DNA of 64,000 nucleotides from Microcella alkalica (lineage in GTDB: Bacteria > Actinomycetota > Actinomycetes > Actinomycetales > Microbacteriaceae), in the NCBI RefSeq assembly GCF_014137945.1, contig NZ_JACGWX010000002.1, positions 372,001 to 436,000 of the forward strand. Direction: 5' to 3'. The notes under the pieces were generated by a model that had not been told where the DNA came from, did not search any database, and worked only from the letters and a program-made list of their open reading frames with translations. The translations under genes were made by a program, and so were the position numbers. Below, one piece after another: positions 1 to 64,000 of the stretch. The number at the start of each line of letters is the position of its first letter. The stretch's first letter is position 1.

Positions 1-1
1 C

Positions 2-390
<389 letters not shown>

Positions 391-391
<1 letters not shown>

Positions 392-2901
392 TGCGCATCC
401 CGCTGAGCTGGCTCCGCGAATGGGTCGACGTTCCCGCCTCGGGCGACTCGGCGACGGATGCCGATCACGTGCACGCCGCGCTCGTCAAGGTCGGCCTCGA
501 GGAGGAGGGCGTCCACGGCGGCGCTCTCACGGGGCCGATCGTCGTCGGCGAGGTGCTCGACTTCGTCGAGGAGCCGCAGTCGAACGGCAAGACCATCCGC
601 TGGTGCCAGGTGCGCACCGGAACGACGGTCGAGGGCGAGCCGGAGGTGCGCGGCATCGTGTGCGGCGCACGCAACTTCATGATCGGCGACCTCGTCGTCG
701 TGTCTCTGCCCGGCGCGGTGCTGCCCGGCCCGTTCCCGATCTCGGCCCGCAAGACCTACGGCCACGTCTCCGACGGCATGATCGCCTCGGCGCGCGAACT
801 GGGCCTCGGTGACGATCACGACGGCATCCTCCGCCTCGCCGAGCTCGACGTCTCCGCCGAGCCCGGCACTGATGCGATCGCCCTGCTGGGGCTGGATGAC
901 GTGGCCGTCGAGGTCAACGTCACTCCCGACCGCGGGTACACGCTCTCCATCCGCGGCATCGCCCGCGAGTACTCCCACTCGACCGGCGCGTCCTTCCGCG
1001 ACCCGGCCAAGGCGCTCGAGGTGGGGGAGGGGCTCGGCCACTCCGTCATCGTCGATGACCAGGCGCCCATCCGCGGCCGTCGCGGGTGCGACGTGTTCGT
1101 CACGCGCGTCGTGCGCGGGATCGACGCGACCCGTCCGACGCCGCGGTGGATGGTTTCGCGCCTGCAGCTCGCGGGCATCCGCTCGATCTCGATCGCCGTC
1201 GACATCACCAACTACGTGATGCTCGAGCTCGGCCAGCCGATCCACGTCTACGACCTGGCGCGGCTCACGGGCGGCATCACCGTCCGGCGCGCCCATCCGG
1301 GCGAGTCCCTCGTCACGCTCGACGATCAGACCCGCTCCCTCGACGCGGAGGATCTGCTGATCACCGACGAGTCGGGCCCCATCGGCATCGCCGGCGTCAT
1401 GGGCGGCGCGAGCACCGAGGTGAGCGACGCAACCACCGACGTGCTCATCGAGGCCGCGAACTTCGACCCCGTGTCGATCGCGCGCTCGGCTCGCCGGCAC
1501 AAGCTCCCGAGTGAGGCGTCGAAGCGCTTCGCCCGCGGCGTCGACCCGCTCGTCGCCGAGCCCGCCGCCCAGCGCGTCGCCGACCTCCTCGTCGAGCACG
1601 CGGGCGGCACGATCGACGATCTCGGCTCGGCGTGGATCGAGGCCAAGCGCCCCGAGTCGATCGCGCTCGCCGAGGGCTTCGTCGACCGCCTCATCGGCGT
1701 CGACTACTCGCTCGACGAGGTCACCGACTCGCTCGGCGCGGTCGGCTGCAAGCTCAAGCCCGAGGGCGACGGCTGGCTCGTCGAGCCGCCGAGCTGGCGC
1801 CCCGACCTCGTCGACGCCCCGTCGCTCGCCGAGGAGGTCGCCCGCATCGTCGGCTACGACCGCATCCCCTCCGAGCTGCCGGTGGCCCCTCCCGGGCGCG
1901 GCCTCACGCGCTCGCAGCACGTGCGCCGCGGCGTCGGCCGCGCGCTCGCCGCCGCGGGCCTCACCGAGGTGCTCGCCTACCCGTTCGTCCGCAGCGCCGA
2001 CAACCGGCTCATGGGCGGCGACGACGTCGCGCAGGTCCGGGTCGCGAACGCGCTCGACGCCGAGCAGGGAATGCTCCGCGTGAGCCTCATCCCCGGCCTC
2101 GCCGCGATCGCGCACCGCAACCTGTCGCGCGGCCTCACCGACGTCGCCGTCTTCGAGCTCGGGCACGTCTTCCGCCCCGAGGCGGGACGCACGTACGGCG
2201 TCGACGCGGTGCCCTTCGGCACGGCGCGGCCGAGCGACCAGGCCGTCGCCGAGCTCGAGGAGAGCATCCCGCACCAGCCCTGGAGCATCGCCGCGCTCTT
2301 CGTCGGCGACCGACGCGCGCGCGGAATCGGGCAGGCGTCCGAGGAGTCGGGCATCGCCGACGCCCTCGACGCCGCCCGCCTCATCGCGAGCGTCGCGGGC
2401 GCGAGCCTGCGCATCGAAGCCGGGTCGCACCCCGCGCTGCACCCGGGTCGCACCGCCGCGCTCCTCGTCGGCGACGAGACCATCGGCTACGCGGGCGAGC
2501 TCCTGCCGCAGGTGGCGCTCGATCGCGATCTGCCCCGCCGCGTCGGCGCGCTCGAGCTCGACCTCGATCGGCTCATCGCGCTCGGCTCGGGTGAGATCGC
2601 CGCGACGTCGCTCGCGACCTTCCCCGCCGCGACGCAGGACCTCTCGCTCGTCGTCGCCGATGACGTCTCGGCGGGCGCCGTGCGCGACGCCGTCGCCGAG
2701 GGCGCCGGAGACCTGCTCGAGAACGCCGAGCTCGTCGACGACTACCGAGGCGCGGGGCTTGCGCCCGGCACGAAGTCGCTCACGCTCGCGCTGCGCTTCC
2801 GGGCTCCCGACCGCACGCTCACGGCGGCTGAGGCGACCGAGGCGAAGAACGCGGGCGTCGCGCGGGCGGCCGAGCGGTTCGGGGCGACGCTCCGCGGGTG
2901 A
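391..2901 (+). CDS. pheT: Phenylalanyl-tRNA synthetase beta subunit
   Basis: Structural, editing and tRNA-binding subunit of PheRS, 836 aa, the usual bacterial length. Domains in order, with rough positions: N-terminal MRIPLSWLREWV, an EMAP/OB tRNA-binding domain (about 40-150), B3/4 editing domain (about 215-390), B5 (about 400-480), catalytic-like core, and a C-terminal anticodon-binding FDX-ACB domain (about 745-836, starting near FPAATQDLSLVV). The ATG at 391 is chosen because it overlaps the pheS stop and begins the conserved N-terminus; the frame stays open upstream to 163, but that part lies inside pheS in another frame. Confidence 0.97.
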
Positions 2902-2943
2902 GGATGCGCCTCGAGCGACGATCGGGCCGCCCGGCAGGGCGAC

Positions 2944-2973
2944 GCCCGCCGGTCAGCGGCGCGCCCGGCGGGC
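2944..2973. terminator. GC-rich hairpin between pheT and argC
   Basis: A 9-bp perfect stem (GCCCGCCGG at 2944-2952 with CCGGCGGGC at 2965-2973) and a 12-nt loop lies between the pheT stop and the argC -10 hexamer at 2977. There is no T-tract, so it is a weak candidate for an intrinsic terminator of pheST. Its position over the expected -35 region of argC means it could also affect argC transcription. Confidence 0.4.
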
Positions 2974-2976
2974 TCC

Positions 2977-2982
2977 TAAGCT
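2977..2982 (+). promoter_or_regulatory. -10 hexamer of a leaderless argC promoter
   Basis: TAAGCT followed by 6 nt and then the argC ATG; no Shine-Dalgarno sequence precedes the start. The spacing places the transcription start at or next to the A of ATG. Confidence 0.6.
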
Positions 2983-2988
2983 AGAGCA

Positions 2989-4035
2989 ATGCCGTATTCC
3001 GTTGCGGTCGCCGGCGCGAGCGGGTACGCCGGCGGCGAGGCCCTGCGACTCCTCTCCGCGCACCCCGAGCTCGAGGTGCGCACGGCGACCGCGCACTCCA
3101 ACGCCGGTCAGCGCCTCATCGACGTGCACCCGCACTTGCGATCGCTCGCCGCGCTCGACCTCGTCGAGACGAGCGCCGCGACCCTCGCCGGTCACGACGT
3201 CGTCGTGCTCGCTCTGCCGCACGGCGCCTCCGGGGCGCTCGCCGCCGAGCTGCCCGACGACGTCCTCGTCCTCGACCTCGGCGCCGACCACCGCCTGACG
3301 AACGAAGCGGACTGGAATCGCTTCTACGGAAGCGAGTGGCACGGCTCCTGGGCCTACGGCCTCCCCGAGCTCCTGCATTCAGGCAGCGGCCGTCAGCGCG
3401 ACGCCCTCGCGGGCGCGCGCCGCATCGCCGTGCCCGGCTGCAACGTGACCGCGGTCACGCTCGGGCTCGCCCCGGGCATCCGCGCCGGCGTCATCGAGCC
3501 GGGCGACCTCACCGCCGCGCTCGCCGTCGGACCGAGCGGTGCGGGCCGGTCGCTCACGACCGAGCTGCTCGCGAGCGAGCTGCTGGGCTCGGCCGCGCCG
3601 TACGCCGTCGGCGGCGTGCACCGGCACATCCCCGAGATCCTGCAGAACCTCGCGGTCGCCGGGGCCGAGTCGCCGACGATCTCGTTCACGCCCGTGCTCG
3701 TGCCGATGAGCCGCGGAATCCTCGCGACCGTCACCGCCCGCCTCGTGCCCGGCACGAGCGCCGCGGCCGTGCGCGATGCGTGGGTCGACGCCTACGCGAC
3801 CGAGCACTTCGTGCACGTGCTTCCCGAGGGGCGCTTCCCCAGGACGGCGGACGTCCTCGGCGCCAACACGGCGATGATGGGCGTCGCCGTCGACGCCGAC
3901 GCCGGCCGTGCGGTCGTCATCGTCGCGATCGACAATCTCGTCAAGGGCACCGCGGGAGCGGCCATTCAGTCGCTCAACATCGCGCTCGGACTCGACGAGA
4001 CGCTCGGCCTTCCGTTCGACGGGCTCGCCCCGTGA
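2989..4035 (+). CDS. argC: N-acetyl-gamma-glutamyl-phosphate reductase
   Basis: Third step of arginine synthesis: NADPH reduction of N-acetylglutamyl-5-phosphate to the semialdehyde. 348 aa, normal length. The N-terminus carries the dinucleotide-binding glycine motif [15 protein letters not shown] (residues 8-22). The catalytic cysteine is C151 in [16 protein letters not shown] and [10 protein letters not shown], typical of the family, follow. The ATG at 2989 fits the preceding -10 hexamer. First gene of a six-gene arginine cluster; its stop overlaps the argJ start (GTGA). Confidence 0.97.
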
Positions 4036-5183
4036 CCGTCACCGCCCCGGTCGGCTTCGATGCCGCGGGCGTCGCGTGCGGCCTCAAGTCGAGCGGCGCC
4101 GCCGACCTCGCGCTCGTCGTCAATCGCGGCCCGCGCCGCGCCGCCGCCGCGGTGTTCACGAGCAACCGCGCGAGGGCCAACCCCATCCTGTGGTCGCAGC
4201 AGGCCATCGCCGACGGCGAGGTGAGCGCGATCGTGCTCAACTCCGGCGGCGCCAACTGCTTCACGGGCGCCGAGGGCTTCCAGACCACGCACGCGACCGC
4301 CGAGGCCGTCGCCGATGCGCTGCAGGTGAGCGCGGGCGATGTGCTCGTGTGCTCGACGGGGCTCATCGGCCAGCAGCTGGACCGCCCGAAGCTCGTCGCG
4401 GGCGTCGCGGCCGCCGCAGGCGCGCTCTCCGCCGACGGCGGGGCGGATGCCGCGCGCGCCATCATGACGACCGACTCGGTACCCAAGACGGTCGTCGTCG
4501 AGGGCCCCGACTACTCGATCGGCGGCATGGCGAAGGGCGCGGGGATGCTCGCGCCCGGTCTTGCGACGATGCTCGTCGTCCTGACCACGGACGCCGATCT
4601 CCCGGCCGCGGAGCTCGATCGGGCGCTGCGAGCCGCGACGCGCGTGAGCTTCGACCGGCTCGACTCCGACGGCTGCATGTCGACCAACGACCAGGTGACG
4701 CTCATGGCGAGCGGAGCATCCGGCGTCACGCCAGACACCGCGGAGTTCGGCCGGCTCCTCACCGACGCCTGCCTGTCGCTGATGTCGCAGCTGCAGGCCG
4801 ACGCGGAGGGCGCGAGCCACGAGATCGTCATCATGGTCAGCGGCGCCGTCACCGAGGACGACGCGGTCGAGGTCGCGCGCTCGGTCGCCCGCAACAACCT
4901 GTTCAAGGCCGCGATGTTCGGCAACGACCCCAACTGGGGCCGCGTGCTCGCCGCGATCGGCACGACGGCGGCCGAGTTCGACCCGTACGCGGTCGACGTC
5001 TCGTTCAACGAGGTGCGGCTGTGCCACGCCGGCGCGCCCGACCGCCCACGCGACGAGGTCGACCTCTCCGGCCGCGTCATCGCCGTGCACATCGAGCTGC
5101 ACGCGGGCGACGAGTTCGCGACCGTGTACACGAACGACCTCACGCACGACTACGTGCACGAGAACAGCGCGTACTCGAGCTGA
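4032..5183 (+). CDS. argJ: Glutamate N-acetyltransferase / N-acetylglutamate synthase
   Basis: Transfers the acetyl group from N-acetylornithine to glutamate, giving the cyclic arginine pathway. Many ArgJ enzymes also make N-acetylglutamate from acetyl-CoA; whether this one does cannot be told from sequence. 383 aa. The precursor self-cleaves before the nucleophilic threonine, here T179 in [15 protein letters not shown], giving alpha and beta chains. The C-terminus keeps NDPNWGR and ends in the family-typical [18 protein letters not shown]. The GTG at 4032 overlaps the argC stop. Frame is open well upstream inside argC, but homology begins at VTVTAPVGF. Confidence 0.96.
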
Positions 5184-5194
5184 CAGGGGCCGGC

Positions 5195-6105
5195 ATGAGC
5201 GAACTGAGAACCCCCGACGAGGTGGCGAGCGAGCACGAGCGCGCCGCCGCGAAGGCCGAGACCCTCATCGAGTCGCTGCCGTGGCTGCAGGCCTTCCGCG
5301 ACGCGATCGTCGTCGTGAAGTTCGGCGGCAACGCGATGGTGAGCGACGAGCTGCAGCGCGCCTTCGCAGAGGACATGGTGTACCTCCGCACCGTGGGCCT
5401 GCGCCCCGTCGTCGTGCACGGCGGGGGCCCGCAGATCTCGGCGATGCTCGAGCGCTTCGGCATCGAGAGCGAGTTCCGCGGCGGGTACCGCGTGACGAGC
5501 CCCGAGGCGATGGACGTCGTTCGCATGGTCCTGACCGGCCAGATCAGCCGATCGCTCGTGAGCCTCATCAACCAGCACGGACCGCTCGCGGCCGCCGTCT
5601 CCGGCGAGGATGCCGGGCTCTTCCGCGGCCAGCGCCGCGGCACCGTGGTCGACGGGGTCGAGGTCGACCTCGGCCTCGTGGGCGATGTCGTGGGCGTCGA
5701 CCCCGCGGCGGTGCTGCAGCTGATCGACGCGGGGCGCATCCCCGTCGTGTCCTCGATCGCGCCCGACATCGACGCGCCCGGCCAGTCGCTCAACGTCAAC
5801 GCCGACTCGGCGGCGGCGGCGCTCGCCGCGGCGCTCGGGGCGCAGAAGCTCGTGATCCTGACCGACGTGGCGGGCCTGTACCGCGACTGGCCCGACCGCG
5901 ACTCGCTCGTCTCGACGATCGACACCGATGAGCTGCGCGCGCTGCTGCCGAGACTCGAGTCCGGCATGATCCCGAAGATGTCGGCGTGCCTCGACGCCGT
6001 CGACGCGGGAGTCCCCAAGGCCGCGATCATCGACGGCCGCGTGCCGCACTCGATCCTGCTCGAGATCTTCACGCGATCGGGCATCGGCACGGAGGTGGTC
6101 GCCCC

Positions 6106-6109
<4 letters not shown>
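5195..6109 (+). CDS. argB: Acetylglutamate kinase
   Basis: Phosphorylates N-acetylglutamate, the usual arginine-feedback point. 304 aa, amino-acid kinase fold: the nucleotide-binding lysine lies in VVKFGGNAM near residue 43, the glycine loop is VVHGGGPQI, and [12 protein letters not shown] and [10 protein letters not shown] follow. An N-terminal helix of about 25 residues ([19 protein letters not shown]) precedes the kinase fold; in arginine-sensitive hexameric NAGKs such a helix mediates ring assembly, so feedback inhibition is likely (inference). GGGGC lies just before the ATG. The stop overlaps the argD GTG. Confidence 0.97.
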
Positions 6110-9721
<3,612 letters not shown>

Positions 9722-9726
9722 GGGCG

Positions 9727-10410
9727 ATGAGCGACTCCGGCAGCGCCGACGGGCGCGCCCCCGACCCCGTGGCGGCCGCGCTCCTCGCGGGCGACCCGCT
9801 CGAGGTCGCGCCGCGCCTGCTCGGCTCGCTCCTTCACGGTCGTGGCGTGACGGTGCGCCTGACCGAGGTCGAGGCCTACCGCGGCGGTGACGACCCCGGG
9901 TCGCACGCCTTCCGCGGCGAGACACCGCGCACGCGCCCGATGTTCCTCGGAGCCGGGCACGTCTACGCGTACGTCACTTACGGCATGCACACGTGCGTCA
10001 ACCTCGTCGCGGGCAGGCCCGGCGTCGCCTCGGGCTTGCTCATCCGGGCGGGGGAGGTCGTCGACGGCGCAGATCTCGCGCTCGCCCGCCGAAGCGCGGG
10101 CCGCGAGGGCCGCGCCATCCCGAATCGCGATCTCGCCCGCGGCCCGGCGCGGCTCGCGTCCGCCCTCGGGGTCTCCCTCGCTGACTCGGGCTCGCCGCTT
10201 CTGCCGCTCGACCGGGCCGATCTCGACGGTCTCCGGCTCGAGGTGCGCCCGGCGCTGCCCGCCGAGCGCATCGCGACCGGTCCGCGCGTGGGCGTCGCCG
10301 GTCCGGGCGGGGATGCCCACGCACATCCCTGGCGATTCTGGATCGACGGCGACCCCACGGTATCCGTGTACCGGCCCGCGGTCGCCCGCCGGCGCCGCCC
10401 TCCGGCCTAG
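9727..10410 (+). CDS. DNA-3-methyladenine glycosylase (AAG/MPG family)
   Basis: Base-excision repair of alkylated purines. 227 aa, typical of bacterial Aag-type proteins. The water-activating glutamate is E49 in LTEVEAYRG; the following DDPGSHAF and the YVTYGMHTCVNLV strand match the family, and RGPARLASALG and GPRVGVAG lie toward the C-terminus. ATG starts 5 nt after the argH stop, with AGGGCG overlapping that stop as a poor ribosome site; this gene commonly trails the arginine cluster in this family. It ends two bases from a convergent minus-strand gene. Confidence 0.93.
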   Translation: MSDSGSADGRAPDPVAAALLAGDPLEVAPRLLGSLLHGRGVTVRLTEVEAYRGGDDPGSHAFRGETPRTRPMFLGAGHVYAYVTYGMHTCVNLVAGRPGVASGLLIRAGEVVDGADLALARRSAGREGRAIPNRDLARGPARLASALGVSLADSGSPLLPLDRADLDGLRLEVRPALPAERIATGPRVGVAGPGGDAHAHPWRFWIDGDPTVSVYRPAVARRRRPPA

Positions 10411-10411
10411 A

Positions 10412-10981
10412 TCACGCGAGTGCGATGAGCCCCGCGCAGGCGCCCGCCCAGAGCAGGCTCACGAGAGTGCCGATGATGAAGCGCTCGGTCGCGGCGCCCG
10501 CGTCGAGGTCGCGGAATCGACCCAGGCCCTTGATGGCGATGAGCGCGGCGAGGAGCTCCCATCGGCCGATGAGCACCGCGGCGACCACGATCGTCCTCTC
10601 GAGGAACCCGATCGTCGTGCCGCCGCGCAGAACCTCGCGGCCTGGCTCATCGCCGACGAGAATGCCGCCGTGCGACCCCTCCGGCGCCCCGATGCCGCGC
10701 GTGGCGGCGGCGAGCACAAGCGTCGCCACCGGGCCGCCGCCGGCGATGCCGAGCGCCGCCATGCCGAGCTGCGCGAGCAGCGTCGAGCTCGACGGCAGGG
10801 TGTCGCTCGCCCCCGACGCGACGGCGAGCCCGCCCACGACCACGACGCCGACGCCGACGACGACGAGCCGCGGCTGCGACTCGGTCGTCGCGAGCACGGC
10901 GAGTACGACGGCGAGCCAGACGATCCCGACGAGCCCCGACCAGGCGAGCGCGAGCGAGAGCCCGACGGGGTCCAGGATCAT
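10412..10981 (-). CDS. Small membrane protein, partner of SatD-like regulator
   Basis: 189 aa, about five or six hydrophobic segments: residues about 5-27, 31-50, 66-90, a loop with GAPEGSHGGILVGDEPGREVLRGG, then 115-140 and a C-terminal segment ending LLWAGACAGLIALA. Its ATG overlaps the stop of the upstream SatD-like gene (ATGA), so the two are cotranslated. No enzymatic motif. Function unknown; pairing with a DNA-binding SatD-like protein suggests a regulated membrane function (inference). Confidence 0.75.
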   Translation of the reverse strand: MILDPVGLSLALAWSGLVGIVWLAVVLAVLATTESQPRLVVVGVGVVVVGGLAVASGASDTLPSSSTLLAQLGMAALGIAGGGPVATLVLAAATRGIGAPEGSHGGILVGDEPGREVLRGGTTIGFLERTIVVAAVLIGRWELLAALIAIKGLGRFRDLDAGAATERFIIGTLVSLLWAGACAGLIALA

Positions 10982-11616
10982 GCGGCGGTGTCCTCCGAGG
11001 TCGGGCCGACCGCGCTCTGCGAGCGGTCGGCGTCGGCGAGCAGTCGGCTGAGGGAGGCGCGCGCCTCCGCGTCGAGCTTCAGCCCCGCGGCGCGAGCACG
11101 CTTGCTCGCGGCCTGCGGGGTGATGCCGATCCGCTCGGCGGCGTCGGCCTGCGTGTCGCCGCCCTCGAGCAGGTCGTGCATCTCCCAGCCCTGCTCGCTC
11201 CATCGTGCCCGCTGCGTGAGGAGCAGGTCGACGAGCGCTCCCAGGTCGGCGACGCGGTCCTCGTCGCCGGACGAGCCGCGCACGGCGCAGTGCGTCGGGC
11301 GCCTGTCGGCGGCCTCGACGGCGGCGCGCGCCGCGAGGAAGGCGGGCCCGCGGGCCTCGCGCACGCTGTCGGGCAGGGGAGTCCGCACCGCGCCGAGGCC
11401 GATGCCGACGCGCCAGTGCTCGTCGCGCAGCAGGTGCAGGGCGATCTCGAGGGCGGTCTCGGCGCTCGCCGTGATGAGCTGCAGCTCGTCGCCCGCCGTC
11501 CGCTCGGGCGGGAGGGCGAGAGCCTCGCCGTGCTCGCGCTCGATGTCGGCGAGCGCTCCGGCGACGCGGTCGTCGTCGTGGCGGCTGTCGATCTGGTCGG
11601 CGATGATGACGAACAT
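10978..11616 (-). CDS. SatD-like protein with C-terminal helix-turn-helix
   Basis: 212 aa. The N-terminal part (MFVIIADQIDSRHDDDRV) with ALPPERTAGDELQL and a VGIGLGAVRTPLP block resembles the SatD family. The C-terminal 70 residues contain a helix-turn-helix (TQADAAERIGITPQAASKRARAAGL). Start at 11616 is fixed by GAGGAG just upstream; the open frame continues to 11799 without support. A good promoter (TTGCTC-17-TAGACT) lies at 11649-11677. Likely a transcription factor sensing something through the N-terminal domain; ligand unknown. SatD assignment is by recognition only. Confidence 0.7.
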   Translation of the reverse strand: MFVIIADQIDSRHDDDRVAGALADIEREHGEALALPPERTAGDELQLITASAETALEIALHLLRDEHWRVGIGLGAVRTPLPDSVREARGPAFLAARAAVEAADRRPTHCAVRGSSGDEDRVADLGALVDLLLTQRARWSEQGWEMHDLLEGGDTQADAAERIGITPQAASKRARAAGLKLDAEARASLSRLLADADRSQSAVGPTSEDTAA

Positions 11617-11648
11617 GGCTGCTCCTCTCGCGAATGCTGCTCGCATCA

Positions 11649-11677
11649 AGTCTAGGGGGGTTATCGCTACCGAGCAA
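11649..11677 (-). promoter_or_regulatory. Promoter of the SatD-like operon
   Basis: On the minus strand TTGCTC (11672-11677), a 17-nt spacer and TAGACT (11649-11654) lie about 35 nt upstream of the ATG at 11616. A short palindrome GCTTGATAAAGC (11686-11697) lies just upstream and could be an operator. Confidence 0.6.
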
Positions 11678-11774
11678 CCCTGCAGGCTTGATAAAGCAAA
11701 GCACAACCGCACAGGGTGGATACCAAGCACCTCGCTCCCGGTAGCGGTCGACCGGGGGGCGCCGCTCGCGTTGA

Positions 11775-11780
11775 TACGCT
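11775..11780 (+). promoter_or_regulatory. -10 hexamer of a leaderless tyrS promoter
   Basis: TACGCT followed by GGCGCC and the tyrS GTG; spacing 6 nt and no Shine-Dalgarno sequence. Confidence 0.6.
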
Positions 11781-11786
11781 GGCGCC

Positions 11787-13097
11787 GTGCCCGCCGCAAC
11801 CGTGACCCTGACCGAGCCGCGCAACGACGACACGTTCGAGACGCTGTGGGACGAGATCGTCTGGCGCGGACTCGTCCACGTCTCGACCGACGAGGACGCG
11901 CTGACCGCGCTGCTCGACGGACCGCCCATCACGTACTACTGCGGCTTCGATCCGACGGCCCCGAGCCTGCACCTCGGCAACCTCGTGCAGCTGCTGCTGA
12001 TGCGACGCCTTCAACTGGCCGGCCACCGGCCCCTCGGGCTCGTCGGCGGGTCCACCGGGCTCATCGGCGACCCGAAGCCCACCGCGGAGCGCACCCTCAA
12101 CGACGAGTCCGTCGTCGCCGAGTGGGTCGGGTACCTCCAGGCCCAGGTCTCGCGCTTCCTCTCGTTCGAGGGCGACAGCGCCGCGCGCCTGGTGAACAAC
12201 CTGGACTGGACGGCACCGATGAGCGCCATCGAGTTCCTCCGCGACATCGGCAAGCACTACCGTGTCGGCACGATGCTGAAGAAGGATGCCGTGAGCGCCC
12301 GCCTCAACAGCGACGAGGGCATCAGCTACACCGAGTTCAGCTACCAGATCCTGCAGGGCCTCGATTTCCGGCGCCTGCATCTTGACTACGGCTGCGTGCT
12401 GCAGACGGGCGGCAGCGACCAGTGGGGCAACCTCACGAGCGGCGTCGATCTCGTGCGTCGGGCCGAGGGCGCGACCGTGCACGCGATCGGCACCCCGCTC
12501 GTCACGAACGCCGACGGCCGCAAGTTCGGCAAGAGCGAGGGCAACGCGATCTGGATCGATCCCGAGCTCACGAGCCCCTACGCGATGTACCAGTTCTGGC
12601 TCAACACCGACGACGCCGATGTGATCGACCGGCTCAAGGTCTTCACCTTCCTGACGCGCTCCGAGATCGAGGAGTACACGCGGAAGGTCGATGACGAGCC
12701 ATTCCGACGCGAGGCGCAGCGCCGCCTCGCCCTCGAGGTCACCGGTCTCGTCCATGGCGCCGAGGCCGTCGCGGCGGCGATGGATGCCACGGCCGCGCTG
12801 TTCGGCGGCGGCGACCTGCACGCCCTCGACGCCCCGACCCTCGCCGCGGTGCTCGACGAGCTCCCGACCGCGGACGCGGAGCCGACCCAGACCGTCGCGC
12901 AGGCGCTCGTCGCCACGGGACTGTGCGCGAGCCTGAGCGAGGCTCGCCGCGCCATCGGGCAGGGCGGAGTGACGATCAACAACGAGAAGGTCGCCTCCGA
13001 CGAGGAGACGCTCGAGGGGCGCGCTCTCGCCGGGGGAGTGGCGGTGCTGCGACGCGGCAAGAAGACGCTTGCCGGAGTGCGCATCCTCGGCGCCTGA
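11787..13097 (+). CDS. tyrS: Tyrosyl-tRNA synthetase
   Basis: Charges tRNA-Tyr; class I aminoacyl-tRNA synthetase, 436 aa. The HIGH motif is HLGN at residues 62-65, the KMSKS loop is KFGKS at 246-250, and an S4 RNA-binding domain occupies about 365-436 (SLSEARRAIGQGGVTINNEKV). YCGFDPTAPSLHLG and the QTGGSDQWGNL block identify it as TyrRS, not TrpRS. GTG at 11787 is consistent with the leaderless promoter 6 nt upstream. No T-box leader is visible. Confidence 0.97.
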   Translation: MPAATVTLTEPRNDDTFETLWDEIVWRGLVHVSTDEDALTALLDGPPITYYCGFDPTAPSLHLGNLVQLLLMRRLQLAGHRPLGLVGGSTGLIGDPKPTAERTLNDESVVAEWVGYLQAQVSRFLSFEGDSAARLVNNLDWTAPMSAIEFLRDIGKHYRVGTMLKKDAVSARLNSDEGISYTEFSYQILQGLDFRRLHLDYGCVLQTGGSDQWGNLTSGVDLVRRAEGATVHAIGTPLVTNADGRKFGKSEGNAIWIDPELTSPYAMYQFWLNTDDADVIDRLKVFTFLTRSEIEEYTRKVDDEPFRREAQRRLALEVTGLVHGAEAVAAAMDATAALFGGGDLHALDAPTLAAVLDELPTADAEPTQTVAQALVATGLCASLSEARRAIGQGGVTINNEKVASDEETLEGRALAGGVAVLRRGKKTLAGVRILGA

Positions 13098-13271
13098 GGT
13101 CTCTCGCCGGCGAGCTCCCGCGCGCGTCCGGCGCGACACGCCCGGGATGCCTCTCTGATTCGCTCGGGCGCCTCGCGCCGCGTACATTTCTAACTCGTCG
13201 CCCCAAAGGCGCAGGAGAGCCGAAGAGCCTCCCGCCTCACGCGGAGACCACATCCTCCCGATCGTCGCGAC

Positions 13272-13300
13272 TTGTCGCGAGCCGGTTCGGGGCGTAGGAT
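13272..13300 (+). promoter_or_regulatory. rRNA promoter P1
   Basis: TTGTCG (13272-13277), exactly 17 nt, TAGGAT (13295-13300), about 350 nt before 16S. Confidence 0.75.
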
Positions 13301-13360
13301 GGCGAGTCCAGCCCAGGCAGGATCCGACGCCGTCGCCCGCGGTTCACCGCGGACGCCGAC

Positions 13361-13389
13361 TTGCGTCGCGACACCGGGCCGGATAAGTT
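13361..13389 (+). promoter_or_regulatory. rRNA promoter P2
   Basis: TTGCGT (13361-13366), exactly 17 nt, TAAGTT (13384-13389). With P1 this makes a tandem pair 89 nt apart. Confidence 0.75.
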
Positions 13390-13445
13390 AGGACAGTTGC
13401 CCTGAAACAAGCGCCGAGAGGCGTGCGGTCAGGTGCGCCCGATCC

Positions 13446-13467
13446 TTGAGAACTCAACAGCGTGCAC
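13446..13467 (+). promoter_or_regulatory. BoxA-like antitermination motif in the rRNA leader
   Basis: TTGAGAACTCAACAG plus flanks; a related copy, TTGAGAACTACACAG, begins at 15511 in the 16S-23S spacer. Actinobacterial rRNA leaders carry this motif next to boxA; the role is inferred from that. Confidence 0.55.
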
Positions 13468-13652
13468 TAAGTCAATGCCAAATTATCCTCGTCGGTCGAC
13501 ATCGTCGGCCGGTTGAGATTCCTTTGGATTGAAACGAATGTCAGTAGATATTCGAACTTCAGTCAGACAAACTCGCGGCAGCTCATCACTTCGGTGGCGG
13601 TTGTCGCAACTAGATGTGTCGCTCGGCCTTCGGGTCGTTCGGCTATCAAACA

Positions 13653-18824
<5,172 letters not shown>

Positions 18825-18828
18825 AACA

Positions 18829-18847
18829 CCCCACCCTTGTGGTGGGG
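18829..18847 (+). other. Hairpin in 23S-5S spacer
   Basis: CCCCACC / GGTGGGG 7-bp stem with a 5-nt loop just after 23S; probably a processing structure, not a terminator because 5S follows. Confidence 0.5.
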
Positions 18848-18955
18848 GGAGTATGCGCTTGCGTCCACTTTGTGGTTCCTGATTGACGGTCGGGAATCGC
18901 GCACAGAAACACTTCTAGTGAGTTCTGTCCGTAAACGATTGATAAATCAATAGTG

Positions 18956-19073
18956 TTTCGGCGGCCATAGCGAAGGGGAAACGCCCGGTTACATTCCGAA
19001 CCCGGAAGCTAAGACCTTCTGCGCCGATGGTACTGCGAGGGTGACCTCGTGGGAGAGTAGGACACCGCCGGAC
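18956..19073 (+). rRNA. 5S ribosomal RNA
   Basis: About 118 nt. Contains the conserved loop CCGAACCCGGAAGCTAAG and GGGAGAGTAGGACACCGCC; the 5' TTCGGCGG pairs with the 3' CCGCCGGA. Last gene of the rRNA operon. Confidence 0.95.
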
Positions 19074-19081
19074 TTCTTTGT

Positions 19082-19113
19082 GAAATGGCCACCCATCACT
19101 GGGTGGCCATTTC
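19082..19113 (+). terminator. rRNA operon terminator hairpin
   Basis: A perfect 14-bp stem, GAAATGGCCACCCA with TGGGTGGCCATTTC, and a TCAC loop directly after 5S. No strong T-tract follows, as is common for actinobacterial terminators. Confidence 0.85.
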
Positions 19114-19167
19114 GCGTTAACGCAGCGTCGTGCCGACGCGCATCGAGACAACACCACAGGAGTCACC

Positions 19168-20919
19168 ATGGCCGAGCGCCCCGATCGACCCGAGCGCGAC
19201 CGCGATCGACCCCGCCGAGACGATCGGCCGTCGACCGGGAGCGGCCGTGGCGGCGCCGGCGGCGCGCCCCGGAGCGGTGCGACGGGCGGACCTCGCGGCG
19301 GTGCGGCCGGCACCGGCAGCTCGGGCGGCGGCGCTCGCTCGGGTGCCGGCGCGTCACGCCCCCCTCGGGAGGGCGACGCGCCCCGCGGAGATCGCCCGTG
19401 GAAGCGTGATGGCGAGGCCCCGCGTCGCGACCACCCGTGGAAGCGCGATGGCGAGGCGCCGCGTGGTGCTCGTCCGGATCGCACCGAGCGTTCCCGTCGG
19501 GAGGGCGACGCGCCTCGCAGTGACCGTCCGTGGAAGAAGGACGGCGCCTCGAGCGGAGATCGCCCGTGGAAGCGTGATGGTGAGGCGCCGCGTCGGGACC
19601 AGCCGTGGAAGCGCGATGGCGAGGCGCCGCGTGGTGCTCGTCCGAATCGCACCGATCGGCCCCGCCGTGACGGCGACGCGCCTCGGAGTGATCGTCCGTG
19701 GAAGAAGGACGGCGCCTCGAGCGGAGATCGCCCGTGGAAGCGTGATGGTGAGGCGCCGCGTCGGGACCAGCCGTGGAAGCGCGATGACGAGGCCCCGCGC
19801 GGGGCTCGTCCGGATCGCTCCGATCGTCCGCGCCGCGATGGAGAGGCACCCCGAGGCGACCGGCCGTGGAAGAAGGACGGCCCGTCGAGTGGGGATCGTC
19901 CCTGGAAGAAGGACGGCGCCCCGAGCGGGGACCGCCCCTGGAAGCGCGACGGCGATGCGCCGCGATACGACCGGCCGCGGCGCGATGACGCGCCGCGGGG
20001 CGCGCGGCCCGAGCGCAGCGACCGTCCGGCTCGGAGCGCGGGGGCGCGCCAGGAGGGCGTGCGGACGCGCCGCACGGACGAGGAGGAGGCTCCTCGTCAC
20101 ATCGACCCGAGCATCCCCGAGGTCGTCACGGGGCGCGAGCTCGACAAGAGCGCCCGCTTCGAGCTCAAGACGCTCAGCAAGGAGAATGCCGACCGCGTCG
20201 CGCAGCACCTCGTGATGGCGGCGACCCTCATCGAGGAGGACGCGGCGCTCGCGCACGAGCACGCTCTCGCCGCGGGCCGTCGGGCGGGCCGCGTCGCGGT
20301 CGTGCGCGAAACCCTCGCGATAACGGCGTACGCAACGGGCGATTTCGCGCTCGCGCTGCGCGAGCTGCGCACCTATCGCCGGCTTTCCGGGTCGAACGAG
20401 CAGCTTCCGCTCATGGTCGACTGCGAGCGGGGCCTCGGCCGCCCCGAGAAGGGTCTCGAGCTCGGGCGGTCCGTCGACCGATCGACGCTCAGCATCCCCA
20501 CCAGAGTCGAGCTCGCGATCGCGATGTCGGGCGCGCGCCTCGATCTCGGTCAGAACGAGCTCGCGCTCACCGAGCTCGAGATCCCGCAGCTCGACCCGAT
20601 GACCGCCTACAGCTACAGCCCGGCGCTCTTCGACGCGTACGCGGTGGTGCTCGCCGAGCTCGGGCGCGATGAGGAGGCAGCGACGTGGGCCGCCCGTGCC
20701 GACGTCGCCGCGCAGGCGATCGGCGACGCCGAGGGCGACGTCGACGAGATCATGGAGATCGTCGAGGAGGAGCTCGAGGAGCTTGAGGGTGAACCGGCAC
20801 CCGAGCCCACCGTTGAGCGGGTCGCGGAGCGAGCAGCCGAGGCCGTCGACGCGACGCACGAGGAGGACGACGACCGCACTGAGGCGGGCGAGGTCGAGGA
20901 GGGCGAGGATGCTCGGTAG
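19168..20919 (+). CDS. Repeat-rich basic protein with C-terminal TPR-like domain
   Basis: 583 aa in two parts. Residues about 1-305 are low-complexity, rich in R, D, G, P and K, with 11 copies of PWK(R/K)D(G/D); the core is three DNA units with an exact 168-bp (56-aa) period starting at 19531, 19699 and 19867. Residues about 310-530 form a helical TPR-like domain (HIDPSIPEVVTGRELDKSAR onward), followed by an acidic tail. Proteins with this C-terminal domain are common in Actinobacteria downstream of rRNA or tyrS, and are sometimes misnamed replicase. The basic N-terminus suggests RNA binding (inference). AGGAG lies before the ATG. Confidence 0.8.
   Translation: MAERPDRPERDRDRPRRDDRPSTGSGRGGAGGAPRSGATGGPRGGAAGTGSSGGGARSGAGASRPPREGDAPRGDRPWKRDGEAPRRDHPWKRDGEAPRGARPDRTERSRREGDAPRSDRPWKKDGASSGDRPWKRDGEAPRRDQPWKRDGEAPRGARPNRTDRPRRDGDAPRSDRPWKKDGASSGDRPWKRDGEAPRRDQPWKRDDEAPRGARPDRSDRPRRDGEAPRGDRPWKKDGPSSGDRPWKKDGAPSGDRPWKRDGDAPRYDRPRRDDAPRGARPERSDRPARSAGARQEGVRTRRTDEEEAPRHIDPSIPEVVTGRELDKSARFELKTLSKENADRVAQHLVMAATLIEEDAALAHEHALAAGRRAGRVAVVRETLAITAYATGDFALALRELRTYRRLSGSNEQLPLMVDCERGLGRPEKGLELGRSVDRSTLSIPTRVELAIAMSGARLDLGQNELALTELEIPQLDPMTAYSYSPALFDAYAVVLAELGRDEEAATWAARADVAAQAIGDAEGDVDEIMEIVEEELEELEGEPAPEPTVERVAERAAEAVDATHEEDDDRTEAGEVEEGEDAR
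19363..20034 (+). repeat. 168-bp tandem repeat inside a coding region
   Basis: Three full units (from 19531, 19699 and 19867) and a partial earlier one encode DRPWKKDG...DRPWKRDG...QPWKRDG blocks. Units 1 and 2 are nearly identical at the DNA level, so unit number may vary between strains by slippage or recombination. Confidence 0.85.
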
Positions 20920-21937
20920 GTTCCGCAAGGCGGCCCCGACGCCGCTGACCGACCGGGATGCCCTGCTCTTCGACCTCGATGGCGTCGTCTACACCGGCCC
21001 CGGCGCCATCCCGCACGCAGTCGAGTCGATCAATCGTGCGGCCGAGCAGCTGCGGGTCGGCTACATCACGAACAACGCCTCGCGCACCGACGAGTCGGTC
21101 GCCGAGCACCTCCGCGAGCTGGGCCTGCACGTCACGGCGCCGGACGTCGTGACGAGCCCGCAGGCCGCGGTCCGCGTGCTCGCGACGCTCGTCGAGCCAG
21201 GGTCGCGCATCCTCGTCGTCGGGGGCGACGGCCTCGTGAGCGAGGTCGAGAACGCGGGGTTCGTGGTGACGCGATCGGCCGAGGACGACCCGGCCGCGGT
21301 CATCCAGGGCTTCGCGCCGCACGTCGGATGGGAGCACCTCGCGGAGGCGAGCTTCGCCCTGCACACCGGGATCCCGTGGGTCGCGACCAACACCGACTGG
21401 ACGATCCCCGTCGCCCGCGGCATCGCGCCCGGCAACGGCACGCTCGTCTCGGCCGTGCACCTCGCCGTCGGACGCCTGCCCGTGTTCGCGGGCAAGCCTG
21501 AGAAGGCGATCTTCGACGTCGCCGCCGAGCGGTTCGGGGCATCCCGCGCCCTCGTCGTCGGCGACCGCCTCGACACCGACATCCTCGGAGGCAACCGGGC
21601 CGGCATGGCCACCGCGCTCGTGCTCACCGGCATCGATCGCGCGAAGCAGGTGCTCGCGGCGAACGCGACGATGCGGCCGACGTACATCCTCGACGACCTG
21701 CGCGGGCTCTTCGAGCCGTACCCGGAGGTGCGCGAGACGACCGATTCCGACGGCGTGCGCACGATCGAGGTCGGTGAGACGGTCGTGATGATGCGCGAGA
21801 ACGTCGTGCGCGTCGCCTCGCGCGGGCGCGACGACCTCGATCTGCTGCGGGCGGGCGCGGCCGCGATCCACGGCAGCGGGCTGCAGATCTACGGGGTCGA
21901 CGTCGATCCGGCGCTGCTCGCCCTCGCCGGCGGCTGA
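20909..21937 (+). CDS. HAD-superfamily IIA hydrolase (NagD/PGP-like)
   Basis: 342 aa. HAD motif I DLDGVV has the nucleophile D22 and acid/base D24 (FDLDGVVYTG); motif II is ITNNAS; motif III lysine is in VFAGKPEKAIF; motif IV is VVGDRLDTDILGG. The C2-type cap between motifs II and III places it in subclass IIA with 4-nitrophenylphosphatase and phosphoglycolate phosphatase relatives; true substrate unknown. Its ATG overlaps the preceding gene by 11 nt, with GAGGAGGG as ribosome site. About 75 residues follow motif IV, longer than minimal IIA enzymes. Confidence 0.9.
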   Translation: MLGRFRKAAPTPLTDRDALLFDLDGVVYTGPGAIPHAVESINRAAEQLRVGYITNNASRTDESVAEHLRELGLHVTAPDVVTSPQAAVRVLATLVEPGSRILVVGGDGLVSEVENAGFVVTRSAEDDPAAVIQGFAPHVGWEHLAEASFALHTGIPWVATNTDWTIPVARGIAPGNGTLVSAVHLAVGRLPVFAGKPEKAIFDVAAERFGASRALVVGDRLDTDILGGNRAGMATALVLTGIDRAKQVLAANATMRPTYILDDLRGLFEPYPEVRETTDSDGVRTIEVGETVVMMRENVVRVASRGRDDLDLLRAGAAAIHGSGLQIYGVDVDPALLALAGG

Positions 21938-21941
21938 GGCG

Positions 21942-21947
21942 TAGTCT
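21942..21947 (+). promoter_or_regulatory. -10 hexamer of a leaderless promoter
   Basis: TAGTCT, 6 nt, then the ATG at 21954; no Shine-Dalgarno sequence. Confidence 0.55.
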
Positions 21948-21953
21948 CGAGCC

Positions 21954-22172
21954 ATGAGCGACGACGGCGATCTCACTCCGACCGGCGACAGCCCGATCAC
22001 GACGCCCCACGTCGTGCACGCGACCCAGGTCGACGACGCGTTCCTCACGCGCATCGCGCTCATCGAGGACCAGCCGCTCGGCGACCGGGCGACGGCGTTC
22101 CGGCAGCTGACCGACGAGCTGTACGCGCACCTGGACGGCACCGACGGCGACGCCCACCGGCCGGGCGCCTGA
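21954..22172 (+). CDS. Small conserved acidic protein
   Basis: 72 aa, unknown function. Core: VDDAFLTRIALIEDQPLGDRATAFRQLTDELYAHLD, a two-helix pattern, with disordered ends. I recall small proteins of this kind between the HAD phosphatase and tlyA in related genomes, which together with a proper leaderless start supports a real gene. No enzymatic motif. Confidence 0.8.
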   Translation: MSDDGDLTPTGDSPITTPHVVHATQVDDAFLTRIALIEDQPLGDRATAFRQLTDELYAHLDGTDGDAHRPGA

Positions 22173-22192
22173 CCGCCGCGTCTGAGCTCGTC

Positions 22193-23041
22193 GTGACGGA
22201 TCCGTTCGACCCCGAGTCGGCCGCGCCCGGTGCCCCCGTGCGGCTCGATGCTGCGCTCGTGGCGCGCGGACTGGCTCGCAGCCGCGCCACGGCCCGCGCC
22301 GCGATCGAGTCGGGGCGCGTCCGCGTCGACGGCGGCGCGGTCGTCAAGGCCGCGCATCCCGTGATCGCCTCGTCGGTCATCGTCGTCGAGGGCGAGGACC
22401 ACCACGTGAGCCGCGCGGCCCACAAGCTCATCGCCGCGCTCGACTCCAGCGGCATCGATCCGGCCAGGATGCTCTGCCTCGACCTCGGCGCCAGCACGGG
22501 CGGATTCACCCAGGTGCTGCTCGAGCGCGGCGCGCGGAAGGTCATCGCGCTCGACGTCGGGCACGGACAGCTCGCTCCGAGCATCGCCCTCGACCCCCGC
22601 GTCGTGGTCGTCGAGGGCGAGAATGCGCGGCATCTGACTGCCGAGCGGCTCGCCGAGGTGAGCGGGGTCACTGAGCGTCCGGAGCTCGTCGTGGGCGACC
22701 TGAGCTTCATCTCGCTCGCGCACATCCTGCCCGCGATCGTCGAGACGGTCGGCACCGGAAGCCCGATCATCCTGCTCGTGAAGCCGCAGTTCGAGGTGGG
22801 TCGCACGGGGATCCGCGAGGGCATCGTGCACGAGTCGGCGCTGCGGGAGGACGCGATCATGGGCGTCCTGTGGGCGGCGTTCGACCTCGGGCTGCTCGCG
22901 AGCGACGTCCGCTCCTCGCCGATCGCGGGGACGAACGGCAATTCCGAGTATCTGGCCGTCTTCCGGCCGGGCGCTGGGGAGCATCCGACAGAATGGAGGA
23001 GCCGCGTCGCTTCGATCGCGCGAGCGGCGCCCGACCCGTGA
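22193..23041 (+). CDS. tlyA: TlyA-type 2'-O-methyltransferase
   Basis: 282 aa. An N-terminal S4 RNA-binding domain (about 15-75: RLDAALVARGLARSRATAR) is followed by an FtsJ-like methyltransferase with the SAM loop CLDLGASTGGFTQVLL and the catalytic lysine in LLVKPQFEVG. In Mycobacterium TlyA methylates 16S C1409 and 23S C1920 and confers capreomycin sensitivity; the same role is expected here. GTG at 22193 follows the small gene by 20 nt. Confidence 0.93.
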   Translation: MTDPFDPESAAPGAPVRLDAALVARGLARSRATARAAIESGRVRVDGGAVVKAAHPVIASSVIVVEGEDHHVSRAAHKLIAALDSSGIDPARMLCLDLGASTGGFTQVLLERGARKVIALDVGHGQLAPSIALDPRVVVVEGENARHLTAERLAEVSGVTERPELVVGDLSFISLAHILPAIVETVGTGSPIILLVKPQFEVGRTGIREGIVHESALREDAIMGVLWAAFDLGLLASDVRSSPIAGTNGNSEYLAVFRPGAGEHPTEWRSRVASIARAAPDP

Positions 23042-23053
23042 GGAAGGCTCCCC

Positions 23054-24052
23054 GTGACCGCTCGCCACATCCTCGTCGTCGCCCATACGGGGCGGCGCGA
23101 GACGCTCGACGCGGCTGTCGCGGTGTGCGGGCTCCTGCGTGACGCAGGCGTCGTCCCCGTTGTCGACCCCGAGGCGCTCAACGATCTGCGGGGGGCGACG
23201 GGCGGCCACGAGTTCCGTGTGCTCGGCACCGACCCCGCTGCGGGCGAGATCGGCGTGGGCGACATCGAGCTCGCGATCGTGCTCGGCGGCGACGGCACCA
23301 TCCTGCGTGCGGCCGAGCTCGTGCGCGGGGGCAGCGCTCCGCTCCTCGGCATCAACCTCGGCCACGTCGGCTTCCTCGCCGAGAGCGAGCGCGACGACCT
23401 CGGCTCCGCCGTCGGCCGGGCCCTCGATCGCGACTACCTCGTCGAGGAGCGCATGACGCTCTCGGTGCGGGTGAAGCTCGACAACGAGATCATCCACGAG
23501 ACGTGGGCCCTCAACGAGGCGACCGTCGAGAAGGCGAGCCGTGAGCGCATGCTCGACGTCGTCGTCGAGGTCGACGGCCGCCCCCTGTCGAGCTTCGGCT
23601 GCGACGGCGTCGTCATGGCCACGCCGACCGGCTCGACCGCCTACGCGTTCTCGGCCGGCGGCCCGATCGTGTGGCCGAGCCTCGACGCGCTGCTGCTCGT
23701 GCCGCTCAGCGCGCACGCGCTCTTCGCCCGCCCGCTCGTCGTCGGACCCAACTCCTCTCTCGCCGTCGAACTGCTCGACCGAACTCCCGGGCTCGGCATC
23801 CTGTGGTGCGACGGGCGCCGCGCCTTCGACCTGCCGATCGGCGCGCGCGTCGTCGCTCGCCGATCGTCCACCCCTGTGCGCCTTGCGCGCCTGCACCAGG
23901 GGCCGTTCACCGACCGGCTCGTGAGAAAGTTCGCGCTGCCGGTCACCGGTTGGCGCGGGCCGATCGATCCGCCGACCGACGCCGCTCCCGCGACCGGAGC
24001 GATCGCGCTTCCGCGACCGGGCGCCACGGCGGGGGGAGGCGCGGGGGCGTGA
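23054..24052 (+). CDS. nadK: NAD kinase
   Basis: ATP- or polyphosphate-dependent phosphorylation of NAD to NADP. 332 aa. Signature GGDGT at residues 78-82 (VLGGDGTIL), NE-x-E-like LNEATVEKA and the GSTAY block TPTGSTAYAFSAGGPIV. About 35 extra C-terminal residues (rich in P, A and G) are not part of the fold. GTG start with AAGGCTCC nearby. The stop overlaps the recN GTG. The tlyA-nadK-recN order is classic for Actinobacteria. Confidence 0.96.
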   Translation: MTARHILVVAHTGRRETLDAAVAVCGLLRDAGVVPVVDPEALNDLRGATGGHEFRVLGTDPAAGEIGVGDIELAIVLGGDGTILRAAELVRGGSAPLLGINLGHVGFLAESERDDLGSAVGRALDRDYLVEERMTLSVRVKLDNEIIHETWALNEATVEKASRERMLDVVVEVDGRPLSSFGCDGVVMATPTGSTAYAFSAGGPIVWPSLDALLLVPLSAHALFARPLVVGPNSSLAVELLDRTPGLGILWCDGRRAFDLPIGARVVARRSSTPVRLARLHQGPFTDRLVRKFALPVTGWRGPIDPPTDAAPATGAIALPRPGATAGGGAGA

Positions 24053-25749
24053 TCGACGAGATCAGCATCCGCAGTCTCGGCGTCATCGATGAGGCCACGC
24101 TGCCGCTCGGGCCGGGTTTCACGGCGCTCACGGGCGAGACGGGCGCCGGAAAGACGATGGTCGTCACCGCTCTCGGGCTGCTTCTGGGCTCGCGCGCCGA
24201 CTCCGGCGCCGTCCGCCTCGGCAGCGACCAGGCACTCATCGAGGGCCGCTGGCGCGTCGACCCCGATGGCGCCGTCGCCGAGCGCGTGCGGGATGCCGGA
24301 GGCGACATCGACGGCGATGAACTGATCCTGAGCCGCTCGCTCTCGATCGAGGGCCGCAGCCGCGCGGTGGTCGGCGGCCGCTCCGCCCCCGTCGGGGTGC
24401 TCACCGAGATCGGCGAGCAGCTCGTCGTCGTCCACGGCCAGAGCGATCAGCTGCGCCTGCGCTCGACCGCGGCGCAGCGCGACACGCTCGACCGCTTCGC
24501 GGGCGCCGAGCTGCAGACGGTGCTCGGCGACTACCGCGAGGTGCACGAGCGCTGGCTCGAGGCGCGCGCCGACCTCGACACGCTCGTCGCCCACCGCGAG
24601 GCGCGCGTGCGGGAGGCGGAGGAGCTGCGTCTCGCTCTCGACGAGATCGAGGCGGCGGTGCCCCAGCGCGGGGAGGACGACGAGCTCGCCGCGCGCGCCG
24701 ATCGGCTCGCGAACGTCGAAGACCTCCGACTCGCGGCGGCTCAGGCTCACGAGCTGCTGTCGAGCGAGTCGCTCGACGACGGCCGCGATGCCGTGACCCT
24801 CGTCGAGGCCGCGCGTCGCGCCGTCGACCGGGTCGCTGCACACGACGCCCAGCTCGAGCCCATCGTCGAGGCGATCGCCAACGCCGGCTACGTGCTCGGC
24901 GAGACCGCCGTCCAGCTCTCCGGCTACCTCGCCTCGCTCGACACCGACGGCGGCCGCGAGCTCGAGGTCGTGCAGGAGCGCCGCGCCGAGCTCTCCGCAC
25001 TCGTCCGCAAGCACGGGTCGAGCCTGGACGACGTGATCGACACTCTCGAGCAGGGCTCGGCTCGACTGCTCGAGCTCGACCAGGACGACCTGCGGGTCGA
25101 GCGCCTGCGCGCGAGCGTCGACGCCGACCTCTCAGCGCTCACCGCGCTCGCCGAACGGCTCACGGAGCTGCGGAGAGCGGCGGCCGAGCGACTGGGCGAC
25201 GCCGTCACGGCCGAACTCGCCGCGCTCGCGATGCCGAACGCGCGCCTCACGGTCGAGGTGACGACGCGCGACGACTTCGCCGGGCACGGTCGCGATGACG
25301 TCGTCATCCTGCTGCGGCCCCACGCGGGCGCCGAGCCCCGGCCGATCGCGAAGGGCGCGAGCGGCGGCGAGCTGTCGCGCGTCATGCTCGCCCTCGAGGT
25401 CGTCATCGCCGGAATCGACCCCGTGCCGACGCTCATCTTCGACGAGGTCGACGCGGGCGTCGGCGGCGCGAGCGCGATCGAGATCGGCCGGCGGCTCGCG
25501 CGCCTCGCCGAGACCGCGCAGGTCATCGTCGTCACCCACCTCGCGCAGGTCGCCGCGTTCGCGACGAACCACCTGCGGGTGATCAAGGGCGACGACGGCG
25601 AGGTGACCGCGTCGAGCGTGCAGCAGCTCGAGGGGGAGGAGCGCATCGCCGAGATGGCGCGCCTGCTCAGTGGGCTCCCCGACAGCGAGAGCGGACTCGC
25701 CCACGCGCGCGAGCTCATCGACGTCGCTCAGGAGCGCGCCAGGGCTTAG
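24049..25749 (+). CDS. recN: DNA repair protein RecN
   Basis: SMC-like ATPase acting early at double-strand breaks. 566 aa. Walker A is GETGAGKT at residues 29-36; a long central coiled coil runs about 145-370; the ABC signature is [16 protein letters not shown], followed by Walker [13 protein letters not shown] and the switch histidine in [12 protein letters not shown]. The GTG at 24049 overlaps the nadK stop (GTGA). I see no obvious LexA box since it is internal to the operon. Confidence 0.96.
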
Positions 25750-25787
25750 CGCCCCGCGCGCCCGCAGGCGTCGGGTCGGGGTTGCGC

Positions 25788-26684
25788 TCAGTCCAGGCGC
25801 TCGACCGGCACCGTGACGACCTCGCCGCCGCCGACCGAGCGCTCGATCGTCACGCGCGCCGACGCGATCACGTCAGGGTCGAACCCATCGACCGGCGGCA
25901 GGCGGCTCGTCGTCGGCGCGATGTCGGCCGTGCACGCACCCGCGGGCCGTTCGCGCACGGTGATCGCCAGCACGTCGCCCTCCACCGCTGCGGCGATCGG
26001 CAGGAGCGGGCAGCTCGAGCTGCCGTAGGTCACGAGCGTGACCGGCTCACCGGGGCCGCGGGCGAGAACCCGCGGTGCGAACTGCTCGTACGCCGGCGGA
26101 GGCATCGGCATACCGTATGCCAACCCAGACTCGAACGACTCGGCGATCGACTGGAACCAGCCGCCGACGAGATCGACCGTCCACTCCGTCTGCGACACCT
26201 CGCCGCCGACGTGCGCGAAAGCGTTCTCGACGAGCACGACCTCGGCCGTCTCGAGCTGACCGACGAGGCCGTCGGGCACGGCGAGCTCGTGAGCGCGGGG
26301 CGAGAGGTCGTCGGTGCAGCCCTCGGCGGGAGCCTGCTCGAAGCGCACGGCGACCGTGAACGCGTCGACCTCCTCGACCTCGGTCGCGTCGAAGACGCAC
26401 GACCCGCTGCCCCACGTGACGAGCCAGAACCGGTCGCCCTCCTGGGCGAGCCAGCCGACGGGCGGCGTCGGGTAGGTGTCGATGAGCGGGGGCGGGCCGG
26501 GGGCCTTCGCCTCGGGCCACCCCTGCTGCGCGGAGAGAGCGACGGATTCGGGCTTCGCACCCGGAGTCGCGCATCCGCCCACCGACGCGACGAGCACGAC
26601 GGAGACCGCGATGGCGAGCGCGCGACCGACGCCATCCCGCGTACGGCGGGAAAGCGACGGCATCCGAGGAGTTCTCGCGCTCAT
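25788..26684 (-). CDS. Predicted lipoprotein with a duplicated Cys-pair domain
   Basis: 298 aa. Signal: RR-containing n-region, hydrophobic [16 protein letters not shown], lipobox cysteine C38 in VGGC. The mature part has two related halves: [19 protein letters not shown]...GCTDDLSP and [19 protein letters not shown]...ACTADIAP, each with two cysteines at similar spacing. Function unknown; an extracytoplasmic protein anchored to the membrane. It lies opposite to and between recN and pyrG, genes often adjacent in relatives. A leaderless -10 (TACCGT, minus strand) ends 6 nt before the ATG. Confidence 0.8.
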
Positions 26685-26690
26685 GCCTCG

Positions 26691-26696
26691 ACGGTA
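26691..26696 (-). promoter_or_regulatory. -10 hexamer of the lipoprotein gene
   Basis: TACCGT on the minus strand, then 6 nt and the ATG at 26684. Confidence 0.5.
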
Positions 26697-26742
26697 CGCT
26701 CACGGCGTGCGCGCGTCGAGGTGCGGCCGGTCACGATTCGGA

Positions 26743-26748
26743 TAGCAT
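26743..26748 (+). promoter_or_regulatory. -10 hexamer of the pyrG promoter
   Basis: TAGCAT with 8 nt to the GTG at 26757; no Shine-Dalgarno sequence. Confidence 0.5.
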
Positions 26749-26756
26749 GGAACCCC

Positions 26757-28462
<1,706 letters not shown>

Positions 28463-28466
<4 letters not shown>

Positions 28467-29080
28467 GCGCGACCGGGGCCGCGGGCGTGCACGGCGCCGC
28501 GGACGAGACGGCCGCCGACCTCCTGGCCGACGCGGCGCACTCGGTCGAGGTGCTCGACTCCGACGTCGCGTTCGACGGCAAGGTGTGGGATATCCGGCGC
28601 GAGCGCTTCGCCTACGGCGAGGTGACGCTCGTCCGCGAGTTCATGGAGCACCCGGGTGCTGTCGCCGTGCTCGTCATGGACGAGGCCGGGCGCGTGCTGC
28701 TCATCCAGCAGTACCGCCACCCCATCCAGGCGCGCGACTGGGAGCTGCCGGCGGGCCTGCTCGACGTCGAGGGGGAGGACCCCCTCGTCGCCGCCCAGCG
28801 CGAGCTCGCCGAGGAGGTCGACCTCGTCGCCGAGAACTGGGAGACCCTGCTGACCCTGCACACGAGCCCCGGCGGCTCGGACGAGGTCATCACCGTCTAC
28901 CTCGCGACGGGCCTCTCGCCCACCGAGGAGGTCTTCGCCCGCGAGGCGGAGGAGCTCGACATGACCCTGCGCTGGGTTCCGCTCGACGAGGCGGTCGACG
29001 CGGTGCTCGCCGGCCGCGTCCGCAACGGCATCATGATCGCCGCGGTGCTCGCCGCGCAGGCCCGGCTCACCCGCTCGTGA
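28463..29080 (+). CDS. Nudix hydrolase, ADP-ribose pyrophosphatase type
   Basis: 205 aa. The Nudix box is [24 protein letters not shown], with the metal-binding REL-x-EE core intact. A downstream proline-containing [17 protein letters not shown] loop is typical of ADP-ribose pyrophosphatases of the NudF group. GTG at 28463 overlaps the pyrG stop. Likely clears ADP-ribose and similar nucleotides in the cytoplasm. Confidence 0.92.
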
Positions 29081-30060
29081 CGCCGGGTGCCGCGATCGCG
29101 GGGGATGCCCCTCCGGCGCTCGTGCGCGCGATCGAGACGTATGTGAGGCACATCGCCCTCGAACGCGGGCGCAGCCCGCACACCGTGGCGGCGTACCGCC
29201 GCGACCTGCTCCGCTACGCCGCCTTCGTCGGCGGGCTCGGGCGCGAGGAGCCCGCCGACATCACGAGCGCCGACGTCGCGGCCTTCGTCACCGAGCTGCG
29301 CGACCCGAGCGGGCCCCTCGACGAGAGCGGAGCGGCTCCGGCCCCCGTGAGCGCGTCGAGCGCCGCGCGCATGCTGTCGAGCGTGCGCGGGTGGCACCGC
29401 TTCCTCGTCGAGGAGGGCATCCTCGTCTCCGACGTCGCGGTCGATCAGAAACCGCCCCGTCAGCCCAAGCGACTGCCGAAGGCGATCTCGATCGCCGACG
29501 TCGAGCGGCTGCTCGAGGCGTGCGCGGGCGACGACCCGCTCATGCTGCGCGACCGCGCCCTGCTCGAGCTGCTGTACGCGACGGGCGCCCGTGTGAGCGA
29601 GGCGATCGACCTCAACGTCGACGACGTGATCGGCGACGCCGCGCGCGTCGGCACGGCCGTGCGGCTCTTCGGCAAGGGTCGCAAGCAGCGCATCGTGCCG
29701 CTCGGCCGGTATGCGCAGGAGGCTCTCGACGCCTATCTCGTGCGGGCGCGTCCGCTCGTCGCGCCGCGCGGGGCGGCGACGCCGGCGCTCTTCCTCGGCG
29801 CGCGCGGGGCGCGGCTGAGTCGGCAGTCGGCGTGGCTCGTGATCCGCGCCGCGGCCGAGCGCGTGCACCTCGACGTCGAGCTCTCGCCGCACACCCTGCG
29901 CCACTCGTTCGCGACGCACCTCATCGAGGGCGGCGCGGACGTCCGCGTGGTGCAGGAGCTCCTCGGCCATGCGAGCGTCGCCACGACGCAGATCTACACG
30001 CTCGTCACCGCCGACGCGATGCGCGAGGCGTGGGCGCTCGCTCACCCGCGCGCGCGGTAG
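29077..30060 (+). CDS. xerD: Tyrosine recombinase XerD
   Basis: Site-specific recombinase resolving chromosome dimers at dif with XerC. 327 aa. N-terminal SAM-like core-binding domain (about 15-125), C-terminal catalytic domain with the arginine in ATGARVSEAI, the SPHTLRHSFATHLIEGG histidine-arginine block, LLGHASVATT and the nucleophilic tyrosine in TQIYT near residue 312. GTG overlaps the Nudix stop. Housekeeping location (recN-pyrG-nudix-xerD, then parA after an inserted array) argues for XerD and not a phage integrase. Confidence 0.93.
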   Translation: MTPGAAIAGDAPPALVRAIETYVRHIALERGRSPHTVAAYRRDLLRYAAFVGGLGREEPADITSADVAAFVTELRDPSGPLDESGAAPAPVSASSAARMLSSVRGWHRFLVEEGILVSDVAVDQKPPRQPKRLPKAISIADVERLLEACAGDDPLMLRDRALLELLYATGARVSEAIDLNVDDVIGDAARVGTAVRLFGKGRKQRIVPLGRYAQEALDAYLVRARPLVAPRGAATPALFLGARGARLSRQSAWLVIRAAAERVHLDVELSPHTLRHSFATHLIEGGADVRVVQELLGHASVATTQIYTLVTADAMREAWALAHPRAR

Positions 30061-30066
30061 CGGCGA

Positions 30067-30600
30067 CTAGGGCGTCGGTTCGGACGACGGGGGCGTCGGC
30101 CGGTCGATGAGCCGGGCATCCCCCGTCGGACCCCATTCGATGATGAACTCGTCCCCGTCGACGAACAGGAACGGGCGCGGCGCGCTCAGCGGGACGAACC
30201 CGCGGCGCGCGACGTCGTCGATAAGCATGCAGCCCTGCACGGTGCCGACCGTGCCCGGGGTCGACTCGACCGACAGGCAGACGACGTCATCATCGCCGAA
30301 GAAGCTCGCCTCCGAGCCGGCGCTGCGGTAGGCCCAGATACGCTGCCCGGTCTCGCGGGTGCGGCTGGGCGCCTCGAGCAGCAGTCGCACGTCGATGTCG
30401 TTCTGCGTGGCGCTGAAGATGCCGTCGGCGGCGAGCTGCTCCTCCTTCTCGCGCTCGACCTCGGTCGCGGGGCGGTCGAAGACGGCGAGCGAGGGCTCAC
30501 CCGGCATCGTGAGCGCGACGGTGCCGGCCGCCGACACGGCGAGGATGCCCGTGAGGGCGAGAGCGCGGAGGGCCGGCCCGCGTGCCGCGCCGTCGATCAC
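30067..30600 (-). CDS. Membrane-anchored Cys-pair protein, type B copy 2
   Basis: 177 aa, unknown function. Short cytoplasmic start, one membrane segment (LRALALTGILAVSAAGTVALTM, about residues 10-30 without a lipobox), then an extracytoplasmic domain with PSLAVFDRPATEVEREK, RLLLEAPSRTRETG, a cysteine pair (VCLSVES...GCMLID), ARRGFVPL and WGPTGDARLID. These blocks recur in the type B copy at 31694. The GTG at 30600 is coupled to the upstream stop (GTGA), which fixes the start; the open frame continues to 30735. Last gene of a four-gene operon, 6 nt from the convergent xerD stop. The N-terminal tail is much shorter than in copy 1. Confidence 0.75.
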   Translation of the reverse strand: MIDGAARGPALRALALTGILAVSAAGTVALTMPGEPSLAVFDRPATEVEREKEEQLAADGIFSATQNDIDVRLLLEAPSRTRETGQRIWAYRSAGSEASFFGDDDVVCLSVESTPGTVGTVQGCMLIDDVARRGFVPLSAPRPFLFVDGDEFIIEWGPTGDARLIDRPTPPSSEPTP

Positions 30601-31697
30601 GGCTCGACCCGCACGAGCTCGCCGCTCGGCAGCCACCGAGCCCTGACGCCGTCGCTCAAGACCTCGATCCCCTCGACCGCGAAGCGCTCGGCGGTCGTGC
30701 AGCCGCCGCCATTGCTCTCGCGGTCGGCGATCCACAGGCAGAACGTCGGGGCATCCCCGAGGCGCCCGATGGAGTCGTCGTCGGCCGAGAGCAGCCCGAC
30801 GTACTGCACGCCGTCGATCTCGGCGAGCAGGAGCGGGCCAGCGATCGTGTCGGGGGCGTAGTTCCAGATGAGCGCGTCGGCGGGGGTGGGGTCGGCCTCG
30901 AGCGCGGCCAGTGCGAGGATGCCGAGCGCTCGCACCTCATCGAGCGTCACCGCGCCCTGCTGGAGGACCTCCAGGCTCGGCGTCCCCTCGGGCGACCACG
31001 AGAATTCCACCGAGAACGCCCCGTCGTCGTACGCGCCCTCGAGCCCCTCGCTGCGGAAGACCTCGTCGCTCGTGCACGTCTCCGCCGTGAAGAACGCCCC
31101 GTCGACGACGATGCCGCCGCACACCTCGACGATCGACTCGCTCACCCACTGCCGGTAGACGATGAGGCGCGGGTCGCGCGAGGGCTCGCCGAAGACCACG
31201 GGCCCCGACACGATGTCGATGCCCCGACCCTCGAGCTGCGTGCGCACGGTCTCGTCGGCGAGATCCCACTGGCCCGTCGCGTCACGCTGCGGCGGCTGGT
31301 CGCCTTCGAAGTCCGCGAACGCGGGCGGCGGAGCGGTGAGGGCGATGTGCGCCGCGACGAGGATGCCCGTGAGGATCACGAGCGCGCCCGCTCCGATCGC
31401 GGCGTCCCGCCGCTCCGACCGGCTCGAGCTGCGCAGTCGTGCGAGCACCACGGCGCTCGCGGCCGCGAGCCAGGTGCGTTCATCGTCGGGGTCGTCGGGG
31501 TCGTCCTCGGCGGGCGGGCCGCCTGGGGGCCGCGCAGGTCGAGCGACCGACGGCGGCGGTGCCGGAGGTCGAAGGGCGGCGAGCTCCGCGGCCGCGACGG
31601 CGGCATCGGCGACCGACGCCTCGTCGCGGGGCCGGGCGAAGGCGCGTCGCTCGAGCTCCCGACGTCGTGCCGCGTCGAGCTCGCCCTGCTCGCTCAC
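30597..31697 (-). CDS. Membrane-anchored Cys-pair protein, type A copy 2
   Basis: 366 aa, unknown function. Cytoplasmic N-terminal tail with LERRAFARP and a proline-rich acidic linker, one membrane segment near residues 98-120 (AAIGAGALVILTGILVAAHI), then PPPAFADFEGDQPPQRD and an ectodomain with two cysteine pairs: EVCGGIVVDGAFFTAETC and FCLWIADRESNGGGC. Paralogous to 32491-33672. GTG start overlaps the type B copy 1 stop. Confidence 0.75.
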   Translation of the reverse strand: MSEQGELDAARRRELERRAFARPRDEASVADAAVAAAELAALRPPAPPPSVARPARPPGGPPAEDDPDDPDDERTWLAAASAVVLARLRSSSRSERRDAAIGAGALVILTGILVAAHIALTAPPPAFADFEGDQPPQRDATGQWDLADETVRTQLEGRGIDIVSGPVVFGEPSRDPRLIVYRQWVSESIVEVCGGIVVDGAFFTAETCTSDEVFRSEGLEGAYDDGAFSVEFSWSPEGTPSLEVLQQGAVTLDEVRALGILALAALEADPTPADALIWNYAPDTIAGPLLLAEIDGVQYVGLLSADDDSIGRLGDAPTFCLWIADRESNGGGCTTAERFAVEGIEVLSDGVRARWLPSGELVRVEP

Positions 31698-32494
31698 CCG
31701 TGCGCCTCCTCGGGCCCGTCGCCCGGCTCATCCGACGGATCGTCGCCCGGCAGCGTCGGCGGGTCGATGAGCCGCGCGTCGCCGGTCGGCCCCCACTGGA
31801 TCACCCGGAGCTCGCCCTCGACGACGAGCGACGGGCGCGGCTGGTCGAGCGGCACGAAGCCGCGGCGCGCCGCGTCGGGCTCGAGCATGCACCCGCCGTA
31901 GTCGCCAGGGCCGGAGGAGAACGACTCGAGGAGCAGGCACACGTAGTCGGCGCCGTCCGGAGTGCCGAGCCGCGCGCCGTCGATCCGGAGAGCCCACACC
32001 CGCTGCGCGTCCGCCTCGCCGCGCGTGCGGCTCGGCGCCTCGAGCAGCAGTCGCGGCGCCACGTCGGCGTCGAGACCGAAGTAGTCGAGGCGCGTGAGCT
32101 CCCCGAGCTTCTCGACCTCGACCTCGGTGGGCTCCCGATCGAACACGGCGAGCGACGGCTGCGGCTCGGTGACGATCGCCACGGCCGTGAGCGCCGCTCC
32201 GATGACGAGGAAGCCCGCGGCGACCGCGACCCGCCCGCCGCGGCTCAGGGGGCGGCGGGGTCCGCGCCCCGGCTCGGGCTCCACGTCGATCAGGGGCTGC
32301 GCGCCGATCGCGGGGCGCGCGTCGGGTTCGTCAGGCGGTGGGAGCTCTGCCGCGGTCGCCGGCGGCGGCGCGGTCGACGCGGCGGGCGCAGGGGCGGCGG
32401 GGTGGGCATCCGGTGGCGGGTCTGGGAGGAGCCGGTTCGGGTCGAGGCGCCCGTACAGCGCGCGGGCGCGATCGCGGGCGTCGTCGTCGATCAC
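31694..32494 (-). CDS. Membrane-anchored Cys-pair protein, type B copy 1
   Basis: 266 aa, unknown function. About 85 residues of Pro/Ala-rich cytoplasmic tail (begins VIDDDARDRARALYGRLDP), one membrane segment (VAVAAGFLVIGAALTAVAIV), then PSLAVFDREPTEVEVEK, RLLLEAPSRTRGE, a cysteine pair (VCLLLES...GCMLEP), ARRGFVPL and WGPTGDARLID. Start GTG 32494 overlaps the upstream stop (GTGA), so the longer frame to 32599 is not used. Confidence 0.75.
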   Translation of the reverse strand: MIDDDARDRARALYGRLDPNRLLPDPPPDAHPAAPAPAASTAPPPATAAELPPPDEPDARPAIGAQPLIDVEPEPGRGPRRPLSRGGRVAVAAGFLVIGAALTAVAIVTEPQPSLAVFDREPTEVEVEKLGELTRLDYFGLDADVAPRLLLEAPSRTRGEADAQRVWALRIDGARLGTPDGADYVCLLLESFSSGPGDYGGCMLEPDAARRGFVPLDQPRPSLVVEGELRVIQWGPTGDARLIDPPTLPGDDPSDEPGDGPEEAHG

Positions 32495-33672
32495 GGGAGG
32501 CCCGCGTCGAACGCGCCGGAGGCATCCCAGTTCGCTAGGAGGCCGTCGCTCACCTGGAGCTCGATGCCGTCCTCGAGGAAGAGCTCGGCGCGAGCGCACG
32601 CACGCGTGCCGCCCTGCCCGCTCGACGCGAGCAGGCAGAACTGCGGACGGTCATCGCCTGGCTGCCACATCGCGTCCTGACTGCGGACGAGAGCGCCGAC
32701 GAAGATCCAGCCGTCGACCTCGCCGAGCAGGAGGGGGCCTGCGAGCGCACCGCCCGGGTCGAGGAAGACGGCCTGGGAGAGCGGGACGTCCTCGGCGACC
32801 GTCTCGAGCGCGTCGAGGGCGGGGATGCCGAGGGCGCGGATCTCCTCGACGGTCTCCGCCCCCTCCGTCGAGTCGACGATCGAGTGCGCGCCGTCGGGCG
32901 ACCAGGAGTAGTCGAGCCGGAAGCCGTCGCGCTCGAAGGTGCCGACGACCCCCTCGGCGCGGAAAGACTGCTCGGAGACGCACGTGGTGTGCATCGGCCA
33001 GGCGCTCTCGGCGACGATCGTCGCGCACACCTCGGTGAGGGAGTCGCTGATCCACTCCCGGTAGACCGCGAGCCGCAGAGCATCGTCGCGCTCGCCGAAC
33101 ACGTGCGGACCGCTGAGCAGGAGCGCGCCTCGCTCGCGGAAGGACTGGTCGATCGTCACGACGCCGGCGGGGGCGCGTTCGTTCTCGGGCGCCTGATCGG
33201 CGAAGTCGAAGATCGCGTAGGCGGGCGGGGGAGCGACGGCCGTGGCGTGGAGGACGCCGCCGACGGTCGAGGCGAGGCCGAGCGCGAGAGCGGAGGCGCC
33301 CGCGCGGCGGAGGTCGCGGCGCGTCAGGCCGCGGGCGCAACGGACAGCGCGCGCGGCGAAGGCCGTGGCGGTGGCGGTGAGGCGCTCGCCGAGGGTGGGC
33401 GGGAAGTCGGGGTCGTCCTCGGGCAACTCGCCGGGGTCGACGGACTGCGCGATGCCGGCGATCCGCACCTCCGTGTCGATGGGGGTGAGCGCGCGGAGCC
33501 GGGCGAGCTCGGCGGCGGCCGCGGCCGCGTCGGCCGCCCCGCCGCGCGAGTTCGGACGCGCGAAGGCGCGCCGCTCGAGGTCGCGCAGTCGTTCGGCGCT
33601 CGCCGCGAGCGCGGCCGCGGGCGCACCCGCGGGGGCCGGCGCGCCCACCGCCCGCGGTGCATCCTCCCTCAT
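32491..33672 (-). CDS. Membrane-anchored Cys-pair protein, type A copy 1
   Basis: 393 aa, unknown function; first gene of the four-gene minus-strand operon. Cytoplasmic tail with LERRAFARP, acidic PGELPEDDPDFPPT, one membrane segment (about 127-148, ALALGLASTVGGVLHATAVA), then PPPAYAIFDFADQAPEN and an ectodomain with two cysteine pairs (EVCATIVAESAWPMHTTC; FCLLASSGQGGTRAC) and YSWSPDGAHS. Matches the type A copy 2 along its length. No clear ribosome site before the ATG at 33672. Confidence 0.75.
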   Translation of the reverse strand: MREDAPRAVGAPAPAGAPAAALAASAERLRDLERRAFARPNSRGGAADAAAAAAELARLRALTPIDTEVRIAGIAQSVDPGELPEDDPDFPPTLGERLTATATAFAARAVRCARGLTRRDLRRAGASALALGLASTVGGVLHATAVAPPPAYAIFDFADQAPENERAPAGVVTIDQSFRERGALLLSGPHVFGERDDALRLAVYREWISDSLTEVCATIVAESAWPMHTTCVSEQSFRAEGVVGTFERDGFRLDYSWSPDGAHSIVDSTEGAETVEEIRALGIPALDALETVAEDVPLSQAVFLDPGGALAGPLLLGEVDGWIFVGALVRSQDAMWQPGDDRPQFCLLASSGQGGTRACARAELFLEDGIELQVSDGLLANWDASGAFDAGLP

Positions 33673-33720
33673 GACGATCAGTCAATCCCGTCGCACCCGG
33701 TGACGCAACGAGGGGCCCGT

Positions 33721-33805
33721 TGCCGAATGCAGGCACTAGGCCGATCCGTGAGAGCTCGACGCGAGAGGAGAAGCCGTTCGCCGTCTCAAGTGCCTGCATT
33801 CGGCA
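33721..33805. repeat. 17-bp perfect inverted repeat, 51-nt spacer
   Basis: TGCCGAATGCAGGCACT (33721-33737) and its exact reverse complement (33789-33805) flank 51 nt in the gap between the divergent A-B array and parA. It is not a parS-type GTTTCACGTGAAAC palindrome and has no T-tract. Possible small mobile or REP-like element, or boundary of the inserted array. Confidence 0.85.
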
Positions 33806-33897
33806 TGGCGCCAGCGCCAGACACGCGGCCGCGCAACACCGCCCACCGACCCGCCCCGCGCGCGGCCCGTCGCGCGGCCCGAACGGCCTGTGCTCAG

Positions 33898-33903
33898 TAG
33901 ACT
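33898..33903 (+). promoter_or_regulatory. -10 hexamer of the parA promoter
   Basis: TAGACT, 8 nt before the ATG at 33912; no Shine-Dalgarno sequence. Confidence 0.55.
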
Positions 33904-33911
33904 CGGGCGCT

Positions 33912-34808
33912 ATGAGCGGCAAGACGACGACGGGCACCGAGCTGCCGGGCATGACCGCGAGCCCCGGCGAGAAGAAGGGCCCCACCGGGCGCCCCGCTCG
34001 CGTCTTCGACGAGCCCGCTCCGCTCGACCAGCACGGCCCCGCTCGCATCATCGCCCTCTGCAACCAGAAGGGCGGCGTCGGCAAGACGACGACCACGATC
34101 AGCCTCGGCGCGAGCCTCGCCGAGTACGGCCGCCGCGTGCTCGCCGTCGACTTCGACCCGCAGGGTGCGCTCTCAGCGGGCCTCGGCATCGAGAGTCACG
34201 ACGTCACCACCATCTACGACCTGCTGCTCGGCCGCGAGAAAGACCCCAAGGCCGCCATCCAGCAGACGAGCGTGCCGGGCTTCGACATCATCCCGGCCAA
34301 CATCGACCTGAGCGCGGCCGAGGTGCACCTCATCAACGAGGTCGCCCGCGAGCAGATCCTAGCCCGCGTGCTGCGCCCGGTGCTCGGCGACTACGACGTG
34401 ATCCTCGTCGACTGCCAGCCGAGCCTGGGTCTGCTGACGGTCAACGCGCTCACCGCGGCGCACGGCGTGCTGATCCCGCTCGAGTGCGAGTACTTCGCCC
34501 TCCGCGGCGTCGCGCTCCTGGTCGAGACGATCGAGAAGGTCCAGGATCGCCTGAACCCCGCCATCCAGCTCGACGGCATCATCGCCACGATGTACGACCC
34601 GCGCACGCTGCACTCGCGCGAGGTGCTCGAGCGCGTCGTCGACGCGTTCGGCGACCGCGTGTTCGAGACGGTCATCGGCCGCACGGTGAAGTTCCCCGAC
34701 GCGTCGGTCTCGGGCACGCCCATCACGAGCTACGCCCCCGAGCACCCGGCCGCGAAGGCCTACCGTCAGTTGGCCCGAGAGCTGATCGACCGTGGCGCGG
34801 TCGCCTGA
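33912..34808 (+). CDS. parA: ParA/Soj-family ATPase of the scpAB cluster
   Basis: 298 aa. Deviant Walker A NQKGGVGKTTT begins at residue 51 (catalytic K53 and K58), followed by AVDFDPQGALSAGLGI and Walker B VILVDCQPSLGLLTVNAL. No parB follows; instead scpA and scpB do, so this is the orphan ParA that travels with condensin genes in Actinobacteria, not the origin-proximal pair. About 45 residues of disordered N-terminus precede the fold. The 3' end overlaps scpA by 17 nt. Confidence 0.92.
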   Translation: MSGKTTTGTELPGMTASPGEKKGPTGRPARVFDEPAPLDQHGPARIIALCNQKGGVGKTTTTISLGASLAEYGRRVLAVDFDPQGALSAGLGIESHDVTTIYDLLLGREKDPKAAIQQTSVPGFDIIPANIDLSAAEVHLINEVAREQILARVLRPVLGDYDVILVDCQPSLGLLTVNALTAAHGVLIPLECEYFALRGVALLVETIEKVQDRLNPAIQLDGIIATMYDPRTLHSREVLERVVDAFGDRVFETVIGRTVKFPDASVSGTPITSYAPEHPAAKAYRQLARELIDRGAVA

Positions 34809-35637
34809 GCCCGAGGCTCCGGCGACACCGACCGACGTGGCGGCGACGGATGCTCCCGCCGGGTTCCGCGTCCATCTCGCGAGCTTCGACGGACCGTTCG
34901 ACCTCCTGCTGAGCCTCATCAGCAAGCGCGAGCTCGACATCACCGAGATCGCACTGAGCGCGGTGACCGACGAGTTCCTGACCTATCTGCGCGAGCTCGA
35001 CGGGCCGGACGAGCTGGAGGAGGCGAGCGAGTTCCTCGTCGTCGCGGTCACGCTGCTCGACTGGAAGATCGCGAGCCTCCTGCCGCAGGGCGAGCTCGTC
35101 GACGCGGAGGACGTCGCGCTGCTCGAGGCGCGCGACCTGCTCTTCGCCCGCCTGCTGCAGTACCGCGCGTTCAAGCAGTCGAGCGGCTGGTTCGCCAGCC
35201 GTCTCGAGGCCGAGGCCGGCCGTCACGCACGGAGCGTGCGCCTCGAGGATCGCTTCCGCGAGCGCACCCCCGAGCTGCGCTGGACGACGAGCCTCGACGA
35301 CTTCGCCGCCCTCGCCCTGCTCGCCTTCACGCCGCGCGAGATCCCCACGGTCGGCCTCGACCACCTGCACGCGCCGCTCATCTCGATCCGCGAGCAGGCG
35401 GCGCACGTCGTGAGCCTGCTGCGCCGCGGCGACCCCGTGACCTTCCGCCAGCTCATCGCCGGAGCCGATCAGAAGGGCGTCATCGTGGCGCGCTTCCTCG
35501 CGCTGCTCGAGCTGTATCGCCATTCCGCGGTCGGCTTCGAGCAGCTCGAGCCGCTCGGCGAGCTCACCGTGCGCTGGACGGCGGAGAACTGGAGCGATGA
35601 GAACCTCGTGAACCTGGGAGCCGATTATGGCCAGTGA
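34792..35637 (+). CDS. scpA: Segregation and condensation protein A
   Basis: Kleisin subunit linking Smc heads. 281 aa. The N-terminal FRVHLASFDGPFDLLLSLISKRELDITEIALSAVTDEFL block is diagnostic (residues about 25-65), the middle LLDWKIASLLP follows, and a winged-helix C-terminus lies about 205-281. GTG at 34792 lies inside parA; the preceding GAGAGC supplies the ribosome site. A smc gene is not in the window. Confidence 0.95.
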   Translation: MARSPEPEAPATPTDVAATDAPAGFRVHLASFDGPFDLLLSLISKRELDITEIALSAVTDEFLTYLRELDGPDELEEASEFLVVAVTLLDWKIASLLPQGELVDAEDVALLEARDLLFARLLQYRAFKQSSGWFASRLEAEAGRHARSVRLEDRFRERTPELRWTTSLDDFAALALLAFTPREIPTVGLDHLHAPLISIREQAAHVVSLLRRGDPVTFRQLIAGADQKGVIVARFLALLELYRHSAVGFEQLEPLGELTVRWTAENWSDENLVNLGADYGQ

Positions 35638-36268
35638 GACCCGCACCGACACCGCGACCGAGACCGCACCGCAGCTGGACGGCACCGACGTCGAGAGCGC
35701 GCCCGCGGGCATCCCGCAGGGGGTCGATGTGGCCCGCGCGCTCGAGGCGATCCTCATGATCGCCGATGAGCCGCAGAGCGTCGTGGGCCTCGCGGCGGGC
35801 GTCGGCCGACCGGTCGCGGATGTCCGTGCCGCCCTCGCCGCGCTGGTCGCCGATTACGACGGCGAGGCCGGCGGCCCCCGCCGCGGCTTCGAGCTCCGCG
35901 AGGTCGGCGGCGGCTGGCGGCTGTATGTACGTAATGAGTACGACAAAGTGGTGCTTGACTTCGTGCACACGCAGAGCCCGGCGAAGCTCTCGCAGGCGGC
36001 GCTCGAGACTCTCGCCGTCATCGCCTACAAGCAGCCGATCAGCCGGGGCGCGATCGCCAGCATCCGCGCGGTGAACGTCGACTCGGTCGTGCGCACGCTG
36101 CTCGGCCGCGGTCTCATCACGGAGGCGTTCACCGACTCCGAGACCGGGGCGATCCACTACGCGACGACCGAGCTGCTGCTGACGCAGCTCGGCATCAACT
36201 CTCTCGATGAGCTGCCGCCGATCTCGCCGCTCCTCGACGACGGCAGCAAGGGGTTCGACGATGTCTGA
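35627..36268 (+). CDS. scpB: Segregation and condensation protein B
   Basis: 213 aa, two winged-helix domains that bind ScpA as a dimer. Signatures: ALEAILMIADEPQS, GWRLYVRNEYDKVV and the conserved LSQAALETLAVIAYKQPISRG segment (about 120-142), then RAVNVDSVVRTLLGRGLI. ATG overlaps the scpA end by 11 nt, with GGGAG upstream. Stop lies in the beginning of rluB. Confidence 0.95.
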   Translation: MASETRTDTATETAPQLDGTDVESAPAGIPQGVDVARALEAILMIADEPQSVVGLAAGVGRPVADVRAALAALVADYDGEAGGPRRGFELREVGGGWRLYVRNEYDKVVLDFVHTQSPAKLSQAALETLAVIAYKQPISRGAIASIRAVNVDSVVRTLLGRGLITEAFTDSETGAIHYATTELLLTQLGINSLDELPPISPLLDDGSKGFDDV

Positions 36269-37094
36269 GATCCACCCGTGGGATGTTCCCGCGCACGACC
36301 GCGCGGGCGACAGCCCCACGAGCGAGCGCCTGCAGAAGGTCATGGCGGCGGCGGGCGTCGCCTCGCGCCGCGTGAGCGAGCAGATGATCATCGCCGGCCG
36401 CGTGAGCGTCAACGGCGTCATCGTCGACGAGCTCGGCGCCCGTATCGAGCCTGGATCGGATGAGCTCGCGGTCGACGGCGTCGTGATCCAGCTCGACCAG
36501 ACGAAGCGCTACATCATGCTCAACAAGCCGAGCGGCGTCGTGAGCACGATGAAGGACGAGAACGGACGCCCCGACCTGCGGCAGTACACCGAGAAGTACG
36601 AGGAGCGCCTGTACAACGTCGGCCGCCTCGACGCCGAGACGAGCGGCCTGCTGCTGCTCACGAACGATGGCGACCTCGCGCACGTGCTCGCGCACCCGAG
36701 CTTCGGCGTGGAGAAGACGTACATCGCGCAGGTGCGCGGCACCGTCTACCCGGCGACGATCCGGAAGCTCCTCGCGGGCGTCGAGCTCGACGACGGCCCG
36801 ATCGCCGCCGACAAGGTGCGTGTCATGGGCGAGCCGAACGGCGGGCGGAGCATGGTCGAGTTGACCCTCCACTCCGGCCGCAATCGCATCGTGCGACGGA
36901 TGCTCGCCGCCGTCGATCATCCGGTGGAGGACCTCGTCCGGCGCCGCTTCGGCCCCCTCAATCTCGGCACCCTGCCCGTCGGGCGCACGCGCGAGCTCTC
37001 AACCGCGGAGCGCGGCGCACTGCTCACCCTCGCCCGAGACGCTCGCGCCGCGCGCGCTCGCGAGACGGGCTCGGCGGCGGAGGACGGCGAATGA
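36261..37094 (+). CDS. rluB: 23S rRNA pseudouridine synthase RluB-type
   Basis: 277 aa. N-terminal S4 domain (about 20-65: ERLQKVMAAAGVASRRVSEQMI), then the RsuA/RluB catalytic domain with nucleophile D124 in VGRLDAETSGLLLLTNDG. Expected to modify U2605 of 23S rRNA. ATG 36261 overlaps scpB by 8 nt; the frame is open to 36207 but only inside scpB. scpA-scpB-rluB adjacency is conserved across Gram-positive bacteria. Overlaps tyrA by 4 nt. Confidence 0.93.
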   Translation: MSEIHPWDVPAHDRAGDSPTSERLQKVMAAAGVASRRVSEQMIIAGRVSVNGVIVDELGARIEPGSDELAVDGVVIQLDQTKRYIMLNKPSGVVSTMKDENGRPDLRQYTEKYEERLYNVGRLDAETSGLLLLTNDGDLAHVLAHPSFGVEKTYIAQVRGTVYPATIRKLLAGVELDDGPIAADKVRVMGEPNGGRSMVELTLHSGRNRIVRRMLAAVDHPVEDLVRRRFGPLNLGTLPVGRTRELSTAERGALLTLARDARAARARETGSAAEDGE

Positions 37095-38179
37095 GCGACC
37101 GCCGCCTCCAGCTCGACGTCCGCGTCGTCGGCGCGGGCCTGCTCGGCACGAGCATCGGCCTCGCGCTGAGCGAGAAGGGCGTCGACGTCTCCCTCGACGA
37201 CCTGTCGCCGACGGCCGTCCGCCTCGCCGTCGACTACGGCGCCGGGCGCCCCGCGACCGCCGACGACCGCCCCGGCCTCGTGATCGTCGCGGTGCCGCCG
37301 GATGTCACGGCCCGCACGGTCGCGCACGAGCTCGCCGCGCATCCCGACGCCCTCGTGACCGATGTTGCGAGCGTGAAGGCAGGAATCCTGCGCGAGCTGC
37401 GTGTGCTCGGCGCCGACGTGAGACGCTACCTCGGCACCCACCCGATGGCGGGGCGCGAGCGCGGCGGCCCCATCTCGGCGCGCGCCGACCTCTTCCTCGG
37501 CCGCCCGTGGGTCATCGCCGGCCACGACGGGATCAGCTACTCGCGCGCCGGTGCGATCGAGGATCTCATCCTCGACCTCGGCGCCGTGCCCGTCGAGATG
37601 ACGGTCGACGAGCACGACGCGAGCGTCGCGATGATCAGCCACGTGCCGCAGCTCGTCTCGACGATCATGGCCGCGCGACTCGCGGCCGCGACCGATGGCG
37701 CAGTGGGCCTCGCGGGGCAGGGCGTGCGGGATGTCACCCGCATCGCCGGGAGCGACCCGGGGCTGTGGGTGCAGATCCTCGCCGCCAACGCCGACCCGGT
37801 GGCCGCGATCCTGAAGCGGGTGCGCGACGACGTGGACTCCGCGATCGAGGCGCTCGAGCATCCCGATGCCCCCGGGTCCCGCCGCACGATCGCCGACCTC
37901 ATGGGCGCGGGCAACGCCGGAGTCGCGCGCATCCCCGGCAAGCACGGCTCGACCCGCCGCTATGCCCAGCTGGTCGTCATGATCGACGACACCCCCGGCC
38001 AACTCGCGCGCCTGCTCACCGAGATCGGCGAACTCGGCGTCAACATGGAGGATCTGCGGCTCGAGCACTCGCCGGGCGCGCAGGTCGGCTTCGCCGAGGT
38101 GTCGGTCGTGCCCGAGGCGGAGGCTCCGCTCATCGCGGCCCTCACCGGGCGCGGTTGGCGCATCGCCGGCGCGAGCTGA
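37091..38179 (+). CDS. tyrA: Prephenate dehydrogenase
   Basis: Oxidative decarboxylation of prephenate to 4-hydroxyphenylpyruvate for tyrosine. 362 aa. Rossmann glycine loop [10 protein letters not shown] starts at residue 14; [11 protein letters not shown] and [12 protein letters not shown] carry the catalytic histidine; [23 protein letters not shown] lies in the helical domain. A C-terminal ACT domain (about 295-362, [27 protein letters not shown]) suggests tyrosine feedback control. ATG overlaps the rluB stop. Confidence 0.94.
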
Positions 38180-38216
38180 GCGCCCTCTTCCCGTTCCCCC
38201 GACCCCAGGAGACGCA

Positions 38217-38885
38217 GTGACCGACCTCATCGTGGCCGTCGACGGCCCCGCCGGCAGCGGCAAGTCGAGCGTGAGCCGCGAGGCCGCCCGCCGCCTCGGC
38301 TTCGGCTACCTCGACACGGGCGCCGCCTACCGCGCGCTCGCCTGGCACTGCCTCGACGAGGGCGTCGACGTCGAGGATGCCCGTGCGGTCGCCGAGCGCG
38401 TCGCCGACTTCGATTACGCGATCGGCACCGATCCCGACTTCTACTTCGTCCGCGTGGGCGGCGAGGAGATCACGAGCGACATCCGCGAGCCGCGCGTGAC
38501 GGCGGTCGTGAGCGCGGTCGCGCGCGTTCCGGAGGTGCGGCAGGGGCTCACGGAGCTCTTCCGGCGCATCGCCACCGACAGCGACCGGGCGGGCATGATC
38601 ATCGAGGGGCGCGACATCACGACGGTCGTGGCGCCGGATGCTCGGGCCCGCGTTCTGCTGACGGCGAGCCCGGAGGCTAGAATGGCCAGAAGGTCGGCCG
38701 AACTGGGCAGTGAGCCGACCGAGTCGACAGCGCAGCAGCTCGCCTCACGCGATGCGCAGGACCTCAAGGTCGTCGACTTCATGAACGCCGCCGCGGGTGT
38801 CACGACCCTCGATTCCACCGAGCTCGACTTCGAGCAGACGGTGCAGGCGTTGATCGATATCGTGCGCGCCGCTCCTTCCGCCTAG
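38217..38885 (+). CDS. cmk: Cytidylate kinase
   Basis: Phosphorylates CMP/dCMP. 222 aa. P-loop [17 protein letters not shown] (residues 8-24), [20 protein letters not shown]-binding region, and [29 protein letters not shown] (lid). GTG 38217 preceded by AGGAGACGC. It usually sits directly before der, as here. Confidence 0.95.
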
Positions 38886-38941
38886 GGGAGGGGGCGCGGA
38901 ACACGCCTCGCCGGTGGGCGAGGAGACAGTGGGAGGATCCC

Positions 38942-40501
38942 ATGACCGCCGACCAGAACACCCCCGATGCCGTCTCTGACGACGACGGCGACGCCGAGTA
39001 CCCGCAACTGAATCAGGAGGCGGCCGAGCAGGTCGCCGCGCGCCTGGCCGAGCTCGACGACGACCTCGCGCTCGCGCGGGCGGAGTCGCTGCGCAAGGGT
39101 CTCGCCGACTACGACCTCGACGAGGACGACCTCGATCTGCTCGAGAGCGCCGAGCTCGGCGAGGACGGCATCATCACGCTGCCCGCTCTGCCGGTGCTCG
39201 CGATCGTGGGCCGGCCGAACGTCGGCAAGAGCGCGCTCGTGAACCGCATCCTCGGCCGCCGCGAGGCCGTCGTGGAGGACACCCCGGGTGTCACGCGCGA
39301 CCGCGTCACCTACAAGGCCGAGTGGAACGACAAGCGATTCACCCTCGTCGACACGGGCGGGTGGGAGCCCGACGCGACGGGCATCAACGCCTCGGTCGCC
39401 GCGCAGGCGGAGGTCGCCGTCGAGCTCGCCGACGCCGTGCTGTTCGTCGTCGACGCCATCACGGGCGCGACCGCGACGGACGAGTTCGTCGTGAAGATGC
39501 TTCGCCGGTCGAAGAAGCCCGTCATCCTCGTCGGCAACAAGATCGACGACACCCGCCAGGAGCCGCTGACGGCCGAGCTGTGGGGCCTCGGCCTCGGGCA
39601 GCCGTGGCCGACGTCGGCCGTGCACGGCCGCGGCGTCGCCGACCTGCTCGACCACGTGCTGACGGTGCTTCCGGAGGTCTCGGCGGTCGCGAAGCAGGAG
39701 TTCGGCGGCCCGCGGCGCGTCGCCCTCATCGGCCGCCCGAACGTCGGCAAGTCGAGCCTGCTCAACAAGGCGGCACGCGAGGAGCGCGTCGTCGTGAACG
39801 AGCTCGCCGGCACGACGCGCGACCCGATCGACGAGCAGATCGAGCTCGGCGGGAAGATCTGGAACTTCGTCGACACGGCCGGCATCCGCCGTCGCGTGCA
39901 CCTGCAGCAGGGCAGCGACTTCTACGCCTCGCTGCGCACGGCTGCGGCGCTCGAGAAGGCGGAGGTCGCGGTCGTGCTCATCGACGTGACCGAGCCGGTG
40001 AGCGAGCAGGATGTCCGCATCATCGAGCTCGTCCTGCAGTCGGGCCGCGCGCTCGTGCTCGCGTTCAACAAGTGGGACCTGCTGGATGACGAGCGCCGCC
40101 GCTACCTGGAGCGCGAGATCGACCAGGATCTCGCGCACGTGTCGTGGGCGCCGCGCGTCAACATCTCGGCCCGCACCGGCCGTCACCTCGAGAAGCTCGT
40201 CCCGGCCCTCGAGCTCGCGCTCGAGTCGTGGGATACCCGCATTCCGACCGGCAAGCTCAACGCCTTCGTCGCCGAGCTGACGCAGGAGCATCCGCACCCC
40301 GTCCGCAGCGGCAAGCAGCCGCGCATCCTCTTCGCGACGCAGGCGTCGACGCGCCCGCCGACCTTCGTGCTGTTCACGACCGGATTCCTCGACCCGCAGT
40401 ACCGCCGCTTCATCACCCGCCGCCTGCGCGAGGTGTGGGGCTTCGAGGGCTCGCCCATCCAGGTCAACATGCGGGTTCGCGAGAAGCGCCAGCGCAAGTA
40501 G
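38942..40501 (+). CDS. der: Ribosome-assembly GTPase Der (EngA)
   Basis: 519 aa with two tandem GTPase domains and a KH-like C-terminus. G1 motifs GRPNVGKS at residues 90-97 and 264-271; DTGGWEPD and DTAGIRRRV are the G3 motifs; NKID and NKWD the G4 motifs. The first 80 residues are an acidic extension typical of actinobacterial Der. AGGAGACAGTGGGAGGATCCC precedes the ATG by only a few bases. Acts in 50S maturation. Confidence 0.96.
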
Positions 40502-40595
40502 GTCGCGCTCCGTCGCGCTGTCGGCGGCGCGCTTTCCTCGGGGGCTCGTCGGGTGCCCTGCGGTCGCCCTTTCCCTGTGTGCTTTTCGAGGCACA

Positions 40596-40622
40596 TGCCC
40601 CGTTGGGCACTCACGCTTTTTT
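40596..40622 (+). terminator. Possible terminator downstream of der
   Basis: Short stem TGCCC-CGTT-GGGCA followed after 5 nt by GCTTTTTTC. Weak stem, but one of the few T-tracts in the window. The rest of the gap 40502-40711 shows nothing else. Confidence 0.35.
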
Positions 40623-40711
40623 CGACGACGGATCGCTCTGCCGGCGACGCGAGCCGGCGTACTCCGCTCAAACCCGGCGAGCCGCCAATTCCGAGGCGGC
40701 GACCAGCCGAC

Positions 40712-41491
40712 TCAGACGCGGCGCGCGGCCGCGAACTCCGTGATCACTCCGCGGCCGGGCGGCGTGGCGAGCACCGAGTCGGGCGCGCGCCCGGCGAGGC
40801 CGGGGAACCCCGCCGCCTCGAGCAGCTGATCCTCGAGCGACAGCAGCGTCGCCTCGACGAGCGGCCACGGCTCGTGGATGTTGCGCGCGTGGATCGTGCG
40901 CCCGAGGTGCCGCTCGTGGAACCCCCACCGGTCGGTGAGGAACCGGCTGAGCGGGGTGTCGACGGGCGACTCCGCGACGCGGGCGCGGATGCGCGTCGTC
41001 GGGCGGTCGACGAGCGGGTGGGCGGCTCCACCGGCGAGGCGGTGACGTCGGCTGCGGTACTCGAGCTCGTCGCCCGACACGGTGAGCGAGGCATCCGCCC
41101 ACTGATAGGGGAGCCCGAACAGCGCGCGGGCGGCGAGCACCGGCGCGAGGTGCTGCGCCTCGAGCGAGCGGAAGACGACGCCGCGATCGCCCGCCGCATC
41201 GACCGAGTAGGTGCGCACGTTGATCTCGATGAACGTTCCGACGCCCGGGACCGGCGGCAGGGGCAGGAACTGGTGCCGGCCGAGCACGAACGGGATGAGC
41301 CCGACCCACGCGCTGCCGTCGAAGACGTCGGGGCGCGTGCCGGCGGGGAGGAACGGGGCGACGAGGTCGGGCTCGACGCGCCAGTGGAGGAAGATGAAGT
41401 CGCTCCAGCGCTGGCGGATGATCGCGCGCCCCGGCAGCGGCGGCGCCGGCGGGTCGGCAGGCGCGGGCGGGCGGGGCGAGGGGTCGGGCAC
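40712..41491 (-). CDS. DUF2071 (YqjF-like) protein
   Basis: 259 aa, cytoplasmic, unknown biochemical role. Family features: QRWSDFIFLHWRVEPDLVAPFLPAGTRPDVFDGSAWVGLIPF, GVGTFIEINVRTYS, and FHERHLGRTIHARNIHEPWPL toward the end. GTG at 41491 is preferred: on the minus strand a CAGAAT hexamer ends 6 nt before it; the open frame continues upstream to 41578 without signals. It ends after the der terminator region. Confidence 0.85.
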   Translation of the reverse strand: MPDPSPRPPAPADPPAPPLPGRAIIRQRWSDFIFLHWRVEPDLVAPFLPAGTRPDVFDGSAWVGLIPFVLGRHQFLPLPPVPGVGTFIEINVRTYSVDAAGDRGVVFRSLEAQHLAPVLAARALFGLPYQWADASLTVSGDELEYRSRRHRLAGGAAHPLVDRPTTRIRARVAESPVDTPLSRFLTDRWGFHERHLGRTIHARNIHEPWPLVEATLLSLEDQLLEAAGFPGLAGRAPDSVLATPPGRGVITEFAAARRV

Positions 41492-41551
41492 GGATTCATT
41501 CTGCTCCCGGCACCCGAGCGCAAGCCCCTGCGCGGTCGGGTTCTCGTGCCG

Positions 41552-41557
41552 TAGCGT
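41552..41557 (+). promoter_or_regulatory. -10 hexamer of the methyltransferase gene
   Basis: TAGCGT, 7 nt before the ATG at 41565. Confidence 0.5.
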
Positions 41558-41564
41558 CGCGAGG

Positions 41565-42284
41565 ATGGAGATCGCCACGTCATTCGGTACGGCCGCGCAA
41601 GCCTACGAGCGGGCGCGACCCGGTTATCCCGCCGCAGCGATCGAGTGGCTCCTGCCGCGCCAGGGCGCCATCGTGCTCGACGTCGGCGCCGGCACCGGCA
41701 AGCTCACCGCTCAGCTCGCCCGAGCCGGCCACGCCGTGCGCGCCGTCGACCCCGACCCGACGATGCTCGCGACCCTGGCTCGGCGTCTGCCGAGCGTCGC
41801 GACCGCCGTCGGCACCGCGGAGGACCTTCCCGTCGACGACCTCTCCGTCGACGCCGTCACCTTCGGCCAGTCGTGGCACTGGGTCGACCCGACGCTCGCC
41901 ACGCAGGAGGCCGCGCGCGTGCTGCGCCCCGGCGGCCGCCTCGGCCTGTTCTGGAACATCCGCGACGAGACGGTGCCGTGGGTGAAGGAGCTCAGCGGCA
42001 TCATGCACTCGAGCGCCGCCGAGCGCCTGCTCACCGAGGGCATGCCCGAGATCGGCGCCCCGTTCACCGCGCTCGAGCACGCCGCGTGGGAGTGGACGGC
42101 GACCCTCACGATCGCGGGCCTCATCGATCTCGCCGCCTCCCGCAGCGACGTCATCGCGATGGACCCTGACGAGCGCGAGCGGGTGCTCGCGGAGGTGGGC
42201 GCGCTCGGCGCGCGCGTCGCGACCGCCGACGGCGACATCCTCATGCCGTATCGCACGCACGCGTTCCGCGCGCTTCTCGCCTGA
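41565..42284 (+). CDS. SAM-dependent methyltransferase (class I)
   Basis: 239 aa. N-terminal FGTAAQAYERARPGYP is the signature of the UbiE/Methyltransf_11 group also seen in YafE-like proteins; motif I DVGAGTG is residues 39-45, an acidic residue in AVDPDPTM follows, and the post-I AEDLPVDDLSVDAVTFGQSWHW and RVLRPGGRLGLFW are present. Substrate unknown. Divergent from the DUF2071 gene with 73 nt between starts. Confidence 0.88.
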   Translation: MEIATSFGTAAQAYERARPGYPAAAIEWLLPRQGAIVLDVGAGTGKLTAQLARAGHAVRAVDPDPTMLATLARRLPSVATAVGTAEDLPVDDLSVDAVTFGQSWHWVDPTLATQEAARVLRPGGRLGLFWNIRDETVPWVKELSGIMHSSAAERLLTEGMPEIGAPFTALEHAAWEWTATLTIAGLIDLAASRSDVIAMDPDERERVLAEVGALGARVATADGDILMPYRTHAFRALLA

Positions 42285-42324
42285 GCTCCCCGATCGTCCT
42301 CGCCGATTCGCAGGATTCCCGCCG

Positions 42325-42330
42325 TAGCCT
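42325..42330 (+). promoter_or_regulatory. -10 hexamer of the Nudix gene at 42338
   Basis: TAGCCT, 7 nt before the ATG. Confidence 0.5.
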
Positions 42331-42337
42331 GAGCACC

Positions 42338-42865
42338 ATGTCGACCCCGCCCTCCGCCGCACCCGACGGAGCCGCGCGTCGCACCCCGCCGCCGCTGCCG
42401 CCGCCGCACCTGCGCGACCCGGGCGACGCGTGGGTCGAGGGCCCCGACGGTCAGCGCTTCTGGGGCCGCTTCGGCGCCGCGGGTCTGCTCGCGTGGCACC
42501 CCGAGGCGGGCATCCTGCTGCAGCACCGCGCCGAGTGGTCGCACCACGGCGGGACGTGGGGGATCCCGGGCGGCGCACGCAAGCTCGATGAGTCGGCCGC
42601 CGATGCCGCCCTGCGCGAGTCGAACGAGGAGGCCGGCGTTCCGCTGCACGCGGTCAGCGTCCTGTTCGAGAGCGTCGTCGACCTCGGATTCTGGTCGTAC
42701 ACGACGGTCGTCGTGCGGGTCGACGAGCTCTTCGAGCCGGTCGTCGGCGATCTGGAGAGCCTCGAGCTGCGCTGGGTCGCGATCGAGCAGGTGGATGCTC
42801 TGCCCCTGCACCCCGGATTCGCGAGTTCATGGCCCGCCCTCCGGGGGCAGCTGCCCGGCGTCTAA
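42338..42865 (+). CDS. Nudix hydrolase
   Basis: 175 aa. Nudix box GGARKLDESAADAALRESNEEAGV has all metal-binding positions (the RE and EE residues); the hydrophobic position after RE is Ser. N-terminal 45 residues are proline-rich and probably disordered. WGIPGG before the box is usual for MutT-like enzymes. Substrate cannot be told. Not in an operon: it converges with the next gene, 17 nt away. Confidence 0.88.
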   Translation: MSTPPSAAPDGAARRTPPPLPPPHLRDPGDAWVEGPDGQRFWGRFGAAGLLAWHPEAGILLQHRAEWSHHGGTWGIPGGARKLDESAADAALRESNEEAGVPLHAVSVLFESVVDLGFWSYTTVVVRVDELFEPVVGDLESLELRWVAIEQVDALPLHPGFASSWPALRGQLPGV

Positions 42866-42882
42866 CCCGGCGCCGAGCCCTG

Positions 42883-43281
42883 CTAGTGCGGCGGCAGAAG
42901 GGCGAGCATGTGCTCGGTGATGAGCGGCGCGACGGGGGTGGTCGCGAACTCGACCGGGTGCATCCAGCGCACGTCGTCGATCTCGGCGGCCGCCACGCAC
43001 GGCTCGGTGATGACGGCCCGGAAGACGTCGGCGACGAGCGTCGTCGCTGGTTCGTTCGCGGCGGCGGTCGTGAAGCGCCCGAGCGACTCGAGCGCGGCGA
43101 CGGGCACGTGCACGCCGAGCTCCTCGAGCAGCTCGCGGCTGAGCGTCTCGGCGGGGGTCTCGCCGGGCTCGGGTTTGCCGCCGGGCTGCATGTGGACGGA
43201 CGTCCCGCGCTTGCGGACGACGAGCAGCCGGCCGACGTCGTCGACGACGAGCGCGGCCGAGACGTGGATGACCGGCCTCAT
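42883..43281 (-). CDS. Nudix hydrolase, MutT-like
   Basis: 132 aa. VSAALVVDDVGRLLVVRKRGTSVHMQPGG leads into the box GGKPEPGETPAETLSRELLEELGV, complete. The small size and RKR-x-T segment resemble mutator MutT or 8-oxo-dGTPase-like enzymes. ATG 43281 overlaps the TetR stop (ATGA), so it is cotranscribed with and translationally coupled to the regulator. Confidence 0.9.
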   Translation of the reverse strand: MRPVIHVSAALVVDDVGRLLVVRKRGTSVHMQPGGKPEPGETPAETLSRELLEELGVHVPVAALESLGRFTTAAANEPATTLVADVFRAVITEPCVAAAEIDDVRWMHPVEFATTPVAPLITEHMLALLPPH

Positions 43282-43883
43282 GCCGCTGGCCACCACGGCG
43301 GCTGCACGGCGCGCCAGCGGCGCAGCAGCAGCGCACGGTCGCGCGGCTCGGGGTCGCGCAGCCAGTCGGTGATGACGGCGACCGTGGTCGCGGCGAGGGC
43401 GGCGGCGACGGTCTCGGCGAACCGGTCGGGGTCGTCGTCGATCGCGGGAGGCGTGAGCGCGCCGTGCTCGATGAGGAGCGCGATCGAGTGGGCGAAGTGC
43501 TCGGCGAGCATCGCGCCGAGGCCGGAGGTTCCGGCGGCGAGCTCGCGCGCGTAGACGGGGGAGTGCCGCTCGACGTGGGCGAAGACCTCGTCGGCGGAGG
43601 AGCCGATCGCGGCGACGATCGTCTGCGGTGTCGCGGGCTCGATGACTCGGTGGCGGATCTCGTCGAGCTCGGCCCGCAGCGCGCTGCGCAGGAGGTCGGC
43701 GGGGTCGGCGCCGTGCTCGTAGATCGTCGAGCGGTGGACTCCCGCGGTGCGCGCGAGGGCCGCCCCCGTGATCGCCGACGCGGGCGAGGTGCGCGCGAGC
43801 TCGAGCACCGCCGCGTGCAGCCGGTCGCGCGACCGCACCCATCGCGGGTCGAGCCCGACGGGGGTCGTCTCGGCCGCGGTCAT
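43278..43883 (-). CDS. TetR-family transcriptional regulator
   Basis: 201 aa. The N-terminal helix-turn-helix spans about residues 18-62 (AAVLELARTSPASAITGAALARTAGVHRSTIYEHGADPADLL); the recognition helix is VHRSTIYEHG. C-terminal ligand domain not assignable. Start at 43883 fits a TACGAT hexamer 7 nt upstream; an in-frame ATG at 43892 overlaps that hexamer. Divergent from the SDR gene at 44016, so it probably controls that gene and its own operon. Confidence 0.88.
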   Translation of the reverse strand: MTAAETTPVGLDPRWVRSRDRLHAAVLELARTSPASAITGAALARTAGVHRSTIYEHGADPADLLRSALRAELDEIRHRVIEPATPQTIVAAIGSSADEVFAHVERHSPVYARELAAGTSGLGAMLAEHFAHSIALLIEHGALTPPAIDDDPDRFAETVAAALAATTVAVITDWLRDPEPRDRALLLRRWRAVQPPWWPAA

Positions 43884-43890
43884 GCGGCTC

Positions 43891-43896
43891 ATCGTA
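43891..43896 (-). promoter_or_regulatory. -10 hexamer of the TetR gene
   Basis: TACGAT on the minus strand, 7 nt before the ATG at 43883. Confidence 0.5.
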
Positions 43897-43932
43897 TCCG
43901 TCAGCTGTCGGGGAATAGCCCCGCGAGAGCGC

Positions 43933-43947
43933 CGGTTGCAGTAACCG
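43933..43947. promoter_or_regulatory. Candidate TetR operator
   Basis: Palindrome CGGTT-GCAGT-AACCG in the 132-nt gap between tetR and the SDR gene; the size fits a TetR-family half-site pair. Inferred from position only. Confidence 0.35.
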
Positions 43948-44015
43948 ACACCTGTCGAATAAACCGCCGGAGGCGCGACCGACCTCGCCCACCCGGCCGA
44001 GCCATGGGAGTGATC

Positions 44016-44756
44016 ATGAACCGCCTCGAGAACCGCACCGCCCTCGTCACGGGAGCCGCGAGCGGCATCGGTCGCGCTACCGCGCTGCGCCTCGCCTCGG
44101 AGGGCGCGCGCGTCGTCGTCGCCGACCTGCAGGACGACAAGGCGGCCGCCGTCGTCGCCGAGATCGAGGCCGCGGGCGGCACCGCGGTCGCGCTGAATCT
44201 GAACGTGACCGACGAGGCCAGCTGGGCCGCGGGCATCCGCGCGACGGTCGAGCGCTTCGGCGGCCTCGACTTCCTCGTCAACAACGCAGGCATCGGCGAC
44301 ACCGTGCCGCTCGAGCAGAGTACGACCGACGAGTACCTGAAGGTCGTCGCGGTCACGCAGAACAGCGTCTACTTCGGCCTCAAGGCCGCCGCCGAGGCGC
44401 TCAAGGCGAGCGGCCACGGCGCGGTGGTGAACGTCTCGTCGATGTTCGGCATCGTCGGCGGCTTCGGCACCTCGCCCGCCTACGCCGCCGCCAAGGGCGC
44501 CGTGCGCACGCTGACCAAGTCGGTCGCGCTCGGCTGGGCGACGGAGGGCGTGCGCGTCAACTCGATCCACCCGGGCTTCGTCGACACGCCGATCCTCGGC
44601 GAGACCGACCGCTCGATGCTCGCCCAGACCACCCCCATGGGCCGCATCGCCCAGCCGGAGGAGCTCGCCGCGGCGATCGCCTTCCTCGTGAGCGACGACG
44701 CGTCGTTCATGACCGGCTCCGAGCTCGTCGTCGACGGCGGCTACACCGCCCGCTGA
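44016..44756 (+). CDS. Short-chain dehydrogenase/reductase
   Basis: 246 aa classical SDR. Cofactor loop TGAASGIG at residues 12-19; DLQDDKAA after beta-2 suggests NAD preference (acidic residue); NNAG; catalytic serine in NVSSMFG and Tyr-Lys in YAAAKGA near residue 157. C-terminal ASFMTGSELVVDGGYTAR is the family end, close to 3-alpha-hydroxysteroid or acetoacetyl-type dehydrogenases; substrate unknown. ATG 44016 has GGGAG 7 nt upstream; an in-frame ATG at 44004 lies before that and is not preferred. Confidence 0.9.
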   Translation: MNRLENRTALVTGAASGIGRATALRLASEGARVVVADLQDDKAAAVVAEIEAAGGTAVALNLNVTDEASWAAGIRATVERFGGLDFLVNNAGIGDTVPLEQSTTDEYLKVVAVTQNSVYFGLKAAAEALKASGHGAVVNVSSMFGIVGGFGTSPAYAAAKGAVRTLTKSVALGWATEGVRVNSIHPGFVDTPILGETDRSMLAQTTPMGRIAQPEELAAAIAFLVSDDASFMTGSELVVDGGYTAR

Positions 44757-44803
44757 CGTCGAGGCCGGGGGCGCATCCGCTGCCCGTGTCGGTGCGAATC
44801 CGA

Positions 44804-45469
44804 TCAGTGGATGCTGCCCCCGGTGACCTTCGCATCGGTCGCCGTCTGCACCGCCGTGATGATGGCGAGGCGGATGCCCCGCTCGAGCTCGTCGATCGTC
44901 ATCGTCGGCACGCTCGATCCGGGCGGCACGAGGTCGGGCGTCGCGGGCACGTGCATGAACCCGCCCCGCAGCCCCGGATTCCGCTCGACCGCCCCGCCCA
45001 CCAGGTACGCGACGTGGTTGCACACGAAGCTGCCCGCCGTGAGCGACACGCTCGCCGGCAGCCCCACCTCGGTGAGCGCGGCGACGATGGCCTTGACCGG
45101 CAGCGTCGAGAATCGAGCAGCGGGCCCGTTATCGTCGATGGCCGCATCGATGGGCTGATCGCCGTCGTTGTCGGGGATGCGCGCGTCGTCGAGGTTGATC
45201 GCGACGCGCTCGGGCGTGATGCCGCTGCGCCCGTCCGCGAGCCCCAGCGCGATGACGACGTCGGGAGCGTGCGCCGCGATCGCCTCCATGAGGGCAGGCC
45301 CGGATGCCCGGTACGACACGGGCAGGACGACCCCACGTACTTCGACCCCCGCCTCGGCGAGCTCAGGCTGAGGAACGCTGACGAGCCGGCGCACGACCTC
45401 ACCGCTGGGGTTGGATGCGGCCACCGCGAACGCCTCGAACCCGGTCACCAGCACGCGCGTGTTCTTCAC
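44804..45469 (-). CDS. pcp: Pyrrolidone-carboxylate peptidase, 5' region split by IS21
   Basis: Removes N-terminal pyroglutamate from peptides; C15 cysteine peptidase, 221 aa. Visible: VLVTGFEAFAVAASNPSGEVV at the N-terminus, LGLADGRSGITPERVAINLDDARIPDNDG, the catalytic cysteine in AGSFVCNHVAYLVGG and histidine in GGFMHVPATPD. The GTG at 45469 is the natural start, but an IS21 element begins 11 nt upstream and has moved the GGGAGG ribosome site to the other side (47824-47829 on the plus strand). A GTG in the IS end (45493) is in frame, so an 8-residue extended form is possible. Expression is doubtful. Confidence 0.88.
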   Translation of the reverse strand: MKNTRVLVTGFEAFAVAASNPSGEVVRRLVSVPQPELAEAGVEVRGVVLPVSYRASGPALMEAIAAHAPDVVIALGLADGRSGITPERVAINLDDARIPDNDGDQPIDAAIDDNGPAARFSTLPVKAIVAALTEVGLPASVSLTAGSFVCNHVAYLVGGAVERNPGLRGGFMHVPATPDLVPPGSSVPTMTIDELERGIRLAIITAVQTATDAKVTGGSIH

Positions 45470-45476
45470 CCGCCCA

Positions 45477-45480
45477 GCCT
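45477..45480. repeat. Target-site duplication GCCT, left copy
   Basis: GCCT at 45477-45480 and again at 47823-47826 directly flank the inverted repeats of the first IS21 element. Confidence 0.8.
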
Positions 45481-45615
45481 TGACGGCGCTCACTGAATTT
45501 CCCCAGTTCTGCTCATCGAATCTCCCCACTCTGGGTCGCTCCGCCGCATGAGGCGGGCCTCCCTGGATGCTGGTGGTCTCTGAACACACACCAGCCCAGG
45601 AAGGCCCTGTTTCTC

Positions 45616-46944
45616 ATGCTCTCAGAGAGGAGCAGCGTGGACATCCACGCTCTGCAGCGGCAGGGGGTGACGATCAGCGAGATCGCCCGCCGCACGAACC
45701 ACGACCGCAAGACGATCCGCGCCTACCTCGCCGGTGAGCGCCAACCTGGAGTCCGCCAGCGAGCTTCGCCGGACCCGTTCGATGGGTTCGTCGACTACGT
45801 CGCGGCCCGGCTGACCGAGGACCCGCACCTCTGGGCGGTGACGCTGCTGGACGAGCTCGCCGCGCTCGGCTACGCCGGCTCGTACCCGACGCTCACGCGG
45901 CAGATCCGTGCTCGGGGGCTGCGGCCAGCGTGCGTCGCGTGCGCGCATGTCACGAGGCGGGCGAACGCGGTCATCGCGCACCCGCCGGGCGAGGAGACGC
46001 AGTTCGACTGGGTCGAGCTGCCGGACCCACCGGCGGGCTGGGCGTTCCCGGGCAAGCGCGCCTACGCGCTGGTCGGCTCCCTCGCCCACTCGGGCGTCTG
46101 GCGGGCGGTGCTGTCGCCCTCGATGGACCTGCCGCACCTGCTGGCCGCGATGACGGCCGTGCTGGGCCTGCTGGGCGGGCTCACCCGCGACTGGCGCTTC
46201 GACCGGATGCGGACCGTGCTCGATCCCGCCTCGGGCGATCTGACGGCGCAGTTCGCCGCGTTCGCGAAGCACCACGGCGTGCAGGCGGTCGCCTGCCGGC
46301 CCCGCTCCGGCAACCGCAAGGGCGTGGTGGAGAAGAACAACCACACCGCCGCGCAGCGCTGGTGGCGGACCCTGCCGGACGAGACGACCCTCGAGCAGGC
46401 GCAAGCGTCCCTCCAGGCGTTCGCCCAGCGCCAGGACGGGCGCAAGCGCGAGGGCTCGGCCGGGACGACGACCGCGGCCGCGATGTTCGCCGCCGAGCGG
46501 CTGCGGCCGCTGCCTTCGGCGCCGTTCCCGGTGGTCGTCACCGAGCAACGCACCGCGACCCGGCAGGCGCTGATCGACTGGCGCGGCAACCGCTACTCGG
46601 TCCCGCCGGAGCTGGCCGCGGCGCGCGTGCACGTCCGCTGGCGGCTGGCCGCGGACACGATCGACATCGCCACCGCCGCCGGCACCGTCATCGCCCGCCA
46701 CCGGCTCGCCGAGCCCGGGCTGGGCGTCACGATCCGCGACACCGGCCACGTCACCGCGCTCGAGACGATCGCGCTCGCCTCGGCCCCGCCCGGACGACCC
46801 CATCGTCGCAAGGAGCGCATCCCGCCCGGCAGCGCGGCGCTGCGCGCCGCCGGCATCCTCACCGGCACCGCCGGACCCGTCTCGACCGTCATCGACCTGG
46901 CCGCCTACGAGCAGGCCGCGAAGAACAGGAACACCCTCCCATGA
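45616..46944 (+). CDS. istA: IS21 transposase IstA
   Basis: 442 aa. N-terminal helix-turn-helix (VTISEIARRTNHDRKTIRAYLAG, about residues 18-40), rve-type DDE domain with aspartates in EETQFDWVELPD and DWRFDRMRTV and glutamate in KGVVEKNNHTAAQRWW, and a C-terminal beta domain (DWRGNRYSVPPELA). ATG 45616 is the longest sensible start; GTG 45637 has a better ribosome site (GAGAGGAG) and may be used. Overlaps istB (ATGA). Confidence 0.93.
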   Translation: MLSERSSVDIHALQRQGVTISEIARRTNHDRKTIRAYLAGERQPGVRQRASPDPFDGFVDYVAARLTEDPHLWAVTLLDELAALGYAGSYPTLTRQIRARGLRPACVACAHVTRRANAVIAHPPGEETQFDWVELPDPPAGWAFPGKRAYALVGSLAHSGVWRAVLSPSMDLPHLLAAMTAVLGLLGGLTRDWRFDRMRTVLDPASGDLTAQFAAFAKHHGVQAVACRPRSGNRKGVVEKNNHTAAQRWWRTLPDETTLEQAQASLQAFAQRQDGRKREGSAGTTTAAAMFAAERLRPLPSAPFPVVVTEQRTATRQALIDWRGNRYSVPPELAAARVHVRWRLAADTIDIATAAGTVIARHRLAEPGLGVTIRDTGHVTALETIALASAPPGRPHRRKERIPPGSAALRAAGILTGTAGPVSTVIDLAAYEQAAKNRNTLP

Positions 46945-47759
46945 CCACCCACACCCACACCACCACCGCGACGGCGGCGAGCGTCTATCAGCAGCTGCGC
47001 GGCCACCTGGCCGAGCTGAAGCTCGCCGACGCCGCCGAGGCTCTCCCGTCCGTGCTGGACCAGGCCAGCGCCGAGGGCTGGTCGCTGACGCAGGCGCTCG
47101 AGCGGCTGCTGCGCGTCGAGGTCACTGCCACCGACGCGCGCCGCCTCGCCGGCCGTCACCGGTTCGCGAACCTCCCCACCGGCGCCACCCTGGCCGACTT
47201 CGACCTCGACGCAGCCTCCGGCATCGACCGGTCGCTGCTGGCCGAGCTCGGCACCTGCCGCTACCTCGAGACCGCCACCAACCTGCTCCTCATCGGCCCG
47301 CCCGGCGTCGGCAAGACCCACATCGCCACCGGCCTCGGCCACGCCGCCGTGCACGCCGGCTACCGCGTCTATTTCACCTCCGCCGCCGACCTCGCCGCCC
47401 GCTGCCACCGCGCCGCGATCGAGGGCAAGTGGTCCACGATGATGCGCTTCTTCGCCGGCCCGACGCTGCTGATCATCGACGAGCTCGGCTACCTGCCGCT
47501 GCCCGGCGAGGCCGCCTCCGCCCTGTTCCAGGTCATCAACCAGCGCTACCTGAAGACCTCGATCGTGATCACCACGAACCGGCCCGTCGGAGCCTGGGGC
47601 GAGGTCCTCGGCGACACCACCGTCGCCGCCGCCATGCTCGACCGGCTCCTGCACCGCTCCGTCGTCGTCACCCTCGACGGCGCCTCCTACCGGCTCCGCA
47701 ACCACCACGCTGCCGCGGACGAGCTCCGCCGCGTCACCACCGGCACCAACCCGCGCTAA
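46941..47759 (+). CDS. istB: IS21 transposition helper ATPase IstB
   Basis: 272 aa AAA+ DnaC-like ATPase that activates IstA and chooses the target. Walker A GPPGVGKTH (near residue 118), Walker B LLIIDELGYLPL, sensor TTNRPVGAWGEVLGD, C-terminal VTLDGASYRLR. Starts at the ATG within the istA stop. First 12 residues are Thr/His-rich. Confidence 0.93.
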   Translation: MTTHTHTTTATAASVYQQLRGHLAELKLADAAEALPSVLDQASAEGWSLTQALERLLRVEVTATDARRLAGRHRFANLPTGATLADFDLDAASGIDRSLLAELGTCRYLETATNLLLIGPPGVGKTHIATGLGHAAVHAGYRVYFTSAADLAARCHRAAIEGKWSTMMRFFAGPTLLIIDELGYLPLPGEAASALFQVINQRYLKTSIVITTNRPVGAWGEVLGDTTVAAAMLDRLLHRSVVVTLDGASYRLRNHHAAADELRRVTTGTNPR

Positions 47760-47871
47760 CCTGACCCCGCGACCTGGGGAAGTTCGATGAGCAACTCTGG
47801 GGAAATTCGCTGAGCGCCGTCAGCCTCCCACGGAGCGCGGGCGGTTGCGCTCACCCCCTCCCGGTTGCCGC

Positions 47872-47877
47872 TAGACT
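47872..47877 (+). promoter_or_regulatory. -10 hexamer of tRNA-Pro
   Basis: TAGACT 33 nt before the tRNA; no convincing -35 at 17 nt. Confidence 0.45.
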
Positions 47878-47910
47878 CTCCTACGGCCCACCCCCGCGGA
47901 GGGCCAGCCA

Positions 47911-47984
<74 letters not shown>

Positions 47985-47985
47985 C

Positions 47986-48030
47986 AAATGCCGAAAGGGG
48001 CCGTCCAATGGACGGCCCCTTTCGGCATTT
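47986..48030 (+). terminator. tRNA-Pro terminator
   Basis: Perfect 21-bp stem (AAATGCCGAAAGGGGCCGTCC with its complement) closed by a 3-nt loop, beginning two bases after the tRNA, then CTT. Works in both directions on paper. Confidence 0.9.
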
Positions 48031-48192
48031 CTTGGGCTAATCGACATTGCACCTGCGAGCAGGTGGGCCCACGCCGCGCGAGGGGCCCCGGGCGCGGCTC
48101 CGCCGCGTCTGGGGGAGCCTGTCGCGCGTCAGAATGTTTGGCAGGGGTAGTTAGTTGCTGATGCAACGCCCCAGCTGAAAGGTCTGAATGTC

Positions 48193-48510
48193 ATGAGTCG
48201 TCCCCCCACGATCCCCGCGGAGAAGAAGCTCCGCATCGTGTTGTCCGTGCTGCAGGGCGAGATCACGATCGCCGAGGCAGCCCGCCGCGAGAAGGTCTCC
48301 GAGCAAGCGATCGGGAACTGGAAGCGCCAGTTCCTCGAGGGCGGCAAGGCTGGGATCGAGGCGGGCAAGTCCAAGCCCTCGACCCGGGAGCAGCAACTCG
48401 AGGACGAGGTCGCCGAGCTCACCCAGGCTCTGGGTGAGGCAGCGGTTGAGATCCGCGTCTGGAAGAAGAGCGCCGAGGGCCGCTTGGGCCCTTCGAGGAC
48501 CTCGAGGTGA
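48193..48510 (+). CDS. IS3-like OrfA, DNA-binding part of the transposase
   Basis: 105 aa. Helix-turn-helix of the HTH_28/transposase_8 kind (KKLRIVLSVLQGEITIAEAARREKVSEQAIGNWKRQFLEGG) followed by a leucine-zipper-like helix (REQQLEDEVAELTQALGEAAVEI). Complete. The stop overlaps the orfB GTG (GTGA), so orfB is probably reached by coupling, not by the -1 frameshift of most IS3 elements. Confidence 0.88.
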   Translation: MSRPPTIPAEKKLRIVLSVLQGEITIAEAARREKVSEQAIGNWKRQFLEGGKAGIEAGKSKPSTREQQLEDEVAELTQALGEAAVEIRVWKKSAEGRLGPSRTSR

Positions 48511-48707
48511 TCCGCGTCGAGGCGGGCATGTCGACTTCGAGGTTCTGCCAGCTGATCGACATGCCCGAACGCACCTGGCGGCGCTGGCAGGCCAAAGCGA
48601 AGCAGTCCCGACCGCCGAAGGGCCCGTGGCCGCAGCCGGCGAGGGAGGCGGCCCGCGAGCTCGCCACGAAACACGCCTTGGCGCATCCGGCGTGGGGTCA
48701 TCGGAAG
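48507..48707 (+). pseudogene. IS3-like OrfB, 5' fragment
   Basis: First 67 codons of the catalytic transposase (VIRVEAGMSTSRFCQLIDMPERTWRRW...WGHRK), cut by the second IS21-family element. It joins in frame with the fragment at 50849 once the inserted DNA is removed. As it stands the frame reads into the IS end and stops at 48773. Confidence 0.88.
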
Positions 48708-48769
48708 TGTCGGCGACGCTCGAAAACTGAACGGTTTCGGCGCTTGAAAAGTGAACGTTTGTGGGCAGT

Positions 48770-50778
<2,009 letters not shown>

Positions 50779-50848
50779 TCTCCAATCGTTGAGTGTTCAC
50801 TTTTCGAGCGTCGTTACTGTCCAGTTTTCGAGCGTCGTCGACAGGAAG

Positions 50849-51598
50849 ATCTGGGCGATGACGCGGCATGACGGTCATAAGGTGTCGCAGGCGACTGTGC
50901 TGCGGCTGCTGCGCGATGACGGGCTGATCCTGCCGTCCGAGTACCAGAGGCAGCGCCGCCAGCTCGCGGCGGATCGCAAGGCCGCGTTCGCGAGGAACCC
51001 GACGGGGCCCAATCAGGTGTGGCAGCTGGACTTCAGCGAGTTCGAGACCACGACCGGTGGCACCTGGCGGATCGCCGGGTGCCGGGACTGGTTCTCCAAG
51101 GTCGAGCATCCGTTCCACGTGTCGCCGACAGCGAATCAGCACGACGCGATCGCGGCGATAGAGCTCGCCTTGGTCGATTACGAAGCGATGTTCGGGCACC
51201 CGCTCGTCGACACCTGCCCTATCGATCCCGAGACCGGTGAGCTGCTGCCGGTGGTGACGATCGTGACGGACAACGGCGGCCCGTTCCGGTCGCTGAATTT
51301 CGAGCTGTTCATCATGCGCCACCCCGAGCTACGTCACGTCCGCACCCGAGTGAGATCACCGGGTCAGAACGGGTCACGCGAACGCGGATTCGGAACATTG
51401 AAATACGAGCGGCTGTTCCTCGACGACATCCCCGACGCGCTCACCCTCGTCGAACGCGCAGAGGACTACCGCATCGAGTACAACACCGAACGTCCTCACG
51501 AAGCGATCGCCTGGAACCGGCCGATCGACGTGCACCTCGGCCTGGCCGACCCCACCATCCCCAACTTCGAAATCGAAGAAACCCTGCCAACTACTTGA
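50849..51598 (+). pseudogene. IS3-like OrfB, 3' fragment with the catalytic core
   Basis: Codons 68-316 of the split transposase, from IWAMTRHDGHKVSQATV. Integrase-type catalytic residues are all here: D in WQLDFSEFETTTGG, D in VTDNGGPF, E in GSRERGFGTLKYERL; IEYNTERPHEAIAW is the usual C-terminal block. An open frame exists from 50564, but the added part is from the IS21 end and antisense istA. Confidence 0.88.
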
Positions 51599-51672
51599 CG
51601 CGGGACAAGCCGGTGGGGACAAATCGACCCTGTCAGGCAGACATTCGTTCGCAGAGGACCGCGACATTCGTG

Positions 51673-52254
51673 TCAGCGGGTTTCGTGAGGGTGCTCCACG
51701 AGACGTGCACCTTTGGCCATGAGAAAGCGCTTGTCGCCACGCATTTGCAGCGGGGTACCTCGCGGGGTGGGGTGCAGCGGATCTCCACCGCCCGTGAGCC
51801 CGTCGAACGTGAAGAGCTTCACATCGAGGCGTTCGAGCGTCTCCAGGACGTCAGCTCTTGCTCGACGTAGCGTCCGGTTCTTCAACCCACCCCAGGCTCC
51901 CAGCACCTCGCTGGCCCCGAATCTTCGGAGGACCGCCCCAATCACTTCGCAGTTCGCTGCTGAGAGACTCGGGTCGAATGGGGACAGGTTTGACGCGTCA
52001 GTGGCTCTCTCCGGATAGAGGTTAAGCATCAGCCAACCTGAAGCCCGGTTGTCGATGCTCGCCCTGATGAGACGATTGACCGTCCTGTCGGCTTGAAGGC
52101 GAGTGGCATATGACGGATTCATGCAGATCGCGATCAATGGCGGGCTGCTGATCGAGCTACGTTGCACATTGCCGAGGGCAAAACGATGGCTTTGCTCCTC
52201 GGGGTCCGGCTCCCAGAAGTCTGGCTCTTGTCCTAGGGGGTACTCAGTCGACAC
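51673..52254 (-). CDS. DUF1643 protein
   Basis: 193 aa, unknown function. Family blocks: LIAICMNPSYAT...DRTVNRLIR, SGWLMLNLYPERATDASNL, VLGAWGGLKNRTLRRARADVL and HPTPRGTPLQMRGDKRF near the end. GTG 52254 has GGAGGA upstream, 17 nt after the helicase stop, so it is the third gene of the mazG-like/helicase operon. DUF1643 proteins are frequent in phages and mobile islands. Lower GC than core genes. Confidence 0.85.
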   Translation of the reverse strand: MSTEYPLGQEPDFWEPDPEEQSHRFALGNVQRSSISSPPLIAICMNPSYATRLQADRTVNRLIRASIDNRASGWLMLNLYPERATDASNLSPFDPSLSAANCEVIGAVLRRFGASEVLGAWGGLKNRTLRRARADVLETLERLDVKLFTFDGLTGGGDPLHPTPRGTPLQMRGDKRFLMAKGARLVEHPHETR

Positions 52255-52271
52255 TCAATCCTCCGAGGCTG

Positions 52272-54053
52272 CTAAGTCGTCCCTGACGTGCCAATATGCC
52301 GCCTCAAATGGGCCCGGAGCGAGGAGTCGCAGACGTAGACGTAGGTCCCCTTGATTCCTCGAGTCAGCAACACCGCGTAGACGTTCGAGATGTAACGCAG
52401 CAATTCGTCGTCGCTGTAGACCCGCCCCAGCGTCGGGTTGTTCTCCTTGCCTTTCTTGTCGAAGTAGCTGGCGCGGTCGACGATCAGGCGCTGTGCATCC
52501 TCGTCCCACTGAAGGTCGTTGCCGATGATGACGCCGGCGTAGTTGAGGTCGTAACCCTGCACCGTGTGGATCGAACCGACTTCTTCCAGCGAGGTCTTCG
52601 AGGCGATCCAGTCGGTGGCAGTGGTGTTCCAGCGAAGCTGCCGGCCGTCGAGTTCGATGTCGAATGCCGCGGGGTCGTTGCGGCTCTTCCACTCCCACGC
52701 GTAGCCGGCGACAAGGCGCGCGAGCCCGTGTTCGGCGTCGCGCTCGCGGATGGCGTCGTGCATCTCGCCGAGGTCCTCGACGAACCGCAGGTCGTAGCCC
52801 TCAAAGTTCCGCGGTGCGGGGGGCGGAGCATCCGGATCGGGAAGGCCCGGGCGCAGGATGCTGCGCACCCACCCGATGTAGTCTTCGCCGGCCTTCACCC
52901 GTAATTGCGATACGAGCGGATAGTGACGCCCGTCAGCCTTGGCCTCGTCGACGAGCGCGCGCAGCAGGTTGGGCGGTAGGTCGGCGGGTCGCACGCTCTG
53001 CGCGGGATCCACCATGAGGATCTGGTGGCGACTCCGCGCGCGAATCCAGTCGAGCTGCGTCTTGGTGATGTCATCGGCGCCGAAGAGCTTCGTGGTGATG
53101 TCGATGAACTGCCGGTTCTGGATGCCCGATGGCTGGTTGGCGCGCTGGTTGAGGCGGTGGGCTTCGTCGACGATGAGCAGATCCCATGGCTCATCGCTCA
53201 CCCCGACCTGGAACGGCGTCAGCACCTGGATGGGGCTCAGCCCGGGCGTGCGCTTGAAGACGCTTTGGATGCTTTTCCGCAGAGACTGCTGCGGTACGAC
53301 GAGCCCGACCCGGAAGTCGGTCAGCAGTTGACGATGTCCGTCCGTGAAGAAGTCGGAGAAGATCGAGTCGGCGTCGGGCTCATCATCGGGCCGGGAGGCC
53401 TTGATGTCGGCGAGCAACTTCATCAGGTAGATCGCGACGACGGTCTTGCCGGTGCCGGGTTCACCTTGCACGATCAGCAGCTCGCCGATGTTCTCCTCGA
53501 GGTCGTCGAAGAGACCCTCCACGATGCTCTCGACGGCGACCGCCTGGTCGGTGGTGAGCGCCTTGTACGGGGAGAGCTTGAAGAGATCACTGTTCTCGAT
53601 CTCGGGAATGCTGCGGGAGAAGATGCCCTCATCGAGCAACTGCTCGAACACATCCTGGAACGATTCGCGGTACAGCTCGCGGTCGTAGTAGTTGGAGTCG
53701 GTGATGCCGTCGTTGCGGTTGAGCACGCGGTAGGTGCCGTCGCCGGCGAGCAGGCGGATGAGGTGCGATTCGAGGTCGAGGCACGCCGACTTGTTGTACC
53801 GGTCGTCAAGCACGACCCGGAACTGCGCGAGCAGGCGCTTCTTGTCGGGGTTCTCGAGGTGCTGCAGGATGCGTGCCTCAGCGTTGAGCGTCTCGCCGAC
53901 GTAGACCTCTTTGAGGCCGGGCGCCTTCACGTTCTTGTCCGCGGCGTCGAGCAGGTACACGACCGGCCAGTTGCGGTGCCGCGGGTCGGTCTTGGCCCAC
54001 GCGCGCACGGCGTCTTTCTCAAACGCGATGCGCTGAATCTCAGAGCTGGTCAT
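52272..54053 (-). CDS. GIY-YIG nuclease fused to DUF2075 superfamily 1 helicase
   Basis: 593 aa. Residues about 28-105 form a GIY-YIG-like domain: PVVYLL (GIY), EVYVGET (YIG, Y51-G53), R61 in EARILQHL and E95 in LDLESHL. Then a P-loop helicase/NTPase: Walker A QGEPGTGKT (G197-T204), Walker B LLIVDEAHRLNQ, motif III-like HQILMVDPAQSVRPAD, and late motifs GSIHTVQGYDLNYAGVIIG and ISNVYAVLLTRGIKGTYVYV. ATG 54053 is inside the pyrophosphohydrolase gene (14-nt overlap). Probable role in nucleic-acid surveillance or defence (inference). Lower GC and more A-ending codons than the core. Confidence 0.9.
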   Translation of the reverse strand: MTSSEIQRIAFEKDAVRAWAKTDPRHRNWPVVYLLDAADKNVKAPGLKEVYVGETLNAEARILQHLENPDKKRLLAQFRVVLDDRYNKSACLDLESHLIRLLAGDGTYRVLNRNDGITDSNYYDRELYRESFQDVFEQLLDEGIFSRSIPEIENSDLFKLSPYKALTTDQAVAVESIVEGLFDDLEENIGELLIVQGEPGTGKTVVAIYLMKLLADIKASRPDDEPDADSIFSDFFTDGHRQLLTDFRVGLVVPQQSLRKSIQSVFKRTPGLSPIQVLTPFQVGVSDEPWDLLIVDEAHRLNQRANQPSGIQNRQFIDITTKLFGADDITKTQLDWIRARSRHQILMVDPAQSVRPADLPPNLLRALVDEAKADGRHYPLVSQLRVKAGEDYIGWVRSILRPGLPDPDAPPPAPRNFEGYDLRFVEDLGEMHDAIRERDAEHGLARLVAGYAWEWKSRNDPAAFDIELDGRQLRWNTTATDWIASKTSLEEVGSIHTVQGYDLNYAGVIIGNDLQWDEDAQRLIVDRASYFDKKGKENNPTLGRVYSDDELLRYISNVYAVLLTRGIKGTYVYVCDSSLRAHLRRHIGTSGTT

Positions 54054-54357
54054 ACTTCTCGCTGCGGCCCCGCACAATGTCGGCCGGGTACTTGGCGCGG
54101 GTCTGCTCAAGCTTGTCGAGCACGAGCTGCTGCGGGTCAGCGCCGATCTTGTCGGCCAGCAGGAAGCAGTAAGTCAGTACGTCTGCGAGTTCTTCCCGAA
54201 GGTGAGCATCGTCGACTTCGCCGCCCCACTGAAATACCTCGAGAAGCTCCGCTGCCTCGATTGAGATGCTCTTCGCGAGGTTCTCAGGTGTGTGGAACTG
54301 AGACCAGTCGCGTTCCGCAACGAATGCGCGCAAGGCTTCGAATGCGGCCTCTGTCAT
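54040..54357 (-). CDS. MazG-like nucleotide pyrophosphohydrolase
   Basis: 105 aa all-alpha NTP pyrophosphatase of the RS21-C6/MazG type. Metal-binding pattern E34-x-x-E37 ... E56-x-x-D59 (SIEAAELLE and REELADVL) intact, plus FHTPENLAKSISIEAAELLEVFQW typical of the family. First gene of the operon; leaderless -10 TACGCT on the minus strand 6 nt before the ATG at 54357. Could hydrolyse noncanonical or signalling nucleotides made during infection (inference). Confidence 0.9.
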   Translation of the reverse strand: MTEAAFEALRAFVAERDWSQFHTPENLAKSISIEAAELLEVFQWGGEVDDAHLREELADVLTYCFLLADKIGADPQQLVLDKLEQTRAKYPADIVRGRSEKYDQL

Positions 54358-54363
54358 GCGCAA

Positions 54364-54369
54364 AGCGTA
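54364..54369 (-). promoter_or_regulatory. -10 hexamer of the MazG-like operon
   Basis: TACGCT on the minus strand, 6 nt, ATG at 54357. Back-to-back with the promoter at 54433. Confidence 0.55.
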
Positions 54370-54432
54370 GCCGGGCGATGGCGTAAGTCGCCGCCCCTGA
54401 AACGGGGGATCGGAGCCAGCCTCAACTTCAGA

Positions 54433-54438
54433 TACCTT
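54433..54438 (+). promoter_or_regulatory. -10 hexamer of the DUF4041 gene
   Basis: TACCTT, 6 nt, ATG at 54445. Confidence 0.55.
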
Positions 54439-54444
54439 CGCCCC

Positions 54445-55869
54445 ATGACGAATGCAGTTGCCGGTTGGTACGACGATGGTTCTGGGCGGCAGCGGTGGTG
54501 GGACGGTCAAGCGTGGACGGCGCACTTCGCAGACCAGGCCGTAACCCGTGCGCAGATCTCCAGCCCGACGCCATCTGTCCGCTCGGCCTCCGCAATGCCG
54601 AAGGTCGGACTCTTCGGTGGGAAGAGGGCGGCGCTCGCTTACGCAGCTGAAAACGGGCGTCTGCAGTCGCTAATCGACAAGCACGGACTCGCGGAGGTCG
54701 AGGAGCTTGACGCGCTCAAGGAGACCTACAAGAAGCAACTCGACGAGCTCAAGGCGCAAATGGACGCGTCGCGGGAAGCCGTCGCGCGTTCCGCAGGCGA
54801 GCTTGCGGCCGCCGTTCAACGCGATGTCCTGAGCGCGCGGGCAGCGGTCGAGCTCCAGTCCTACGGGCTATTCGACTACGAGCACCCGGCCGAGTCTTCG
54901 ACGTTGCTGGGGTCGCAGCTCGATGCTCTCAGGTCTGAAATCAAGCAAACGATTCGCGGGAAGCGAGCCACTCAGGCGAGCAGCAACTTCACCTTCAACG
55001 GCTCAACCGCGAAGGGGAAGAAGTTCGTCAGTGACATGTCGAATCTTCTGCTACGTGCGTACAACGCCGAAGCCGAGAACTGCGTCAAGTCGGTGAAGGC
55101 CGGGAACCTGCCCACAGCAACGAAGCGACTGAACACCGTTGTGGAACAGATCGCTCGTCAGGGCACGATGATCGATCTTCGAATCACCCCGCACTTCCAT
55201 CAGCTCCGTATGAAAGAGCTTGCATTAGCTGCCGAGCACCTCCAGGCCCGCCAGCGAGAAAAAGAACTGGAACGAGCGCACAGGGAGGAGCTACGCGAGC
55301 AACGCAAGGCCGAGCAAGAACTCGCCAGGCAGAAGGAGAAGCTTGAGAAGGAGCGATCCCACTACGTCGCGACCCTTGCTGCGCTAGAGGCGAATGGTGA
55401 TGTAGAGGGTGCCCAGCGCATCCGCGATCGCCTGGCGGACGTCGATAGGGCGATCGAGGACGTCGACTACAGGGCTGCGAACATCCGCGCTGGGTATGTC
55501 TACGTAATTTCGAACGTCGGGTCATTCGGCGGGGATGTGGTGAAAATTGGAATGACGCGCAGGCTTGAACCGATGGATCGCGTCAACGAACTCGGGGACG
55601 CGTCGGTGCCATTCAGATTCGACGTTCACGCCCTCTTCTTTGCCGATGACGCGCTCGGAATCGAGGCGAAGCTCCACAAGAAGTTCGACGAGCACCGCAT
55701 CAACAAGGTGAACCTGCGACGTGAGTACTTCAAGGTCACGCCAGACGCGGTGCTTGAAGCACTGAAAGCGGAATCGGTCGAGGTGCTGGAGTACGTCCTC
55801 GAGCCAGAGGCGCTGGAATTCAAAGTCAGTGCCGCGAAGTCAGCGCCGAAGATCTCCACCGGCGGGTGA
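54445..55869 (+). CDS. DUF2510 - DUF4041 - GIY-YIG (MUG113/T5orf172) protein
   Basis: 474 aa. N-terminal DUF2510 (GWYDDGSGRQRWWDGQAWTAH, residues 7-27); coiled coil about 65-110 (VEELDALKETYKKQLDELKAQ); DUF4041-like central part about 110-285; a charged coiled coil about 285-375; a C-terminal GIY-YIG-type nuclease domain about 385-460 (GYVYVISN, VVKIGMTRRLEPMDRVNEL, EAKLHKKF, REYFKV). DUF4041 plus MUG113 is a known combination in phages and islands; DUF2510 is an actinobacterial domain often near membranes. Noticeably AT-richer than the core. Divergent from the MazG-like operon with 87 nt between starts. Confidence 0.88.
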   Translation: MTNAVAGWYDDGSGRQRWWDGQAWTAHFADQAVTRAQISSPTPSVRSASAMPKVGLFGGKRAALAYAAENGRLQSLIDKHGLAEVEELDALKETYKKQLDELKAQMDASREAVARSAGELAAAVQRDVLSARAAVELQSYGLFDYEHPAESSTLLGSQLDALRSEIKQTIRGKRATQASSNFTFNGSTAKGKKFVSDMSNLLLRAYNAEAENCVKSVKAGNLPTATKRLNTVVEQIARQGTMIDLRITPHFHQLRMKELALAAEHLQARQREKELERAHREELREQRKAEQELARQKEKLEKERSHYVATLAALEANGDVEGAQRIRDRLADVDRAIEDVDYRAANIRAGYVYVISNVGSFGGDVVKIGMTRRLEPMDRVNELGDASVPFRFDVHALFFADDALGIEAKLHKKFDEHRINKVNLRREYFKVTPDAVLEALKAESVEVLEYVLEPEALEFKVSAAKSAPKISTGG

Positions 55870-56096
55870 CCTTCTAGGCGAGCGTGGGTGCGCGACGCGA
55901 AGCTCCAGCATCGCGGCGGGGCACGACAGCACGGGGGGGCTAGGAGGCCGAGGGTCGCGAGGTCGAGTAGCGCGCCAGGTCCGCGGGGAGCGAACCCGGC
56001 CACCGCCGCGACGAAAGCCCTTGACCCTGTGGCGACCACACAGAGTTCTCTGTCCGCAGGCGAGATTTCTCGCCTCTGACAGAGAGCAGATCGACC
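55870..56096 (+). other. Gap at the right edge of the accessory region
   Basis: 227 nt with no gene. No tRNA fragment and no good direct repeat of the tRNA-Pro end was seen. The last 50 nt hold the hairpin described separately. Confidence 0.7.
56047..56085 (+). promoter_or_regulatory. Two-tier hairpin in the 5' region of the COG2426 gene
   Basis: Outer stem TCTCTGTC (56047-56054) with GACAGAGA (56078-56085); inner stem AGGCGAGA (56058-56065) with TCTCGCCT (56068-56075). It ends 11 nt before the ATG, and the only purine-rich ribosome-site candidate (AGAGAG, 56081-56086) is in the outer stem, so the fold could block translation. No known riboswitch class recognised. Confidence 0.6.
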
Positions 56097-56642
56097 ATGA
56101 CCACCACACCTCTTGACGGAGTCACCGACTTCGTCGCCGGGCTGCCGGAGCTCGCGCAGCCGCTCATCGTCGCCGCGCTCGGGATGATCCCGTACGTCGA
56201 AGGCGAAGGGTCGGCCGCGATCGGCATCGTCGTCGGCATCAACCCCATCGTCGCCGCGCTCGCGGGCGCGGTGGGCAACATCCTCAGCGTCATCGCCGTG
56301 GTGCTGCTGAGCTCGCGGGTGCGCGAGTCCGTCGTGACGCGGCGAGCGTCGTCGGCCGACGGCGGGGGCGTCGCCGTGCTCGAGCACGAACCCGTCGAGG
56401 GCACCGAGACCCGGCGGGCGAAGGGCCGCAAGCGCCTGAGCGCCTGGCTCGTGCGCTACGGGGTGCCCGGAGCGAGCATCCTCGCCCCGCTCGCCCTGCC
56501 GACGCAGTTCACGGCGGCGTTCCTCGTCGCGTCGGGTGTGCGCAAGGGCTGGGTGCTGCTCTGGCAGGTCGTCGCGATCGTGCTGTGGACGGCGCTCGTC
56601 GCCGCCATCGCGCTCGGGCTCGTCACCCTGTTCGGGGCGTGA
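56097..56642 (+). CDS. COG2426 small multidrug-export-type membrane protein
   Basis: 181 aa. Two hydrophobic pairs: about residues 20-75 (AQPLIVAALGMIPYVEGEGSAAIGIVVGINPIVAALAGAVGNIL) and 120-181, joined by a charged cytoplasmic loop with RRAKGRKRLSAWLVRYG. The E-G-x-G/S-A-I-G region and GVPGASILAPLALPTQFTAAFLVASG are the family signature. The name multidrug export is historical; no transport substrate is established. Preceded by a hairpin that covers its ribosome site. Confidence 0.82.
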   Translation: MTTTPLDGVTDFVAGLPELAQPLIVAALGMIPYVEGEGSAAIGIVVGINPIVAALAGAVGNILSVIAVVLLSSRVRESVVTRRASSADGGGVAVLEHEPVEGTETRRAKGRKRLSAWLVRYGVPGASILAPLALPTQFTAAFLVASGVRKGWVLLWQVVAIVLWTALVAAIALGLVTLFGA

Positions 56643-56652
56643 GCCTGAGCAC

Positions 56653-59005
<2,353 letters not shown>

Positions 59006-59017
59006 GGCGCCGCCCGG

Positions 59018-59575
59018 TCAGCGCGAGCTGTTGGCGGTTCGCCCGCGCACGATCCCGATGAACTCGCCGACGAGCGGATGCGGGCCGTCGATCGGCCACA
59101 CGAGCGAGATCCCCGTGTCCGGCGCGCCGGTCACCAGCCGCGCCACCACGTCCTTGCGCGACTGCGCCCGCGCCACTGACTGCGGCATCACCGCGACGCC
59201 GACGTTCGCGGCGACGAGCGCCACTGCATCCTCGCCGGTGCCGTCGAGGAGGTCGACGGGCAGAACCGTCTCATCCGCGAGATCCTCGAGCGTGGGCGCG
59301 GCAAGGTCGGCGACGAGCGACTCCTTGGGGGCGACCACGACAGGGGCCTCGCGGTACAGGGAGATGGCGTGCCAGTCGTCGGTCGCGGAGGCGTCGCGGA
59401 GGAGCGCCATGTGGGCGGTGCCGTCGTGCAACGCGGCGAGAGCATCCGTCTGCGTCATGGGGGTGAGATCGAGGCGACCGCGGGGGCGGCGCTCGCGCCA
59501 GATGCGCTCCCACTTGGTCGGGGTGACGCCGGGCACGAAGGCGACGCGCAGGGGCTCGGGGCGCGGATCGGGCAT
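59018..59575 (-). CDS. LysR substrate-binding-domain protein without HTH
   Basis: 185 aa: only the periplasmic-binding-like effector domain of LysR regulators (LRVAFVPGVTPTKWERIW...DALAALHDGTAHMALLR...GVAVMPQSVAR). No DNA-binding domain and no signal peptide, so it is cytoplasmic. I recall it commonly paired with the divergent DUF5997 gene in Actinobacteria. Minus-strand TAGCCT ends 6 nt before the ATG at 59575. Confidence 0.85.
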   Translation of the reverse strand: MPDPRPEPLRVAFVPGVTPTKWERIWRERRPRGRLDLTPMTQTDALAALHDGTAHMALLRDASATDDWHAISLYREAPVVVAPKESLVADLAAPTLEDLADETVLPVDLLDGTGEDAVALVAANVGVAVMPQSVARAQSRKDVVARLVTGAPDTGISLVWPIDGPHPLVGEFIGIVRGRTANSSR

Positions 59576-59581
59576 GGGGTC

Positions 59582-59587
59582 AGGCTA
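59582..59587 (-). promoter_or_regulatory. -10 hexamer of the LysR-domain gene
   Basis: TAGCCT on the minus strand, 6 nt before the ATG at 59575. Confidence 0.55.
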
Positions 59588-59617
59588 CCGGCGAGGCAGG
59601 CGGGCGCCGGGGTCGCC

Positions 59618-59623
59618 TACGCT
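59618..59623 (+). promoter_or_regulatory. -10 hexamer of the DUF5997 gene
   Basis: TACGCT, 6 nt before the ATG at 59630. Both divergent promoters fit in a 54-nt gap, so their -35 regions overlap. Confidence 0.55.
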
Positions 59624-59629
59624 CGGGGT

Positions 59630-60094
59630 ATGACCGATGCGCCCCGCGAAGACCGCCGCCAGCAGCCGAAGCCCCCGAAGGAGCAGCTGCTCAGCCCGAA
59701 GACGGCCGCGAAGAAGCTCGGCGTGTTCCTGCCGGCGACGCCCGCGGAGTTCCAGGAGGCGCAGATCTCGCGCACAGCGCTCATGGAGCTGCAGGAGAAC
59801 CCGCCCGAGTGGCTGACGTCGCTGCGCCGCGAGGGCCCGCACCCGCGCGATGAGGTCGCACGCCGCCTGGGCGTGTCGAACTCGGCGCTCGCGCGCGGGG
59901 GAGTGAGCGACTCGATGACGACGGCCGAGATCACGGCGCTGCTCGAGGAGATGCCCGAGTGGCTCGTCGTCGAGCGCGACAAGCACGCACCGGGCACCGG
60001 TGTGAAGCCCGGCACCGCCGTCGGCGAGCGGCCCGTCTCGCCGACCTCGCGGACGAGCGATGACGCGGACGACGAGGACGACGAGCTGCTCTAG
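59630..60094 (+). CDS. DUF5997 protein
   Basis: 154 aa, unknown function. Basic N-terminus (RRQQPKPPKEQLLSPKTAAKKLGVFLPATPAEFQ), a middle part NPPEWLTSLRREGPHPRDEVARRLGVSNSALARGGV resembling a DNA-binding helical domain, and an acidic tail. Divergent partner of the LysR-domain protein, possibly supplying DNA binding to it (inference). Confidence 0.82.
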   Translation: MTDAPREDRRQQPKPPKEQLLSPKTAAKKLGVFLPATPAEFQEAQISRTALMELQENPPEWLTSLRREGPHPRDEVARRLGVSNSALARGGVSDSMTTAEITALLEEMPEWLVVERDKHAPGTGVKPGTAVGERPVSPTSRTSDDADDEDDELL

Positions 60095-60103
60095 CCAGCA
60101 GTG

Positions 60104-61486
60104 CTACTCGACCTCGGCGACCGCGACCTCGCCCTTCTCGAGCTCGGCGAACTTCGCCGCCATCGTCGGGTTGCCGCTCGTGAGCGACTTGATGGTGAGA
60201 CCGTCGGCCTTGTCGTTCGCCAGCCGCAGGTTGTTCGCCGACTTCATGAGGGCATCCTTGACCTTCTCGAGGTCTTTGATCGCCTCGTCGATGCGCTTCA
60301 CGGCCTCGCCGAACTGGTCGGAGGCGAGCGTGTAGTTGCGGGCGAAGCCGGTCTTGAAGACCTTCAGGCGTTCCTCGAAGTTGGTGATGTCGACGTTCTG
60401 CTCGCGCACGCGGGCGAGCTCGCTCTTCACCTGCTCGGTGCTGAGGGCCGCGTTGCGCAGAAGCGTGATGATCGGCAGGAAGAACTGCGGGCGGACGACG
60501 TACATCTTCGGGTAGCGGTACGAGACGTCGACGATGCCCTCGTTGTAGAGCTCGCTGTCGGGCTCGAGCATCGAGACGAGGACGGCGTACTCGCAGCCCT
60601 TCGCCGTGCGGTCCTTGTCGAGCTTGTCGAAGAATTCCTCGTTCTTCTTCTTCGTCGCTGTGGCGTCGGCCTCGTTCTTCATCTCGAACATGATCGAGAT
60701 GACCTGGACGCCCTCGTCGTTCGACTCGCGGAAGATGAAGTCGCCCTTGGTGCCGCCGCTCGCGTCGTTGTCCTTCTCGAAGTAGGCGCGCGGGAAGGCG
60801 CCGGAGCGGGCCCGGTTGAAGACGATCTCGCAGTGCTGCTCGAGGGTCTCGCCGAGCATCTTGGTCGACTGCTTGGCCTTGAAGTCCTTGTACGTCTCGA
60901 TGGTCTGCTGCAGGAGGGCTACCTCGGTGCTGTGCTGCTCTTTGAGGGAGGCCTCGAGCAGCTTCTGCTCGGTGGCGCGCAGCTCGAGGTCGCGCTTGAG
61001 GTCGTCGCGCTCCTTCTCGAGGGCGCTCGTGGCCCGGGCGAGGGCGAGTTGGCGGGCGACGTCGGCGACCGACAGCTCGGCCTTGAGCTTCTCGACCTCG
61101 GCGTGGGTCTGCGCGACCTCCTTCTCGAGGGCGCTCTTGAGGGCGTCGCGCTCGCGCTCGACAGCGGCGAGGGCCTCGCTCACGGCGAGCTTCTGCGTCG
61201 TCTCGGTGGAGCGCAGCTCCGCCTTGAGGCGCTCGATCTCGGCCTGCCGCTCGACGGCGGCGTGCTCGATCTCGGTCTGCCGCTTGGCGGCGTCGCGCTC
61301 GAACTTGGCCGTGAGGGTCGCCTCGGCGAGAGCGATCTCGGTCTGCTTCTCCTTCGCGGCGAGCTCGAGCCGCTCGTGGAGCTCCTGCGTGAACTCGCGG
61401 TCGCGCACCTGCTTGAGGATCTCGGCGTAGCCGGCCTCGTCGACGGTGAACGCCTTGCTGCAGTGCGGGCAGGTGATCTCGTGCAT
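60104..61486 (-). CDS. DUF2130 protein (coiled coil, nuclease-like C-terminus)
   Basis: 460 aa. N-terminal single CxxC ([11 protein letters not shown]6 and C9) followed by a long charged coiled coil about 30-190, then the DUF2130 domain (about 200-440) with KGDFIFRES...[34 protein letters not shown], a pattern (D...E-x-K) like restriction-endonuclease-type folds. Function unknown. ATG 61486 has GGAGGATCC upstream; the frame is open to 61516. Confidence 0.88.
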
Positions 61487-61537
61487 CGGTGGATCCTCCG
61501 GGTCGGTCGAGCACACCCTACGTCGCCGCGGCGACGT

Positions 61538-62502
61538 TCATGAGGAGGGCGCGTGCCCGCCGAGCAGTCGGAACCGGCACGGTCGACGGAGCGCTCGCAC
61601 GCGGTGAGGACGACGGCTCCGGTGCCGGAGGCGCGGTCGACGCCGATCCAGCTGCGGAAGCCGCCCGTGCCGCCGTTGTGCCACGTGAGGCTCCGGCCGT
61701 CCCGGCCGATCGTGATCCACCCGGCGCCGATGCGGACGCCCGGAGCGTACGCGGTGTCGGGGTCGAGCGCCGAGACGCCGGGCGCAGAGCCGTCGAGGAT
61801 GCGCTCGATCAGCTCGCGCATGGCACCGATCGTGGCGCGGATGCCCCCGGCCGGCGCGATCGCCTCTCCCGTCCACGCCTCCCGCGGCCGCCCGCGCCGC
61901 GAGACGCCGAGGAGGCTCGACGGTCGAAGATCGTCGGGCGTGCGCGGAGCCCAGTACTCCGCCCCGAGCTGGCGCTGCAGCAGCTCGGCATAGCTCGTGC
62001 CCTCGGCGGCGGCGTCCGCGTGACCGAGGAGCTGGAACCCGAGGTTCGAGTACCGGCCGCGCGGCGCGCCGACGCGGATACCTCGGCACTGCTCGAGCAG
62101 TTCGGCGAGGGTGTCGCCGTACGGGTTCTCGCCGCGCGTCCACAGGCGCCACGAGCGTCGCAGCGGGCGCATGCCGGGAGGAAGGCGGGGGAGTCCCGAG
62201 CGGTGCGTCGCGAGCGCCTCGAGCGTGACCCGCTCGAGCGCGCCGTGACCGCCGAGCGGGAGTAGCTCAGCGAGCACGGTGGTGGGTGCCACCCGGCCGC
62301 GGTCGATCGAGTCGCGGTAGAGCATCCCGGTCATGGCCTTCGAGATCGACCCGATCTCGAAGTCGGCGCCCTCGGAGACGCCGTGCCACGCAGTCGCCGA
62401 GCCCTGCGGCGTGACGAGCGCGACGGCCGCGCGCGGGTGGGCGCGCCCGAGCAGTCGGTCGGCGCTCGCCGAGAGCGACGCGTCGCCCGACCAGCTCGTC
62501 AT
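61538..62502 (-). CDS. Serine hydrolase, beta-lactamase/PBP4* type, frameshift near the 3' end
   Basis: About 320 aa. SxxK at S52-K55 (GSISKAM), YxN in GRYSNLG, and HxG in WHNGGTGGFRSW; a D-Ala-D-Ala carboxypeptidase or esterase-like class C fold. No signal peptide visible, so cytoplasmic unless another start is used. The uninterrupted frame continues past position 61573 into the DUF2130 gene and stops only at 61180. A shift of one base at 61573/61574 instead gives FRLLGGHAPSS and a stop at 61538, which looks like the natural end. Leaderless -10 TAGCCT lies 7 nt before the ATG. Confidence 0.82.
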
Positions 62503-62509
62503 GGCCGCA

Positions 62510-62515
62510 AGGCTA
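62510..62515 (-). promoter_or_regulatory. -10 hexamer of the serine hydrolase gene
   Basis: TAGCCT on the minus strand, 7 nt before the ATG at 62502. Confidence 0.5.
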
Positions 62516-62523
62516 CTGGCCGC

Positions 62524-63078
62524 CTAGCTCGCGGCGGCCTCGTCGCGCCGCGGCAGAACCCAGCCCGGGCGCGGGTAGTGGCAGGTGTAGCCGTTGGGGT
62601 GCTTGATCAGGTAGTCCTGGTGCTCCTCCTCGGCCTGCCAGAACGGGCCCGCCTTCTCGATCGTCGTGACGGCTGGGCCGGGCCAGCGGAGCGTGGCGTC
62701 GACGTCGGCGATCGTCTCGCGCGCGACGTGCTCCTGCTCGGGGGTGAGCGGGAAGATCGCCGACCGGTAGCTCGATCCGACGTCGTTGCCCTGCCGGTCG
62801 AGGGTCGACGGGTCGTGGATCTGGAAGAAGAACGCCAGGATGTCGCGGTACGTCGTCGCGCTCGGGTCGAAGACGATCTCGACCGCCTCGGCGTGGCCGG
62901 GGTGGTTGCGGTACGTGGCGTTCTCGTTGCGGCCGCCGGTGTAGCCGACGCGCGTGCTGATGACGCCGGGCTGCTTGCGGATGAGGTCTTCCATGCCCCA
63001 GAAGCAGCCTCCCGCGAGGACGGCCGTCTCGGTGCCGGGGGTGCGGGTGATCTCGCCGGTGCTGATGTCGATGCTCAT
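62524..63078 (-). CDS. msrA: Peptide methionine sulfoxide reductase A
   Basis: Reduces the S-epimer of methionine sulfoxide. 184 aa. Catalytic cysteine C25 in [34 protein letters not shown] and [23 protein letters not shown] are diagnostic; a cysteine in [11 protein letters not shown] may recycle it. ATG 63078 overlaps the msrB stop (ATGA), one transcript. The long upstream open frame to 63588 is the msrB region out of frame. Confidence 0.96.
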
Positions 63079-63539
63079 GAGGCGTCTCCGTCCGTAGTGG
63101 TGAAGTGGGTCAGGTACTCGCCGTAGCCCTCGGCCTCGAGCTGGTCGACGGGGATGAATCGCAGCGACGCCGAGTTCATGCAGTACCGCATGCCGCCGGC
63201 CTCGCGCGGGCCGTCGTCGAAGACGTGCCCGAGGTGGCTGTCGGCGCCGGAGGAGCGCACCTCGACGCGCTTCATCCACAGCGTGCGGTCGGTCTTCGTG
63301 GTGACGGCGTCCGAGCTGACGGGCTTCGTGAAGCTCGGCCAGCCGGTTCCGCTGTCGAACTTGTCGCGGCTCGAGAACAGCGGCTGGCCCGAGACGATGT
63401 CGACGTAGAGGCCGGCGACCTTGTTGTCGTGGTACTCGTTGCGGAACGGCGGCTCGGTGCCGCCGTTCTGCGTCACCTTGCGTTGAATGGGGGTGAGGCG
63501 GGCGATCGCCTCGGGGGTGGCGCGGTACTGGTTCGTCAT
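63075..63539 (-). CDS. msrB: Peptide methionine sulfoxide reductase B
   Basis: Reduces the R-epimer. 154 aa. Catalytic cysteine C120 in [27 protein letters not shown] and [12 protein letters not shown] are intact. The structural zinc CxxC pairs of many MsrBs are replaced ([10 protein letters not shown] and [10 protein letters not shown]), so this is the zinc-free form. AAGGA precedes the ATG. First gene of the msrB-msrA pair. Confidence 0.96.
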
Positions 63540-63614
63540 GGCGGGTCCTTCCGACGAGGCCGCGACGGGCGGCCACTGGAGTCAACACTGCAACCCCCGC
63601 CTGCGTTCCCGCCG

Positions 63615-63620
63615 TACTCT
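63615..63620 (+). promoter_or_regulatory. -10 hexamer of the transporter gene
   Basis: TACTCT, 6 nt before the GTG at 63627. Confidence 0.5.
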
Positions 63621-63626
63621 CGAGCC

Positions 63627-64000
63627 GTGAGACGGATGCGCGACCCCGCCGCGTGGGAGCGCCATCAGGTGCTCCTGTACGCGCTCGCGATCGCGGCCGG
63701 CGCCGCGCTCGGGCTCGGGTTGCCCCGCACCGCTGGCGCGATGGAGGCGGCGATCACGCCCGTGCTCGCCGCTCTGCTGTTCGTGACCTTCCTCGCGGTA
63801 CCGTTCCGCGATATCGGGCGCGCCGTGCGGTCGGGAAGGTTCCTCGTCGCGCTCGCCGTCGTGAACCTCGTCATCGCCCCGATCGTCGCGTTCGCGCTGT
63901 CGCGGTTCGTCGTCGATGACCGCGCCCTGCTGCTCGGAGTGCTGCTCGTGCTGCTGACCCCGTGCGTCGACTACGTCATCGTCTTCGCGGGTCTTGCCGG
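63627..64000 (+). CDS. Arsenite/bile-acid:sodium symporter-type permease, N-terminal part
   Basis: 124 codons before the window ends; open at the right edge. At least four hydrophobic segments: [55 protein letters not shown] and [22 protein letters not shown]. The [11 protein letters not shown] motif with its cysteine is typical of ACR3-like arsenite exporters and relatives. GTG 63627 is preferred because of the leaderless promoter; ATG 63636 is the alternative. No ArsR gene visible. Confidence 0.78.

Follow-up and report, generated by a model that had tools for sequence, protein, structure and literature searches.

In a tRNA-Pro hotspot of Microcella alkalica, we find what are probably two separate defense units lying back to back: a two-gene operon for a MazG-like protein and a nuclease-helicase, which would make up a defense system not described before, and an adjacent SNIPE gene that acts autonomously. 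This reading draws on the architecture of the locus, the near-obligate pairing of the operon genes in the family, hallmark residues, homology to dCTPP1 and SNIPE, a patchy distribution and defense-rich surroundings. No described system was found for the MazG-helicase pair in the literature or in PADLOC, as far as these were searched. The initial annotation, which knew of no described system for these genes, was thus right about the pair and wrong about the divergent gene, which by homology belongs to PD-Lambda-1/SNIPE.

If the MazG-helicase pair protects its host, it would be a common system of two genes that ties the hydrolysis of nucleotides genetically to the cutting of DNA, and the prokaryotic Schlafen-group-3 helicases would gain a testable role. 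A broader reading, which we offer tentatively, is a widespread and undescribed immune class, ranging from Actinomycetota, Bacillota and Patescibacteria to haloarchaea, in which a dCTPP1-type pyrophosphohydrolase is combined with an SLFN-group-3 helicase bearing an exchangeable nuclease (GIY-YIG or PD-(D/E)XK), along with actinobacterial-family SNIPEs in which tryptophan-rich adaptors (DUF2510 or PPGW) replace the membrane helix. Were this true, control of the nucleotide pool and attack on nucleic acids would be joined in one operon, as a prokaryotic counterpart of the antiviral Schlafen nuclease-plus-helicase layout.

Layout and genomic setting

The window, i.e., the whole 64,000-nt stretch of M. 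alkalica DNA that was analyzed, contains all four open reading frames (ORFs) at the coordinates of the initial annotation, and the 14-nt overlap, 17-nt gap and 87-nt divergent spacing are as it had reported (Table 1). The same divergent junction between the MazG-helicase operon and SNIPE is present in Microcella putealis and M. alkaliphila. The module has a GC content of 0.61 to 0.63, compared to approximately 0.69 to 0.76 for the majority of the window's 1-kb steps, and the transposase genes beside it match IstB_IS21 (E = 7e-75), Mu-transpos_C_2 (E = 1e-28) and rve_3 (E = 3e-10), which corroborates the earlier placement of the genes in lower-GC DNA next to insertion sequences and a tRNA. Further low-GC steps of the window lie at 13 to 19 kb and 60 to 61 kb.

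Table 1. Features of the M. alkalica locus (positions within the window)
Feature	Coordinates	Strand	Remarks
tRNA-Pro(ggg)	47911..47985	+	Borders the variable interval from tRNA-Pro to gdh
IS21-type istB/istA pair and rve transposase	48770..51598		Between tRNA-Pro and the module
DUF1643 protein	52254..51673	-	GTG start, 193 aa, 17 nt past the helicase stop
Nuclease-helicase	54053..52272	-	593 aa; second gene of the operon
MazG/helicase frame overlap	54040..54053	-	14 nt
MazG-like protein	54357..54040	-	105 aa; first gene of the two-gene operon
MazG-helicase/SNIPE intergenic region	54358..54444		87 nt, divergent
SNIPE homologue (divergent gene)	54445..55869	+	474 aa; starts 87 nt away from MazG

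The content of the tRNA-Pro to gdh interval varies among four further genomes of the genus, where it includes RmrA/RmrT, SoFic, a type I methylase and two SNIPEs; in M. alkaliphila, a UvrD-like gene and, after it, an OLD-like TOPRIM gene lie in the interval.

Pairing of MazG and the nuclease-helicase

In a survey of 199 Microbacteriaceae genomes, MazG was present in 50 of the 52 helicase-positive genomes and, as a fragment, in 1 of the 147 others (Fisher P = 2e-43). The two genes were ≤100 nt apart in 49 of the 50 genomes having both, and a 14-nt ATG overlap was seen in 36 of 39 family loci (helicase identity, 51 to 67%), with 11 nt in two and another arrangement in one, suggesting that the frames are translationally coupled. 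Such strict co-occurrence predicts that neither gene is fully protective alone in this lineage. Among 80 helicase relatives from Actinomycetota to Saccharibacteria, MazG lay just upstream in 72 and abutted the helicase downstream in 2 more, and since the arrangement recurs in most relatives examined, it is not due to chance. The divergence of the two proteins was correlated (Mantel r = 0.69, 67 pairs, 0/999 permutations). No cluster of a third ORF was found in more than 12 loci when 801 called ORFs from 40 neighborhoods were grouped.

The position of MazG as the first gene with overlapping frames, the co-divergence and the near-perfect co-occurrence in the family would also suit a guard or off switch, in which MazG either guards against a harmful nuclease-helicase or removes a nucleotide ligand that keeps it inactive, as a toxin-antitoxin-like pair triggered by infection. 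We find this unlikely since helicases occur without a nearby MazG. None was found in the flanks examined of 6 of the 80 relatives (one at a contig end) or of six of eight plasmid-borne GIY-YIG relatives (L066, L068, L193 and L195-L197), and such MazG-less GIY-YIG-SLFN helicases on Bacillota plasmids were found in Lactobacillales, Enterococcus, Paenibacillus and Lysinibacillus; the rule that a toxin never occurs without its partner is therefore broken. Two genomes of the family survey (G070 and G018) also had a helicase and no MazG match, the helicase match being partial in G018 and the frame containing a stop in G070. Given the incomplete pairs among the 80 relatives and on plasmids, MazG may be an accessory to the defense system that we propose.

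Properties of the two operon proteins

The MazG-like protein matched PF12643 (E = 1.2e-17), and its nearest solved structures were the pyrophosphatase 4qgp (E = 1.4e-17) and RS21-C6/dCTP pyrophosphatase 1 (2a3q/6sqw; E = 9e-17), with an alignment to the latter spanning residues 11 to 104; 4qgp, which is of the archaeal type, scores slightly higher. H22, E34, E37, W44, E56, D59 and K82 were identical in all 72 upstream MazGs, and we take the Glu/Asp set to bind metal and the His and Trp to form the base pocket. Judged by its sequence, the protein is an all-alpha NTP pyrophosphohydrolase of the dCTPP1/RS21-C6 type, and the similarity and pocket residues suggest dCTP as a substrate. It retains the Glu/Asp set, the His and the Trp of dCTPP1 but differs in being bacterial, in its length of 105 residues and in its genetic association, as 50 of 51 family genomes with this MazG also have the nuclease-helicase. 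No PADLOC model matched it at E = 0.1. Relatives of this MazG were also seen in ordinary surroundings in Enterococcus faecalis, Polaromonas and Caballeronia, and in Hymenobacter beside other genes.

The second protein matched PF09848 (SLFN-g3_helicase, formerly DUF2075; E = 7e-65) over residues 192 to 576, and the Walker A lysine K203 as well as D296/E297/H299 were kept in 70/70 relatives used. The GIY-YIG signature consists of GIY, YIG, Arg, His, Glu and Asn. The domain at about residues 29 to 116 did not reach the Pfam cut-off (E = 0.013), yet we regard it as real because Y33, Y51, G53, R61, H65, E95 and N112 were invariant in the same 70 relatives. Together with the Pfam matches of the divergent protein, this bears out the initial assignment of two GIY-YIG-type domains, a helicase and a pyrophosphohydrolase to the module. 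PADLOC gave only partial matches, PDC-S14 to the GIY-YIG region (E = 1e-7) and PDC-S41 to the helicase C terminus (E = 1e-9), and no model spanned the whole protein. Schlafens combine a nuclease with a group-3 helicase, and the PF09848 domain is likewise joined to a nuclease here; however, a GIY-YIG or PD-(D/E)XK-like domain takes the place of the Schlafen-core nuclease (AlbA_2 type), for which no Pfam match was found in the protein at E = 0.1. The PD-(D/E)XK-like domain replaces GIY-YIG in some helicase relatives, sometimes still with MazG nearby (L070, L269, L270, L272 and L287).

From these features, we infer a division of labor in which the helicase would load onto invading or replicating foreign nucleic acid, presumably DNA, and travel along it, with the GIY-YIG domain nicking or cutting on the way. 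MazG would hydrolyze dCTP, or a modified dCTP, to the monophosphate, and we propose that phage replication and the repair of the cuts would consequently lack a precursor.

Neighborhoods, plasmids and viruses

The neighborhoods of the pair are rich in restriction and defense genes, including DNA methylases, Vsr and NERD, in agreement with the earlier description of the module as a defense-like island. At E = 1e-15, 111 PADLOC models were matched in 120 neighbor proteins compared to 8 in 120 control proteins, the family counts (listed for the 25 commonest) being inflated by overlapping methylase models; the most-matched model, mad3, hit six neighbors but also three controls. The plasmid relatives lie near restriction-modification, type III-A CRISPR and MrcB-like genes. 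Some plasmid helicases have largely metabolic neighbors.

Some of these islands resemble known types: in Paenibacillus, an MrcB_N protein precedes the GIY-YIG-SLFN helicase, as in MrcB-type islands; Priestia has DUF3578, MazG and a DUF2075 helicase in a row, as judged from the helicase domain; and in L. plantarum, a PLD-ResIII-DUF3427 helicase and a NUDIX gene precede MazG and the GIY-YIG-SLFN helicase, as in DEAD-PLD islands. In contrast to these Bacillota plasmids, ORF clustering revealed no recurrent third gene of this kind across the 40 Microbacteriaceae neighborhoods.

The tRNA hotspot with its insertion sequences, the plasmid-borne relatives and the few viral contigs with relatives (none close, and at least four distant among the matches listed) could indicate that the module has plasmids or other mobile elements, more than phages, as its main targets, or that it belongs itself to the equipment with which a mobile element competes. 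We give this only a small chance: the mechanism would be the same as that proposed above, and the neighboring SNIPE targets phages. A mobile module for DNA repair and nucleotide sanitation, with MazG removing damaged dCTP and the nuclease-helicase processing damaged DNA, is more improbable still. dCTPP1 and MazG proteins are house-cleaning enzymes, Vsr and UvrD occur among the neighbors, and NUDIX/MutT-type genes are annotated near L067, L197 and L285. Against this, the pair is patchy within the genus (absent from G074, G137 and G189), the genome has a further, separate MazG gene at another place, and the pair sits in defense-rich variable regions and on plasmids.

SNIPE, DUF1643 and the operon

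The divergent protein is, by sequence, a homologue of the known SNIPE/PD-Lambda-1 system published in 2022 and 2026 (PMC9519451 and PMC13190303), matching PD-Lambda-1 in PADLOC (E = 3e-102). It shares with SNIPE the DUF4041 domain (PF13250; E = 4e-16, residues 201 to 255) and a C-terminal GIY-YIG domain (T5orf172, PF10544; E = 3e-16, residues 350 to 441; MUG113, E = 5e-17). E407, present in 21 of 22 family SNIPEs, is by position the likely equivalent of E414 of E. coli SNIPE.

The adjacency of the four genes, with SNIPE adjoining the operon in three Microcella (divergently in both species besides M. alkalica) and lying no more than about 2 kb away in two other lineages (Microbacterium sp. B19 and G086), is what speaks for a single cooperative defense system. 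We regard such a system as very improbable, as DUF1643 (PF07799; E = 8e-19) was found in the flanks examined of 0/29, 0/40 and 0/80 relatives (overlapping sets), SNIPE was found in those of only 3/80 relatives and 2/40 family loci (about 10 kb away in one of them; in a third locus, L079, the match is to DUF2510 alone), and E. coli SNIPE is characterized as a single protein in its report (PMC13190303). In the close relative L115 (81% nucleotide identity over the operon), MazG and the helicase are present, and the 10.7 kb examined contain no match to SNIPE; the genome-level co-occurrence of SNIPE and helicase was not significant (8 genomes versus about 5 expected; P = 0.086). The adjacency is rare outside Microcella. 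The idea in the initial annotation that the genes act together is supported insofar as MazG and the nuclease-helicase, which recur outside close relatives, belong together, but is unsupported for the four-gene set, which did not recur in the flanks examined; SNIPE is most likely an autonomous neighboring defense gene and the DUF1643 protein probably a passenger.

By analogy, SNIPE would cut phage DNA on its entry into the cell. In place of the transmembrane anchor of E. coli SNIPE, the M. alkalica homologue carries an N-terminal DUF2510 domain (residues 6 to 33), which the initial annotation lacked, and it has no hydrophobic segment (maximum 19-residue Kyte-Doolittle score, 1.02). None of the 22 family SNIPEs reached 1.6 by the same measure. 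An anchor is not obligatory for membership, since 59% of the homologues are predicted to have one N-terminal transmembrane anchor, 7% two and 34% none; the N-terminal regions named in the main text of that report include DivIVA, T3SS ATPase, PH and DUF4428 but not DUF2510 (PMC13190303). By eye, a DUF2510-like start was seen in 15 of the 22 family SNIPEs and PPGW repeats in 7. We suggest that DUF2510 may be an adaptor that would do the envelope-targeting job of the transmembrane helix in E. coli SNIPE. The M. alkalica genome has six other DUF2510 loci, and while a motif search missed two, the four that it caught encode three distinct proteins, all of which contain a hydrophobic segment.

Results and Discussion

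The four ORFs of the region lie as the initial annotation had them, with an overlap of 14 nt, a gap of 17 nt and a divergent spacer of 87 nt, and their lower GC content was confirmed (0.61 to 0.63 versus about 0.69 to 0.76 across most of the window). The proposal that they form one four-gene defence system was rejected on the neighbourhood counts in the flanks of relatives. DUF1643, a probable passenger, was absent from the examined flanks of every relative (overlapping sets of 29, 40 and 80 relatives), occurred anywhere in the genome in 14 of the 199 Microbacteriaceae genomes, this one among them, and had no relatives that we could find in viral contigs. A sigma-70 scan of the 87-nt gap gave no site for a shared promoter (chance expectation for the region, 0.4). 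Instead, MazG and the helicase are a two-gene operon, and the divergent gene is the already known SNIPE.

Coordinates of the genes and minor features discussed (L labels, loci or DNA records with relatives; G labels, compared genomes)
Record	Coordinates	Strand	Feature
Window	54357..54040	-	MazG gene of the pair
Window	54053..52272	-	GIY-YIG nuclease fused to Schlafen-group-3 helicase
Window	51673..52254	-	DUF1643 gene
Window	54445..55869	+	SNIPE gene (N-terminal DUF2510, then DUF4041 and GIY-YIG)
Window	47911-48030		tRNA-Pro(ggg), then a 45-nt near-perfect inverted repeat
Window	48118-48150		Stretch of 31 to 33 nt, identical at four other genome positions; probably an insertion sequence end
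L082	11318-12583		ORF without Pfam match, 4-nt overlap with the start of a PPGW-type SNIPE
L143	6062-7825		As for L082
L113, M. putealis	5516-6175		NERD-domain gene, 4-nt overlap with the SNIPE end
L289, Nocardiopsis plasmid	5001-6361		MazG of the same type, 4-nt overlap with an HNH endonuclease gene; GIY-YIG and DUF2075 genes nearby; another MazG-nuclease pair
L067, L. plantarum plasmid	2249-12672	one strand	NUDIX, PLD-ResIII-DUF3427 helicase, MazG, GIY-YIG-SLFN helicase, two unnamed genes, DUF2357
L300, Hymenobacter plasmid	8218-12204		Restriction endonuclease and methyltransferase genes, followed by two DUF2075 genes in tandem
L250, G210	170-8815		Same tRNA, with a 5' partial copy just upstream besides the 47-nt 3' copy
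L114, M. alkaliphila	14792-17733		UvrD-like helicase gene, 4-nt overlap with an OLD-like TOPRIM/AAA_21 gene; presumably resembles the Gabija pair

The helicase domain is PF09848, today SLFN-g3_helicase and, as we take it, formerly DUF2075. Among the 199 family genomes, 52 had the helicase protein (E up to 1e-30), 51 had the MazG of the pair (E up to 1e-8) and 50 had both. The helicase was found without a MazG match in G018, where the helicase match is partial, and in G070, where the frame has a stop, and MazG was found without the helicase in G100 alone, through a match of 35 residues. The two matches lie at most 100 nt apart in 49 of the 50 genomes and 1,068 nt apart in G093. In 40 neighbourhoods, taken from 40 of the 51 other helicase-positive family genomes and sharing genomes with the sets of 29 and 80 relatives, MazG was present in 39. 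Its overlap with the helicase ATG was exactly 14 nt at 36 of these loci and 11 nt at 2, the remaining one differing. No third gene recurred in more than 12 loci among the 801 ORFs called there, and the positions of this largest cluster were scattered. Since the ORF caller overlooked many of the short MazG genes (24 of the 40 loci), the pairing was assessed with tblastn and profile searches.

The pairing extends well beyond the family. Among the best 80 of at least 587 relatives of the helicase in a broad scan of genomes, MazG lies immediately upstream in 72 and abuts downstream in 2, while 6 have none, one of these being cut by a contig end. The relatives with MazG include members of Bacillota, Saccharibacteria, Nomurabacteria, Pacebacteria, Kerfeldbacteria, Gracilibacteria and Firestonebacteria, and the closest helicases among the matches listed are those of M. 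putealis (80% identity) and M. alkaliphila (79%). Divergence of MazG and of the helicase is correlated (r 0.69 for 67 pairs and r 0.55 for 52 close pairs; 0 of 999 permutations each), in a Mantel test that does not tell co-transfer from shared descent. Of 72,556 plasmid records, 24 had MazG, 23 had the helicase and 10 were in both lists, not all with adjacent genes (about 10 kb apart in Paenibacillus and about 4 and 8 kb in Hymenobacter). MazG relatives also occur without any adjoining nuclease, which counts against the coupling. The MazG of the pair is probably not the housekeeping copy because a second MazG gene, on contig C3 of the same genome, scores better against PF03819.

Judged by its residues, the pair looks active. 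The GIY-YIG signature (Y33, Y51, G53, R61, H65, E95 and N112) and Walker A residues G200, G202 and K203, together with D296, E297 and H299, are kept in 70 of 70 helicase proteins, these being the best 80 relatives less 10 with truncated or unclear ends. Likewise, H22, E34, E37, W44, E56, D59 and K82 are kept in 72 of 72 MazGs. The solved structures nearest to MazG are the pyrophosphatase 4qgp, which we take to be of archaeal type, and RS21-C6/dCTP pyrophosphatase 1.

The nuclease part of Schlafen-group-3 helicases seems to be exchangeable, as other members carry an N-terminus that is PD-(D/E)XK-like by sequence motif. A script marked 12 such loci. MazG was present in the DNA examined for 4 of them (L070, L269, L270 and L272) and for none of the other 8, and Halomonas L287 is a further case with MazG, where an S24 peptidase gene lies in between. 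Two Schlafen-group-3 helicases near each other, as on the Hymenobacter plasmid, were also seen in G386 and G376.

A defence role for the pair is likely. The nuclease-helicase would attack foreign DNA while MazG would deplete dCTP or remove modified dCTP. This part for MazG as an effector on the nucleotide pool is put forward tentatively; that it instead serves as a regulator or guard is unlikely. The gene architecture, the pairing and the conserved residues are observed, and the target, the substrate and the defence role are inferred from them. Among the open-licence papers searched, we found none describing the pair, none joining DUF2075 with MazG or GIY-YIG and none joining Schlafen with GIY-YIG. 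The single paper that brought together MazG, GIY-YIG, helicase and anti-phage concerned a different topic, and passages of one Schlafen anti-phage paper held nothing on the pair. PADLOC 2023 has no full-length model for the pair; newer lists may contain one.

The surroundings of the relatives are rich in defence genes. The 120 neighbour proteins scanned (of 156 selected, loci L073-L103) matched 111 PADLOC models, a figure inflated by overlapping methylase models, versus 8 for 120 control proteins, which came from 20 stretches placed at round coordinates, not at random, in the same genomes. Among the 25 commonest Pfam families, methylases, Vsr and NERD were in the neighbour list alone, and AAA_21 was common to both (neighbours 3, controls 2). 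Annotated plasmid neighbours include N6-methylases with S subunits, type III-A CRISPR, MrcB-like proteins and restriction endonucleases, and metabolic genes as well.

The product of the divergent gene matches PADLOC PD-Lambda-1 (E 3e-102), and we take PD-Lambda-1 and SNIPE to be one family. The DUF4041 description is common to PMC9519451 and PMC13190303, which fits this identity. According to PMC13190303, SNIPE is a membrane-bound nuclease that cleaves phage DNA during injection, and E. coli SNIPE is toxic without its transmembrane domain. In contrast to the E. coli protein, the SNIPE studied here has no hydrophobic segment of the transmembrane kind, and none was found at the usual threshold in any of 22 family SNIPEs. 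These start with a DUF2510-like stretch (15) or PPGW repeats (7), and the three other DUF2510 proteins of the same genome that were extractable by motif carry hydrophobic segments. We infer from these sequences that the tryptophan-rich modules (DUF2510 and PPGW) may be a local envelope adaptor of SNIPE. On a Rhodococcus plasmid, the SNIPE match covers residues 3-465, including the DUF2510 region, near mcrC, and the annotation of a Curtobacterium plasmid splits DUF2510 and DUF4041 between two genes. The ORF overlapping the PPGW-type SNIPE in L082 and L143 may be a partner of SNIPE or an artefact of ORF calling. After SNIPE, M. alkaliphila has an ORF of equal length and start to the M. putealis NERD-domain gene; the gene following SNIPE in the window differs from it.

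SNIPE divergently adjoins MazG in three Microcella species, including this one. A SNIPE of another type lies within about 2 kb of the pair in Microbacterium sp. B19 and G086, SNIPE is about 10 kb away in G034, and the close relative L115 has MazG and the helicase with no SNIPE match in the DNA examined. SNIPE and the helicase are together in 8 of the 199 genomes, with about 5 expected (p 0.086). From these co-occurrence and adjacency counts, the two units share islands and show no sign of a joint mechanism.

A phage origin of the pair was rejected, as the viral contigs scanned held no close relative. An alignment scan of these contigs gave at least 4 distant relatives, with MazG abutting in L293 and close by on the opposite strand in L296. 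The "phage" record L072 (54% identical) was set aside as an unverified metagenome scaffold with, on ORF reading, an apparent glycogen-debranching-type gene. The helicase tree points to horizontal transfer: Rathayibacter falls together with Arthrobacter citreus and Rothia, and Frigoribacterium sp. JB110 pairs with Microbacterium halotolerans, both groups at 100/100. At E 1e-80, the helicase was matched in 5 of 396 phylum-sample genomes versus 51 of 199 family genomes.

The interval from tRNA-Pro(ggg) to the glutamate dehydrogenase gene is variable among genomes of the genus: M. putealis and M. alkaliphila carry the module there, and G074 (13.5 kb) and G210 do not. At E 1e-12, a threshold with no control, 87 proteins of four such intervals (90 ORFs minus two for the helicase and one at the edge) matched 205 PADLOC models. 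RmrA/RmrT, SoFic and a type I methylase were among these, as were two SNIPEs, the two PD-Lambda-1 matches being the module's own. A search of the window for a repeat of the tRNA-Pro attachment site gave chance-length matches only. In G210, a 47-nt repeat of the 3' part of tRNA-Pro lies 8.5 kb downstream, so that this tRNA probably serves the group as an integration site, and the copies in G210 suggest repeated integration.
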